Assembly (NCBI GenBank): GCA_017631325.1
Contig: JAGBTM010000025.1
Coordinates: forward strand, 66,620-112,404
Length of the DNA stretch: 45,785 bases
From: Clostridia bacterium
GTDB taxonomy: Bacteria > Bacillota > Clostridia > Oscillospirales > CAG-272
Direction of reading: 5' to 3'
Shown here in pieces: positions 1 through 45,785 of this stretch. The position numbers were made by a program, and so were the translations under genes. Each line of letters opens with the position of its first letter. Within the stretch, counting starts at the first letter, position 1. The notes beneath the pieces are model-generated. The model was given only the letters and a program-made list of their open reading frames with translations, ran no database searches and was not told where the DNA came from.

Positions 1-387
1 AGTTGCGCGTCTATCGAGAAGAAGCGAATAAAGTCCTTCGAGAGAAAATTCCGAGCGCTCCTCCGACTGATAAACGGGAGCGGTAAAGCAAGAATCCGTA
101 CCGAGATGGCACGCAGGTCCGTCCTTATCCACTACTACAACAAGCGCGTCCTTATCGCAGTCTGCAGTAATTGATACTACGTGCTGATAGTTTCCGCTCG
201 TTTCCCCCTTGAGCCAAAGCTCACCTCTCGAGCGACTGTAAAAGCAGGTCAAACCCTTCTCGAGAGTTATTTTAAGGCTCTCACGGTTCATATAAGCAAG
301 TGTCAATACCTTCTTGCTCACCGAGTCAACTACTATCGCCGGGATGAGCCCCTTTTCATCAAATTTAAGTTCGTCTATATTAAGCAT
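1..387 (-). CDS. hisI: Phosphoribosyl-AMP cyclohydrolase HisI, probably the N-terminal part of bifunctional HisIE (partial)
   Basis: This is the last gene of the histidine operon and runs off the left edge, leaving 129 codons. HisI hydrolyses phosphoribosyl-AMP to ProFAR in the cytoplasm, the third step of histidine synthesis. The visible protein has the cyclohydrolase core: a W-x-K-G-E-T-S-G-N stretch near residues 57-65, a metal-binding D-C-D-x-D at about 75-79, and a C-H-x-G-x-x-S-C segment at about 92-99. Residues after about 110 (FSLEGLYSLL) look like the start of a HisE pyrophosphohydrolase domain, so a HisIE fusion is likely but the deciding part lies outside the window. The ATG is preceded by AAAAGGAG. 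It lies 86 bp after hisF. Confidence 0.9.
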   Translation of the reverse strand, partial: MLNIDELKFDEKGLIPAIVVDSVSKKVLTLAYMNRESLKITLEKGLTCFYSRSRGELWLKGETSGNYQHVVSITADCDKDALVVVVDKDGPACHLGTDSCFTAPVYQSEERSEFSLEGLYSLLLDRRAT

Positions 388-473
388 TTGTGTTCTCCTT
401 TTGAGTATTCTGCCACATTTTTTCTGTTTGATGTTCGATTTTAAACCGTTTTCAGTATGCTTTTACACCGTGG

Positions 474-1232
474 TTATATTCGCATATTTATTCCGTTTTT
501 TCGTAATTCAAGCTTCAGGTCGGGTATCTTGATTTCACCGAAATGGAACACCGACGCCGCAAGGCCTGCATCAATATCAGGAACCGATTTAAACAAATCT
601 ATGAAATGCCCTGTCGAGCCAGCTCCTCCCGAGGCTATAACGGGCACCTTGACGGCAGCGGTAACAAGCTTCAAAAGCTCTATATCAAATCCGCCCTTTA
701 CTCCGTCGGTATCGATGGAATTGACAACGACCTCTCCGGCCCCCATATCGACGCACCTCTTAATCCAAGAGATAGCCTCCATTCCCGTATCTATTCTGCC
801 GCCCTTTGAAAAAACTCGGAAGCCGTCACCGACGCGCTTAACGTCTGCTGAAATAACGACGCACTGGTCTCCGTAGAGCTTAGCCGCCTCGCTGATGAGC
901 GAGGGATTTCTGATAGCGCCGGAATTGACGCTTACCTTGTCTGCTCCGCATTTAAGCACTCTGTCAAAATCCGCAGTAGTGTTAATGCCACCGCCTACCG
1001 TAAGAGGTATAAACACGTTTCTGGCTGTTTCCTTAAGTATTTCGGTGAAAAGACCGCGCTCCTCGTAGGAAGCGGTGATGTCGTAGAACACAAGCTCGTC
1101 CGCGCCCGAGTCAGAATAGTATTTTGCAAGCTCGACGGGCGAGGAAACGTCCGACAATCCCTTAAAATTCATGCCCTTTACTACTCTTCCGTCCTTGACG
1201 TCTAGGCAAGGAATAATTCTCTTAGTTACCAC
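474..1232 (-). CDS. hisF: Imidazole glycerol phosphate synthase subunit HisF
   Basis: HisF is the cyclase subunit of IGP synthase. It uses ammonia delivered from HisH to convert PRFAR into imidazole glycerol phosphate and AICAR. The 252-residue protein is full length. It opens with the family's RIIPCLD segment, placing catalytic Asp at 11, and has the second catalytic Asp at 130 (VVISADVKR). Phosphate-binding glycine loops are visible (TVGGGI near 79, ASGGAG near 201). It overlaps the end of hisA by 11 bp, which implies translational coupling, and its partner hisH lies one gene upstream. Confidence 0.97.
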   Translation of the reverse strand: MVTKRIIPCLDVKDGRVVKGMNFKGLSDVSSPVELAKYYSDSGADELVFYDITASYEERGLFTEILKETARNVFIPLTVGGGINTTADFDRVLKCGADKVSVNSGAIRNPSLISEAAKLYGDQCVVISADVKRVGDGFRVFSKGGRIDTGMEAISWIKRCVDMGAGEVVVNSIDTDGVKGGFDIELLKLVTAAVKVPVIASGGAGSTGHFIDLFKSVPDIDAGLAASVFHFGEIKIPDLKLELRKNGINMRI

Positions 1233-1944
1233 TGTTAGATATCCTTATCGCATCGGAGAGCTTAATCGCGCCCGTGTAATATGCCTTTCCTATTATTGTG
1301 CCGTACATACCCATATCCCTGAGCGCCCTCACGTCCTCGATAGAGGACACACCGCCCGAGGCGATAATATTGATATTATACTTTGCTATTAAAGATTTGT
1401 ACATTTCAAGATTTGTGCCAGCCATAGCACCGTCGCGGGAAACGTCGGTGCAAATCACGGTTTTGACACCAAGCTCGCACATTCTGGACAGGAATGCGTC
1501 GAGAGTATAAGACGAGCTGACAGTCCAGCCCTTGATAGCAACGTAGCCGTCCTTGACGTCGGCGCCTACTGCTATTTTTTCACCGTATTTTTCGATAGCC
1601 TGACAAAGAAATTGCTCGTCGGTAACTGCTGCTGTGCCGAGTATCGCACGGCTGACGCCTGCATTCATATAAGCGTCAAGGACTATAAGCGAGCGTATAC
1701 CGCCGCCAACCTCTACAAAAAGGTCAGTTTCCTTTGCTATCTTTGAAATTACGTCAATGTTGGGCGTCGTGCCGTCCTTTGCTCCCTCGAGGTCAACTAT
1801 ATGTATATGAGTTGCGCCCTCCTTGATAAAGTCGAGGGCAATTTCGGGGGGATTATGGCTGTATACGGTCATGTCCGAATACTCGCCCTTATAAAGTCTG
1901 ACGGCCTTGCCGCCGTATAAATCTATCGCGGGGAAAATTATCAT
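1222..1944 (-). CDS. hisA: ProFAR isomerase HisA
   Basis: HisA performs the Amadori isomerisation of ProFAR to PRFAR in histidine synthesis. The 240-residue protein is a (beta-alpha)8 barrel related to HisF. Catalytic Asp is at 8 (FPAIDLYGG) and the second at 129 (VGADVKDG), with a VEVGGGIRS phosphate loop near 78-86. It sits between hisH (13-bp gap) and hisF (11-bp overlap). The end reads ISNSGN and nothing is missing. Confidence 0.96.
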   Translation of the reverse strand: MIIFPAIDLYGGKAVRLYKGEYSDMTVYSHNPPEIALDFIKEGATHIHIVDLEGAKDGTTPNIDVISKIAKETDLFVEVGGGIRSLIVLDAYMNAGVSRAILGTAAVTDEQFLCQAIEKYGEKIAVGADVKDGYVAIKGWTVSSSYTLDAFLSRMCELGVKTVICTDVSRDGAMAGTNLEMYKSLIAKYNINIIASGGVSSIEDVRALRDMGMYGTIIGKAYYTGAIKLSDAIRISNSGN

Positions 1945-1957
1945 TTTGAAAACCTCA

Positions 1958-2566
1958 TTACCACTCCGCGAATGCGCGAAGCATTTTAAGTCCTACCTCA
2001 CCACTCTTCTCGGGGTGGAACTGGGCGCCGCAAATATTGCCCTTGGCTACCGCGGCAGTTATTTCCTTGCCGTATTCGGTGGTAGCAAGAAGACTGTCCT
2101 CGCAGCCAACAGCGTAATATGAATGGACGAAATAAACGAAGTCGCCCTCATGCGTATACTTAAAAAGTGGGTGTTCTGCCTTGATTTTTAGTGCGTTCCA
2201 GCCAATTTCGGGTATTTTTAAGCTCTCGGGGATAGTCCCCTCCATGCCTACGACCGAGCCCGAAAGAAGTCCAAGGCCCTCGTGCTTTCCGTACTCGTAG
2301 CTGTACTCAAAAAGCATCTGCATACCTAGGCAGATACCGAGCAGCTTCTTACCCTTGCGGGCCTCTTCTATAATGAGCTTATCAAGTCCACCTTGGCTCA
2401 GCTTTCTGCGAGCGTCGGAGAATGCCCCGACACCCGGGAGAAGAATTTTGTCGGCATTGCGTATTACGTCGGGGTCAGAGGTTACGACGGCCTCTGCGCC
2501 TACTGCCTCGAGCGATGAACAAAGTGAAAAAAGGTTACCGACGCCGTAGTCTACTATGGCTATCAT
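1958..2566 (-). CDS. hisH: Imidazole glycerol phosphate synthase glutaminase subunit HisH
   Basis: HisH is the class I glutamine amidotransferase subunit of IGP synthase and supplies ammonia to HisF. The 202-residue protein has the nucleophile Cys79 in GICLGMQ, an oxyanion loop around LLPGVGAF (42-49), and the His-Glu pair in QFHPEKSG near the C-terminus. The start codon shares one base with the hisB stop codon (TGATG), so the two are probably translationally coupled. Confidence 0.96.
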   Translation of the reverse strand: MIAIVDYGVGNLFSLCSSLEAVGAEAVVTSDPDVIRNADKILLPGVGAFSDARRKLSQGGLDKLIIEEARKGKKLLGICLGMQMLFEYSYEYGKHEGLGLLSGSVVGMEGTIPESLKIPEIGWNALKIKAEHPLFKYTHEGDFVYFVHSYYAVGCEDSLLATTEYGKEITAAVAKGNICGAQFHPEKSGEVGLKMLRAFAEW

Positions 2567-3153
2567 CAGAGTACTCCTTTTGTTGAGGGGATTTCTGACG
2601 CAAATTTGTCAGAAATTGCACTTGCCTTTGCAAGCGTTCTGCCAAGAGCCTTAAACGCGCCCTCGATGATATGGTGAGAATTAGTGCCTGCAAGCTGGCG
2701 CAGGTGTAGTGTAAGCTTTGCTTCTCTGACGAGCGCCTTCATAAACTCCTCGCAAAGCTCGGTATCAAAGTCGCCTACTCTGTACGAGGGAATGTCGAGC
2801 GCGTAGCCGAGATAATCTCTGCCGGAAATATCAACTGCGCAAACTATAAGCGCCTCGTCCATAGGCAGAATTATGTCGCCGTATCTCACGATACCGCGCT
2901 TATCACCGAGAGCCTCGAGAAACGCCTTGCCAAGCGCTATACCGACGTCCTCAACCGTGTGGTGATAATCAACGTTCGTATCGCCCTTGCATATAACCGT
3001 AAGGTCGTAGTGCGCGTGCTTTGAAAAAAGTGTGAGCATGTGGTCAAGAAAGCCACAGCCTGTATTTATTTCGCCCTTGCCCTCGCCATCGAGATTAAGG
3101 GTAAGCTTAATATCGGTTTCTGCCGTTTTTCTGCTGATAGTACTGCTTCTCAT
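2566..3153 (-). CDS. hisB: Imidazoleglycerol-phosphate dehydratase HisB
   Basis: HisB dehydrates imidazole glycerol phosphate to imidazole acetol phosphate, a manganese-dependent step. The 195-residue protein is the monofunctional form without a histidinol-phosphatase domain. The metal-binding histidine repeats are visible: FLDHMLTLFSKHAHYDL at about 36-52, VDYHHTVED near 62-70, and NSHHIIEGAFKALGR near 158-172. It overlaps the end of hisC by 4 bp (ATGA) and hisH by 1 bp. No histidinol-phosphatase gene is present in the window, so that step must be encoded elsewhere. Confidence 0.97.
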   Translation of the reverse strand: MRSSTISRKTAETDIKLTLNLDGEGKGEINTGCGFLDHMLTLFSKHAHYDLTVICKGDTNVDYHHTVEDVGIALGKAFLEALGDKRGIVRYGDIILPMDEALIVCAVDISGRDYLGYALDIPSYRVGDFDTELCEEFMKALVREAKLTLHLRQLAGTNSHHIIEGAFKALGRTLAKASAISDKFASEIPSTKGVL

Positions 3154-4217
3154 TTGGATTTCTCCTTTAAAATTTCTTCTACGTTTGAGATAAACGACTG
3201 CATATCGGATTTGGTGCCGATGGTTATGCGGTTAAAATCCTTGATACGCGCATTTTTGAAGTGTCGGACGAGTATTCCGCGTGCTTTGAGCTTAAGATAC
3301 AGTTCCTCTCCGCCAACGTCGGGGCTCTTAGCGAAAACAAAGTTAGTTTTTGACGGAAGAACGGTAAAGCCGAGTCTCTCGAGCTCTTTTGCCGTATATT
3401 CCCTGTTTTCTATGACGGTTTTGCAGTTGTTCATATAGTACTCGTTATCAACGAGCGCAGAGTAGCCTGCCATCATTGTCATACGGTTGACGTTGTATGG
3501 ATTTGTCGAATACTTTATCGTATTAAGGTCGCGTATAATCTCGGGCGAGGCTATACCGAAGCCGAGCCTTGCGCCAGCGAGCGAGCGCGATTTGGAAAAC
3601 GTGCCCGTCACGAGAAGATTTCGGTACTTTTTAGTGAGCAAAATCGCACTCTCTCCACCAAAATCAACGTAGGCCTCGTCAATAAGCACGAGATTGTCGG
3701 GGTTTGATTTGATAATCTCCTCTATTTCATCGAGAGAAAGGGCCATGCCCGTCGGTGCGTTGGGGTTTGCGATAACGATATTCTTGTTTATACCGACGTA
3801 GTCGCGGTAATCTACCGTGAAATCCTCTTTAAGAGGAATTTCCTCATAAGGTATTCTGTTAAGACGCGCGAACACGGGATAAAAGCCATAGGTAATATCG
3901 GGGAAAGCGAGGGGGCGCTTCTCGTCCGAGAACGCCATAAACGCAAAGTTCAGCACCTCGTCTGAGCCGTTGGTCATTATAACGGACTCCTTATCAATGC
4001 CGTAAAGCTCGGCAAATTTAGCCACGAGCGGCGTGCATTCGGGGTCTGAATAAAGCTGAAGCCTGCCTGCCTCCTCGCGCGCCGCCTCTATAACCGAGGG
4101 GGACGGGGGGAATGGGGACTCGTTGGTGTTAAGCTTGATATATTTCATATCCTTTGGCTGCTCACCGGGTACGTAGGCCTCAAGCGATTTAAGTCTGTCG
4201 GTAAAAAATCTGCTCAT
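3150..4217 (-). CDS. hisC: Histidinol-phosphate aminotransferase HisC
   Basis: HisC is a PLP-dependent class I/II aminotransferase that converts imidazole acetol phosphate to histidinol phosphate using glutamate. The 355-residue protein carries LNTNESPF at the N-terminus (29-36), the ANPNAPTG substrate segment (150-157), the PLP-contacting IDEAYVDF (179-186) and the Schiff-base Lys209 in TFSKSRSLAGARLGF. It overlaps both neighbours by 4 bp, hisD upstream and hisB downstream, as expected of an operon gene. Confidence 0.96.
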   Translation of the reverse strand: MSRFFTDRLKSLEAYVPGEQPKDMKYIKLNTNESPFPPSPSVIEAAREEAGRLQLYSDPECTPLVAKFAELYGIDKESVIMTNGSDEVLNFAFMAFSDEKRPLAFPDITYGFYPVFARLNRIPYEEIPLKEDFTVDYRDYVGINKNIVIANPNAPTGMALSLDEIEEIIKSNPDNLVLIDEAYVDFGGESAILLTKKYRNLLVTGTFSKSRSLAGARLGFGIASPEIIRDLNTIKYSTNPYNVNRMTMMAGYSALVDNEYYMNNCKTVIENREYTAKELERLGFTVLPSKTNFVFAKSPDVGGEELYLKLKARGILVRHFKNARIKDFNRITIGTKSDMQSFISNVEEILKEKSK

Positions 4218-5494
4218 TTTTCTTCAAAACGGACGGTGGCGCTTCTTGCGTGAGCGTCAAGTCCCTCCTTATTTGCAAAATACGCTATTTTGTCGGCGAC
4301 CTTGGAAAGCGCCTCCTTGGTATAGTAGGTAAACTGAGTGGTCTTTATGAAATCCTCGACACTGAGGGGTGAAGAAAATCTCGCAGTACCACTGGTCGGA
4401 AGCGTATGGTTAGGACCTGCAAAATAGTCACCGAGCGATTCGGGACAAAAGCGGCCCATAAATACAGAGCCCGCGTGCTTAACCTTATCAAGATAATCAA
4501 AGGGATTATCTACGCAAAGCTCGAGATGCTCGGGGGCTATCTCGTTTGCAATATCAATAGCAAGCATAAGGCTCGCCTCTGCTACTATAATTTTGCCGTG
4601 GTTGTCAATGGATGCCCTCGCAATTTCAGCTCTCGGAAGCAGAGGTATCTGTCTTTCAAGCTCAGAGGACACGGCCTCGGCAAAGGCGTAGCTGTCGGTA
4701 ACGAGAACTGCGCTCGCCATTCTGTCGTGCTCTGCCTGAGAGAGAAGGTCTGCCGCAACGAAGGTGGGATTGCTCTTTGAGTCGGCGACCACGAGTATCT
4801 CGGAGGGGCCTGCTATCATGTCGATAGAAACCTTGCCGAATACCTGCTTCTTTGCCTCGGCTACGTAGGCGTTACCGGGGCCGACGATTTTATCAACCTT
4901 GGGAATAGACTCGGTTCCGTAGGCAAGAGCCGCAACGGCCTGCGCTCCACCAACCTTGAATATTCTGTCTACTCCCGCAATTTTTGCCGCTGCGAGAATA
5001 ACGGGATTGACCCTTCCGTCCTTGCCGGGAGGGGTAACCATTACAATCTGTTCGCAGCCCGCAATCTTGGCAGGGATAGAATCCATAAGAACGGTTGAGG
5101 GATAAGCCGCGGTACCACCCGGAACGTAAAGGCCAACCTTTTGTATCGGAATAACTTTCTGCCCTGTAATAACCCCGTCTTTTTCGCTAATTATGAAGCT
5201 TCCACGCCACTGACGCGAGTGGAAGTCGGTTATGTTGTCTCTAGCCTCTATAAGTATGTCGATAAACTGCTTATCAACGCTCGCGTACGCCTCGTCTATT
5301 TCCTCTGCCGTTACCTCGAGTGCGTCAAGCTTTGCCTTATCGAATTTTTCGGCATATTCGAAAATTGCCGCATCACCGCGCGATATGACGTTTGCAATTA
5401 TCTCGCTTACAACGTCCGAGACGTTTGCGGTAGGATTTTCTCTTGCGAAAATCTCGGAGCTTTCAACCTCGCCGTATTTATATATCTTAATCAT
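4214..5494 (-). CDS. hisD: Histidinol dehydrogenase HisD
   Basis: HisD is a zinc-dependent enzyme that oxidises L-histidinol to histidine in two NAD-linked steps, the last reactions of the pathway. The 426-residue length is typical. Recognisable segments are VGLYVPGGTAAYPS near 119, the VGPGNAYVAEAK block near 212, IAGPSEILVVAD near 230, and IAPEHLEL, which holds the conserved Glu-His pair. The gene overlaps hisG by 8 bp and hisC by 4 bp. Confidence 0.97.
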   Translation of the reverse strand: MIKIYKYGEVESSEIFARENPTANVSDVVSEIIANVISRGDAAIFEYAEKFDKAKLDALEVTAEEIDEAYASVDKQFIDILIEARDNITDFHSRQWRGSFIISEKDGVITGQKVIPIQKVGLYVPGGTAAYPSTVLMDSIPAKIAGCEQIVMVTPPGKDGRVNPVILAAAKIAGVDRIFKVGGAQAVAALAYGTESIPKVDKIVGPGNAYVAEAKKQVFGKVSIDMIAGPSEILVVADSKSNPTFVAADLLSQAEHDRMASAVLVTDSYAFAEAVSSELERQIPLLPRAEIARASIDNHGKIIVAEASLMLAIDIANEIAPEHLELCVDNPFDYLDKVKHAGSVFMGRFCPESLGDYFAGPNHTLPTSGTARFSSPLSVEDFIKTTQFTYYTKEALSKVADKIAYFANKEGLDAHARSATVRFEEK

Positions 5495-6116
5495 TTTCCT
5501 TTATTTGCAACCTCACGCCTTCTACGAGCTTTTCTATTTCTGCCGTTTTAAATTTAAAGCTGGCCTTATTCGATATAAGTCTTGCGCTGATGGGAACTAT
5601 GGTTTCAAGCACGTCAAGGTCGTTCTCCTTGAGTGTTGTGCCGGTTTCTACTATATCAACGATAACGTCGGAAAGCCCGAGTATCGGCGCAAGCTCTATT
5701 GAGCCGTTAAGCTTTATAATATCAATATCTCTCGATACCGAGCGATAATGGGTCTTGGCAATATTCACGAACTTAGTAGCAACCTTGAGGGTGCGCCTGG
5801 TATCGTCGCGAAAGCCCTTTTTACCTGCTACTGCAACACGGCACTTACCTATATTCAGGTCGAGAAGCTCGTATACGTTGGGGTTGTACTCGAGCAAAAT
5901 ATCCTTGCCCGCTATACCGATGTCGGCTGCTCCTCTCTCGACGTATATAGAAACGTCGGAGGGCTTCACCCAGAAATATCTGATACCGAGCTCGGTATTT
6001 TCAAATATGAGCTTTCTGCCGTTTTCCTTAATTGCCTCACAGGGATAACCGGCTCTCTCGAGAATGTCGTAAACCTTCTCGCCAAGTCTGCCCTTTGGCA
6101 ATGCGATATTTAACAT
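5487..6116 (-). CDS. hisG: ATP phosphoribosyltransferase catalytic subunit HisG (short form)
   Basis: HisG condenses ATP with PRPP, the committed and feedback-controlled first step of histidine synthesis. At 209 residues this is the short form, which lacks the C-terminal regulatory domain and depends on HisZ, encoded 10 bp upstream. The start is the family-typical LNIALPKGRLG. ERGAADIGIAGKD near 57-69 and a PRPP-binding VDIVETGTTLKEN near 155-167 are visible. It overlaps hisD by 8 bp. Confidence 0.96.
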   Translation of the reverse strand: MLNIALPKGRLGEKVYDILERAGYPCEAIKENGRKLIFENTELGIRYFWVKPSDVSIYVERGAADIGIAGKDILLEYNPNVYELLDLNIGKCRVAVAGKKGFRDDTRRTLKVATKFVNIAKTHYRSVSRDIDIIKLNGSIELAPILGLSDVIVDIVETGTTLKENDLDVLETIVPISARLISNKASFKFKTAEIEKLVEGVRLQIKEND

Positions 6117-6126
6117 AGCTTTCTCC

Positions 6127-7218
6127 TTACTTTAGCTTAACAATTTCTCTGTATCGGATTTTTTCGGGGGGAATGGACGCTGACCATACGCTCTTGCCCT
6201 CGCTTATAAGCTCGCGCTTCTTTGTGACGACAGCCTCGTGAGAGACGGCCGTATCGTAAAGAAGAAGAACGTCAACGTCGTACTCGTCGGGGGTATAATA
6301 AAGCTCCGAAAGGAAATCAAGGTAAAGCGCAAAGCCTATTGCTCTGGCCTCTAAATTCATAGAATGCAAAAGATTATCATACTCGCCGCCTGAAAGAGCG
6401 CCCTCGCATATTCCCGAGATAAAGCCCTTGAAAACTATACCGTTATAATATTTCATATTATTGACGACCGAGAAATCAAACCTGACCTTCTTATCAAGTC
6501 CCGAAGAGGACAAGAGTTTATCAAGCTCCATAAGCTCCGAAAGAGCCGACCTAGCCTCAGCGTCGGTACAAAGCCCATCAAGTCTTTTTAGCACCTCAGC
6601 GCGCTCACCGTACATGCACGACAGTGCCACGAGCTTCTCTCGGGCAGAGGGTGAAATCTTGTACTCAGCACAAAGAGCCTCAAGCTCGTGAGTGTTCTTC
6701 TCTGCTATAAGGGCGGTTACCCTGCTCTCAAACTCGCGTCCGCCACAGGCTTCCTTAAGAAATGCTGTAACGATACCCATGTGGGATATATCAAGCACGT
6801 ACTCGTCGGATACGAGAGCTAAGCTCTCTGCCGCAAGAGAGACCACCTCGCATACGTCGAGCATATCAATCTCACCGATACACTCAAGTCCCGTCTGCAT
6901 AATCTCCTTAAACTGACCCGTCGAGCCTGAGATACGGTATACGTTCTCGCTGTAATATACCTTGTGCTTATCCAAGTTCTCACCCTTGGAATTTTTGATT
7001 ATAGAGAGCGTGACGTCGGGCTTCAAGGCAAGAAGTCTGCCGTCGGTGTCGTTAAAGGTTATGACCCTGTCGCTTACGAGGAAATCCTTGTTGCGAACGT
7101 AGAGGTCGTACTCCTCAAACTTGCTCATTTTGAACGGCTGATAGCCGTAACCCTTGTATAAAGAGCGAAGGTTAAATGCCGCCTGCTCTTCCTTTTTTAA
7201 AACCTTATCAACAAGCAT
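6127..7218 (-). CDS. hisZ: ATP phosphoribosyltransferase regulatory subunit HisZ
   Basis: HisZ is a histidyl-tRNA synthetase paralogue that no longer charges tRNA. It forms a complex with short HisG and makes it active and histidine-sensitive. The 363-residue protein retains the class II synthetase core, including TFNDTDGRLLALKPDVT near 59-75, a motif 2-like YRISGSTGQFKEIMQ near 93-107, and a late DFSVVNNMKYYNGIVF segment. It lacks the synthetase anticodon-binding domain. SD AAGGAT precedes the ATG. It lies 9 bp after the regulator gene and 10 bp before hisG. Confidence 0.94.
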   Translation of the reverse strand: MLVDKVLKKEEQAAFNLRSLYKGYGYQPFKMSKFEEYDLYVRNKDFLVSDRVITFNDTDGRLLALKPDVTLSIIKNSKGENLDKHKVYYSENVYRISGSTGQFKEIMQTGLECIGEIDMLDVCEVVSLAAESLALVSDEYVLDISHMGIVTAFLKEACGGREFESRVTALIAEKNTHELEALCAEYKISPSAREKLVALSCMYGERAEVLKRLDGLCTDAEARSALSELMELDKLLSSSGLDKKVRFDFSVVNNMKYYNGIVFKGFISGICEGALSGGEYDNLLHSMNLEARAIGFALYLDFLSELYYTPDEYDVDVLLLYDTAVSHEAVVTKKRELISEGKSVWSASIPPEKIRYREIVKLK

Positions 7219-7227
7219 ATTCTATCC

Positions 7228-7521
7228 TTATCCCTCTTTGTTTTCGAGGCGGGAGAGTATCATTTTATATCCACCCGCACCGCGCTCAAGTGCCTTACTT
7301 ACTCGGCTGATGGTTGCCGTGCTCATTCCCGTTTCAAGCGAAACCTCAAGGTAGCTTTTGCCCGCCTTGAGCATCTTTGCCGCCTTTATTCGCTGGGCGA
7401 TATCGAGAATTTCCTTTGAGGTAAGAGCGTCCTCAAAAAATTTATAGCACTCCTCGAGCGTTTCAAGTGACAAAATCGCATTAAAAAGCGCGTCTGTGTC
7501 GCTGTTATGTATTTTTTTCAT
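7228..7521 (-). CDS. YerC/YecD-family TrpR-like regulator, probable histidine regulator (HisR-type)
   Basis: This 97-residue protein belongs to the YerC/YecD family of the Trp repressor superfamily. The N-terminal half is helical, and residues 59-80 (SYLEVSLETGMSTATISRVSK, shown here in part) form the DNA-recognition helix-turn-helix, with STATISRVSKAL being the family hallmark. Homologues next to histidine genes have been proposed as histidine-responsive repressors under the name HisR. Here it is the first gene of the operon, directly behind a promoter whose start site is covered by a perfect palindrome, which fits autoregulation. The ligand and repression are inferred, not shown. SD GAGGTG precedes the ATG. 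Confidence 0.88.
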   Translation of the reverse strand: MKKIHNSDTDALFNAILSLETLEECYKFFEDALTSKEILDIAQRIKAAKMLKAGKSYLEVSLETGMSTATISRVSKALERGAGGYKMILSRLENKEG

Positions 7522-7541
7522 AATACACCTCGCATTTTTGC

Positions 7542-7555
7542 TTTAGTTAACTAAA
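7542..7555. promoter_or_regulatory. 14-bp palindromic operator at the his operon start site
   Basis: The sequence TTTAGTTAACTAAA is a perfect palindrome. It begins at the last base of the -10 hexamer and is centred on the expected transcription start (about 7548). A bound repressor here would block RNA polymerase. The first gene of the operon encodes a TrpR-superfamily regulator, which is the obvious candidate to bind it. Confidence 0.7.
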
Positions 7556-7583
7556 TTATAATACTATTGTAGACAATTGTCAA
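7555..7583 (-). promoter_or_regulatory. Consensus promoter of the histidine operon
   Basis: On the minus strand TTGACA (7578-7583), a 17-bp spacer and TATAAT (7555-7560) match the sigma-A consensus at all 12 positions. The -35 lies partly inside a second palindrome, GACAATTGTC (7572-7581). Transcription should begin near 7548, about 27 nt before the regulator's ATG. Confidence 0.88.
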
Positions 7584-7870
7584 TACTTTTGCGCAAATTT
7601 AATCAAAATACTTTACATATATTATTCTTTTACCTTTTTGGCGCACTTGTCTGTCGTGACTATAAGCGGCCGGCAGTACGAACCAAAAGCAAAAAGGTAT
7701 AAAATTAGAGCGAAGCCCCCTAATTTAGAGGAGCCCTCGCCCTTTTAGTTGTGACAAAATATAGGCCATGCTTACGAAAAACGCCTCGCGAAACACGGCG
7801 GGGCATAGAGAGGCGTCGCAAAGAAATATCGCCAAAAGGCGTGAATTGTCGAAGGAAACATTTCACCTCT
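7584..7870. other. Intergenic stretch between the his promoter and ispE
   Basis: No gene is supported here. It contains the ispE terminator at 7777-7816. The remainder (7590-7776) has no credible coding or promoter signal that I can see. A segment around 7655-7690 (TATAAGCGG...GTACGAACCA) loosely resembles part of the 158-bp repeat at 11677-12152 and could be a decayed relative, but the match is short. Confidence 0.5.
7777..7816 (-). terminator. Probable intrinsic terminator after ispE
   Basis: On the minus strand ACGCCTC (7810-7816) pairs with GAGGCGT (7781-7787), followed by TTTT (7777-7780). The 22-nt loop is large and GC-rich, so the stem is weaker than other terminators in the window. 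It lies about 55 nt past the ispE stop. Confidence 0.5.
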
Positions 7871-8770
7871 TCAACCTATGCTCTCAGCAAAATACGCATT
7901 GAACCCATCAGTCTCGAGCTTGAATTTTGCTCTTTCTGCCTCATTTTTTGTAGCGAAAATGCCAAAACATGCAGAACCGCTGCCACTCATAAGAGTGAAG
8001 ATAGCACCCTCTGACTTTAATCTCTCCTTGGCATTTTTAGTGCTTTGAGTATAGGACGACGGACAAAGTTCAAAGACGTTATAGGGGGGGATTTTAGGCG
8101 TTTTTCCGGAGCTTATATCCTCAAAAAAGCCATCAAAATCAGAGGCCCGTACACCGTGGCGCGTCTGCTTAAAGCCATCGAAAATTTCATCAAGCTCAGC
8201 GTATGCTCTCGGTGTAGATACAGCCGAGAACGGAGCAACCAGAGTATAATATAGCTTTGGAGTAGGTGAGTTCGAGTATAGGAAGGTCATGCGCTCTCCT
8301 CTGCCCTCGCAAAATGCCGCCTCACCCACAAGGCAGAACGGCACGTCAGAGCCAAGCTCTGAGGATAGCGAGAGAAGCTCGCCCTCCGTAAGAGCGCCAA
8401 AAATTCGGTTCATACCTCTGAGGGTAGCTGCGGCATCGGACGAGCCGCCGCCAAGTCCTGCTGAAATGGGTATTCTCTTCTTTAAGAGGATACGGACCTT
8501 GGCAAAAATCCCTGCCCTACGAAGATATGCGCGCACTGCACGGCAAACGAGGTTATCCTCACCGTCCGATAAGCCACCTGATGTGCCCTCCTCATCTATT
8601 TTCAGCTCCAGCTCGGTATTTTGGGCGAGCTCAGCCGATACGACGAGAGTGTCGGCAAGGCTTACCGACTGCATGAGCGTCTCGATATTATGAAATCCGT
8701 CCTCGCGCCTAGATACGACGTCAAGATACAAATTTATTTTTGCATTAGCAGTTTCGTTGACTGTGAGCAT
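7871..8770 (-). CDS. ispE: 4-diphosphocytidyl-2-C-methyl-D-erythritol kinase IspE
   Basis: IspE phosphorylates the 2-hydroxyl of CDP-methylerythritol with ATP in the MEP isoprenoid pathway. The 299-residue protein has a GHMP-kinase layout: ANAKINLYLDV with Lys11 at the N-terminus, the ATP-binding PISAGLGGGSSDAA near 91-104, GSDVPFCLVG near 131, and a C-terminal MSGSGSACFGIF. I chose the ATG at 8770 because GGAGGG lies just upstream and the family begins at this point. An in-frame extension to 8857 is AT-rich and reads unlike the family. The gene is monocistronic and divergent from rpsF. Confidence 0.95.
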   Translation of the reverse strand: MLTVNETANAKINLYLDVVSRREDGFHNIETLMQSVSLADTLVVSAELAQNTELELKIDEEGTSGGLSDGEDNLVCRAVRAYLRRAGIFAKVRILLKKRIPISAGLGGGSSDAAATLRGMNRIFGALTEGELLSLSSELGSDVPFCLVGEAAFCEGRGERMTFLYSNSPTPKLYYTLVAPFSAVSTPRAYAELDEIFDGFKQTRHGVRASDFDGFFEDISSGKTPKIPPYNVFELCPSSYTQSTKNAKERLKSEGAIFTLMSGSGSACFGIFATKNEAERAKFKLETDGFNAYFAESIG

Positions 8771-8850
8771 AAAAATTGCCCTCCGTTTTCTTCTACTTAA
8801 CATTATATATGAATTTATATAAAAAAGCAATATTATTTTTGAAAAACCTA

Positions 8851-8879
8851 TTGACAAGGCTCCAAAAATATGTTATAAT
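8851..8879 (+). promoter_or_regulatory. Consensus promoter of rpsF-ssb-rpsR
   Basis: TTGACA (8851-8856), a 17-bp spacer and TATAAT (8874-8879) match sigma-A consensus exactly. The expected start near 8886 gives a leader of about 70 nt before rpsF. The promoter lies just upstream of, and partly within the spacer of, the divergent ispE gene. Confidence 0.88.
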
Positions 8880-8890
8880 CCCATGGTAGT

Positions 8891-8930
8891 TTGGATTAAT
8901 ATGTCCAACCCCTTGCTACCGCAAGGTAGC
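8891..8930 (+). promoter_or_regulatory. Structured rpsF leader, candidate S6:S18 autoregulatory element
   Basis: The leader can fold into a hairpin TTGGA/TCCAA (8891-8895 with 8904-8908), followed by two mutually exclusive 6-bp hairpins. These are GCTACC-GCAA-GGTAGC (8915-8930, GNRA-type loop) and CCTTGC-TACC-GCAAGG (8911-8926). The rpsF mRNA leaders of other bacteria are known to bind the S6:S18 complex through a structured motif containing CCG. The ACCGC at 8918-8922 is a plausible counterpart. Assignment to that known motif is an inference. Confidence 0.5.
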
Positions 8931-8958
8931 CTTAATGACCAAAAGGAGGTAAAATCAG

Positions 8959-9336
8959 ATGGAAAAGAAAATTTGTTCTTACGAAACTCTCTTTGCTGTA
9001 AACGGCACTCTTGCAGAAGACGACGTTAAGGCTCTCGTTGAGAAGTTCGTAAATCTCATTAGCGACAACGCATCAGACGTTGAAGTTAACGAGTGGGGCA
9101 AGCGCAGATTTGCGTATCCTATCAACTATGTAACCGAGGGATACTACGTGCTTGTTTCCTATAAGAGCGAACCCAGCTTCCCCATCGAGCTTGACCGTGT
9201 GTTCGGTATCACCGAGGGCGTTATGCGCTATATGACCACGACCAAGTGCGAGAAGAAGGCAGCTGCAAAATCTGAGGAGGCTGTTGAAGCTCCCGCAGAG
9301 GCTCCCGCTGAAGTTGCAGAAGTAACTGAGGCTTAA
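8959..9336 (+). CDS. rpsF: 30S ribosomal protein bS6
   Basis: bS6 binds 16S rRNA together with bS18 in the platform of the small subunit. The 125-residue protein has the ferredoxin-like fold typical of S6: YETLFAVNG at the start, EVNEWGKRRFAYPINYVTEG near 45-64, and YYVLVSYKS. The C-terminal 25 residues form an Ala/Pro/Glu-rich acidic tail (EAPAEAPAEVAEVTEA) beyond the conserved core. SD AAAGGAGG lies 8 nt before the ATG. It is the first gene of the rpsF-ssb-rpsR operon. Confidence 0.96.
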   Translation: MEKKICSYETLFAVNGTLAEDDVKALVEKFVNLISDNASDVEVNEWGKRRFAYPINYVTEGYYVLVSYKSEPSFPIELDRVFGITEGVMRYMTTTKCEKKAAAKSEEAVEAPAEAPAEVAEVTEA

Positions 9337-9360
9337 TTTTAAATTTAACGGAGGCGAATT

Positions 9361-9825
9361 ATGGCAAGTTTTAACAAGGTTATCCTTATGGGTAATATGA
9401 CTGCTGATCCTGAACTCAGACAGACCACAAGCGGCATTTCTATTTGCAGCTTTAGCATTGCTGTTAACCGCCGTTCCTCAAAAGCTGAACCTAATCAGCA
9501 ATCTGTTGACTTTATCAACATCGTTGCATGGCGTCAGCAGGCGGAGTTTGTGTCCCGCTATTTCAAAAAGGGCAATCCCATTCTCGTTTGCGGTCAGCTT
9601 CAGACAAGAACCTGGACCGACCAGCAGGGCCAGAAGAGATATGCCACCGATGTAGTTGCTGATGAGATTTCCTTTACAGGTCCTGCCGCCGGTGGCGGTT
9701 CGACCCCCGAGGACAGAGGCGCATCGCAGGGATATACTCCCCAAGCTTACGGTGCTCCTACCTTTAACAGCGCGGAAAACAGTAATTTCGAAGAAATTCC
9801 CACCGACGAGAGCCTTCCCTTCTAA
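9361..9825 (+). CDS. ssb: Single-stranded DNA-binding protein SSB
   Basis: SSB coats single-stranded DNA during replication, recombination and repair. The 154-residue protein has the N-terminal OB fold (VILMGNMTADPELRQT at 8-23, VDFINIVAWRQQAEF at about 49-63, YFKKGNPILVCGQLQTRTW), a Gly/Pro/Ala-rich linker, and the conserved acidic tip DESLPF that recruits partner proteins. It sits 24 bp after rpsF. SD GGAGG precedes the ATG. Confidence 0.97.
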   Translation: MASFNKVILMGNMTADPELRQTTSGISICSFSIAVNRRSSKAEPNQQSVDFINIVAWRQQAEFVSRYFKKGNPILVCGQLQTRTWTDQQGQKRYATDVVADEISFTGPAAGGGSTPEDRGASQGYTPQAYGAPTFNSAENSNFEEIPTDESLPF

Positions 9826-9845
9826 TTCAAGGCAGGCGCTACGTC

Positions 9846-9875
9846 CTCACACCGCTAGGCTCACTGCGGCGTGAG
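9846..9875 (+). promoter_or_regulatory. Hairpin between ssb and rpsR
   Basis: CTCAC (9846-9850) pairs with GTGAG (9871-9875) and CCGC (9852-9855) with GCGG (9866-9869), with one A-C mismatch and a 10-nt loop. No U-tract follows, so it is not a typical terminator. The 5' side holds ACCGCTAGG, which resembles ACCGCAAGG in the rpsF leader hairpin. It may be a second regulatory or processing site tuning rpsR. Confidence 0.5.
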
Positions 9876-9918
9876 AAATACAGAAATCGTGAGTCGGAAA
9901 GGTAACGGATATTCCAAG

Positions 9919-10170
9919 ATGGAAAGAAACGATACACAGCGTCCCGCATTTCGCCCTAACCACAGAAGAAAGAAGGTTTGCATCTTCTGTCAGGACAAGG
10001 TAGCTGAAATCGATTACAAGGACGTATCTAAGCTTAGAAAGTTCATTTCTGAGAGAGCAAAGATTCTCCCCAGACGTGTTTGCGGCAACTGCGCTCTTCA
10101 CCAGAGACAGCTCACCGTAGCTATCAAGAGAGCTCGTCAGATGGCTCTTCTTCCCTACATTTCTAACTAA
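9919..10170 (+). CDS. rpsR: 30S ribosomal protein bS18
   Basis: bS18 partners bS6 in the small-subunit platform. The 83-residue protein shows the family features: [21 protein letters not shown] near 17-37, [20 protein letters not shown] with the Cys pair, and [20 protein letters not shown] at the C-terminus. Three of the expected Cys residues (CxxC and CGNC) are present, so this looks like a zinc-type C+ paralogue. I chose ATG 9919 by family length. In-frame GTG codons at 9871 and 9889 lack a better ribosome site, and 9871 lies in the hairpin stem. The GGAAAGG site is unusually far (16 nt) from the ATG. Confidence 0.94.
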
Positions 10171-10185
10171 TAGATTATGTAATTA

Positions 10186-10216
10186 GCCGACGGATTTTTC
10201 CGTCGGCTTTCTTTTT
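10186..10216 (+). terminator. Intrinsic terminator of rpsF-ssb-rpsR
   Basis: GCCGACGG (10186-10193) and CCGTCGGC (10200-10207) form a perfect 8-bp stem with a 6-nt loop, followed by TTTCTTTTT. It lies 15 nt past the rpsR stop codon. Confidence 0.92.
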
Positions 10217-10275
10217 GTTAAATAATATTTTTCAGGCGGAAAATATGCAAACTTTTTACAAAAGCTATATTAACT

Positions 10276-10310
10276 AAAAAGGTCGGCGCTCTCGGATAGA
10301 GAACGCCGAC
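10276..10310 (-). terminator. Intrinsic terminator of the dGTPase-like gene
   Basis: On the minus strand GTCGGCGTTCTC pairs with GAGAGCGCCGAC across a 5-nt loop (stem 10282-10310, one mismatch), followed by CTTTTTAG. It begins 8 nt after the stop codon of the HD-domain gene. Confidence 0.88.
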
Positions 10311-10317
10311 TAAAAAA

Positions 10318-11544
10318 TCAATAAATCGAATCCAGGCTCTCGAAATAGCCGTGGTATTTAATGTCTATCGAGCTATTCGGGAAGAGGAATTTATAGAGCT
10401 CTGCGCAGTAGTCGTCGGTCATTGAGGCGATATAGTCAACGACTATCTGGTTGGGCTCGGTTTCGATATACGGTTTATCGGTGGGTGCATAATAGTTCGT
10501 GCTCACGAAGTCGATATGATGCTCGAAGATGGGAGAGGAGGTTCTACTAGCCTTGAGGTCATCAAGAAGCTTTGTATATAGGCGCTGTATCATAGGCTTG
10601 ACGGTGCCATCGAGCATAGTGGTGAGATTTTCTCTATGATAAATTTGCTCGTAATTCACACGCTTTGCGTGTCTTAGACCCTCGTAATGCTCGCGGTCGA
10701 GCATGATATACGGCTTTCCGTAGCTGTTATCTATAATGTTTACCATAAGGTTGTTGATAATTTCCTGATTGACGGTGCCAATGCTTCCGTTGCCGAGCTC
10801 GTTATGGGACTCCAATAGATTAGCGCGAATAGCGTCCTGACGGTCTTTGCCAAGATATGCGATAATATCGCACACGCGCACAACACAGCCCTCGAGGGTC
10901 GAGGGGACTATCTCGAGAATTTTCTTTTCGTCAACGTAGCACTGCTCTACCATCTCGTCAAATGCGTGAAAATCGGTCATCGGCTCGGGACGGTACTCGT
11001 GCATCTCGAACTCGCCGTTATGAGTTATAATACCGTTGAGGGTATCGAGGGTGAGATTTAGTGGGAAAATGCCGTCAAGCACTCTAAGGCTATGGACGTT
11101 GTGGTTAAAGTATCTGCCCGTTTCAGCGTGATACACCTCGCTTAAGAAGCGCTCGCCTGCGTGTCCGAATGGCGTGTGGCCAATGTCGTGGCCGAGAGCT
11201 ATCGCTTCGATAAGGTCAAGGTTAAGATTAAGCGCCTTGCCTATCGTTCTCGCAATACGGGAAACAAGCTGGACGTGAAGCGCGCGGCGTGTTATATCAT
11301 CATTCTTATAGAACGAGAATACCTGTGTTTTGTCGGTGTATCTATTGTAAAAGGGACTGTGCATAATCTTGTCAACGTCACGGATATACGCCGAGCGCCA
11401 AACGTTCTCGACGTCCTCGGACTGTACGCGGCGCTTTGCCTCGGCCGAATTTGCGCCGAAGCTCGGACGGCAGTTATGCTCTATATCGTATTTAATTCGC
11501 TCGGAGGTCTCTGGGCTTAATTTTTCGTAATTTCGACTTTTCAT
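10318..11544 (-). CDS. HD-domain dGTPase-like triphosphohydrolase
   Basis: This 408-residue protein belongs to the deoxyguanosinetriphosphate triphosphohydrolase-like family, which cleaves dNTPs to deoxynucleosides and triphosphate. The N-terminal part has the family's MHSPFYNRYTDKTQVF segment, and the metal-binding HD core is ALGHDIGHTPFGHAGE. A later His/Asp region reads CVVRVCDIIAYLGKDRQDAI. True substrate preference cannot be read from the sequence. The start at 11544 follows AAAAAGGAG; an upstream in-frame ATG at 11586 lacks such a site. It has its own promoter and terminator. Confidence 0.88.
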   Translation of the reverse strand: MKSRNYEKLSPETSERIKYDIEHNCRPSFGANSAEAKRRVQSEDVENVWRSAYIRDVDKIMHSPFYNRYTDKTQVFSFYKNDDITRRALHVQLVSRIARTIGKALNLNLDLIEAIALGHDIGHTPFGHAGERFLSEVYHAETGRYFNHNVHSLRVLDGIFPLNLTLDTLNGIITHNGEFEMHEYRPEPMTDFHAFDEMVEQCYVDEKKILEIVPSTLEGCVVRVCDIIAYLGKDRQDAIRANLLESHNELGNGSIGTVNQEIINNLMVNIIDNSYGKPYIMLDREHYEGLRHAKRVNYEQIYHRENLTTMLDGTVKPMIQRLYTKLLDDLKASRTSSPIFEHHIDFVSTNYYAPTDKPYIETEPNQIVVDYIASMTDDYCAELYKFLFPNSSIDIKYHGYFESLDSIY

Positions 11545-11576
11545 ACTGTACTCCTTTTTAGAAGCTTTGCAATTTA

Positions 11577-11605
11577 ATTTTACCATAATCTCAAAAAATA
11601 GTCAA
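11577..11605 (-). promoter_or_regulatory. Promoter of the dGTPase-like gene
   Basis: On the minus strand TTGACT (11600-11605), a 17-bp spacer and TAAAAT (11577-11582) form a near-consensus sigma-A promoter. The expected start is about 26 nt upstream of the ATG at 11544. Confidence 0.7.
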
Positions 11606-11642
11606 GTAAAATTTACGTTAATATATTGCAAAGCGTGGATAT

Positions 11643-12152
11643 AGCAAAAGGGACACCGTTTGGTGTCCATTTTTTTAGACAACTGGATTTTGCTATTCGT
11701 CGGTCGGACACGACGAATGACGCAATATACCGCTTATAGCGGTATGCGAACCAGATTCGCGCACTCAGTGCGCGAGCAGGTCGAGTCTGTGCCTCCGTCA
11801 AAGCAAAAGGGACACCGTTTGGTGTCCATTTTTTAGACAACTGGATTTTGCTATTCGTCGGTCGGACACGACGAATGACGCAATATACCGCTTATAGCGG
11901 TATGCGAACCAGATTCGCGAACGCAGTGCGCGAGCAGGTCGGGTCTGTGCCTCCGTCAAAGCAAAAGGGACACCGTTTGGTGTCCCCTTTTTAGACAACT
12001 GGATTTTGCTATTCGTCGGTCGGACACGACGAATGACGCAATATACCGCTTACAGCGGTATGCGAACCAGATTCGCGCACTCAGTACGCGAGCAGGTCGG
12101 GTCTGTGCCTCCACCAAAGCAAAAGGGACACCAAATGGTGTCCCTTTTGCTT
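11643..12152 (-). repeat. Three tandem 158-bp hairpin-rich units downstream of tRNA-Val
   Basis: The motif AGACAACTGG recurs at 11677, 11835 and 11993 (spacing 158 and 158 bp) and again inside the tRNA gene at 12159. Each unit, read on the minus strand, begins with GGAGGCACAG and ends with ATCCAGTTGTCT, which resemble the 5' acceptor arm and 3' T-arm/acceptor of the adjacent tRNA. The core between them is a chain of hairpins, for example ATACCGCT-TAT-AGCGGTAT, GCGAA-TCTGG-TTCGC and ATTCGTCG...CGACGAAT. Each unit is followed by GGACACC-AAAC-GGTGTCC and CTTTT, a terminator-like hairpin. Units are nearly identical, with substitutions mainly around the GCGCACTCAGTGCGC palindrome. No protein is credible here. 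Confidence 0.9.
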
Positions 12153-12160
12153 TGGTGGAG
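12109..12160. repeat. 25-bp perfect inverted repeat including the tRNA 3' end; tRNA terminator
   Basis: Positions 12109-12133 and 12136-12160 are exact reverse complements separated by two bases. The right arm includes the 3' end of the tRNA-Val acceptor and its CCA. On the minus strand the inner part, GGGACACC-ATTT-GGTGTCCC followed by TTTTG, acts as an intrinsic terminator for the tRNA. The outer part repeats the acceptor end CTCCACCA in inverted orientation. Confidence 0.85.
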
Positions 12161-12229
12161 ACAACTGGACTCGAACCAGTGACCCCTTGCATGTCAAGCA
12201 AGTACTCTAACCAACTGAGCTATGCCTCC
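12153..12229 (-). tRNA. tRNA-Val (anticodon GAC)
   Basis: The 77-nt gene folds into a standard cloverleaf. The acceptor GGAGGCA pairs with TGTCTCC (one G-U), the D-arm region reads TAGCTCAGTTGGTTAGAGTA, the anticodon stem CTTGC/GCAAG carries loop TTGACAT with anticodon GAC, the T-arm is CTGGTTCGAGTCCAG, and the discriminator is A followed by an encoded CCA. GAC reads the valine codons GUC and GUU. It is transcribed alone from a consensus promoter 15 nt upstream. Confidence 0.96.
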
Positions 12230-12243
12230 GAATGACATACATA

Positions 12244-12272
12244 ATTATACATTAAAAGATAGCTCTTGTCAA
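12244..12272 (-). promoter_or_regulatory. Consensus promoter of tRNA-Val
   Basis: On the minus strand TTGACA (12267-12272), a 17-bp spacer and TATAAT (12244-12249) match the sigma-A consensus exactly. The expected start is near 12237, giving an 8-nt 5' leader on the tRNA precursor. Confidence 0.9.
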
Positions 12273-12333
12273 GAACTTTTTGACGGTTTTTAAATATTTT
12301 ATCTTAACTCCATGGTTTATGGGCTTAAAAAGA

Positions 12334-13086
12334 TCATAAATCAATCTCAATACCGACAGGACAGTGGTCGCTGCCGTATATTTCGTTCAATATGAAGCTG
12401 TCTCGCAGCTTGTCAGCGAGGCGGTTTGAGATTACAAAGTAATCTATGCGCCAGCCTACGTTCTTGCTTCTTGCGTTCATCATATAGCTCCACCAGGAGT
12501 ATTTTACCGTTTCGGGATAGAGGGTGCGGAACGAGTCGGAAAATCCCTCGGAGAGAAGCTCGGAAAACTTTCCTCTTTCCTCGTCGGAAAAGCCGGCGCT
12601 GAAGTGGTTTGTTTTGGGGTTTTTAAGGTCGATTTCCTCGTGCGCTACGTTTAGGTCGCCACAGTAGATAACAGGCTTGATTTTGTCAAGCGAAATGATA
12701 TAATCCCTCAGGGCGTCCTCCCAGGACATACGATAGTCAAGGCGAGCAAGCTCGCGCTGTGCGTTGGGAGTGTAGACGTTGAGAAGGAAAAATCCGTCAT
12801 ACTCAAGAGTAATCGCTCTGCCCTCGGTGTCGTGCTCCGGCACTCCTATGCCGTAGCGCACCGAAAGAGGCTCGTGCTTTGTGAAAATCGCAGTGCCGGA
12901 ATACCCTTTTTTCTCTGCGCTGTTCCAATACTGATAATATCCCTCGGGGGCAAATTCTGCCTGTCCGGGTTGCATTTTGGTCTCCTGAATGGAGAAAAAG
13001 TCGGCATCTGACTCGTTAAAGAAGTCGACAAAGCCCTTGCCCAGACACGAGCGAAATCCGTTTACGTTCCAAGAAATAAATTTCAT
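12334..13086 (-). CDS. xth: Exodeoxyribonuclease III (AP endonuclease, Xth family)
   Basis: This 250-residue enzyme cleaves at abasic sites and trims 3' blocked ends in base-excision repair. It has the exonuclease-endonuclease-phosphatase fold: SWNVNGFRS at 5-13, the metal-binding Glu in SIQETK near 33-38, VYTPNAQ near 104, GDLNVAHEEIDLKNP near 143, the GWRIDYF segment near 211, and the catalytic GSDHCPVGIEI at the C-terminus. SD GAGGTG lies 5 nt before the ATG. It is transcribed toward the tRNA gene. Confidence 0.95.
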   Translation of the reverse strand: MKFISWNVNGFRSCLGKGFVDFFNESDADFFSIQETKMQPGQAEFAPEGYYQYWNSAEKKGYSGTAIFTKHEPLSVRYGIGVPEHDTEGRAITLEYDGFFLLNVYTPNAQRELARLDYRMSWEDALRDYIISLDKIKPVIYCGDLNVAHEEIDLKNPKTNHFSAGFSDEERGKFSELLSEGFSDSFRTLYPETVKYSWWSYMMNARSKNVGWRIDYFVISNRLADKLRDSFILNEIYGSDHCPVGIEIDL

Positions 13087-13206
13087 AGTTCACCTCAGTT
13101 ATAGCTAAAAATTTAAAATTGTACAGTTCGGTGAGCGTAAAAAACCACGCATTTAGCGTTCAAGACGTGATTTCTCGCATGCATTCTGATTTAAAATCCT
13201 TGACCC

Positions 13207-13716
13207 TTATAATTTCAAAAGCGCTGCGCGACGCTTGTAATCGGGGAGTATTTTTTCCACAATTTTGTAAAACCTTTGCGAATGGTTAAGCTCCAAAAGG
13301 TGCGCAAGCTCGTGTACGACGACGTAGTCTATCGCTTCCTCGGGGTACAAAAGAAGAAGATACGAATAGGATATGTTTCCCTTTGACGAGCAGGAGCCGA
13401 AGCGAGTTTTGGCACTCGTTATGGTTATTCTGCCATAATTTAAACCCATAATTTTGGAAAAATGTTCCGTTTTAGCGCTCAGGACCAAACGGGCGCGTTT
13501 CTTTAATTCTTTTATCTCGGTATCGGTTAGGGATATATCCTTTTTGCGCGGTGTCTTCTGCTTAATAATCTGCTTCTGTATCCATGCAGAGTGCTTTTTT
13601 ATGAGCTCTTCAACCTTTGCTCTCGGTGTACCGTATGGCGCTTTTACCGTCAGAGCACTATCCTTAACGGTGAGCGATACGGTTCGTCTTGAAGAAAATA
13701 TAATCCTATATTCCAT
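13207..13716 (-). CDS. YgjP/SprT-like zinc metallopeptidase (M48-related)
   Basis: This 169-residue protein has the zinc site VVHELAHLLELNHSQRFY near 134-151: HExxH followed by a third His five residues later, as in the YgjP (DUF45) family. The N-terminal half has a beta-rich stretch (RRTVSLTVKDSALTVKAPYG) and an RFGSCSSKGNISYSY segment typical of these proteins. It is shorter than most relatives, which are around 230 residues, but starts and ends in conserved positions. The physiological substrate is unknown for the family. SD AAGGAAC precedes the ATG. Confidence 0.85.
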   Translation of the reverse strand: MEYRIIFSSRRTVSLTVKDSALTVKAPYGTPRAKVEELIKKHSAWIQKQIIKQKTPRKKDISLTDTEIKELKKRARLVLSAKTEHFSKIMGLNYGRITITSAKTRFGSCSSKGNISYSYLLLLYPEEAIDYVVVHELAHLLELNHSQRFYKIVEKILPDYKRRAALLKL

Positions 13717-13743
13717 AAACGTTCCTTGTGTTTTTATAATATT

Positions 13744-13772
13744 ATTTTAACACAAAGTAATATAAAAGTAAA
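13744..13772 (-). promoter_or_regulatory. Probable promoter of the YgjP-like gene
   Basis: On the minus strand TTTACT (13767-13772), a 17-bp spacer and TAAAAT (13744-13749) are a plausible sigma-A promoter 28 nt upstream of the ATG. The region is AT-rich, so a chance match is possible. Confidence 0.45.
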
Positions 13773-13864
13773 TAGCTCACAAAAAGTTTTGAACACTTAT
13801 GGCGACGTGAAGCTTCGGTGAGTTTTTTATCCCGACTTAAAATTTCGCTTCAAAATTTAAGCCG

Positions 13865-16249
13865 TTAGTATTTTTTGCCACTTCGGTTAAACTGTCTGCC
13901 CGTTCCTGATTTACCGACGTACTCACCGACGGGCAGCGTGTAGTAGAAATACGGAAGCGTATCGAGCGTAGGACGAGGTATATTCTCCGATATTTCCCTG
14001 TAAACGTACTCTGCGTCTGTTATGCTTATATCTGCCTTAAAGCTCCTTTCAGGGATATTGAGAAGCGCTACCTTTACTCTGTTTTCCTCGGGGCAGGTGG
14101 GGTCGCAAACGCCCTTTGAGACAGCGTCGTAGTCGCATAAAACGTGCCTGTCACACATCTCACTCGGCGCATTATCCGGGGTGAAATATCCGTAGCCCAG
14201 ACGCGAAGTGCGAACGTCGTATCTACACGCCTCGGAATAGAGTTTTCCCGAGTCCATACAATAGGGACGGTACACAAGGCCCTCGGTAGAAAAGCTCTTG
14301 AGCGTACTTTTTGACTTTATAATATCCTCGTGTACAGCGAGCATTACCTCATCCCAAATTTTAAGATGTGATTTTGAGAGAGATGCAACCGAGCTTGTGC
14401 CGTTATCGTATCCCGACCATATACCAGCCGTGTAATAGGGTGTGTAGCCAACGAACAGCTTGTCGCGATTATTTGAGGACGTACCCGTCTTTCCCGCGAG
14501 GTCAACGAAGGATTTTAGTGTCAGCGATTTTGCAGTTCCGTCCTCTGTAACGCCCTTGAGAAGCTGTGTCATGATTTTCGATGTCGTATCCTTAAACACA
14601 CGCTCTTCTTTTTGTGGATTTGCGAGCACTTCTCCGCCTTTTGTATCCAAAACTGCCATATAAGTTGAGGCAGTTTTCAAAATTCCGTCGTTTCCGAGAG
14701 AACCGTAGGCCTCTGTAAGCTTTCTTAGTGAGATGCCGTTTGTAAGCTGACCGAATGCTAATGGAGATGGCGCAAGGTCTGTGAGCGTCTTTGCGCCCTT
14801 TGTTTTTTGCTCCCTGACGAGTGTGTCAAAATGGAATTTTCCGACAAGCTCACCATATATTTTTTCGGCTCCGCGCAGGCTGTAAAGCTTTAGAGCCACG
14901 GTGTTTTTCGAGAGCCTTACGGCATCGGTTACGGTAGTAAGTCCTGCGTATACGTTTGGCGAATTGTGAGGGTACGGAGTATATTCGTCACCGTTCTCAT
15001 AGAATGCGACGGGCGTATCGTCAATAACCGTGGCGCAGTTTATTTTTCCCTCGTCAATAAGAGGCGCGTAAATTGACAGAGGCTTTATGGTTGATGCGGG
15101 CGTGTGAGGGACTGTCGCGTGATTTAAGAGCCTGTTGCCCTGTTTTTTACCTGCTCTGCCGATTATACCTACGATATTTCCCTCCATAGTATCGGTTATG
15201 ACCATTGCGTAATTAAGACCGTTATTTACCTCACTCGGAAGATTATCGGGATTTTCAAAATACTCCTCCATTTTTGTCTGCACGTCCTCATTCACGGTGG
15301 TATAGACCGAATATCCACCGCTAAGCAGAAGGATACGGGCCGCAGCATCAGATATTGAATACTTAATAGCTAAATCCGAGGATACGTCGTCTATGGCGCA
15401 CTCTACAAACCAAGAGTAGTACCTATTTGCGTTGCTCTCGCGCGGCGCGACCGTCAGAGGCTGCGCTACCGCCTCAGCATACTCCGCGTCGGATAAAATC
15501 CCCGTATTATTCATAACCTTAAGGACTATATTTCGCTTTTTAAGGCAGGCGTCGGGGTTATTGTAGGGGTTGTAAGCGCTTGGGGCGTTAGTTATTCCTA
15601 TGAGCGTTGCAGCCTCGGCGGCTGTAAGCTCGCTCGGTGTCTTAGCAAAATATTTTTCGGCAGCTACACCGACGCCGTACATATTTTCACCCATAGGTAT
15701 TACGTTGAGGTAAAGCTCAAATATTTCGTCCTTTGAATAGCGTTTTTCAATATGAAAGGCTCTGAGCATCTCGGATAGCTTGCGCGTTACGGTAAGCTCG
15801 TTATCTCCGCTTACGTTTTTGACGAGCTGCTGAGTTATTGTAGATGCACCAAACCGGTTGTCACTGCCGACAAGATAGTTGATAGCTGCGAGGGCTGTGC
15901 GCTTAATATCTACACCGCTGTGAGAATAAAATTCTCTATCCTCGACTGCCAAAAATCCGTCTTTTATATTGCTTGATATTTCGTCAAGCGATACGTATTC
16001 GCGTCTTACGGTTCCGGACTGCCATATCTGCTTTGGAGTATACGAGCTGTACATATCCTCGGGGCTCTCGTCAGCATAGAAAACCGTGGGCGAAAAATCG
16101 CGTGCCTTTTCAAATAAAATTTCGTCTGCCTCATAATTTATATTGATTTTCGCATAAATGTACAGTGCGCCGATACATACGAGGACGAGTGACGCCACGC
16201 TTACAAGGGTAATAGCCACGCCCTTCAGAAATCTGTGTTTTTTCTTCAT
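13865..16249 (-). CDS. Class A penicillin-binding protein (PBP1A type)
   Basis: This 794-residue bifunctional enzyme polymerises glycan strands and cross-links peptides outside the membrane. It has a short cytoplasmic start, one membrane helix (about 11-33), a glycosyltransferase domain with catalytic Glu103 in AVEDREFYSH, and GASTITQQLVKN (134-145). The transpeptidase domain has the S-x-x-K motif STIK with nucleophile Ser386, the S-x-N motif SKN at 447-449, and K-T-G at 587-589. The last 150 residues are Cys-containing and of unclear role. SD GAGAGGAT lies in a 15-bp hairpin (16256-16300). It lies 391 bp beyond truA and may have separate control. Confidence 0.94.
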   Translation of the reverse strand: MKKKHRFLKGVAITLVSVASLVLVCIGALYIYAKININYEADEILFEKARDFSPTVFYADESPEDMYSSYTPKQIWQSGTVRREYVSLDEISSNIKDGFLAVEDREFYSHSGVDIKRTALAAINYLVGSDNRFGASTITQQLVKNVSGDNELTVTRKLSEMLRAFHIEKRYSKDEIFELYLNVIPMGENMYGVGVAAEKYFAKTPSELTAAEAATLIGITNAPSAYNPYNNPDACLKKRNIVLKVMNNTGILSDAEYAEAVAQPLTVAPRESNANRYYSWFVECAIDDVSSDLAIKYSISDAAARILLLSGGYSVYTTVNEDVQTKMEEYFENPDNLPSEVNNGLNYAMVITDTMEGNIVGIIGRAGKKQGNRLLNHATVPHTPASTIKPLSIYAPLIDEGKINCATVIDDTPVAFYENGDEYTPYPHNSPNVYAGLTTVTDAVRLSKNTVALKLYSLRGAEKIYGELVGKFHFDTLVREQKTKGAKTLTDLAPSPLAFGQLTNGISLRKLTEAYGSLGNDGILKTASTYMAVLDTKGGEVLANPQKEERVFKDTTSKIMTQLLKGVTEDGTAKSLTLKSFVDLAGKTGTSSNNRDKLFVGYTPYYTAGIWSGYDNGTSSVASLSKSHLKIWDEVMLAVHEDIIKSKSTLKSFSTEGLVYRPYCMDSGKLYSEACRYDVRTSRLGYGYFTPDNAPSEMCDRHVLCDYDAVSKGVCDPTCPEENRVKVALLNIPERSFKADISITDAEYVYREISENIPRPTLDTLPYFYYTLPVGEYVGKSGTGRQFNRSGKKY

Positions 16250-16255
16250 AAAGCA

Positions 16256-16300
16256 ATATCCTCTCTGTGCTTTTAATATAATTTGGCACGGAGAGGATAT
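16256..16300 (-). promoter_or_regulatory. Hairpin sequestering the Shine-Dalgarno of the PBP gene
   Basis: ATATCCTCTCTGTGC (16256-16270) and GCACGGAGAGGATAT (16286-16300) are complementary over 15 bp apart from one G-U-type pair, with a 15-nt AT-rich loop. In the minus-strand mRNA the 3' arm contains GAGAGGAT, the ribosome site 6 nt before the PBP start codon. If transcription begins upstream of 16300, the site would be base-paired. No U-tract follows, so termination is less likely. Confidence 0.6.
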
Positions 16301-16404
16301 TTGTATTTTGTTTATTGGTGGTAATTTTCCTAATTTTATGTAAGTTCTATTACAGCGTCTTGAAAGGATTTGCGCGTTCGGCAGAACGTCAAAATGCCTT
16401 TACC
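16301..16404. other. Non-coding stretch between the PBP hairpin and the 43-bp array
   Basis: About 100 bp with no credible gene. I see no strong sigma-A promoter for the penicillin-binding protein gene here. The AT-rich stretch 16300-16345 could hold a weak one. Confidence 0.4.
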
Positions 16405-16640
16405 GAGATGCAGGCTGTCGGGCGTGATGTCAGCGCCAAGCTATGCCAAGATGTAGGCTGTCGGGCGTGATGTAAGCGCCAAGCTATGCCAAGATGCAGG
16501 CTGTCGGGCGTGATGTCAGCGAAAAGCTGTGCCAAGATGTAGGCTGTCGGGCGTAATATCAGCGCCAAGCTATGCCAAGATGTAGGCTGTCGGGCGTGAT
16601 GTCAGCGAAAAGCTGTGCCAAGATGTAGGCTTTCACGTTA
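16405..16640 (-). repeat. 43-bp tandem array derived from the truA 3' end
   Basis: The motif GATG(C/T)AGGCT recurs at 16407, 16450, 16493, 16536, 16579 and 16622, exactly 43 bp apart, with a related GATACAGGCC at 16661 inside truA. Read on the minus strand each unit begins CCCGACAGCCTACATCTTGG and continues through TGG and a TGA, which matches the last codons and stop of truA (CCCGACGGCCTGTATCTC...TGGTACTGA). Units alternate between two versions, GCGCCAAGCTATGCC and GCGAAAAGCTGTGCC. Because 43 is not a multiple of three there is no open frame. Confidence 0.9.
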
Positions 16641-17384
16641 TCAGTACCACACTCTGTTGAGATACAGGCCGTCGGGTGGGGCTGTCATTCCTGCTCTCTT
16701 TCGGTCGCAGGAGGCAATTATTTCGGGGATTATATTGGGCTGTATTCTGCCGTGTGCAACCTCGATAAGCGTTCCGACGATTATTCTGACCATATTGTAA
16801 AGAAAGCCGTCGGCTCTTACTCTGATTTCTATTAAATCACCGTTTTTTTCAACGCTGAGGTGCGTAATGCATCTTACGGTATCCTCGGTGTCAGAGCCCT
16901 CGGACATAAAGGCACAAAAATCCTGCTTACCCAAAAAATACCGAGCCGCCTCGTTCATTTTATAGATGCCTGAGCTATCAATTTTTCTGGCTATAAACCA
17001 GGCTCTGCCGTATTCAAACGGGTCGTAGACAGCCGTATTTATTATTCTGTAAAGATACTCCTTTTCAACCACGTCGTAGCGAGGGTGAAAATCCTCGGAG
17101 CATTCCTCGGCATAGTAGAGCGACAAATCCTCAGGCAGATAGCGAGAGACTGCCACGGGCAGCTTCTCCGGGGGAATAGTACCGCCGTCGCACTCAACGG
17201 TTAGGCAAAACTCGTTTGCGTGTACGCCTCTGTCTGTACGGCTGCAGCCTGTAACCTTGCAGGGCTTACCGAAGGCCAAGAGAAGCCCCTCGGAAAGCTC
17301 ACGCTGAACGGTACGCTCGTTTGGCTGAACCTGAAAGCCGTGAAAATTCGTTCCGAGATATTTGATTTTGGCAAAGTACTTCAT
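16641..17384 (-). CDS. truA: tRNA pseudouridine(38-40) synthase TruA
   Basis: TruA converts uridines 38-40 of the tRNA anticodon stem to pseudouridine. The 247-residue protein starts MKYFAKIKYLGTNFHGFQ, has the catalytic Asp in GCSRTDRGVHA near 47-57, FHPRYDVVEKEYLYRI near 98-113, FMSEGSDTEDTVR, and the conserved end MTAPPDGLYLNRVWY. I chose ATG 17384; an in-frame TTG at 17423 would add 13 non-conserved residues. It lies 41 bp after ecfT. Its 3' end appears to have seeded the 43-bp array just downstream. Confidence 0.95.
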   Translation of the reverse strand: MKYFAKIKYLGTNFHGFQVQPNERTVQRELSEGLLLAFGKPCKVTGCSRTDRGVHANEFCLTVECDGGTIPPEKLPVAVSRYLPEDLSLYYAEECSEDFHPRYDVVEKEYLYRIINTAVYDPFEYGRAWFIARKIDSSGIYKMNEAARYFLGKQDFCAFMSEGSDTEDTVRCITHLSVEKNGDLIEIRVRADGFLYNMVRIIVGTLIEVAHGRIQPNIIPEIIASCDRKRAGMTAPPDGLYLNRVWY

Positions 17385-17425
17385 ATTATTCTCACATTTG
17401 TCGTGTTTTATGAAAAACAACAATA

Positions 17426-18286
17426 TCAGATTTTATAAAATATGATATCAAGCAAAAGACCGGAAAAGCTCATACTGTAAGGGAGCGTTGATAAGAGCGC
17501 CACGGCAGTAAGGATAAGCACGGATACCGCCATAAATGCCAAGTCGCGAGCACGGTATTCGAGCTTGACGAGCTTCGTTCTGTTCTTGTCACCGCGATAG
17601 CATCTCGATTCCATAGCGGTTGCAAGCTCCTCTGCCCTCTTGAAAGAGGAAACGATGAGGGGAATCAAGATAGGCACGAGCGCACGGGCGCGCTTGATAA
17701 GGCTACCCGATGTAAAGTCGGCTCCGCGCGACTTCTGCGCGTTCATAATCTTCTCGGTTTCCTCGATAAGCGTGGGGATAAAGCGCAGGGCTATTGACAT
17801 CATCATAGCAAAGGTATGCACAGGCACGCCTATTCTCTTAAGAGGTGACAGAAGCGACTCAAGACCGTCGGTCAAGGCTATGGGAGACGTCGTATAGGTG
17901 AGAAGCATACTCGTCAGGACTATCAGGAGCGTTACACGAAGAGCCATGAAAATCGCGCGTACGATACCCTCGGTATATATTTTGATTATCCACACGTCGA
18001 CAAGAGGCTCGCCTCTGCCCTCGGTCATAAAGATATTGAGAAGCGAGGTGAAAATCAAAATAAACAGTATAGGCTTTATGCCCTTGATGATAACGTCAAG
18101 AGAAATTCGGCTTATCGATATAAGCAAAAGCGTAATAAGGGTAAGAAATACAAATGAGGCCGTATTGTTAGCCAAAAATACGGTAACGATAGCAAGGACG
18201 GCGAGTATTATTTTGGTTCTTGGGTCGAGCTTGTGAAGTGGAGAGTATCCTGGGAAAAACTGGCCTAAGGTGATATCGGAAATCAT
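17426..18286 (-). CDS. ecfT: Energy-coupling factor transporter transmembrane subunit EcfT
   Basis: EcfT is the membrane scaffold that connects the EcfA1/EcfA2 ATPases to substrate-binding S components for vitamins or metals. The 286-residue protein has five or six hydrophobic segments (about 27-45, 46-60, 69-87, 106-126 and 255-280) and the two cytoplasmic coupling helices with Ala/Ser-Arg-Gly type motifs: AQKSRGADF near 177 and MESRCYRG near 218. It overlaps ecfA2 by 4 bp. No S component is encoded nearby, as expected for a shared group II module. Confidence 0.94.
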   Translation of the reverse strand: MISDITLGQFFPGYSPLHKLDPRTKIILAVLAIVTVFLANNTASFVFLTLITLLLISISRISLDVIIKGIKPILFILIFTSLLNIFMTEGRGEPLVDVWIIKIYTEGIVRAIFMALRVTLLIVLTSMLLTYTTSPIALTDGLESLLSPLKRIGVPVHTFAMMMSIALRFIPTLIEETEKIMNAQKSRGADFTSGSLIKRARALVPILIPLIVSSFKRAEELATAMESRCYRGDKNRTKLVKLEYRARDLAFMAVSVLILTAVALLSTLPYSMSFSGLLLDIIFYKI

Positions 18287-19146
18287 GCCGTTCCCCCCTT
18301 CATATATGCAATTATAGCGTCACGCACGCCCTCTACGGTATAAAGCGTGCCCGTGAGGTTTACACCGCGACGACACAGCTCACGCGCAATTTTTGCGACA
18401 GCGGGAACGTCAAGACCAACCTCGCTAAGAGCGTCCGGGTCGGAGAAAATTTCTGCTGTCGTACCGCTTTTATAAACTCTTGAGCTATTCATAACCACGA
18501 CGTTGTCGCAGTAGTGCGCCATATCCTCCATCGAGTGACTGACGAGAATTACCGTCGCACCGCTTCTCTCGGCATAGAGTCTGAGTCCGCCGAGAATTTC
18601 ACGTCTGCCGCGCGGGTCAAGTCCTGCTGCCGGCTCGTCGAGCACGAGCACCTCGGGGCGCATAGCTATAATACCTGCTATGGCAGCGCGCCTTTTCTGG
18701 CCTCCCGAGAGGTCGAAGGGGGATTTATCCAACACGTCCTCGCCAATGCCGACAAATCCTGCTGATTCGCTGACACGCTCTGCTATCTCGTCCTCGGAAA
18801 GACCGAGGTTCTTCGGCGCAAAGGCAATGTCCTCTCTGACGGTTTCGTCAAAGAGCTGATACTCAGGATACTGCATAACAAGTCCAACGCGATATCTGAT
18901 TTTGTGTATTTCCTTGGGATTTGTCCATATATCCTCACCGTCGAGGAAAACTCTTCCCTCGGTCGGCTTATACAGTCCGTTCAAGAGATTAACCAGGGTG
19001 GATTTACCCGAGCCTGTATGTCCTATAAGGCCGGTAATCTTACCTCTCTCAAACGAAACGGTCACGTTATCGAGCGCGAGCTTCTCAAACGGAGTACCGC
19101 GCCCGTAGATATACGAGACGTTTTCAAGCTTTAATATCTCATTCAT
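18283..19146 (-). CDS. ecfA2: Energy-coupling factor transporter ATPase EcfA2
   Basis: EcfA2 is one of two ATPases driving ECF transport. Taking ATG 19146 gives 287 residues that start MNEILKLENVSYIYGRGTPF. Walker A is GHTGSGKST near 40-48, the Q-loop VMQYPEYQLF, the signature LSGGQKRR, Walker B VLVLDEPAAGLDP, and the switch His in VSHSMEDM. The family's C-terminal dimerisation region follows. An in-frame ATG at 19215 lies within the end of ecfA1 and lacks a ribosome site, so I prefer 19146 (SD AAAGGAAA, rather distant). Confidence 0.94.
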   Translation of the reverse strand: MNEILKLENVSYIYGRGTPFEKLALDNVTVSFERGKITGLIGHTGSGKSTLVNLLNGLYKPTEGRVFLDGEDIWTNPKEIHKIRYRVGLVMQYPEYQLFDETVREDIAFAPKNLGLSEDEIAERVSESAGFVGIGEDVLDKSPFDLSGGQKRRAAIAGIIAMRPEVLVLDEPAAGLDPRGRREILGGLRLYAERSGATVILVSHSMEDMAHYCDNVVVMNSSRVYKSGTTAEIFSDPDALSEVGLDVPAVAKIARELCRRGVNLTGTLYTVEGVRDAIIAYMKGGTA

Positions 19147-19201
19147 TTCGAGTTTTATTTCCTTTTTTGAGAAAATGTCTTTTAGTCGGTTCGAACTCTG
19201 C

Positions 19202-20080
19202 TTACCTATGTCCATCGAGCTTTGTTAAGAGAAGCTCCACACACTCCTCACAAGTGAGCGCCTCGCCCTGAATACCAAGGCCGAGAGAGTTAAGCTCGGT
19301 GAGAAGCTCGCTTGACTGAGGTGCCTCAAGTCCCATCTTGTGAAGCCTTTTTACGTCCGAGAACACCTCGCGCGGCGTGCCGTCCATAACGATTTCACCT
19401 TCACTTATAACCACTACTCTGTCGGCTCCTGCCGCCTCATCCATATAGTGAGTTATGTTTATAACGGTGATTTTTTCGTTCCTGTTAAGCTCCTTCATAA
19501 TATCAATAACGTCGCGGCGGCCTATCGGGTCGAGCATTGCCGTGGATTCGTCGAAGATTATTACGTCGGGCTTCATAGCGATTATGCCTGCGATGGCTAC
19601 TCTCTGCTTCTGTCCACCCGAGAGCTTGTGGGGGGCGTGGCGAGCGTATTCGGTCATTTTGACCTTGGCAAGCGCTGAGTTTACACGTCGGCGGATTTCC
19701 TCTCTTGGAAGTCCAAGGTTTTCGGGGCCAAACGCTACGTCCTCCTCTACCACCGTTGCGACGAGCTGGTTATCGGGGTTCTGGAATACCATACCAACCT
19801 TGCGCCTGACGTCGAATACACCGTCTTCGGTGAAGTCCTCGCGCGTTATATCGACCCCGTCAATAAATATCTTGCCCGAGGTGGGCGAAAGTATCATATT
19901 GAGAAGCTTTGCAAGAGTGGACTTGCCCGAGCCGTTGTGTCCGAGAATTGCAACGTACTCACCGCGATTTACGATGAGATTTATATTCTTTACTCCTTTT
20001 TGCTCCGCCGTATCGGCAAAGCCGTCCTCACCCTCGTAAAAAAAGGTAAGATTTTCGGTTCTTATTAAAGTGTTATCCAT
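19202..20080 (-). CDS. ecfA1: Energy-coupling factor transporter ATPase EcfA1
   Basis: This is the partner ATPase of EcfA2. From ATG 20080 the protein has 292 residues and begins MDNTLIRTENLTFFYEG. Walker A is GHNGSGKST, the Q-loop MVFQNPDNQLVATVV, the signature LSGGQKQRVAIAG, Walker B DVIIFDESTAMLDP (the Ser in place of Pro is typical of EcfA1), and the switch His is in NITHYMDEA. The ORF extends upstream to 20206 but that part overlaps the methyltransferase gene and has no conserved sequence. SD GGAAAAG precedes the chosen ATG. Confidence 0.95.
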   Translation of the reverse strand: MDNTLIRTENLTFFYEGEDGFADTAEQKGVKNINLIVNRGEYVAILGHNGSGKSTLAKLLNMILSPTSGKIFIDGVDITREDFTEDGVFDVRRKVGMVFQNPDNQLVATVVEEDVAFGPENLGLPREEIRRRVNSALAKVKMTEYARHAPHKLSGGQKQRVAIAGIIAMKPDVIIFDESTAMLDPIGRRDVIDIMKELNRNEKITVINITHYMDEAAGADRVVVISEGEIVMDGTPREVFSDVKRLHKMGLEAPQSSELLTELNSLGLGIQGEALTCEECVELLLTKLDGHR

Positions 20081-20172
20081 ATTCTTTTCCGTTTTTTTGG
20101 ATTTTCTGCCGTTCGGTACGGCCGCGTATTTATAAGAGATTTGCGACAAGTGAGCCTTTTTATATGACGAAA

Positions 20173-21036
20173 TCATTTGAACGTCACTCTTACACTCGAG
20201 CCGCAAGGCAACGCAAGGCCGCTATCCTCTACGGGAAGTCCAAGCTCGTCCGCCTCACTTCTGCCCGCGCGGGAGCGAAGAAGCCGCGTTTCTGCTATAT
20301 AGCGCATGGTAGATGCCGAAAGACCCGTCGTGTAGGAATTTAGAAGAAAAAATAGTGGCTCGTCCGAAAGAACGCCCGATACGAGCGAAACGAACTCGTC
20401 AATGCTCTCCTCGATTTTCCATACCTCACCCGTAGGTCCTCTGCCGTACGAGGGTGGGTCCATAATAATGCCGTCATACTTGTTGCCACGACGTATCTCA
20501 CGCTCAACGAACTTCTTACAGTCGTCAACGATGTAGCGTATGGGTGCGTCGGAAAGACCTGAGAGCTGTGCGTTCTCTTTGGCGGCCTGCACCATACCCT
20601 TTGCGGCATCAACGTGACAAACAGATGCTCCTGCCGCTGCGGCAGCAACGGTTGCTCCTCCGGTATACGCGAAGAGGTTAAGCACCTTTATAGGACGGCC
20701 TGCGTTTCTAATCAGCTCTGAGAACCAGTCCCAGTTTGCCGCCTGCTCGGGAAAAAGACCCGTATGCTTAAAGCCCATAGGCTTTATTCTGAATTTAAGG
20801 TCACGGTAGGATATTACCCAGCTCTCAGGAAGCTTGTTGTCGCTCCAGGCTCCTCCGCCCGAGCGAGAACGCTTGTAGCTTGCGTCGGCACTCTGCCAGA
20901 GCTTATTCTTCTTCTCGGTCTTCCATATAACCTGAGGGTCGGGACGAATGAGCGAGTACTTTCCCCACCTCTCGAGCTTCTCTCCCGATGACGTATCTAT
21001 TACCGTGTAGTCGGTCCATTTATCTGCAATCCACAT
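20173..21036 (-). CDS. Class I SAM-dependent methyltransferase (RlmI/YccW-like domain)
   Basis: This 287-residue protein contains a Rossmann methyltransferase domain of the kind found in 23S rRNA m5C methyltransferases: PIKVLNLFAYTGGATVAAAAAG (shown here in part, about 116-137), an acidic VDAAKGMVQAAKEN, and a catalytic-type DPPSYGRGP near 193-201. The N-terminal 100 residues are not a PUA domain, unlike RlmI. It lies 19 bp after ruvC and 92 bp before ecfA1, so it is probably co-transcribed. Its RNA target, if any, cannot be told from sequence. Confidence 0.8.
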   Translation of the reverse strand: MWIADKWTDYTVIDTSSGEKLERWGKYSLIRPDPQVIWKTEKKNKLWQSADASYKRSRSGGGAWSDNKLPESWVISYRDLKFRIKPMGFKHTGLFPEQAANWDWFSELIRNAGRPIKVLNLFAYTGGATVAAAAAGASVCHVDAAKGMVQAAKENAQLSGLSDAPIRYIVDDCKKFVEREIRRGNKYDGIIMDPPSYGRGPTGEVWKIEESIDEFVSLVSGVLSDEPLFFLLNSYTTGLSASTMRYIAETRLLRSRAGRSEADELGLPVEDSGLALPCGSSVRVTFK

Positions 21037-21055
21037 ATCTTTACTCCGATGTAGC

Positions 21056-21556
21056 TTATCGCTTGTTGTAATATTTGCCTATTGCCGAGGCTCTGCACTG
21101 TGAATGGCATATAGCTATCGCAACGGCATCGGCGGTATCGTCGGGCTTAGGGGGGCTTTTCAACCTCAGTATCGTCGTAACCATAGATATAACCTGATGC
21201 TTCTCTGCCTTGCCGTAGCCTACGACTGCCTGCTTGACCTGAAGAGGCGTGTACTCGCTGATTTTCACACCCTTTGAAAAGGCTGTGCAAAGAATTACTC
21301 CGCGCGCCTCGGCAACGGCAATTCCCGTGGTGATGTTGGTGTTGAAAAACAGCTCCTCTATCGCCATCTCCTCAGGCTTGTACTTATCTATTATTGCCTC
21401 GAGGTCGCATTTTATCGTAGCGAGGCGCGCTTCGATATCGGTATGCGCCGGCGTTCTGATAGCGCCAAAGGCTATTGGACGGAGTGAGCCACGCTCACTC
21501 TCAAGAACCGCCCAGCCGACGATGGCAAGGCCGGGGTCTATGCCAAGTATTCTCAA
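21056..21556 (-). CDS. ruvC: Holliday junction endonuclease RuvC
   Basis: RuvC dimers resolve Holliday junctions. The 166-residue protein has the four acidic catalytic positions: Asp7 in GIDPGLAIVGWA, Glu67 in AIEELFFNTN, and the Asp pair in PDDTADAVAIAICH near 138-151. The start codon is TTG, placed 6 nt after a strong AGGAGGTG. No ATG is possible at this position. ruvA and ruvB are not adjacent. It is the first gene of a run that continues through the ecf genes and truA. Confidence 0.95.
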   Translation of the reverse strand: MRILGIDPGLAIVGWAVLESERGSLRPIAFGAIRTPAHTDIEARLATIKCDLEAIIDKYKPEEMAIEELFFNTNITTGIAVAEARGVILCTAFSKGVKISEYTPLQVKQAVVGYGKAEKHQVISMVTTILRLKSPPKPDDTADAVAIAICHSQCRASAIGKYYNKR

Positions 21557-21594
21557 GGTGCACCTCCTATTAAATTTAAAATAATTATCACCAT

Positions 21595-21623
21595 ATTATA
21601 ACACAACTTTCGGCGCTAGTCAA
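21595..21623 (-). promoter_or_regulatory. Promoter of the ruvC operon
   Basis: On the minus strand TTGACT (21618-21623), a 17-bp spacer and TATAAT (21595-21600) give a promoter one base from consensus. The likely start is about 32 nt upstream of the TTG start codon of ruvC. Confidence 0.8.
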
Positions 21624-21674
21624 TCAATCAGAGAAAAATAGTGTAAAATAATGTGTTTTTGCATTATATGCAAA

Positions 21675-21716
21675 AGGAAAGCCATCACGCGTGTGTGATG
21701 GCTTTCCTCTGTTTTT
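21675..21716. terminator. Bidirectional intrinsic terminator after the accessory cluster
   Basis: AGGAAAGCCATCAC (21675-21688) and GTGATGGCTTTCCT (21695-21708) form a 14-bp perfect stem with a 6-nt loop. The plus side is followed by CTGTTTTTT and the minus side by TTTGCAT. It lies 26 nt past the stop of the bilin-reductase-like gene and separates that cluster from ruvC. Confidence 0.85.
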
Positions 21717-21741
21717 TCGTTGCTTCGGTGTATTTTCTAAA

Positions 21742-22389
21742 TTATTTTTCCGTGCCGAAAAGCACTTTTTTGAATAGGTCTTTAGTCTTATCGTAGCCGA
21801 GCGCCTTCTTGAATACGTCGGTTGAAGGACCTCCGTTTGTAAGAAGCCCGTTTACGTACACGTTAGCCTTTTTCACCTTTTCGTCAGCATCACAGCCTGC
21901 ATACGCCGAGGCGCAAAGGTACTGCCGAAGATGCTCGGAAGCCAAGGAATTCAGTTCTTCTGCCTTGTTTTTTCTCTCTTTTTTCGAAATACTTGAAGGC
22001 AGCTTGATGTTATCATACCAATGCTCGCCGGGATCTCTGTCCGTAAGGTGAGAGTATTTTTCCTTAGTTCTATCGAGCTGTGTAAGGTCGCATTTTTCAA
22101 GCATCGTATCGTAGAGCTCGACTATTAAGGTATCGTTGCCCATAGCTAATATGCGGTCGTAGGAATATAGTGGCAGGTCCACGTACATCGGATTAATGAT
22201 AAGCGTATCCATCTTCATCAGTCCGAAAAATCCCTTCGCAGACATAACCGATACGTGACCGAGCCCCTCAGCAATATACGCTAGTACGGTAAATTTCATA
22301 CCCGAGACCTTGAGTGAAGAAAATTCACAGGGCTCAAGCGCTTTAAGAGGATATTTTTCTCCGATTATCCTTAAGAGCTTGTCAGTCAT
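21742..22389 (-). CDS. Protein resembling ferredoxin-dependent bilin reductases
   Basis: I do not recognise this 215-residue protein as a named family with certainty, but by eye it follows the layout of ferredoxin-dependent bilin reductases such as PcyA (about 250 residues). Residues 60-93 (MKMDTLIINPMYVDLPLYSY, then DRILAMGNDTLIVE) align with PcyA's FPEPLYGLPLFGCD region. That puts Asp78 at the position of catalytic Asp105, but PcyA's His88 is not conserved. A central W-containing stretch and the C-terminal GGPSTDVFKKALG...LFKKVLFG match the family's D-x-T-R-x-V-L-x-x-A-F-G...VLFD end. It is soluble and the last gene of the cluster, overlapping the membrane protein gene by 4 bp. The bilin substrate and the fold are inferences. 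Confidence 0.55.
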   Translation of the reverse strand: MTDKLLRIIGEKYPLKALEPCEFSSLKVSGMKFTVLAYIAEGLGHVSVMSAKGFFGLMKMDTLIINPMYVDLPLYSYDRILAMGNDTLIVELYDTMLEKCDLTQLDRTKEKYSHLTDRDPGEHWYDNIKLPSSISKKERKNKAEELNSLASEHLRQYLCASAYAGCDADEKVKKANVYVNGLLTNGGPSTDVFKKALGYDKTKDLFKKVLFGTEK

Positions 22390-23021
22390 GCGTTTACCCC
22401 CTCGTGAAGCTGAACGTCCTTAAGGCCGCCCTTATGAAGAAGGTATACTCCAACTAGCAGAGAGCCCTGTCCTACGACGTTCGTGCCCTCTGCAATCCAG
22501 TTCATAGCCGACTCTGCAAAATTCTTTGAGGAAAGATATCCCATGCAGAGCGAGCATACGAATGAGAGTACGAAGATTGCGATATATCCCGGCTTTTTAA
22601 GCTTTGCCGCAATAATACAAAGTATGGCGTCCATTATACCGAGGCCTGCTACCATAAGCCCGACGAAAACGAACGTTCCGGAAAACACGGGCGGTGCTAC
22701 CGAAAGAAAGGTCTTTTTCGACGGCTTGCCCATGAGCATAATAAGTATTCCGATGCCTGCAAGCAAAAAGCCTATTGACTGTACGGGGAAAAACATCGCG
22801 TTAAGTGCTGTAAAATCGCAAGCGCCCAAAGCATAAAGAAGCTTCCAGGTTGCCTTGAGTACTCCTGCTATCGTAACGTCGATTACACCCGCCGAGAAGA
22901 GCGCAAATGCGCCCTTCTCCATTTTGCTATATAAGTCGCGAACGAGAATTGCCGATGCGAGCGCAAAAAATATTACGGGTACGTAGTCGACCAGAGCCAT
23001 AGAAACCGAAAAATCGTTCAT
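22386..23021 (-). CDS. Unknown multi-pass membrane protein
   Basis: I do not recognise this 211-residue protein. It has six or seven hydrophobic segments (about 9-24, 36-54, 64-80, 86-98, 109-130, 136-155 and 176-195) with short loops and a short soluble end. A conserved-looking SKNFAESAMNWIAEGTNVVGQGS lies before the last helix. The start at 23021 is preceded by AAGGAG; an ATG 24 bp further upstream is less well placed. The gene overlaps the next one by 4 bp (ATGA), which suggests it works with the bilin-reductase-like protein. Confidence 0.7.
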   Translation of the reverse strand: MNDFSVSMALVDYVPVIFFALASAILVRDLYSKMEKGAFALFSAGVIDVTIAGVLKATWKLLYALGACDFTALNAMFFPVQSIGFLLAGIGILIMLMGKPSKKTFLSVAPPVFSGTFVFVGLMVAGLGIMDAILCIIAAKLKKPGYIAIFVLSFVCSLCMGYLSSKNFAESAMNWIAEGTNVVGQGSLLVGVYLLHKGGLKDVQLHEGVNA

Positions 23022-23098
23022 ATTTTTCTCCTTATGCGAAAACACAAAAAGCTACAGTAAATTCTGCCTTATTTTTTTGTGGGGTTTCGCAGAATTTG

Positions 23099-23911
23099 TC
23101 AATCTTTCTTGTTAAGGTGGTAGATGGGAACGAGAGGAATTATTATGGGAGTTTTATTTGCATATTCGTTGTATTCCTCTTTTTCAGCATAGCGAGCCAT
23201 CTGACGCTTCTCGAGGCGCTGCGCTCCGTTGAACATTATGTAAACGATGCAAACGTATGCAAGAGCTGCGCAAATCCACTGCCCTACACCCTCGTATGCT
23301 GTGATACCGCTGATAAACACGCCCGTCCAGAAGATTATCTCACCGAGGTAATTGGGGCAACGGACGATTTTATAAAGGCCCTTGGTTGCCACCATATCGG
23401 GACGCTCCTTCTTCTGCACCGATTTCTGATTATCCGCAACGCTCTCAAGGACGAGGCCGAATACAGACACCGCAAAGCCGATAATGGGAAGCGTGATATC
23501 GGTCGAGCCGTTTTCATAGCGGAAGAGCATGGGACTTACCTGCATGACGTAGAGCACGGCAACAACCAACCAGATGGTTACGAGAACGAACACGGGCATT
23601 TTCTTTTCACTACTCTTCGCGAGAGTTTCCTTAGCTACGTCGGTTTTCTTGAAGGTTACGCTCTTTAATTCACGAATGAGGAGAAATCCTGAAAGACGTG
23701 CGCCGTAGGCGATAAAGAGTGCCATTTCGATAAGCAAAATCCAAATAGGAGTTTCCGTGGGGTTGACGAGGTACATAATAAATACGGCAATACCGCCGCC
23801 TGCTACAGCAAAGCCGTAGCCTATTGAAAGAAAGTATACGAACTTATAAAATCCAACGGCGCACATAACAGCGCAGACTGCAAAAAGTATGAGTAGAAGT
23901 GACCAAGGCAT
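23099..23911 (-). CDS. Membrane protein with steroid-5-alpha-reductase-like (DUF1295) domain
   Basis: This 270-residue protein has about seven membrane segments and the C-terminal signature of the DUF1295/SRD5A superfamily: GLYKIVRCPNYLGEIIFWTG near 185-204, followed by a helix and EEYNEYANKTP. Relatives include steroid 5-alpha reductases and isoprenylcysteine methyltransferases, which act on hydrophobic molecules in the membrane using NADPH or SAM. Which one applies is not clear here. The start at 23911 is preceded by GGAAAGGAG; the ORF's earlier TTG lies inside that site. It begins 1 bp after the reductase gene stop. Confidence 0.75.
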   Translation of the reverse strand: MPWSLLLILFAVCAVMCAVGFYKFVYFLSIGYGFAVAGGGIAVFIMYLVNPTETPIWILLIEMALFIAYGARLSGFLLIRELKSVTFKKTDVAKETLAKSSEKKMPVFVLVTIWLVVAVLYVMQVSPMLFRYENGSTDITLPIIGFAVSVFGLVLESVADNQKSVQKKERPDMVATKGLYKIVRCPNYLGEIIFWTGVFISGITAYEGVGQWICAALAYVCIVYIMFNGAQRLEKRQMARYAEKEEYNEYANKTPIIIPLVPIYHLNKKD

Positions 23912-23912
23912 T

Positions 23913-24779
23913 TTAGTTTTTCTCCTTTCCAAAGTAGCCCTTTATATATTCCTTAAAGCTTCCCTCTCCAACCACGGTATCTCCAACGAGGTCGTGGCTG
24001 AGCGTCCACTTTGAAAATAGAATTATGTGGCTCTTACCCGCTTTCTTAATCTTAGGAAGCTTTGCGAGCAGACCGAAGAGCCAGATGGGAGCCCATTTAA
24101 TTTTGAGGGGCTTCTCTGCCGCCTCGAAGCACATGGCTGCCATTTCTTCGTAGCTGTAGGTTTCCTTGCCGCCTACGTTGTAGGTTACGTTAGTATCCAT
24201 CATGTGCTCTACGATAAAGCGAGCGAACTCGGGACAGTCAACCACGTTTGCACGAACCGTGCCGTAGCCCTTAAGAAGCTGCATTTCGCCCTTATCAACG
24301 TAGGGCTTGAACACCTTCGCGATATCGTAGAAATATCCTGTGGGACGGTGGATAACGTAGTCCATATCGCCCTTTTTGATTTCCTCTTCGAGAAGATACT
24401 TTGCGTGTAGCATAGGAACCTTATCAGCACCGGGCTCGTCGCAGGAAATAACCGATATGTAATTGAATTTTTTAACACCGGCGCGCTTTGCTTCCTCGTA
24501 AATATTCATATTGCCCTTATAGTCAATGTCATAAGCGGTAACAACGGGCGATGCTCCCGTAAGCCCTACGGTAGAAATAACTACCTCTGCGCCCTCGCAA
24601 AGTCCCTCGACGGTCTCGGGCTTGGTTGCGTCAAACTGACGGAAGGTGTATTTACCCTCGCAGCCTGCAACCTCACACTCGCGAAGGTCGGCTGCAACTA
24701 TCTCGTGTCCGTCCTCAACAAGACATTTGAGTACTTCTCTGCCGAGATTACCGAATGCACCAAAAAGTACAACTTTCAT
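23913..24779 (-). CDS. NmrA-like NAD(P)-binding reductase, similar to BciA 8-vinyl reductases
   Basis: This 288-residue protein is an atypical SDR with the nucleotide-binding loop GAFGNLGREV at 8-17. Its later segments, VVISTVGLTGASPVV, DIDYKGNMNIYEEAKRAGVK, AKYLLEEEIKKGDMDYVIHR and PTGYFYDIAKVF, match by eye the pattern of BciA-type divinyl chlorophyllide 8-vinyl reductases and other NmrA proteins. A wide range of substrates is known for this superfamily, so the vinyl-reductase reading is a suggestion. SD AAGGAG precedes the ATG. It lies 119 bp after the esterase gene. Confidence 0.7.
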   Translation of the reverse strand: MKVVLFGAFGNLGREVLKCLVEDGHEIVAADLRECEVAGCEGKYTFRQFDATKPETVEGLCEGAEVVISTVGLTGASPVVTAYDIDYKGNMNIYEEAKRAGVKKFNYISVISCDEPGADKVPMLHAKYLLEEEIKKGDMDYVIHRPTGYFYDIAKVFKPYVDKGEMQLLKGYGTVRANVVDCPEFARFIVEHMMDTNVTYNVGGKETYSYEEMAAMCFEAAEKPLKIKWAPIWLFGLLAKLPKIKKAGKSHIILFSKWTLSHDLVGDTVVGEGSFKEYIKGYFGKEKN

Positions 24780-24898
24780 TTTAATTTCTCCTTATTTTAT
24801 TGTTTAATTGCTGTTTTGCCGTATTTAACGTAAATCCACCGATTTCGGAAGGGTATGCTTATCGCAAGACGCTCACACCCTCCGTGGTGTCATGGGAA

Positions 24899-26239
24899 TT
24901 ATTCTCCGGGCGCTTTGTTTGTGAACATAGTAACCCAGAGCTTGAATTTAGAGGGGTTTGCCTCTTTTGAGGGCTCGTCGCCCATAACGAGCGCACGCTC
25001 ACCGCCCTCGCTCCATTCGGTGTGTACGTCTGTATTCGGGCTTGCCGTCTTGGCAAAGGCGCACAGACGCTCCGACATTTCCTCTGCGAGTGCATAATCC
25101 CTCTCGTCAAATGGACGCCAGCCGTTTTCAAGCGTTCCGAACCAATACCAAAGGTCTGCCGAATGCCACGCGCCGTGATTATCGCCGGGCAGGTTGCGGT
25201 TGAAAAACCACAGATACGCGGGTGTTTTCTGCGCCTTGCACCAGCTCTTCGCCATCGAGTAAAGAATGGGAGGCATAACGTCGTGACTTGTAGTGCCTAT
25301 CATATAAGGGATTTGGTGCTGCTCGCCTGCTGCGAGTGTATCATATCCACTCTTAACAACGAGCTTGCCGTCGATACAGGGGGAGCAACCGCCACCCATA
25401 GACATTTTTTTGTTCTCCTGCCAAACAGTAAAGAGCTTTTCGACGGGGAGTGCGCGAAGCTCGTCGAGATTTTTTGCTCCGCACTTATCCATTATCATCT
25501 TCCAGAACTCGTAGTGCTTTTCGGGTGCCGATGCTGAAAGCATCCTTGAAACACCGCCACCACTCGACATAACGGCCTTGTGAAAGAGCCCCCTTGAAAG
25601 AGGTGAGAGGCAGTGCTGCTGTACACTCATAGCGCCCGCGCTCTGTCCCATAATAGTGATATTGTCGGGGTCGCCGCCAAAGGCCTCAATATTATGCTTG
25701 ACCCACTTAATAGCGGTAAGCTGGTCGTAAAGACCGTAGTTTCCCACAGTGCCTGCTTCTTCCATAAGCTCAGGAAGCACTGCAAAGCCGAGAGGGCCAA
25801 GTCGATAATTCAGAGTTACTCCGATAACACCCTTCCGTGGCCATACGGGTGTGTCAAAATGCTTTTCGTGTCCACAGCCACCTGTATAACCGCCACCGTG
25901 TATGTAAACGATGACGGGAAGCTTGCCATCAGCTTTTTCGGGTGCGAAGACGTTTAAGAAAAGACAGTCCTCGCTGTATGAGTATTTTTCGCCCTTTCGA
26001 AATTCGTTGTAGTAGAATATCTTTTTGGGCATCTGCTCCTCGTCGTAGAAGGAACGGGGCTGCGGGGCGCACGCACCGTACTCGGTTGCGTCGTATACGC
26101 CCTCCCAAGACGTAACCTCGACGGGATATTCAAAGCGGCCTGCGGTAGCGTAGCGTATTCCCTTGTAGGCAACTACGCCATCAAGTCTCGTTCTGACGCC
26201 TCTTAGCTCACCACACGGAGTTTTGATAATATATTCCAT
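24899..26239 (-). CDS. Type B carboxylesterase
   Basis: This 446-residue alpha/beta hydrolase has the type B carboxylesterase layout: SEDCLFLNVFAPE near 89-101, the oxyanion loop VIVYIHGGGYTGG near 109-121, nucleophile Ser in IMGQSAGAMSVQQH near 196-209, and a late GAWHSADLWYWFG that carries the likely catalytic His. It hydrolyses esters of small or hydrophobic molecules. There is no signal peptide, so it acts inside the cell, consistent with the import gene 31 bp upstream. The start at 26239 follows AAGGTG. Confidence 0.88.
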   Translation of the reverse strand: MEYIIKTPCGELRGVRTRLDGVVAYKGIRYATAGRFEYPVEVTSWEGVYDATEYGACAPQPRSFYDEEQMPKKIFYYNEFRKGEKYSYSEDCLFLNVFAPEKADGKLPVIVYIHGGGYTGGCGHEKHFDTPVWPRKGVIGVTLNYRLGPLGFAVLPELMEEAGTVGNYGLYDQLTAIKWVKHNIEAFGGDPDNITIMGQSAGAMSVQQHCLSPLSRGLFHKAVMSSGGGVSRMLSASAPEKHYEFWKMIMDKCGAKNLDELRALPVEKLFTVWQENKKMSMGGGCSPCIDGKLVVKSGYDTLAAGEQHQIPYMIGTTSHDVMPPILYSMAKSWCKAQKTPAYLWFFNRNLPGDNHGAWHSADLWYWFGTLENGWRPFDERDYALAEEMSERLCAFAKTASPNTDVHTEWSEGGERALVMGDEPSKEANPSKFKLWVTMFTNKAPGE

Positions 26240-26270
26240 ATTTTTCACCTTCTGCACTTGGATTAAGTAA

Positions 26271-27701
26271 TTACGCCTCGGTAATCTGTGCAGGCTCCGC
26301 GGCAGGCTCTGCTACGGCTTCCGTATTCTTTCTTGCGGCCATCTTCGAGCGAATTTCAGGAGTTATGTTCCAAACGAACTTGAACGCTGCCCAAGAGCCG
26401 AGAATGAATATCGCGGGAACGAGGACGCAAAGCACCTTGAAGCCGAAGATAGTACCACCGGTCTGCACCTCACTCAGAGGCTGATAGCCTATCCAGTCAA
26501 GCGCAAAGAAGCTGAAGCCAAGACCTACCGTCTGACCGATACGGCGCGAGAGGTTGAAGGTACCGTAAATCGAGCCCTCGGTTCTCTTGCCCGTTATGTA
26601 CTCGTTGAAGTCGATAGCCTCGCCTACAAGTCCCCACTGCATCTGAATGGAAACCATTGCCATACCCGAGCCGATACCGAGAATTACACCGTGAACGAGA
26701 GGCGAAACCTCCATAAAAAGATGCATAGCGAAAAGGCCTGAGCAAATAGCACCGCCTATAAGAAGCGAGTACCTGATAAGCTTCTCAAGACCTAGCTTCT
26801 TACACATGAAAGGAACTGCAACCATAGAGCCAAGCATAAAGGGGGCCGAGAGGGCCGATGCTATGGTCTTGTAGGTTACGTCGTTATACACTGCTGAATA
26901 CATATACATGCTGATGTTCTCGGTAAGGTACTGCATAGTGCAGATGCAGATGCCGTGGATACAAAGCGCAACGAAAGCACGGTTCTTTTTAACAACGTCG
27001 ATAATATCAGAGAACTTAATATCGTCAGCCTTGGTATCCTCGTTGACTACGGTACGCTCCTCGGTAAAGAAGTAGTGAAGAAGACATACCAGAAAGCCGA
27101 TAGCTGCGCATGCAACACCGGTAATTATGTAACCTGTAGAGGTCTTGTCACCGAACAGGCCGATGATAACGGGACCTACCATACCGGGTATCATATTACC
27201 AAACATAGAGCCGACGCCTCGAGCAGACGAAAGAGATGCACGCTCAGAGTCGTTTTTGGACATTGCAGAAAGAAGCGAGCCCATGGGAATGTTGAACATA
27301 GTATATGACGCTTCGTACAAAATCTTGAATGAGAAAAGAGATACTAGAAGCGGAATACCCTCAAGGAAGGTGGGCACGGTCCACATGGCTATGGCGCTAA
27401 TTGCAAGAAGGGGCGTTGCGCGAAGAAGCCAGGGACGGAATTTACCGTTCTTGTTGCGGTGCTTAACGAACGCCTTGTCCATAAGTGCGCCCATCAGCGG
27501 GTCGTTTACAGCGTCCCAAATGGTCCAGATAATAGTAAGAATACCCATGACGGTAGCATTTATTCCAAGCACGTTAGTGCAGTAAATTGAGAAAATGCTC
27601 GCCATAAGCGCAAAGGTCATACAACCACCAAAGTCACCGAACATATAGCCGAGCCAATGCTTAGTGGTGAGAGCTCCGTTTGCAGTTTTTTTGTTATTCA
27701 T
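26271..27701 (-). CDS. GPH-family (MelB-like) MFS transporter
   Basis: This 476-residue protein has about twelve hydrophobic segments and the glycoside-pentoside-hexuronide cation symporter features: GDFGG near the N-terminus, WDAVNDPLMGALMDK with a conserved Asp-Pro region, and KFRPWLLRATP. Family members import sugars and glucuronides with Na+ or H+. The C-terminal tail is an Ala/Glu/Pro stretch. Its substrate is unknown; in this cluster it may import the compound that the esterase and reductases act on. SD GGGAG precedes the ATG. Confidence 0.88.
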   Translation of the reverse strand: MNNKKTANGALTTKHWLGYMFGDFGGCMTFALMASIFSIYCTNVLGINATVMGILTIIWTIWDAVNDPLMGALMDKAFVKHRNKNGKFRPWLLRATPLLAISAIAMWTVPTFLEGIPLLVSLFSFKILYEASYTMFNIPMGSLLSAMSKNDSERASLSSARGVGSMFGNMIPGMVGPVIIGLFGDKTSTGYIITGVACAAIGFLVCLLHYFFTEERTVVNEDTKADDIKFSDIIDVVKKNRAFVALCIHGICICTMQYLTENISMYMYSAVYNDVTYKTIASALSAPFMLGSMVAVPFMCKKLGLEKLIRYSLLIGGAICSGLFAMHLFMEVSPLVHGVILGIGSGMAMVSIQMQWGLVGEAIDFNEYITGKRTEGSIYGTFNLSRRIGQTVGLGFSFFALDWIGYQPLSEVQTGGTIFGFKVLCVLVPAIFILGSWAAFKFVWNITPEIRSKMAARKNTEAVAEPAAEPAQITEA

Positions 27702-27956
27702 TACTTTTTCTCCCTAGAATTTATATTTTTTAAAATTAGCTTATTAAATTTCGCCAGTTAAAATTTGCAAGTTAAGTTTTACTTATTTAAATTTTACTTA
27801 TTTAAATTCGCCATTTAAATTTTCTATAAGTAGTAGAGATTTTCGATAAATTTTTACAAAGCGGCACGTCTCAGATGCTATCGGCAAGGCCATAAGCGGC
27901 TGCCGTGCGCACTGCGAGAGACTGCTTTGGGTCATTATCTTCAAAAAGGCTTTAAT
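27702..27956. other. AT-rich intercistronic region with short direct repeats
   Basis: No gene is supported. CTTATTAAATTTCGCCA (27740-27756) and CTTATTTAAATTCGCCA (27797-27813) are near-identical direct repeats, and ACTTATTTAAATTTTACTTA (27781-27800) contains a further partial copy. Around 27855-27925 a GC-richer stretch can fold (AAAGC...GCTTT, CGGCA...TGCCG), perhaps a terminator or processing stem for the flavin-reductase gene. I see no convincing promoter for the transporter. Confidence 0.5.
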
Positions 27957-28883
27957 TTACTTTTTGTTCTTTTCCTTAGAGCGCTTGTCGTTGATAATCT
28001 TCATGTGCTCTGCAGTTATAAGCTCAACGCCATTCTCCTTTGCCCAGCTCACGCAGCCCTTAAGAACGAGAGACAGGAACACGCGCGGTACTCCGAGTAT
28101 GGTTTCAAGCGCCTCGTCGGTAAACTTCACCTTGTCGTCTGCGCGGTCAGCAGCATAGCGTACCGACTCGATGGTAGCGCGACGCACCTGAAGAAGCTCT
28201 GCTCTCATTCTGGTTTTTCTGTGGAACCAGAAGTTTTTGCTGTCGCGATAGCCGTAGTCGACGGGAAGAGGTGGAAAATCCTTGGCTCTTACACCGTTGA
28301 TGATAGCGTCGCTGTACTTCTTCTTCATAAGAATTTTGTCAACGCGAAGAATAAAATGCGCACCGAACTTAGAGGTAATGCCGTTGAAATCGTGATAGGG
28401 CCCCTCATAGCCGTTAAGCTCACCCGCAAGGTCCTTGTCTGCGCCGTCAAGCTCGCGCATCCAGGTACATTCGATAGCCTCGATAGCATCGGTAAGCACC
28501 ATAGGACGCACTTCGCCCGTCTGCTCCTCTATCATACTCTTTTCAAGCTTGAAATTACACTTAGGCATTTTCTCCGACGGCTTGTCGCCGGGCCAAGAAA
28601 GCTTTACAGCCTCCTTGAAGCTTTTGGGGCTGTCATCAATGAAATTCAAGGTGCACTTTCCGTTTCTCAGAATATTCTGAGCTGTGTTCGATGAATTTCT
28701 GCAGTGCAGAAGCATTGCGTAGTAGTCCTTGCCCGCTACGTAATATGGCTGAACGAGAGAATACGGGCCGAGGGTAGTCGAGCCGTCCTCGCACAGCGTG
28801 CTTATGATGACTGTAGGCATCGGGAAAAACAGCGAGGTCTGATAAAAGTTATCCACGATGCGAAGATTTTCAAAGCTGCTCAT
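27957..28883 (-). CDS. Flavin-reductase-like protein with C-terminal PCP_red-like domain
   Basis: This 308-residue protein begins with a split-barrel FMN-binding domain of the flavin reductase family (residues about 10-205; PMPTVIISTLCEDGSTTLGP and HCRNSSNTAQNILRNGKCTL are typical). The last 50 residues (WFHRKTRMRAEL, then FTDEALETILGVPRVFLSLV and ITAEHM) follow the pattern of the proto-chlorophyllide reductase 57-kDa subunit (PCP_red) C-terminal domain. It probably uses FMN to move electrons to a partner or substrate. The link to tetrapyrroles rests on the domain name and is not proof. SD AAAGGAG precedes the ATG. Confidence 0.75.
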   Translation of the reverse strand: MSSFENLRIVDNFYQTSLFFPMPTVIISTLCEDGSTTLGPYSLVQPYYVAGKDYYAMLLHCRNSSNTAQNILRNGKCTLNFIDDSPKSFKEAVKLSWPGDKPSEKMPKCNFKLEKSMIEEQTGEVRPMVLTDAIEAIECTWMRELDGADKDLAGELNGYEGPYHDFNGITSKFGAHFILRVDKILMKKKYSDAIINGVRAKDFPPLPVDYGYRDSKNFWFHRKTRMRAELLQVRRATIESVRYAADRADDKVKFTDEALETILGVPRVFLSLVLKGCVSWAKENGVELITAEHMKIINDKRSKEKNKK

Positions 28884-28945
28884 TTGGGTTTTACTCCTTT
28901 GTTTTTTATTTTATTTTTTAAAACTTATAATCACAAAAACGAAAA

Positions 28946-29461
28946 TTAGACAATTCTGCCTAGTATTTTGTATATATTTTCGAATTTTTCACCCTCTACC
29001 GTCATTCTCAGGAGCGCTTCGGCCAGGAAGTTTGAAATGAAGGGTGTGACTCTGTCTTCTTCCTTTAAGAGAGGTGATATAATCTTGGAAATCTGCCCGC
29101 AAAGCACGGTGTGCCACTGCGAAAACTCGCTGTAAAAAACCTTCTTTGCATCGGGGTCTGAAAAAAGCTTCTCGTGCTTTTTGGCAAAGGCGCGCAGCTC
29201 GTCGTAGATGCATTTAAAAAGCTCCTTGACGCTATCGGCGCACGTGCTCTTTATATTGTTAAACGCCCGGTACCAATCCTCTGCGACAAATGATGCTATA
29301 AGCATATCCTTGGATTTAAAGTAGTTATAAACCGTACCCGTAGCAAGACCGCACGCACTTGCCACTGAGCGAATAGTTGTGCGAGCGTATCCCTGCTCTA
29401 TTATCTGCCTGTTGGCTTCTTCAAGAAGATGCTCTTTAACGTTCTCAATAATCTTTGGCAT
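28946..29461 (-). CDS. TetR-family transcriptional regulator
   Basis: This 171-residue protein has a TetR-type N-terminal helix-turn-helix: about 27-55, TTIRSVASACGLATGTVYNY followed by FKSKDML. The C-terminal ligand domain is unrelated to any ligand I can name. It sits between the hydrolase gene (9 bp upstream) and the flavin-reductase-like gene, all on the same strand, behind a promoter with a 14-bp palindrome at its start site. It is therefore a good candidate to repress the whole cluster until its ligand appears. SD AAGGAG precedes the ATG. Confidence 0.9.
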   Translation of the reverse strand: MPKIIENVKEHLLEEANRQIIEQGYARTTIRSVASACGLATGTVYNYFKSKDMLIASFVAEDWYRAFNNIKSTCADSVKELFKCIYDELRAFAKKHEKLFSDPDAKKVFYSEFSQWHTVLCGQISKIISPLLKEEDRVTPFISNFLAEALLRMTVEGEKFENIYKILGRIV

Positions 29462-29470
29462 ACTCTCTCC

Positions 29471-30216
29471 TTAGACGTTTATAAATTCGGTTACGTATTC
29501 TGCTGTTAAAAGAATTTGTTCTCCTGCCGTAATGGTTGCCTCGCCGTCACCTTCCTGCTCACCGTACATACCGAAGCCAGCGTGGTTACCACCGTCTATA
29601 ACCACCTCGCGTACTGTCGGAGGCAAAAATTTGCTTGCTTCAGAGTAATTCCCGCGGTTCAATACTCCGTCGGCGCTGCCGTAAATAGAAATCGCCTTAT
29701 TGCATATAAGCGAGACGTCCAGAGAGGGATAAGAGGCGAGCAAAACCAACCCCGAAAGGCTCTCGTAGTGGCTGGAAAGGTAGATAGAAGCCACCGCGCC
29801 ACCAAGCGAATGACCTCCGACGTACCACGTCTTGATGCCCGTGTACTCTGCAATAACCTTATCAGCAGCGTTAATATCGAAAAAGGCAAGGTTCAGGGGC
29901 ATCTCAACAAGGGCGCAGAATACGCCGTGCTCTGCAATAGCGCGCATAAGAGGGATATACGCCGTGTACTCAACCTTACCTCCAGGGTAAATATGAAGCC
30001 TACCTCGGCATTCTCGTCGCCAAAGGCGACGTATCCGTTATTTACGCGCTCGCTAACGGTAAATCTCTCTGAAAAGACGGATATCGCCCAGGCGTCTGCA
30101 TGATAGTAATCACTCACAAAAGCTACGCACGCACCAAAAAGCAATGCGAGTACAAAAAAGACAGACGCGAACGTTATTATGAACTTTTTTCTACCTTTAT
30201 TTATATATTCAGACAT
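29471..30216 (-). pseudogene. Membrane-anchored alpha/beta hydrolase broken by a one-base frameshift
   Basis: Two frames together give one hydrolase of about 248 residues. The first half has an N-terminal membrane helix (about 12-35), then reads GDENAEVGFIF. The second half begins YPGGKVEYTAYIPLMRA and carries nucleophile Ser in GGHSLGGAVA, Asp in YGSADGVLN and His in GGNHAGFGMYG. The frames join if one A is added on the plus strand to the run at 29989-29991 (minus strand TTT to TTTT). Both halves look conserved, so it is a recent mutation or a sequencing error. It is the first gene of the operon, 9 bp before tetR. Confidence 0.8.
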
Positions 30217-30230
30217 AATTCACCTCTTTT

Positions 30231-30244
30231 ATGAACCCGTTCAT
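30231..30244. promoter_or_regulatory. Palindromic candidate TetR operator
   Basis: ATGAACCCGTTCAT has two 6-bp arms (ATGAAC/GTTCAT) around CC. It covers the expected transcription start, 6 bp after the -10 box, so a bound protein would block initiation. The operon encodes a TetR-family protein as its second gene. Confidence 0.65.
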
Positions 30245-30249
30245 TTTAT

Positions 30250-30278
30250 ATTATACTATTTTTCACCAACTTTGTCAA
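30250..30278 (-). promoter_or_regulatory. Consensus promoter of the hydrolase-tetR cluster
   Basis: On the minus strand TTGACA (30273-30278), a 17-bp spacer and TATAAT (30250-30255) match the sigma-A consensus at every position. A promoter this strong with an operator on its start site suggests tight repression. Confidence 0.88.
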
Positions 30279-30377
30279 TACTTTAACAATTTTTTACTAT
30301 ATTAATATATTAACAAGAAATATAAGTATAGTAACAAAAAGAGTTGGCTATCTTTTTGTGAATTAAAGGGTCGTAGC

Positions 30378-30420
30378 AAAGAGCCTCCCTCTCGGATTTT
30401 CCGATAGGGAGGCTCTTTTT
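30378..30420. terminator. Intrinsic terminator between ychF and the cluster
   Basis: AAAGAGCCTCCCT (30378-30390) pairs with AGGGAGGCTCTTT (30406-30418), with an inner CGGA/TCCG stem and a 2-nt mismatch. The plus side ends in a T-run, the minus side in TTTGC. It lies 37 nt past the ychF stop and would stop minus-strand read-through into the cluster promoter. Confidence 0.8.
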
Positions 30421-30456
30421 GTATTTTTATTTTGAGTGGGATAAACCGTTTAATTC

Positions 30457-31551
30457 TTATACGTTAAAGAGGAACTCTACCACGTCGCCGTCCTTCATGA
30501 CGTACTCCTTGCCCTCGCTTCTGAGAAGTCCCTTTTCCTTTACCTTGTTTCTGTCACCCTCACGAACGAGGTCCTCAAAGGCTACTACCTCGGCACGAAT
30601 GAAGCCGCGCTCGAAGTCGGTGTGGATTTTTCCTGCCGCACCGGGTGCCTTGGTACCGCGCTTGATAGTCCACGCGCGAACCTCTTTAGGACCTGCAGTA
30701 AGGAAGCTGATAAGACCGAGAAGCGAATATCCCGACTTAATAAGCTTGTCAAGACCGCTTTCCTCGATACCCAGGTCGGACAAAAAGCTCATTTTTTCCT
30801 CGCCCTCAAGCTCGGCCAGTTCTGCCTCTATCTGTGCGCTGACAGCAATTATCTCACTGCCCTCGCTCTCTGCATGTGCGCGAAGCTTCTGGTAGCACTC
30901 ATTATTCTCGTAATCTCCGCCAACCTCGTCCTCGGAAATGTTTGCAACGTAGATTATGGGCTTTAAGGTAAGAAGGCGCGACTCCTCTATCCATGCCTCC
31001 TCTTCCTTATCGAGACCTATGGCTCTTGCGCACTTTCCGTCGGAGAGCGCCGCCTTTACCTTTTCGAGCACTGCAAGCTTCTCGAGAAGCTTCTTGTCGG
31101 CCTTTGCGGCCTTGGTCGTTCTGTCGATAGCTCGCTCGACTATCTCAAGGTCAGAGAGAATTAGCTCAAGGTTTATTGTTTCAACGTCGCGAATGGGGTC
31201 TATCGAGCCCTCGACGTGAATGATATCGTTATTTTCAAAGCAACGGACAACGTGAACTACGGCGTCTACCTCTCTGATATTTGCGAGGAATTTATTTCCA
31301 AGACCCTCGCCCTGTGAGGCGCCCTTAACAAGACCTGCTATATCGACGAACTCGATAATTGCTGGTGTGTACTTCTCCGGCTTGTACATTTTTGCAAGCT
31401 TGTCAAGACGCGCGTCGGGTACTGCTACCACTCCGACGTTGGGGTCAATGGTACAAAAAGGATAGTTTGCAGACTCTGCGCCTGCGTTGGTGAGTGCGTT
31501 AAACAGCGTGCTTTTGCCTACGTTGGGTAGGCCTACGATGCCAAGTTTCAT
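30457..31551 (-). CDS. ychF: Redox-responsive ATPase/GTPase YchF
   Basis: YchF (OLA1 family) is a universal ribosome-associated P-loop enzyme that prefers ATP. The 364-residue protein has G1 GLPNVGKST near 6-14, G3 [21 protein letters not shown] in place of the usual NKxD of GTPases, and a C-terminal TGS-type region ([27 protein letters not shown] end). SD GGAG precedes the ATG. It stands alone, facing the cluster terminator. Confidence 0.96.
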
Positions 31552-31717
31552 AGGTGATTGTTCTCCGTTCTTTGTGCGTTTATGATATTTTTGTTTTTGT
31601 TATCCGTAATTGATTTTGTTTTTTAGGCGCTTTTCCCTCTTTTCGACGTTAAATTCAAAAAAACGCCTCTTTTAAAAGGAAATTTTGCTCTCCGTAATAA
31701 AAATTCATAAAAAGTTC
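31552..31717. other. Divergent intergenic region upstream of ychF
   Basis: About 170 bp between ychF and the response-regulator promoter. AGGCGCTTTT (31625-31634) and AAAAACGCCT (about 31659-31668) are almost complementary. No strong sigma-A promoter for ychF stands out (a weak TATCAT lies near 31582). I see no gene. Confidence 0.4.
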
Positions 31718-31746
31718 TTGACTGATTAAAAATAATACTGTATAAT
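31718..31746 (+). promoter_or_regulatory. Promoter of the response-regulator gene
   Basis: TTGACT (31718-31723), a 17-bp spacer and TATAAT (31741-31746) give a promoter one base from consensus. ATTGTTAA (31750-31757) and TTAACAAT (31771-31778) form an inverted repeat at and after the start site, a possible operator. The transcript would have a leader of over 300 nt including the 22-bp array. Confidence 0.7.
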
Positions 31747-31825
31747 GTAATTGTTAAGATTTTAATGTTTTTAACAATGTTCACAATTTTGCTCTGCTAA
31801 AGATGAGCAAGAATGCAGCTGAAAT

Positions 31826-32020
31826 GATAAATTCGAGCTACAGGCTATATAAATATAAGCTGACGGCTATATAAATTCAAGCTAAAAGCGATATAAATTC
31901 AAGCTGACGGCTATATAAATTCAAGCTAAAAGCTATATAAATTCAAGCTAAAAGCTATATAAATTCAAGCTAAAAGCTATATAAATTCAAGCTAAAAGCT
32001 ATATAAATTCAAGCTTGCAA
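31826..32020 (+). repeat. 22-bp tandem array, nine copies, in the leader of the response-regulator gene
   Basis: The motif AAATTC (or AAATAT) recurs at 31829, 31851, 31873, 31895, 31917, 31939, 31961, 31983 and 32005, exactly 22 bp apart. The unit is AAATTCAAGCTAAAAGCTAT plus two bases. The last five copies are identical while the first four vary, for example GCTGACGGC. Two A-tracts per unit, 11 bp apart, are nearly in phase with the DNA helix, so the region may be intrinsically bent. It ends 60 bp before the response-regulator ATG. Confidence 0.92.
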
Positions 32021-32080
32021 ACCAAACCTGAAAATTCAAATTAAATAAATGATAGAAATAAAGATGAAAGGAATTTGAAA

Positions 32081-32770
32081 ATGGATACTAAGCTTTTGAT
32101 AGTTGACGACGACGCTAATATCTGCGATATGCTGAGGCTCTACTTTGAAAACGAGGGCTACAACGTTAAGACCGCAAGCGACGGTATGGAGGGTCTTAAT
32201 TACTTTAAAATCTACGAGCCCGACCTTGTTCTTCTCGACATTATGATGCCGAAAAAGGACGGCTGGCAGGTTTGCCGTGAAATCCGCGAGATTTCGCCGA
32301 AGCCTGTTATCATGATTACTGCAAAGGGCGAGGTTTTTGACAAGGTTCTCGGTCTTGAGCTTGGTGCTGACGACTTTATTGTCAAGCCCTTTGATATGAA
32401 GGAGCTTTCTGCACGTATTAAGGCGGTGCTTCGTCGCTACAACGCTCATTCAAGAACCAGCGACGACGAGGTTGTGAGATTTGAAAACATTGAGATAAGC
32501 CTCCAGAAATACGAGCTTAAGCTCTCGGGCAAGGCTATCGATATTCCTCCTAAAGAGCTTGAGCTTCTCTACTTCCTCGCATCTAACTGCAACAGAGTTT
32601 TCACCCGTGACCAGCTTCTCGATAAGGTTTGGGGATTTGACTACCTCGGCGACTCGAGAACGGTTGACGTTCACGTTAAAAGACTTCGTGAAAAGCTTGA
32701 GGGTGTCTCGGATAAGTGGATGCTCAAGACCGTATGGGGCGTCGGCTACAAGTTCGAAACTCTTATTTGA
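32081..32770 (+). CDS. OmpR/PhoB-family response regulator (orphan)
   Basis: This 229-residue protein has a receiver domain (1-120) with acidic residues 9-11, phospho-acceptor Asp53 in LLDIMMP, Thr/Lys switch residues in ITAKGE and VKPFD, and a C-terminal winged-helix DNA-binding domain (about 132-227) with FTRDQLLDKVWGFDYLGDSR (part) and VDVHVKRLREKL. ATG 32081 follows AAAGGAA; an in-frame TTG at 32075 is less likely. No histidine kinase gene is adjacent: the next gene is convergent. Its target genes are unknown. Confidence 0.95.
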   Translation: MDTKLLIVDDDANICDMLRLYFENEGYNVKTASDGMEGLNYFKIYEPDLVLLDIMMPKKDGWQVCREIREISPKPVIMITAKGEVFDKVLGLELGADDFIVKPFDMKELSARIKAVLRRYNAHSRTSDDEVVRFENIEISLQKYELKLSGKAIDIPPKELELLYFLASNCNRVFTRDQLLDKVWGFDYLGDSRTVDVHVKRLREKLEGVSDKWMLKTVWGVGYKFETLI

Positions 32771-32789
32771 CCTATACGGCACACCTTTG

Positions 32790-32822
32790 GGGCTTTGCGC
32801 TATGCAAAGCCCTTTTTGTTTT
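32790..32822 (+). terminator. Intrinsic terminator of the response-regulator gene
   Basis: GGGCTTTGC (32790-32798) and GCAAAGCCC (32804-32812) form a 9-bp perfect stem with a 5-nt loop, followed by TTTTTGTTTTT. It starts 19 nt past the stop codon. Confidence 0.9.
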
Positions 32823-33070
32823 TGCCAAAGAGTGAGCTGCCACGTTTTTTAGCCAAAGCTACTCTTATCTGCCTTGAAATTTACCGCCCCATACTAAAGC
32901 AGTGCTACGCTAATAAAGCAGCTAAAAGCAGCAACGCGCTAATCAAAAGGGCGCCAACTGCCAAAATAAGAGGTGCGCTAACAAATGCCGTGGAATAATG
33001 CGAAAAATGATGTAGTATGCTGTAAGCAAACATAATCCAATATCGAATTTTGCCAAAGACACGGACAAAA
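32823..33070. other. Convergent intergenic stretch without a clear gene
   Basis: About 250 bp between the response-regulator terminator and the end of the topoisomerase gene. It is rich in AAAGC and GCTAA words (for example GCGCTAAT, GTGCGCTAAC), perhaps remnants of a repeat related to the array at 39906. A short frame on the minus strand (32905-33123) would encode a hydrophobic peptide but has no ribosome site and overlaps the topoisomerase 3' end. I see no terminator for the minus-strand operon. Confidence 0.4.
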
Positions 33071-35293
33071 TCAGAAATTAAACGTAAGCTGGCCAAGTGG
33101 CGAGCCTGTCGACGGAAGCGCAAGCTTCTTGCATTTAAGCGCGTCCTGTCCTACGTCCTCTATCCTGTCAGTGACGAGGTCGACCTTGACGCCCTTCTTT
33201 GGAAGCTTCATAATCTGAACGCCTGCTGCTGTTCTGGTATTCTTTTCGGGAATGAGCGAGCTCTTTATCAGCATGCCGCGTCCTGCGTCGCTTCTTATGA
33301 AGATATTTACAGGCTTATCGCCCTCGTACACGGCTCCTGCAAGCGCAGATACCGAGGAAAAGGCGCCTGAAATTTTACGGCGGCGGGATTTTGCCTCATA
33401 GACACCGAGTGATACTCTGACACCCTTGCCGTTCTCAAAGATATATACCATTTTGTGCTCGGGATTAAGCTCGTAGAGCATTTTACAGGATACGACGTGC
33501 TCGTCGTCGTCCATGGAAAGCGTTGTAGGGATATAATCACCCATCTGGCTGGATTTACAAAGGTCGAAATCCGCGACCTTTGCGCGATAAATTTGTCCCT
33601 TATCGGTAAAGAAGAACATTTCTCCGCGGTTGTCGGTGTCCTCCTTGTAGATTACGTAGTCGCCCTCCTTGAGCTTCTGCTCGTCTGCTGCTCTGACCGA
33701 CTGTACCGAGAGCTTCTTGAAATATCCACCGCGCGTCATAATGATACGGCAGTTGTAGTTTTCAAAGAAGATATCCTCCTTGGGCTTCTCGTGGACTTCT
33801 TCTCTTTCGACGATTTCGGTTTTTCTCGGCTTTCCGTACTTCTTCTTAACCTCTTGAAGCGTTGAAATTATCAGCGCCTTGAGCTTAAGCTCATCACGTA
33901 GTGTTTCCTTGATTTCCTTAATGTCTGCAACGAGGCTCTCAACCTCCTTGCCACGATTTATAATATACTCGCGGTTGATATTACGAAGCTTGATATCGGC
34001 TATGTACTCGGCCTGGTTCGTGGTAAGACCAAAGGCTGTCGAGAGGTTCGGAACAACGTCGGCCTCCTTTTTGGTGTTTCTGATAATTCTGATAGCCTCG
34101 TCAATGTCTACGAGGATTTTCATAAGGCCCTCGAGAAGCTCGAGCTTAGATAGCTTCTTTTCGAGGTCGTAGTTCAGCTCGCGTCTGACACACTTGGAGC
34201 GGAATTTTATCCACTCGGTGAGTATCTCGCGTATGCCGAGCTGCATAGGTGTTCCCTCTACGAGTATGTTGAAATTACAGTCAAAATTATTCTCAAGCTC
34301 GGTAAGGGTAAACAGCTTCTGCATAACTAAATCGGGATTTGCGTCCTTTTTAAGATCAAAGGTGAGCTTAAAGCCGTTAAGGTCTATGGCGTCACGCACG
34401 TCGCTTACCTCACGCAGCTTACCCGTCTTTATCATATCTGTCGCTTTCTTCATTATCGACTCGATAGACGAGGAATAGGGTATTTCAAGTATATCTATGC
34501 AGTTGTCCGTCTTGACGTACTCGTACTTCGCACGCATTTTGAAGCTGCCCGTACCGGTCTCGTATATTCTCTTCATCTGCTCGCGGTCGTAGATAATCTG
34601 CGCACCGCCCGGGAAATCAGGCGCCTTTACTATATCGAGCATGCGCTCGACTGTAGTATTGGGGTTTTTGAGCAGGGCTATCGCACCGTCACATATTTCA
34701 GCGAGGTTAAATGAGCATATCGAACAAGCCATACCTACGGCTATACCGAGGTTTGGTGATACTAGAATATTCGGGAACGTGGTCGGAAGAAGTGTTGGCT
34801 CCTCAGTGGTGTTGTCGTAGTTAGGAACGAAATCAACCGAGTTTTTATCAATGCCCGAGAACAGCTCGTGACAGATAGGGTCAAGCTTCGCCTCGGTATA
34901 TCTCGAGGCCGCGTACGCCATATCGCGCGAGTACTGCTTACCAAACGAGCCCTTAGAGTCTATAAAGGGGTGCAAGAGCGCCTCGTGGCCTCTGGTAAGT
35001 CTGACCATTGTTTCATATATTGACGAGTCACCGTGGGGGTTAAGACGCATAGTTTGTCCAACGATATTTGCGCTCTTGGTCTTCTGACCGTTCAGAAGTC
35101 CCATTTTATACATAGTATAAAGCAGCTTTCTGTGAGAGGGCTTGAAGCCGTCGATTTCAGGAATTGCTCTTGATACTATGACGCTCATAGCGTAGGGCAT
35201 ATAATTCTTTTCGAGGGTTTCGGTTATCGGCTGCTGGATAGCTGCCGCCTCGTTTTCCATTGGGTTTTCTATAACCTTTTTCTTTTTAGCCAT
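33071..35293 (-). CDS. Type IIA topoisomerase subunit A, ParC-like
   Basis: This 740-residue protein is the DNA-cleaving subunit of a type II topoisomerase. It has the breakage-reunion domain with catalytic Tyr132 in AASRYTEAKL, a quinolone-region NPHGDSSIYETMVR (85-98) with Glu at the ParC-like position, a tower and coiled coil, and a beta-pinwheel C-terminus. The GyrA box (QRRGGKG) needed for supercoiling is missing, so it is likelier to be topoisomerase IV or an extra subunit than gyrase. No gyrB/parE partner gene is adjacent. ATG 35293 follows GGTGA; it begins 11 bp after the sua5 stop. Confidence 0.87.
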   Translation of the reverse strand: MAKKKKVIENPMENEAAAIQQPITETLEKNYMPYAMSVIVSRAIPEIDGFKPSHRKLLYTMYKMGLLNGQKTKSANIVGQTMRLNPHGDSSIYETMVRLTRGHEALLHPFIDSKGSFGKQYSRDMAYAASRYTEAKLDPICHELFSGIDKNSVDFVPNYDNTTEEPTLLPTTFPNILVSPNLGIAVGMACSICSFNLAEICDGAIALLKNPNTTVERMLDIVKAPDFPGGAQIIYDREQMKRIYETGTGSFKMRAKYEYVKTDNCIDILEIPYSSSIESIMKKATDMIKTGKLREVSDVRDAIDLNGFKLTFDLKKDANPDLVMQKLFTLTELENNFDCNFNILVEGTPMQLGIREILTEWIKFRSKCVRRELNYDLEKKLSKLELLEGLMKILVDIDEAIRIIRNTKKEADVVPNLSTAFGLTTNQAEYIADIKLRNINREYIINRGKEVESLVADIKEIKETLRDELKLKALIISTLQEVKKKYGKPRKTEIVEREEVHEKPKEDIFFENYNCRIIMTRGGYFKKLSVQSVRAADEQKLKEGDYVIYKEDTDNRGEMFFFTDKGQIYRAKVADFDLCKSSQMGDYIPTTLSMDDDEHVVSCKMLYELNPEHKMVYIFENGKGVRVSLGVYEAKSRRRKISGAFSSVSALAGAVYEGDKPVNIFIRSDAGRGMLIKSSLIPEKNTRTAAGVQIMKLPKKGVKVDLVTDRIEDVGQDALKCKKLALPSTGSPLGQLTFNF

Positions 35294-35304
35294 CTTTTTC
35301 ACCG

Positions 35305-36390
35305 TCACAAATTTATTATTGTGTGCGCCGCCGCACGAATAAGTCTGTTGTATAGCGCAAGTCCGATGCCCTCTCTTTTGGGCAGATGCGCGTATATGCA
35401 CGAGTGGTTCTTGGTATCGGCCTCTCTTAAAATCGAGAAAAGCAGATGCGCCTGTGTAAATAGGTCCTCACGCGCGCCTATCGGATAAAGAGTAAGGCTT
35501 GGAAGCCTCTTCAAAATAGCCTCTGCCTCATCGGTGTAGCAAATAAAGGCTTGGTTATTCTGCCCTGTTTTTTCTATGTAATTTAGACATTTATCTAGAT
35601 TTCCGTCTAAAAGCACCACGGGAGACGATGGGGCGTAGTGCCTGTATTTCATGCCGGGTGATATTGCTACCTCGCCCTCCTTAAGCTTATCAACAACTGC
35701 ATCGGCAACCGTTACGGGTGCGATTTTTTCAAGCTCTGTAGGTGTGATTTTTCCGGGGCGCAGAAGTGTTAGTGTGTCGTCTGAATTAATTTTTACTATG
35801 GTGGATTCAAGACCAAACTCACATTCGCCTCCGTCGATTATCGCATCAACTCTACCCAGCATATCGTCAATTACGTGCTTCGCTCTCGTTGGCGATGGCG
35901 AGCCTGACAGGTTTGCCGATGGCGCGGCAATAGGCACGCCCGAAAGCTCTATAAGGCGTCTTGCAACAGCGTCGGTAGGACATCTTACCGCAACGGTTGA
36001 AAGTCCTCCGCGCGTCTTACTTGGCACGCTGTCCTTAGCATCCAGTATCACGGTAAGGGGCCCGGGCATAAACGCCTCGGCAAGTCTATAATAAAGCTCC
36101 GTGGTGTAGGCGTATTTTTCGGCCTCCTCGGGACAGCTTACGTGTATTATCAAGGGGTTGTCCGACGGTCTGCCCTTAGCCTCATAGATTTTCGAGGCGG
36201 CAGTGGGGCTTGTTGCATCACCGCCAAGTCCGTATACCGTTTCTGTGGGAAAAACTACAAGTCCTCCGCGCTTTATAATCTCAGCGCAGCTCTTTATTTT
36301 AGCGTCGTCCTCAGGCGAGAGAGTAAAAGCCGTGCCGTATCTCTCGGCACTCTCGGTCGCCTCGGAGAGCTTAACAATCTCAGTTATCAT
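35305..36390 (-). CDS. L-threonylcarbamoyladenylate synthase (Sua5 type)
   Basis: This enzyme makes threonylcarbamoyl-AMP from threonine, bicarbonate and ATP for the t6A37 modification of ANN-decoding tRNAs. The 361-residue protein is the two-domain Sua5 form: the YrdC domain (about 30-215) with GLVVFPTETVYGLGGDA, the KGRPSDNPLIIHV segment and PIAAPSANLSGSPSPT, then the Sua5 C-terminal domain after the SPGMKYRHYAPSSPVVL linker. It overlaps the prfA end by 11 bp, so the two are probably translationally coupled. Confidence 0.94.
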   Translation of the reverse strand: MITEIVKLSEATESAERYGTAFTLSPEDDAKIKSCAEIIKRGGLVVFPTETVYGLGGDATSPTAASKIYEAKGRPSDNPLIIHVSCPEEAEKYAYTTELYYRLAEAFMPGPLTVILDAKDSVPSKTRGGLSTVAVRCPTDAVARRLIELSGVPIAAPSANLSGSPSPTRAKHVIDDMLGRVDAIIDGGECEFGLESTIVKINSDDTLTLLRPGKITPTELEKIAPVTVADAVVDKLKEGEVAISPGMKYRHYAPSSPVVLLDGNLDKCLNYIEKTGQNNQAFICYTDEAEAILKRLPSLTLYPIGAREDLFTQAHLLFSILREADTKNHSCIYAHLPKREGIGLALYNRLIRAAAHTIINL

Positions 36391-37462
36391 TCTGCTCTCC
36401 CTTTAGACGCTCTGCCGTATCAGCGGCTATAAGCTCGTCTACAATTGAGTCCATATCACCGTCGAGGAAGGTATCGAGCGAATATACGGTCTTGTTTATT
36501 CTGTGGTCGGTAACGCGCGACTGAGGGAAATTGTAGGTTCTGATTTTCTCGCTTCGGTCACCGCTTCCCACCTGACTTTTTCTAGTAGAGGCGATTTCCT
36601 CTTCCTGAGCTCTCTGCTTCATGTCGTAGAGCTTGGTATAGAGGAGCTTGAGTGCCTTTTCCTTGTTCTGAAGCTGACTGCGCTCCTGGTCGCACTCTAT
36701 AACTATGCCCGTGGGCTTGTGGGTAAGTCTGACGGCCGACTCGGTCTTGTTGATATGCTGACCGCCGGCACCGCTGGACTTGCAGGATTCAAATTTTAGG
36801 TCAGCGGGATTTACCTCAACCTCGACGTCCTCTGCCTCGGCAAGCACAGCTACGGTTACTGTCGAGGTCTGTATTCTGCCGTTTGACTCGGTTACGGGTA
36901 TGCGCTGTACTCTATGCACACCGCTCTCGAACTTGAACTTTGAATATGCACCGTCGCCTATGACGTTAAAGGTAATTTCCTTTATGCCGCCAAGCTCGGT
37001 GTCGTTGAGGTTTGCGACCTCAGTCTTAAAGCCCTTTTTGGTAGCGTACATCGTATACATACGGTAAAGGTCCGCGCCGAAAAGCGCCGCTTCCTCACCT
37101 CCAGCGCCCTGTCTTATTTCAACTATTACGTTGCGAGAGTCGTTAGGGTCTCTCGGCATAAGAAGAATACGAAGCTGCTCTGTAATGCCGATAAGCGCCG
37201 TCTTGTGCTCCTTATACTCTTGTTCTGCAAGCTCGCGCAGCTCGGGCTCGAGGGTCTGGTCGCGCATCATTTCCTCAGAATCGGAGATATTCTTCTCGGT
37301 AAGCTTATACTCGCGGAATTTCTCGACTATCGGCTCAAGGTACTTATACTCCTTGATAAGCTTCTGGTATTCCTTATTATTTGATATGAGCTCGGGGAGA
37401 GTGAGCATTTGCTCAATCTCCCTATATCTTTCGTCTATTGTTATCAGCTTCTTAATTATCAT
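36380..37462 (-). CDS. prfA: Peptide chain release factor 1
   Basis: RF1 terminates translation at UAA and UAG codons. The 360-residue protein has the helical N-terminal domain, the codon-recognition PVT motif in RIPVTESNGRIQTS near 195-208, and the peptide-release loop GAGGQHINKTESAVRLTH near 231-248. It begins MIIKKLITIDERYREIEQML. SD GAGAGGAT lies next to a 9-bp inverted repeat (37472-37533). It lies 77 bp after the M18 peptidase gene and overlaps sua5. A prmC methylase gene, often adjacent, is absent. Confidence 0.96.
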   Translation of the reverse strand: MIIKKLITIDERYREIEQMLTLPELISNNKEYQKLIKEYKYLEPIVEKFREYKLTEKNISDSEEMMRDQTLEPELRELAEQEYKEHKTALIGITEQLRILLMPRDPNDSRNVIVEIRQGAGGEEAALFGADLYRMYTMYATKKGFKTEVANLNDTELGGIKEITFNVIGDGAYSKFKFESGVHRVQRIPVTESNGRIQTSTVTVAVLAEAEDVEVEVNPADLKFESCKSSGAGGQHINKTESAVRLTHKPTGIVIECDQERSQLQNKEKALKLLYTKLYDMKQRAQEEEIASTRKSQVGSGDRSEKIRTYNFPQSRVTDHRINKTVYSLDTFLDGDMDSIVDELIAADTAERLKGEQNDN

Positions 37463-37471
37463 AGCTATCCT

Positions 37472-37533
37472 CTCAAAAAAATGTTGTCCCGCCGAGTGCT
37501 ATTACTCATTCGGTCGGCAGTGCGTTTTTTGAG
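37472..37533 (-). promoter_or_regulatory. Hairpin between the M18 peptidase gene and prfA
   Basis: CTCAAAAAA (37472-37480) and TTTTTTGAG (37525-37533) are exact reverse complements, with a weaker GC-rich inner stem (CCGCCGA with TCGGTCGG). On the minus strand the 3' arm ends in GAG, the first bases of the GAGAGGAT ribosome site of prfA. The same structure, GC stem then T-run, could also act as an attenuator. Confidence 0.45.
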
Positions 37534-37539
37534 AAAGCG

Positions 37540-38940
37540 CTACTTGATAAATGCTCTGAACGCCTCGTAGGCTGAGTAGAGGTCTGCCTTGGATATAACC
37601 TCGTAGGGCGCGTGCATAGATATTACGGGAACACCGATATCTACCGTCTCTATATTGTGGTTTGCTATATACATAGCAACCGTTCCACCGCCGCCTGCGT
37701 CAACCTTACCAAGCTCCGAGGTCTGCCAAATAACACCGTTTTCGTCAAACAGACGTCTGACGAAGCTGACAAACTCGGCCGACGCATCGCTCGTCGAGGA
37801 CTTTCCGCGCGCACCCGTGTACTTGCACATAGACGCACCGCACGAGAGCATAGCGCTGTTGCGCTTCTCGTATACGTCGGAGAAATTCGGGTCGTAGGCC
37901 GCTGCAACGTCGGCGCTGAGGCACTTGGAGTGCGACTTTACGGCTCTTGGATTTTTGCCAAGAGCAAGCGAAATCTCGGTGATAACGTCAATGAGGAAAT
38001 CCGAGCGCATACCCGTGATACCCTCAGAGCCTATTTCCTCTTTATCTGCAAGTATGACTACGGTTGTATACTTGGATTTTTCGGTGTCGAAAAGCGCTGT
38101 GAGCGCAGGATATGCGCACACTCTGTCGTCGTGGCCGTAAGCGGCCATAAGCGCTCTGTCAAAGCCTATGTCACGCGCCTTGTACGCGGGCACGAGTGAA
38201 AGCTCTGCGCTGATAAAGTCCTCCTCGGTCACACCGTACTTCTCGTTGAGAAGCGAGAGAGCCGTGAGCTTGATTTTATCCTTGACCTCACCGTCGTTAT
38301 AGGGCAAGCCACCGATAAGAATATTGAGCGTTTCACCGCTTATAGCGTTGGCGAGGGTTTCGGTCATCTGCTTCTGTCCAAGGTGAGGAAGAAGGTCGTT
38401 GATGTAGAAGACGGGGTCGCCCTCGTCCTCACCGATTTTCACCTCAACCGACGTACCGTCGGCCTTAATTATAACACCGTGAAGCGCGAGAGGAATAGCC
38501 GTCCACTGATACTTTTTGATACCACCGTAGTAGTGAGTTTTGAGAAACGCCATTCCCGAGTCCTCGTACATAGGCACTTGCTTGAGGTCAAGCCTCGGTG
38601 AGTCAACGTGCGCCGCGATAATTCTGACGCCGTCACGCTCTATATCTCCATCGCCTATTTTGAATAGAAGCAGGCTCTTTGAGTGCTGGTTGAGATATCT
38701 TTTGTCGCCTGCTTTGATGCTATCACCGATTTTATACTCGGTGTAGCCATGCTTCTTTGCCATTTCAATAGTAGAAGCGGTAGCCTCGCGCTCGGTTTTT
38801 GCTACGTCAAGAAACTTAGCGTAGCCCGTGGCATATTCGTATATTTCCTTCAGCTTCTCGGGGGTAGACTCCTCGAAGATGTTTCTTTTCTTATATGAAA
38901 GCTCGTCGTAAATTTTCTGTCCTGCGCTCTTTGTATTCAT
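37540..38940 (-). CDS. M18-family aminopeptidase
   Basis: This 466-residue zinc exopeptidase resembles the M18 aspartyl aminopeptidase/aminopeptidase I family. Metal-binding and catalytic segments are AAHVDSPRLDLK near 109-120, MAAYGHDDRVCAYPAL, ILADKEEIGSEGITGM with the catalytic Glu pair, and ISMHAPYEV near the end. The protein begins MNTKSAGQKIYDELSYKKRN. I chose ATG 38940 because a GGCAGG site lies just upstream; the further upstream frame is unlike the family. It lies 196 bp after coaE on the same strand. Confidence 0.9.
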   Translation of the reverse strand: MNTKSAGQKIYDELSYKKRNIFEESTPEKLKEIYEYATGYAKFLDVAKTEREATASTIEMAKKHGYTEYKIGDSIKAGDKRYLNQHSKSLLLFKIGDGDIERDGVRIIAAHVDSPRLDLKQVPMYEDSGMAFLKTHYYGGIKKYQWTAIPLALHGVIIKADGTSVEVKIGEDEGDPVFYINDLLPHLGQKQMTETLANAISGETLNILIGGLPYNDGEVKDKIKLTALSLLNEKYGVTEEDFISAELSLVPAYKARDIGFDRALMAAYGHDDRVCAYPALTALFDTEKSKYTTVVILADKEEIGSEGITGMRSDFLIDVITEISLALGKNPRAVKSHSKCLSADVAAAYDPNFSDVYEKRNSAMLSCGASMCKYTGARGKSSTSDASAEFVSFVRRLFDENGVIWQTSELGKVDAGGGGTVAMYIANHNIETVDIGVPVISMHAPYEVISKADLYSAYEAFRAFIK

Positions 38941-39136
38941 GTTAGTACCTGCCTTTTGTTTTTTGTTTTTACCCAACCGTGCGCTGTACTTGTCAGGATT
39001 TGCTTTGCCCTGTGACGTAAGGGGGCCCGTTGGTTTTTGTTTTGGCCCTACTAGGCGCACAGCTACCGTTACGTTTTGCTTTGGCTTGTGGCGTATGCTG
39101 CGCCTACAAGGTTTTGTTCTTCATGTGAGGGCTGTT

Positions 39137-39745
39137 CTAGTAGGTTTTCTTTATTTTAGCAACAAGCTCTGCGACACTCTCCGCAAGCTCTTTTCGTGAG
39201 GCTGAGTTGGTGATAACAAAATTCACCATAGATGAGAGCTTTTCGTCAGAAATCTGGGTGTTAATTCTGTTTTCTGCGGCCTCGCGCGTAAGTCCGTCAC
39301 GCTCGCAGATGCGTTTTATTCTGATTTCTCTGTCAGCCATGACGGCAACCGTAAGGTCACATTCCTTATCAAAGCCCGACTCAAAGAGAAGCGGCGCGTC
39401 TATTACGGCAAGCTCCTTGCCCTCGCGCTCGTACTGCGCAAGGCGCTGTCTTACGGCATCAAGAATATACGCATGTGTTATCTTGTTCAATTTTTCGCGA
39501 TTTAAATCCTTATCGACACCCGAAAATACGAGCTTGCGCAGCTCGATACGGTTCAATGCGCCCTCCGGCGTTGCAACCGACTCGCCAAATTCACGGGTGA
39601 GCGCTCTCATACACTCACCGTCGCGTGATGTAAGCTCGCGATAGAGAGCGTCGGTGTCAAGCGTTGGTATTCCGTATTCAGATAGAATGCGCGATACGGC
39701 ACCTTTTCCACTGCCGCTACCTCCACATAAGCCAATAACCTTCAT
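39137..39745 (-). CDS. coaE: Dephospho-CoA kinase
   Basis: CoaE phosphorylates the 3'-hydroxyl of dephospho-CoA to complete CoA synthesis. The 202-residue protein has the P-loop GGSGSGKGAVS at 8-18 (usually GxxGSGKS; here Gly-Ala follows Lys), the substrate segment LDTDALYRELT, IDAPLLFESG near 115, and ERDGLTREAAENRI. SD GGGAG precedes the ATG. It is the first gene of a run that ends with the topoisomerase gene. Confidence 0.95.
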   Translation of the reverse strand: MKVIGLCGGSGSGKGAVSRILSEYGIPTLDTDALYRELTSRDGECMRALTREFGESVATPEGALNRIELRKLVFSGVDKDLNREKLNKITHAYILDAVRQRLAQYEREGKELAVIDAPLLFESGFDKECDLTVAVMADREIRIKRICERDGLTREAAENRINTQISDEKLSSMVNFVITNSASRKELAESVAELVAKIKKTY

Positions 39746-39771
39746 AAGCCACTCTCCCTTTCTAATATTTT

Positions 39772-39801
39772 ATTATACTATAAATTTAATAGCTTTGTCA
39801 A
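39772..39801 (-). promoter_or_regulatory. Promoter of coaE
   Basis: On the minus strand TTGACA (39796-39801), an 18-bp spacer and TATAAT (39772-39777) form a strong sigma-A promoter. The start would be near 39765, about 20 nt before the ATG. Confidence 0.8.
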
Positions 39802-39833
39802 GTAAAGAAAATATTTTTTGGCGAGCACACAAG

Positions 39834-40074
39834 AGCGGCTTAAGAGTTGCGGCCTTTTAGCATAGAAAAAGCAGCTTAACAGCTACACTATTTAGCACGC
39901 ATTCAGAATTTGGCCGCTTCAACTCTTAGCGCACACTCAAAAAACTTGGCCGCTTCAACTCTTAGCGCACACTCAAAAACTTGGGTGCGCAAGTCTTAGT
40001 GCGCATTCAAAAAACTTGGCCGCTTCAACTCTTAGCGTGAATTCAAAAAACTTGCGTATACAAGTTTTAGCGAC
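39834..40074. repeat. 35/36-bp tandem array with an inverted partial copy
   Basis: Units begin at 39910, 39946, 39981, 40016 and 40052 (spacing 36, 35, 35, 36). Three begin TTGGCCGCTTCAACTCTTAG, followed by CG and mostly ACACTCAAAAAAC or ATTCAAAAAAC. The third and fifth diverge in the first 15 bases (TTGGGTGCGCAAG, TTGCGTATACAAG) but keep TTAGCG/TTAGTGCG and the A-run. The segment AGCGGCTTAAGAGTTGCGGCC (39834-39854) is a partial inverted copy. There are no unique spacers, so this is not CRISPR. The 437-bp stretch between coaE and the ATPase gene holds nothing else I can support. Confidence 0.88.
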
Positions 40075-40182
40075 GCATAAAAACGGCTTCACGGCTGTAA
40101 CTTTTTTGCTCGCTTATCCAGAATAACCTTTACGGTGGCTGACGAATATAAATGTATAAAGCGAAAACTGAGAGGTGATACG

Positions 40183-41241
40183 ATGAAAGAAAACAACCGA
40201 GCTACCGAAAAATACTTTGCCGCCGCAAACGGATATACGGGATTTGTAAGTTATTTTGATGAGGTATTTAACCCTCGCGAATACGAGCGCATATTCGTTC
40301 TTAAGGGGGGACCGGGAACAGGAAAAAGCAGCTTTATGAGGAAGATAAAAAATGCGCTTTCGAATACTCAATGCAAAATAGAGGAAATATTCTGCTCCTC
40401 AGACCCTAAGTCCCTCGACGGTATAATATGCACCGCAGAAAACAAAAAAATCGCTCTACTCGACGGCACGTCACCGCACGAGAGAGACGCAAAAATACCC
40501 GGCGCTGTTGATAGCATAATCAACCTTGGTGACAACTGGGACGAGGAGTGGTTAAGAGGGTACCGAAACGAAATTTTGTCACTTAGCAAAGAGAAGAGAG
40601 ACGCATACGCGACAGCCTATTTTTATCTAAGGCTGGCAGGCGTTGCGGCGGAGGAAATTAAAAGATGCGAAACCTCGTACTGTAATATAAAAAATCTCAA
40701 AACCAAGGCTAAATCATTGGCAGAAAAGGTTTCGGCAAGCGGAAACGGTAAAACAAAAACGAGGCTCATTTCCTCGTTTGGCCGCTACGGAGAGTATAAG
40801 CTTGATACGTTTTTGAGCCCTGAAAACAGCGTTTTTTCACCTGTTGGAAGAGAAGGAGAGAAGGCTTTGTTTATGAGAGCGCTGTACGGTTATCTGTGCG
40901 AGCGCGAGGCCGATATGACCGTTTGTCCCTCCCCTCTTGACAAGGACGTTATCGAGGCTATTTATCTTAGTGAAAGCAGGACGCTATTCACCGTAGCAGA
41001 GGTTGGCGAATCAGTTGAGCTTTCCGAAAAGCCAAGCCATTCACAAGAAGTGTTGATGGAAGGTGTGAGGTGCGCCAATACCATTCGCCATGATGCCATG
41101 CTAGAGGCTGAAAGGTGGTTTTCAATAGCGTCGGATTTACACTTCAGACTTGAAAAAATCTACACTCGCGCTATGAATTTTGAGAAGAACGAGGAGCTTT
41201 ATACAAAATGCCTGGATAAAATCCTCAAGTCGCTCGCCTGA
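40183..41241 (+). CDS. PRK06851-type P-loop ATPase of unknown function
   Basis: This 352-residue protein has a Walker A GGPGTGKS at 42-49 after IFVLK and resembles uncharacterised Clostridia/Bacillota ATPases of the PRK06851 family. A second nucleotide-binding half, usual in that family, may lie around VGREGEKALFMRALY (224-238) but its P-loop is not clear to me. Helical segments dominate 150-200 and 300-350. The role is unknown. ATG 40183 follows AGAGGTGAT. The gene is alone on the plus strand between the repeat array and ackA (convergent). Confidence 0.75.
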   Translation: MKENNRATEKYFAAANGYTGFVSYFDEVFNPREYERIFVLKGGPGTGKSSFMRKIKNALSNTQCKIEEIFCSSDPKSLDGIICTAENKKIALLDGTSPHERDAKIPGAVDSIINLGDNWDEEWLRGYRNEILSLSKEKRDAYATAYFYLRLAGVAAEEIKRCETSYCNIKNLKTKAKSLAEKVSASGNGKTKTRLISSFGRYGEYKLDTFLSPENSVFSPVGREGEKALFMRALYGYLCEREADMTVCPSPLDKDVIEAIYLSESRTLFTVAEVGESVELSEKPSHSQEVLMEGVRCANTIRHDAMLEAERWFSIASDLHFRLEKIYTRAMNFEKNEELYTKCLDKILKSLA

Positions 41242-41291
41242 TATGATTTTCGTTTCTTTTGTCGATATTTATTATATTTTCTCGCGATTTA

Positions 41292-41320
41292 TTGACTTAT
41301 AATATATTTTGTGATAAAAT
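41292..41320 (+). promoter_or_regulatory. Promoter-like sequence antisense to the ackA 3' region
   Basis: TTGACT (41292-41297), a 17-bp spacer and TAAAAT (41315-41320) resemble a sigma-A promoter pointing into the 3' end of ackA. The next gene on that strand is over 1.4 kb away. The area is AT-rich, so it may be chance. Confidence 0.3.
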
Positions 41321-41331
41321 ACTATAAGTGA

Positions 41332-41368
41332 CGAAAGGATGCCGCATTTTCGTTACGGCATCCTTTCG
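41332..41368. terminator. 13-bp stem-loop between convergent genes
   Basis: CGAAAGGATGCCG (41332-41344) and CGGCATCCTTTCG (41356-41368) form a perfect stem with an 11-nt loop. Neither side has a proper T-run. It may still stop or stabilise the transcripts of the ATPase gene and ackA, which converge here. Confidence 0.5.
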
Positions 41369-41406
41369 AGATATTGTAAGTGTTTTTAAATCAATTTCGG
41401 CCTTGT

Positions 41407-42612
41407 TCAGAGCGCCTTTACGATAGCCTCGGTGTCCTTGGCTATAACTAACTCCTCGTTTGTGGGTATCATATATACCTTGACGGGCGAGTCGTCGGTC
41501 GAGATAAGCACGGGCGTATCCGAATGAGCGAAGCTGTTTCTTTCTCTGTCGAGCTTAACACCGAGGTATTCAAGCTCCTCGAGTGCGCGTTCTCTTATGT
41601 AGGGACAGTGCTCGCCTATACCTGCGGTAAATACTATCGCATTAAGACCGCCCATCGCTGCACTGTACGAGCCTATATATTTCTTTATCTGGTAGCCGAG
41701 CATATCGAAGGTGAGCTTGGCACGTTCATTGCCCTCGTTCATCGCACGCTCTACGTCGCGCGAGTCTGAGCCTACTCCGCCAATTCCCACGAAGCCGCAC
41801 TGCTTGTTCATGTAGTTATCCATCTCTGCAGGTGTGTAGCCCTTCTTCTCCATAATGAACGGAACTATCGCGGGGTCTATTGCACCGCAGCGAGTACCCA
41901 TAAGTACGCCGTCGAGGGGAGTAAAGCCCATCGAGGTGTCTACGCATCTGCCGTCCTTTACGGCAGTGATGGACGAGCCGTTTCCTATATGGCAGGTAAC
42001 GATTTTCGTACCGTCCGGATTACCACCGAGCAGCTTTATCATCTCAGAGCTGACGTATCTGTGCGAGGTGCCGTGCGCTCCGTAGCGACGTATACCGTAC
42101 TCCTCGTACATATCGTAGGATATACCGTACATATAGACGCGCTTCTCCATCGTCTGATGGAATGCCGTGTCAAAAACGAGAACCTCGGGGGTGTTTGGCA
42201 TAGCCTCCTTGCAGCCCTTGATACCCATAATGTGCGCGGGGGTGTGAAGAGGTGCGTAGGACACGCACTTATCGAGCACATCCATTACTTCGTCGCTCGC
42301 AAGAACCGACTCCGAAAAATAGGGTCCGCCGTGCACTACTCTGTGTCCGATAGCCTCGATTTCGTCAACCGAACCGATACAGCCGTAGATCTTGTCGGTC
42401 AGGGCGCCTACTACAAGCTTCATAGCGTCCGAGTGGTTCTTGATAGGCGTTTCGTTTACGTGCTTTTCCTTGCCCTCGGCTTTGTGAATTATGCGCGAGC
42501 CGTCTATTCCTATTCTCTCGCAATTACCTTTTGCAAGCACCGAACTGTTATCGGTATCAAAAAGCTGATATTTGAGCGAGCTCGAGCCTGCGTTTACAAC
42601 TAAAACCTTCAT
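41407..42612 (-). CDS. ackA: Acetate kinase
   Basis: AckA interconverts acetyl phosphate plus ADP and acetate plus ATP, an ATP source in fermentation. The 401-residue protein has NAGSSSLKYQLFD (7-19), GHRVVHGGPYF near 87, FDTAFHQTM near 147, GAHGTSHRYVS near 178, the GVLMGTRCGAIDP loop and TAGIGEH near 326. ATG 42612 follows GGAG; an in-frame upstream start would lie before the promoter's transcript start. A pta gene is not adjacent. It diverges from tmcAL, whose product also uses acetate. Confidence 0.96.
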   Translation of the reverse strand: MKVLVVNAGSSSLKYQLFDTDNSSVLAKGNCERIGIDGSRIIHKAEGKEKHVNETPIKNHSDAMKLVVGALTDKIYGCIGSVDEIEAIGHRVVHGGPYFSESVLASDEVMDVLDKCVSYAPLHTPAHIMGIKGCKEAMPNTPEVLVFDTAFHQTMEKRVYMYGISYDMYEEYGIRRYGAHGTSHRYVSSEMIKLLGGNPDGTKIVTCHIGNGSSITAVKDGRCVDTSMGFTPLDGVLMGTRCGAIDPAIVPFIMEKKGYTPAEMDNYMNKQCGFVGIGGVGSDSRDVERAMNEGNERAKLTFDMLGYQIKKYIGSYSAAMGGLNAIVFTAGIGEHCPYIRERALEELEYLGVKLDRERNSFAHSDTPVLISTDDSPVKVYMIPTNEELVIAKDTEAIVKAL

Positions 42613-42645
42613 AGATTTTCTCCATTTCCCAATATTATAGAGATA

Positions 42646-42674
42646 ATTATACACTATGATGACGAATTTATCAA
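42646..42674 (-). promoter_or_regulatory. Promoter of ackA
   Basis: On the minus strand TTGATA (42669-42674), a 17-bp spacer and TATAAT (42646-42651) form a good sigma-A promoter. The start lies about 27 nt before the ackA ATG. Confidence 0.75.
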
Positions 42675-42752
42675 TAGCTTTAGAGAAATTAACGCTATTT
42701 TCTAGGGCAAAAAGCGTACGTTACGATTAAATAAATTTCGGCGGTTAAACAA

Positions 42753-43970
42753 ATGAAAGTTGCGGCAATTATTTCGGAATACAATCCGTTTCACTACGGA
42801 CATCTGTATCAAGTGAATAAAATACGCGATATCCTCGGTGAGGATACCGCCATCGTTGCCGTTATGAGCGGAAATTTCACTCAGCGCGGGGAGATTGCCA
42901 TAGCCGACAAGACCGTGAGAGCTGAGGCGGCCGTACGCGCGGGTGTCAATCTCGTTTTGGAAATTCCCTTCCCCTTCTGTATGTCAAGCGCTGAGATATA
43001 TGCTAAAAGCGGTGTAAAAATCGCCGACAGCATAGGTGTGGTTGACTATCTCGTATTCGGAAGCGAGCTTGGCAATATAGACGAGCTTAAAAGAATAGCC
43101 TCGAACATGCTCTCGCCCGAGCTTTCTATGGAAATAGGAAAAATCCAAAAGGAAGCTGACGGGCGCGAAATAGGATATCCAAAGGCTTCCGAGTTAGCGT
43201 ATAAAAGGCTCTTTCCTAACGAAAATACAGACGGAATTTTTTCTCCAAACAATATTTTAGCTCTTGAATATATCAAGGCGCTGATGGAGAAAAACAGCAA
43301 AATAGAGCCTCTTACAATCAAGCGCGAGGGCGCAGGATACACCTCGCCTCTCATCCCCGAAAGCAATATACAAAGCGCAAGTGCGATACGTGAGACTTTA
43401 AGAAAAGATTTAAATTCTGCCATGGATTATATCCCAAATTCAGCAAAAGAAGCGTTTTTAGAGGCGGAAAAGGCGGGAAAATTCCCGACCGATGAGAGAC
43501 GGCTTGATACGGCCGTGATTTCGATTTTACGATTAAATTCTCCCGACCGTATAGAGAATATTCACGATACGGCGGGCGGTTTATATAACCGTCTTTACGA
43601 TTTATCTCATAAGACGGCAACAATTTCTCAGCTGGTTAATACGGCCGAGACCAAGAAGTTTACCAAATCAAGAATAAGACGGGCCATTTATTATTCATGC
43701 TTCGGCGTTACCTCCTCCGAAGTCACGGCCCTGCCCTCTTATACTCAGGTTTTGGCGCTTGACGGTGTCGGCAGAAAATTACTTAGGGAAATAGGGAAAA
43801 TGACTGATATCCCCGTCATAACGAAGCCATCGGATTACTCGGGGCTTGGCGAGGACGTCATCTCGCAAAAGGAGCTGTCTCATAGGGCTGACTCGGTATT
43901 TCTTTTATCGCAAAGCGTGCCGAGTCAAAAGAGATTTTATCTTACCTTCACGCCTTATGTAAAAAAGTAG
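42753..43970 (+). CDS. tmcAL: tRNA(Met) cytidine acetate ligase TmcAL
   Basis: TmcAL (YlbM) activates acetate with ATP and forms N4-acetylcytidine at the wobble base of elongator tRNA-Met. The 405-residue protein has the nucleotidyltransferase-like N-terminus IISEYNPFHYGHLYQ with the HxGH motif (14-17), VAVMSGNFTQRGE near 35-47, and SNIQSASAIRE near 208. The C-terminal helical region is typical. Its ribosome site is weak (GGCGG). The adjacent divergent ackA links it to acetate supply. Confidence 0.93.
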   Translation: MKVAAIISEYNPFHYGHLYQVNKIRDILGEDTAIVAVMSGNFTQRGEIAIADKTVRAEAAVRAGVNLVLEIPFPFCMSSAEIYAKSGVKIADSIGVVDYLVFGSELGNIDELKRIASNMLSPELSMEIGKIQKEADGREIGYPKASELAYKRLFPNENTDGIFSPNNILALEYIKALMEKNSKIEPLTIKREGAGYTSPLIPESNIQSASAIRETLRKDLNSAMDYIPNSAKEAFLEAEKAGKFPTDERRLDTAVISILRLNSPDRIENIHDTAGGLYNRLYDLSHKTATISQLVNTAETKKFTKSRIRRAIYYSCFGVTSSEVTALPSYTQVLALDGVGRKLLREIGKMTDIPVITKPSDYSGLGEDVISQKELSHRADSVFLLSQSVPSQKRFYLTFTPYVKK

Positions 43971-44104
43971 CGAATTATGCGAAAGCTTCACGGTATCTAC
44001 TTTTGTCGAAGGTATTTACTTTTGAAAAAAGGTTTGGTATCATAGTTGCGAACATGGACAAGCGTGCCGTCATTTTCAAATATTATGAAAGGAGTTTTAC
44101 TTTT

Positions 44105-44383
44105 ATGTTCGATTTAGAAGGCGTTGGCCAGGGCGAGTTCCTTGAGTACAAGGGAAAGCCTCTCGTACGTCACGGAGATGATATTTTCTACGGCGATTTG
44201 TCAGAAAAGAATTACATCTATATGATGGTCATGTCGGATAAGAAATCCCCAAAGGGTGACGAGAACGTCCCCGGCACAATAGTTGTGCAGCTGCTTGACA
44301 GCGCTACAAGAAGCCCCATCAAGCAAAAAATCACGTCAGGTCTTGCAGAAGCCTTTGAGTTTGCAGAGGCCTGGCTGCGTTAA
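44105..44383 (+). CDS. Small protein of unknown function
   Basis: I do not recognise this 92-residue protein. It is soluble and slightly acidic, with a beta-rich N-terminus (GEFLEYKGKPLVRHGDDIFY) and a probable helix at the end (ITSGLAEAFEFAEAWLR). ATG 44105 lies 10 nt after AAAGGAG, which decides the start; the frame stays open back to 44003 without a ribosome site. It lies between tmcAL and the DUF3048 gene on the same strand, so co-transcription with one of them is likely. Confidence 0.75.
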   Translation: MFDLEGVGQGEFLEYKGKPLVRHGDDIFYGDLSEKNYIYMMVMSDKKSPKGDENVPGTIVVQLLDSATRSPIKQKITSGLAEAFEFAEAWLR

Positions 44384-44433
44384 TTCGCGAAGTTAAAGCG
44401 TGCGCGCCATAGGACGCGCAAGGAGGTAAAAAA

Positions 44434-45534
44434 ATGAATACTAAAAAAAATGGCAATTACGGAAAGCTGATTGCCTTCTTTTTGGTTGCAGTAATTCTCG
44501 TCGGCACGTTTGGTTTTGCCGCTGAGGGTTGGCAATCAACGTCACAAAACGAGTCAGATAGCGGCAAGGTCGACGATGACAGCGACAAGGCCGATGAAAA
44601 TAAAGATGATGAAAACAAGGAGCCCGAAATATACATACCCGAGTTCGTAAGCTCGCTTTCGGGTCTCGAGGTCACCGAGTCCGTCTCGCGTCAGCGTCCT
44701 GTGGGCTTCGTTATGGACTCATCCTCGCCCCTATACGGAATATCGGGCGCTGAGGTAGTCGTAGAGCTTCCCACAGAGAACGGACAGACAAGACTAGTAG
44801 CCTTTACAACAAGCACGCGTGAGCTTGGAAAAATCGGCTCGCTGGCACCGACCAGAGGCTATATGTCTAATATCGCCAAGTATTTTGGCGCTGTGCTCGT
44901 ATCCGCAGGCTGTGACGATACTATCGAATACGAGAGCCTCGATTTATCCGCATCTCATTTTGATACGACGCAAAACAGCGGATACCATTACACCGAGTAC
45001 ACGCATTTCGTGTACACCAACGGCGCACTTATCGGCGCGGGACTTGCTAACACTAATATAGGAACGGCTCTGAACGCCCGTCAGCAGCTTCCCTTTTCCT
45101 TTGCCGAGTTTGGCTCGGATAAAATACTCGGCAGCATTTCAGCGCGAAGCGTCGTGCTTCCGTTTTCTCAGTCGTCCGAAAGCGAGCTTTACTACTCCGA
45201 GGAGGATGGCAAGTATTCCTTCTCCAAAGGCGGTGTTACAAAAACCGATATGCTGAGTGACAAATATCTCGCATACGATAACGTTTTCGTTCTCTTTGCC
45301 GACACGGTAACCTACGAGTCGGCGAGCGGCTCGGAAATGATAATGAATACTACGTCTAGCGGCACGGGATATTATATAAGCGCAGGATACGCTACCGCTA
45401 TTAAGTGGGAAGCAAATTCCCTTGGCAATATGACGTTCTTCACCGAAAGCGGAGAAAAGCTCACTGTAAACCGCGGAAGGTCGTATATAGGATTTTTAAA
45501 ATCCTCACTTGCGGCTTCCTTTAAATTTTCGTAA
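44434..45534 (+). CDS. DUF3048 (YerB-like) exported protein
   Basis: This 366-residue protein has an N-terminal membrane segment (about 10-29, no lipobox Cys), an acidic Asp/Glu/Lys linker (37-65) and a DUF3048 domain: RQRPVGFVMDSSSPLYGISG near 85-104, AEVVVELPTENGQTRLVAFT near 105-124, and APTRGYMSNIAKYFGAVLVS. The C-terminal half carries the second part of the family fold. The family is secreted and its biochemical role is unknown. SD AAGGAGG precedes the ATG, and a terminator follows. Confidence 0.87.
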   Translation: MNTKKNGNYGKLIAFFLVAVILVGTFGFAAEGWQSTSQNESDSGKVDDDSDKADENKDDENKEPEIYIPEFVSSLSGLEVTESVSRQRPVGFVMDSSSPLYGISGAEVVVELPTENGQTRLVAFTTSTRELGKIGSLAPTRGYMSNIAKYFGAVLVSAGCDDTIEYESLDLSASHFDTTQNSGYHYTEYTHFVYTNGALIGAGLANTNIGTALNARQQLPFSFAEFGSDKILGSISARSVVLPFSQSSESELYYSEEDGKYSFSKGGVTKTDMLSDKYLAYDNVFVLFADTVTYESASGSEMIMNTTSSGTGYYISAGYATAIKWEANSLGNMTFFTESGEKLTVNRGRSYIGFLKSSLAASFKFS

Positions 45535-45552
45535 TTATATACCTTTCAAAAG

Positions 45553-45598
45553 AGCAAGGACGCAAATGCTGATTGGCATCGTCCTTGCTTTTCTTTTT
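45553..45598 (+). terminator. Intrinsic terminator of the DUF3048 gene
   Basis: AGCAAGGACG (45553-45562) pairs with CGTCCTTGCT (45580-45589), with an inner ATGC/GCAT stem, followed by TTTCTTTTT. It lies 18 nt past the stop codon. Confidence 0.9.
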
Positions 45599-45630
45599 CC
45601 TTCGATGGAAAGTAGAAAACTAAAAATTCA

Positions 45631-45660
45631 AGTATAAATCTCCTTTTTTTACAGATACTA
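45631..45660 (+). promoter_or_regulatory. Possible forespore (sigma-G type) promoter of spoVT
   Basis: AGTATA (45631-45636), a 17-bp spacer and GATACTA (45654-45660) resemble sigma-G/F promoters (about TGHATA and CATACTA). spoVT is sigma-G dependent in Bacillus subtilis. The match is imperfect and unproven. Confidence 0.4.
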
Positions 45661-45692
45661 ACAGCACCGAAATCTGTAAATTAAGGAGATTT
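45636..45692 (+). promoter_or_regulatory. Hairpin pairing with the spoVT Shine-Dalgarno
   Basis: AAATCTCCTT (45636-45645) is the exact reverse complement of AAGGAGATTT (45683-45692), which holds the ribosome site of spoVT. TTTACAGAT (45648-45656) and ATCTGTAAA (45672-45680) extend the stem inward. A transcript starting before 45636 would have a masked ribosome site. Confidence 0.65.
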
Positions 45693-45700
45693 TTATATAT

Positions 45701-45785
45701 ATGAAAGCAACGGGAATTGTGCGCCGTATTGACGACCTTGGGCGTGTAGTTATACCTAAGGAAATCAGAAGAACTATGAGGATAA
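45701..45785 (+). CDS. spoVT: Stage V sporulation protein T (partial, 5' end)
   Basis: Only 28 codons lie in the window. They read MKATGIVRRIDDLGRVVIPK followed by EIRRTMRI, the AbrB-type swapped-hairpin DNA-binding domain that opens SpoVT, a forespore transcription regulator. The SpoVT start is distinctive, but the paralogue AbrB cannot be excluded without the missing GAF domain. SD AAGGAG lies 12 nt before the ATG within a hairpin. If confirmed it shows that the organism can sporulate. Confidence 0.85.
   Translation, partial: MKATGIVRRIDDLGRVVIPKEIRRTMRI

Follow-up and report, generated by a model that had tools for sequence, protein, structure and literature searches.

The window, the whole stretch of 45,785 nucleotides analyzed here, carries the nine gene products of this cluster on the minus strand between positions 30216 and 21742 (Table 1). 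The cluster is real, as originally predicted: it has a promoter, a TetR operator (the inverted repeat TGAACCCGTTCA, present in a single copy in the window), genes that all run in one direction and a terminator hairpin. Its hydrolase, however, is not one open gene but two overlapping frames. Single-frame relatives of this hydrolase have 245, 260 and 254 residues in three loci (L040, L055 and L060, respectively). Of 27 related operons with upstream room, 12 have a hydrolase gene on the same strand within operon reach, in varied places. The pair of GPH transporter and carboxylesterase genes is bordered by noncoding stretches of 255 bp (27702-27956) and 119 bp (24780-24898), so that internal promoters are possible; together the two genes (27701-24899) separate FlavRed from the SDR. 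For the small membrane protein, the alignment of relatives points to a start at 23021, and family searches yielded only weak matches to EutH, below the cut-off.

Table 1. Positions of the control elements and genes in the window, in the direction of the minus strand.
Feature	Position	Strand	Evidence
Sigma-70-type promoter, TTGACA-17-TATAAT	30250..30278	-	12/12 consensus matches
TetR operator (predicted), inverted repeat TGAACCCGTTCA	30232..30243	.	directly downstream of -10 box
Alpha/beta hydrolase, N-terminal piece	29893..30216	-	broken frame; hydrophobic segment 9-38
Alpha/beta hydrolase, C-terminal piece with GHSLG	29471..29947	-	PF12695 E 2e-45; second overlapping frame, same gene
TetR family repressor	28946..29461	-	TetR_N E 1.1e-13; found in 28/30 related operons
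FlavRed: flavin-reductase-like domain, PCP_red-like C-terminal tail	27957..28883	-	Flavin_Reduct E 1.2e-5
GPH/MFS_2 transporter	26271..27701	-	MFS_2 E 4e-62
Carboxylesterase with GQSAG	24899..26257	-	COesterase E 8e-89
NmrA/NAD_binding_10 atypical SDR	23913..24779	-	PF13460 E 9e-16
DUF1295 membrane protein, SRD5A-related	23099..23932	-	DUF1295 E 6e-28; Steroid_dh E 2.8e-7
Small membrane protein, about five hydrophobic segments	22386..23045	-	no known family; hydropathy
215-residue protein, remote FDBR homologue	21742..22389	-	PF05996 matches family, not window copy alone
Hairpin terminator	21675..21708	.	15-pair stem

The original prediction treated the nine genes as one set. Their neighborhood is indeed conserved in relatives, the same core genes lying side by side with the SDR gene adjoining FlavRed in 30 of 80 related loci (the best 80 of at least 552 FlavRed loci), but the GPH transporter and the carboxylesterase had no match in these best 80 loci and fall outside the conserved unit. 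They therefore look like a local insert, and on the evidence of these 80 loci we reject descent of all nine genes from one ancestral unit. Judged by gene neighborhoods, the core comprises a predicted TetR repressor, FlavRed, an NmrA-type SDR, a DUF1295 membrane reductase, the membrane protein and, often, the 215-residue protein. The DUF1295 gene is found in all 24 SDR-bearing operons with room for it, and all 22 related operons with space for the small membrane protein gene carry it. The gene for the 215-residue protein was not found in 6 of 20 operons with room, among them L067, which has a match to a C-terminal fragment, and in two genomes it lies outside the operon. We count both observations against a role in tetrapyrrole reduction, as we do the occurrence of FlavRed without the SDR in 50 of the best 80 of at least 552 loci.

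The core recurs in three families within the order (L030, L033, L034), and two of the 30 core-bearing loci are titled Roseburia or Lachnospiraceae. A plasmid of the bovine-rumen strain Butyrivibrio fibrisolvens D1 carries a partial core, with TetR, SDR, DUF1295 protein and membrane protein; plasmid searches with the 215-residue protein gave no match and those with FlavRed three partial Rhizobium matches. A ruminant host is named for 52 of the best 80 of at least 552 loci, a list biased by consisting of the loci closest to the query. In a phylum-wide draw of 398 genomes, FlavRed was found in one, namely the genome of the window itself. Relatives were listed if they spanned 90% or more of the query, lay on the plus strand and had no internal stop; from these lists, the window and other loci, the alignments took 22 of 30 rows for DUF1295, 22 of 30 for the SDR and, with L060 excluded, 18 of 19 for the 215-residue protein, and the membrane-protein alignment held 10 of 22 listed relatives and six others. 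Purifying selection acts on all seven genes tested (pN/pS 0.11-0.44, from rows covering at least 80%), and their synonymous sites are saturated (median pS 0.71-0.78).

The regulatory part of the cluster is conserved along with the core. Both TetR and the operator TGAACNNGTTCA occur in 28 of the 30 operons in which FlavRed adjoins the SDR, and the two related operons without the operator are also without TetR. The site is located 25-96 bp before TetR in 22 related operons; in six others the distance is 763-798 bp, with the site preceding a hydrolase gene, the arrangement also seen in the window. The scan covered all 80 related loci, and base composition predicts about 1.1 sites in the 1.13 Mb scanned, so the upstream sites are more than chance would produce. 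The sole second copy in the window's own genome falls within a 224-residue open frame. Elsewhere, extra copies were seen in two genomes, three in G150 and one in G044; one from each was inspected, and both were intragenic (by eye, in an ABC-permease-like and a DnaA-like gene). Since all inspected extra copies lie inside open frames, and a backwards control pattern of the operator gives 0-2 sites per genome, we rejected a wider TetR regulon.

The product of the gene nearest the terminator had been called bilin-reductase-like, a call that holds for its family. With hits up to E 10 admitted, a loose limit, the Pfam profile PF05996 matches 9 of 18 family members, the best match (E 8.2e-7) aligning residues 10-213 to positions 14-227 of the 228 in the profile; in a one-by-one scan of nine members, five matched at E < 0.01, four of them over nearly the full length. 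The curated cut-off of 31 bits was reached by no member scored (best 29.3, in L081). Comparison by hhalign of the family with phage PebS-like and PcyA sequences gave an E-value of 2.8e-4 (score 33.7, probability 41), and none of 300 block shuffles reached this score (maximum 24.8). The FDBR profile in this comparison consisted of PebS-like rows from 7 of 31 phage records and one PcyA adjoining one of them. In FDBRs, the aspartate of the central P-x-x-x-D motif has a catalytic role; it is present in 18 of 18 family members and in 8 of 8 phage FDBRs, Asp78 aligning with the aspartate of the phage PCFGMD motif.

The window's own copy has no PF05996 match, nor have nine of the 18 members, and this counts against the tetrapyrrole reading, as do the scores under the cut-off and the low hhalign probability. 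PDB searches with the single sequence and the family profile, at E-values up to 10, had no FDBR chain among their matches. The top match of the profile search was a bromodomain (E 0.0044). We count both outcomes of the profile search against that reading too, and set aside a bromodomain identity as unlikely in a bacterium. Run on the window's own genome, PF05996 gave a single weak match, on another contig and with internal stops; the Synechococcus positive control matched. Taken together, the family-level comparisons support the 215-residue proteins as remote homologues of FDBRs. Their likeness to PebS and PcyA is collinear and extends over most of the protein, but they score under the curated cut-off, their genes lie beside those of the SDR and DUF1295 protein in gut Clostridia, and any bilin activity is putative.

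FlavRed resembles flavin reductases through PF01613, which matches 6 of 6 relatives (best E 9.5e-8); the window copy scores 26.0 bits against a cut-off of 27. The PCP_red-like tail described in the original prediction was recovered in part. PCP_red (PF08369, light-independent protochlorophyllide reductase subunit B) weakly matches 4 of 7 FlavRed tails when hits up to E 10 are admitted (best E 9.6e-4) and one of six full-length proteins (E 0.017), but it was not among the matches listed for the window's own tail, which we count against the tetrapyrrole reading. The single score seen, 12.5 bits, lies below the curated cut-off of 32.5 bits. A further difference from PCP_red proper is its fusion here to a flavin-reductase-like domain, and none of the nine products matched a nitrogenase-like subunit. 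These alignments had six rows for FlavRed and seven for the tail, from 11 genomes found.

Among the loci compared, FlavRed proteins are 86-94% identical. We reject recent spread as the cause, because synonymous sites are saturated (median pS 0.78); identity and saturation together indicate a very constrained protein, whose pN/pS is 0.11. FlavRed as a marker of the operon only is also ruled out, since operon and lone copies are mixed on its tree, where 15 changes between the two contrast with a mean of 26.2 after shuffling (none of 500 shuffles went this low; bootstrap support is unsettled).

The SDRs are atypical. They belong to the NmrA type (PF13460), and the kinship to BciA suggested originally is putative. 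In a pattern scan, all 22 carry GAxGxLG and none carries YxxxK after the SVI/L strand. Their NCBIfam matches (22 members) include no chlorophyll model, of which the library may hold none, and the best curated matches are not chlorophyll enzymes, a further point against the tetrapyrrole reading. An SDR homologue in Acaryochloris (33% identity) adjoins Rieske and PaO-family genes, a neighborhood that may hint at a chlorophyll role and that we regard as a lead only. DUF1295 proteins are widespread and have many suggested roles; those of the related operons share PNY[LF]GE (22 of 22).

Given these observations, we tentatively propose, with a probability of roughly 40%, that the cluster is a reductive operon of Clostridia in the herbivore gut, repressed by TetR and induced by its substrate, that acts most likely on chlorophyll-derived tetrapyrroles. 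Repression, substrate, step order, electron donors and benefit are what we infer. The repressor would sit on the operator just past the -10 box until released by a hydrophobic ligand, the substrate being freed by membrane-anchored or local esterases. The FDBR-like protein and FlavRed, with its PCP_red-like tail, would bind and reduce the tetrapyrrole. A conjugated double bond, either in the pigment or in the phytol side chain, would be the target of the SDR, an NAD(P)-binding protein, and of the DUF1295 reductase. The operon would provide an electron sink or a detoxification route. A stricter version, in which the operon is dedicated to anaerobic chlorophyll reduction, the FDBR-family and flavin/PCP_red proteins acting on the ring and the SDR and SRD5A-like reductase saturating phytol, we consider rather doubtful.

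About as doubtful is reduction of the isoprenoid phytol as the main job, in which the SDR would oxidize phytol to phytenal and the DUF1295 protein saturate the 2,3 double bond, after which the SDR would reduce the product to dihydrophytol. DHRSX, the dehydrogenase that works with SRD5A3 in animal cells, is itself an SDR. SDR and SRD5A-like reductase are a constant pair in the related operons, and the Butyrivibrio plasmid has this pair without an adjoining FlavRed. Dolichol synthesis by DHRSX and SRD5A3 runs in the same three-step manner, pairing a dehydrogenase with an SRD5A-type membrane reductase, and rumen biohydrogenation of phytol to dihydrophytol has been described (PMC11607601, PMC7551613). 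The known system differs in acting on polyprenol in animal cells, and the operon SDR is NmrA-type; the absence of YxxxK from all 22 SDRs and the many roles suggested for DUF1295 also argue against the proposal, which leaves the FDBR-like protein and the PCP_red-like tail unexplained.

Reduction or detoxification of some other hydrophobic plant enone or ester, for instance a phenylpropanoid or terpenoid, is less probable again. It is consistent with a local TetR that has one promoter-placed site in its own genome, with the esterases, and with the profile kinship of the SDR to triphenylmethane reductase and SimC7, but leaves the resemblances to FDBR and PCP_red unaccounted for.

The homology of the 215-residue family to FDBRs would also fit bile pigments, the FDBR-like protein reducing biliverdin, which herbivores excrete in part; their output of biliverdin and bilirubin is variable in amount (PMC13252198). 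We consider this improbable. Known gut bilirubin reduction proceeds via BilR and BilV, the latter being of the Old Yellow Enzyme type and encoded near bilR (PMC13252198), and the DUF1295 protein and esterases would be left unexplained. We also set aside, as unsupported, the conversion of vinyl to ethyl bilins suggested originally, a described bilirubin vinyl reductase being the Old Yellow Enzyme BilV (PMC13252198). What the operon would share with BilR and BilV is the proposed reduction of tetrapyrroles by gut Bacillota; it differs in that none of its nine products matched an Old Yellow Enzyme family.

Least probable of all is the reduction of steroids, sterols or bile acids by the SRD5A-like protein and a 3-beta-HSD-like SDR, for although Steroid_dh (31.1 bits against a cut-off of 22.6) and 3Beta_HSD (E 2.3e-7) both match above their cut-offs, the best solved DUF1295 relative, matched over a short motif region, is annotated as 3-oxo-5-alpha-steroid 4-dehydrogenase (7c83) and the sterol demethylase model SdmB weakly matches 3 of 22 SDRs, QELP, the substrate motif of SRD5A1/2, is found in 0 of 22 DUF1295 proteins, the SDRs lack YxxxK and the FDBR-like protein has no place.

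Should the reading of a chlorophyll-directed operon hold, the cluster would provide candidate genes for the alteration of chlorophyll by gut bacteria. Gut bacteria of grazing animals turn chlorophyll into phytoporphyrin, to which livestock whose liver functions poorly owe their photosensitivity (PMC3907879). In ruminants, the formation of phytanic acid is described as beginning with the hydrogenation of phytol (PMC7551613). Among the literature matches listed, titles and abstract openings named no genes for chlorophyll or phytol reduction in the gut; the stricter, dedicated version would, if true, supply genes for two old ruminant observations, the formation of phytoporphyrin and of dihydrophytol. 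The chlorophyll reading would, in addition, bring gut Clostridia into the bilin-reductase superfamily. Heterotrophic bacteria are discussed in a 2023 PNAS study on how FDBRs arose, whose main text does not contain the terms Firmicutes, Clostridi and rumen (PMC10151467). The partial core on the plasmid of a named strain, B. fibrisolvens D1, makes the reading testable.

The conserved operon is real. In three families (L030, L033 and L034), the genes for TetR, the flavin-reductase-like protein FlavRed, an NmrA-type SDR, a DUF1295 protein and a membrane protein are contiguous, which bears out the predicted conservation of the neighbourhood for this core; the short contig L007 carries SDR, DUF1295, the membrane protein and a 218-residue product. 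In the window, which takes up one end of a 112-kb contig in a 1.93-Mb assembly, the order is alpha/beta hydrolase, TetR, FlavRed (308 residues), GPH transporter, carboxylesterase, SDR, DUF1295 protein, 219-residue membrane protein and 215-residue protein. The hydrolase of this genome is one gene divided over two frames, and a 255-bp spacer before the GPH-carboxylesterase insert is AT-rich and looks repetitive.

Coordinates of the features in the window and in loci of other genomes
Feature	Sequence	Positions	Strand	Remark
Promoter	window	30278-30250	-	perfect; precedes the nine-gene run
Nine-product run	window	30216 to 21742	-	open frames and domain matches
FlavRed	window	27957-28883
GPH-carboxylesterase insert	window	24899-27956		between FlavRed and SDR
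SDR	window	23913-24779
219-residue membrane protein	window	22386-23045
215-residue protein	window	21742-22389
Hairpin	window	21675-21708		15 pairs; after the last gene
215-residue family copy	L006	9770-10429
215-residue family copy	L008	150-821
FlavRed and DUF1295 protein	L094	9001-10745
NmrA-type SDR, Rieske and PaO-family genes	L128	2983-5205		Acaryochloris plasmid
Core relative	L127	8439-11277		Butyrivibrio fibrisolvens D1 plasmid pNP243

A scan of named genomes yielded at least 552 FlavRed relatives, the best 80 of which were retained for locus counts. Among these best 80, the SDR adjoins FlavRed in 30 (the operon loci). TetR is present in 28 of the 30. Counted where the stretch was long enough, all 24 operons have DUF1295, all 22 have the membrane protein, and 14 of 20 have the 215-residue protein, which two further operons on shorter stretches show as well. 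A same-strand hydrolase lies nearby in 12 of 27 operon loci with enough stretch, its placement varied. The nine-gene cluster originally predicted stands as far as its core recurs in relatives, but GPH and carboxylesterase were matched in none of the best 80. The hydrolase gene changes place between loci (L055, L060, L082, L040, L103, L081, L091, L072): it stands ahead of the operator, on the opposite strand, within the operon where it precedes the membrane-protein gene, or behind the 215-residue gene.

The other 50 of the best 80 loci have FlavRed without the SDR, in surroundings that differ from locus to locus; a hydrolase is near in six, TetR in one and a DUF1295 gene in one. Six loci (L073, L077, L084, L095, L102, L112) show hydrolase-FlavRed pairs without TetR or the remaining operon genes, and in L094 the gene directly after FlavRed codes for a DUF1295 protein that is more distant (44%), no further operon gene being matched there. 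In a tree built from 83 FlavRed proteins, the operon and SDR-less kinds are intermixed: it needs 15 changes, where shuffling gave a mean of 26.2.

With partial matches and the own genome included, FlavRed occurs in 11, the 219-residue protein in 6 and the 215-residue protein in 5 of 245 genomes of the order; in a phylum-wide draw, FlavRed occurred in 1 of 398 genomes, the own one. The SDR (E ≤1e-40) is found in 19 of 196 genomes of the window's own family and is missing from the four other same-genus genomes listed; the operon is therefore patchy.

Synonymous sites between loci are saturated (median pS 0.71-0.78). Median pN/pS is lowest for FlavRed, the most constrained of the seven genes (0.11), followed by SDR (0.19), DUF1295 (0.23), membrane protein (0.27), 215-residue protein (0.36), hydrolase (0.43) and TetR (0.44). 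Purifying selection maintains all seven. Despite this saturation, the FlavRed proteins of the best 80 of at least 552 relatives keep 86-94% identity to the query.

The operator TGAACNNGTTCA lies upstream in 28 of the 30 operon loci among the best 80 of at least 552. In 22 of them its distance to TetR is 25-96 bp; in the other 6 it is 763-798 bp, the operator standing in front of the hydrolase gene, which is also the arrangement of the window. L042 and L062 have neither operator nor TetR. In the upstream sequences inspected by eye, a TATAAT-like box precedes the operator. For the 1.13 Mb covered by the scan, base composition predicts about 1.1 sites. Among the 50 SDR-less loci, the site is upstream of FlavRed in L050, which has TetR, and in L074, and located elsewhere in L066 and L085; the own genome holds one further copy, inside an open frame. 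This pattern would fit a local TetR repressor of one operon.

The likeness of the 215-residue protein to ferredoxin-dependent bilin reductases (FDBR) was upheld as remote kinship at the family level. By itself, the window copy had no convincing match among domain models or in PDB. With the limit set loosely at E 10, PF05996 (Fe_bilin_red) matches 9 of 18 relatives, the best at E 8.2e-7. Scanned singly, seven of nine members matched at E ≤1, including five with E below 0.01, and two had no match; the best score among these, 29.3 bits, falls short of the 31-bit cut-off. Comparison with eight phage bilin reductases by hhalign gave probability 41, E 2.8e-4 and score 33.7, realigned over profile columns 29-221 of 222 with a core match at 118-217, against a maximum of 24.8 over 300 block shuffles, 14.9 for the reversed family and at most 17.4 for three unrelated families. 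Asp78, the counterpart of the aspartate in the phage PCFGMD motif, is kept in 18 of 18 members. Evidence that counts against the kinship comes from a PDB profile search with the family, which listed no bilin reductase, its top match being a bromodomain (E 0.0044). We read the protein as a remote FDBR-superfamily member and at most a candidate bilin reductase, and our verdict is that its family forms a new remote branch of that superfamily. Two family copies, in L006 and L008, lie away from the operon, the latter upstream of genes resembling, by eye, an acyltransferase and a Mur ligase.

All six FlavRed members examined match the flavin-reductase-like domain (best E 9.5e-8). The proposed PCP_red-like tail fared less evenly: at a loose limit 4 of 7 tails match weakly (best E 9.6e-4), but the window's own does not, and one of six full-length proteins matches (E 0.017). 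All 22 SDR members carry GAxGxLG, and a motif scan of these found no YxxxK; among the relatives of the SDR by profile in PDB are KtrA, SimC7, NDUFA9 subunits and triphenylmethane reductase. An Acaryochloris homologue (33% identical), encoded on a plasmid, adjoins Rieske and PaO-family genes; the 40 listed of 176 plasmid matches to it are SDR-type, NDUFA9-like or unannotated, none being named a chlorophyll enzyme. The DUF1295 protein scores over the Steroid_dh cut-off, with PNY[LF]GE in 22 of 22 and QELP in none of 22 by motif scan.

A ruminant is named for 52 of the best 80 of at least 552 loci (sheep 15, roe deer 15, goat 13, water deer 5, water buffalo 4), a share that is biased because these loci are the closest to the query; the remaining 28 comprise 17 SIG, 7 RUG-type and 4 other loci. 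Chlorophyll arrives with green plants. Our best single guess is that the operon would act on chlorophyll-derived tetrapyrroles, because of the FDBR resemblance (firm at the family level), the weak PCP_red resemblance, the largely ruminant setting and the operator-bearing promoter. Conversion of chlorophyll to phytoporphyrin is described for grazing-gut bacteria (PMC3907879), and hydrogenation of phytol to dihydrophytol for the rumen (PMC7551613). By analogy, phytol suits the constant SDR-DUF1295 pair as well: in dolichol synthesis, DHRSX and SRD5A3 are reported to saturate a prenol via its aldehyde (PMC11607601), to which we liken a saturation of phytol that this pair may carry out. The operon could serve both chlorophyll halves. 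The predicted route from vinyl to ethyl bilins is less likely, because vinyl reduction of bilirubin is already ascribed to BilV, an Old Yellow Enzyme (PMC13252198).

The system itself is firm; literature searches did not show it as described. The closest annotated core relative that we found, on plasmid pNP243 of Butyrivibrio fibrisolvens D1, comprises TetR, SDR, DUF1295 and a shorter membrane protein, FlavRed not being beside them, and the source of the strain is recorded as bovine rumen.
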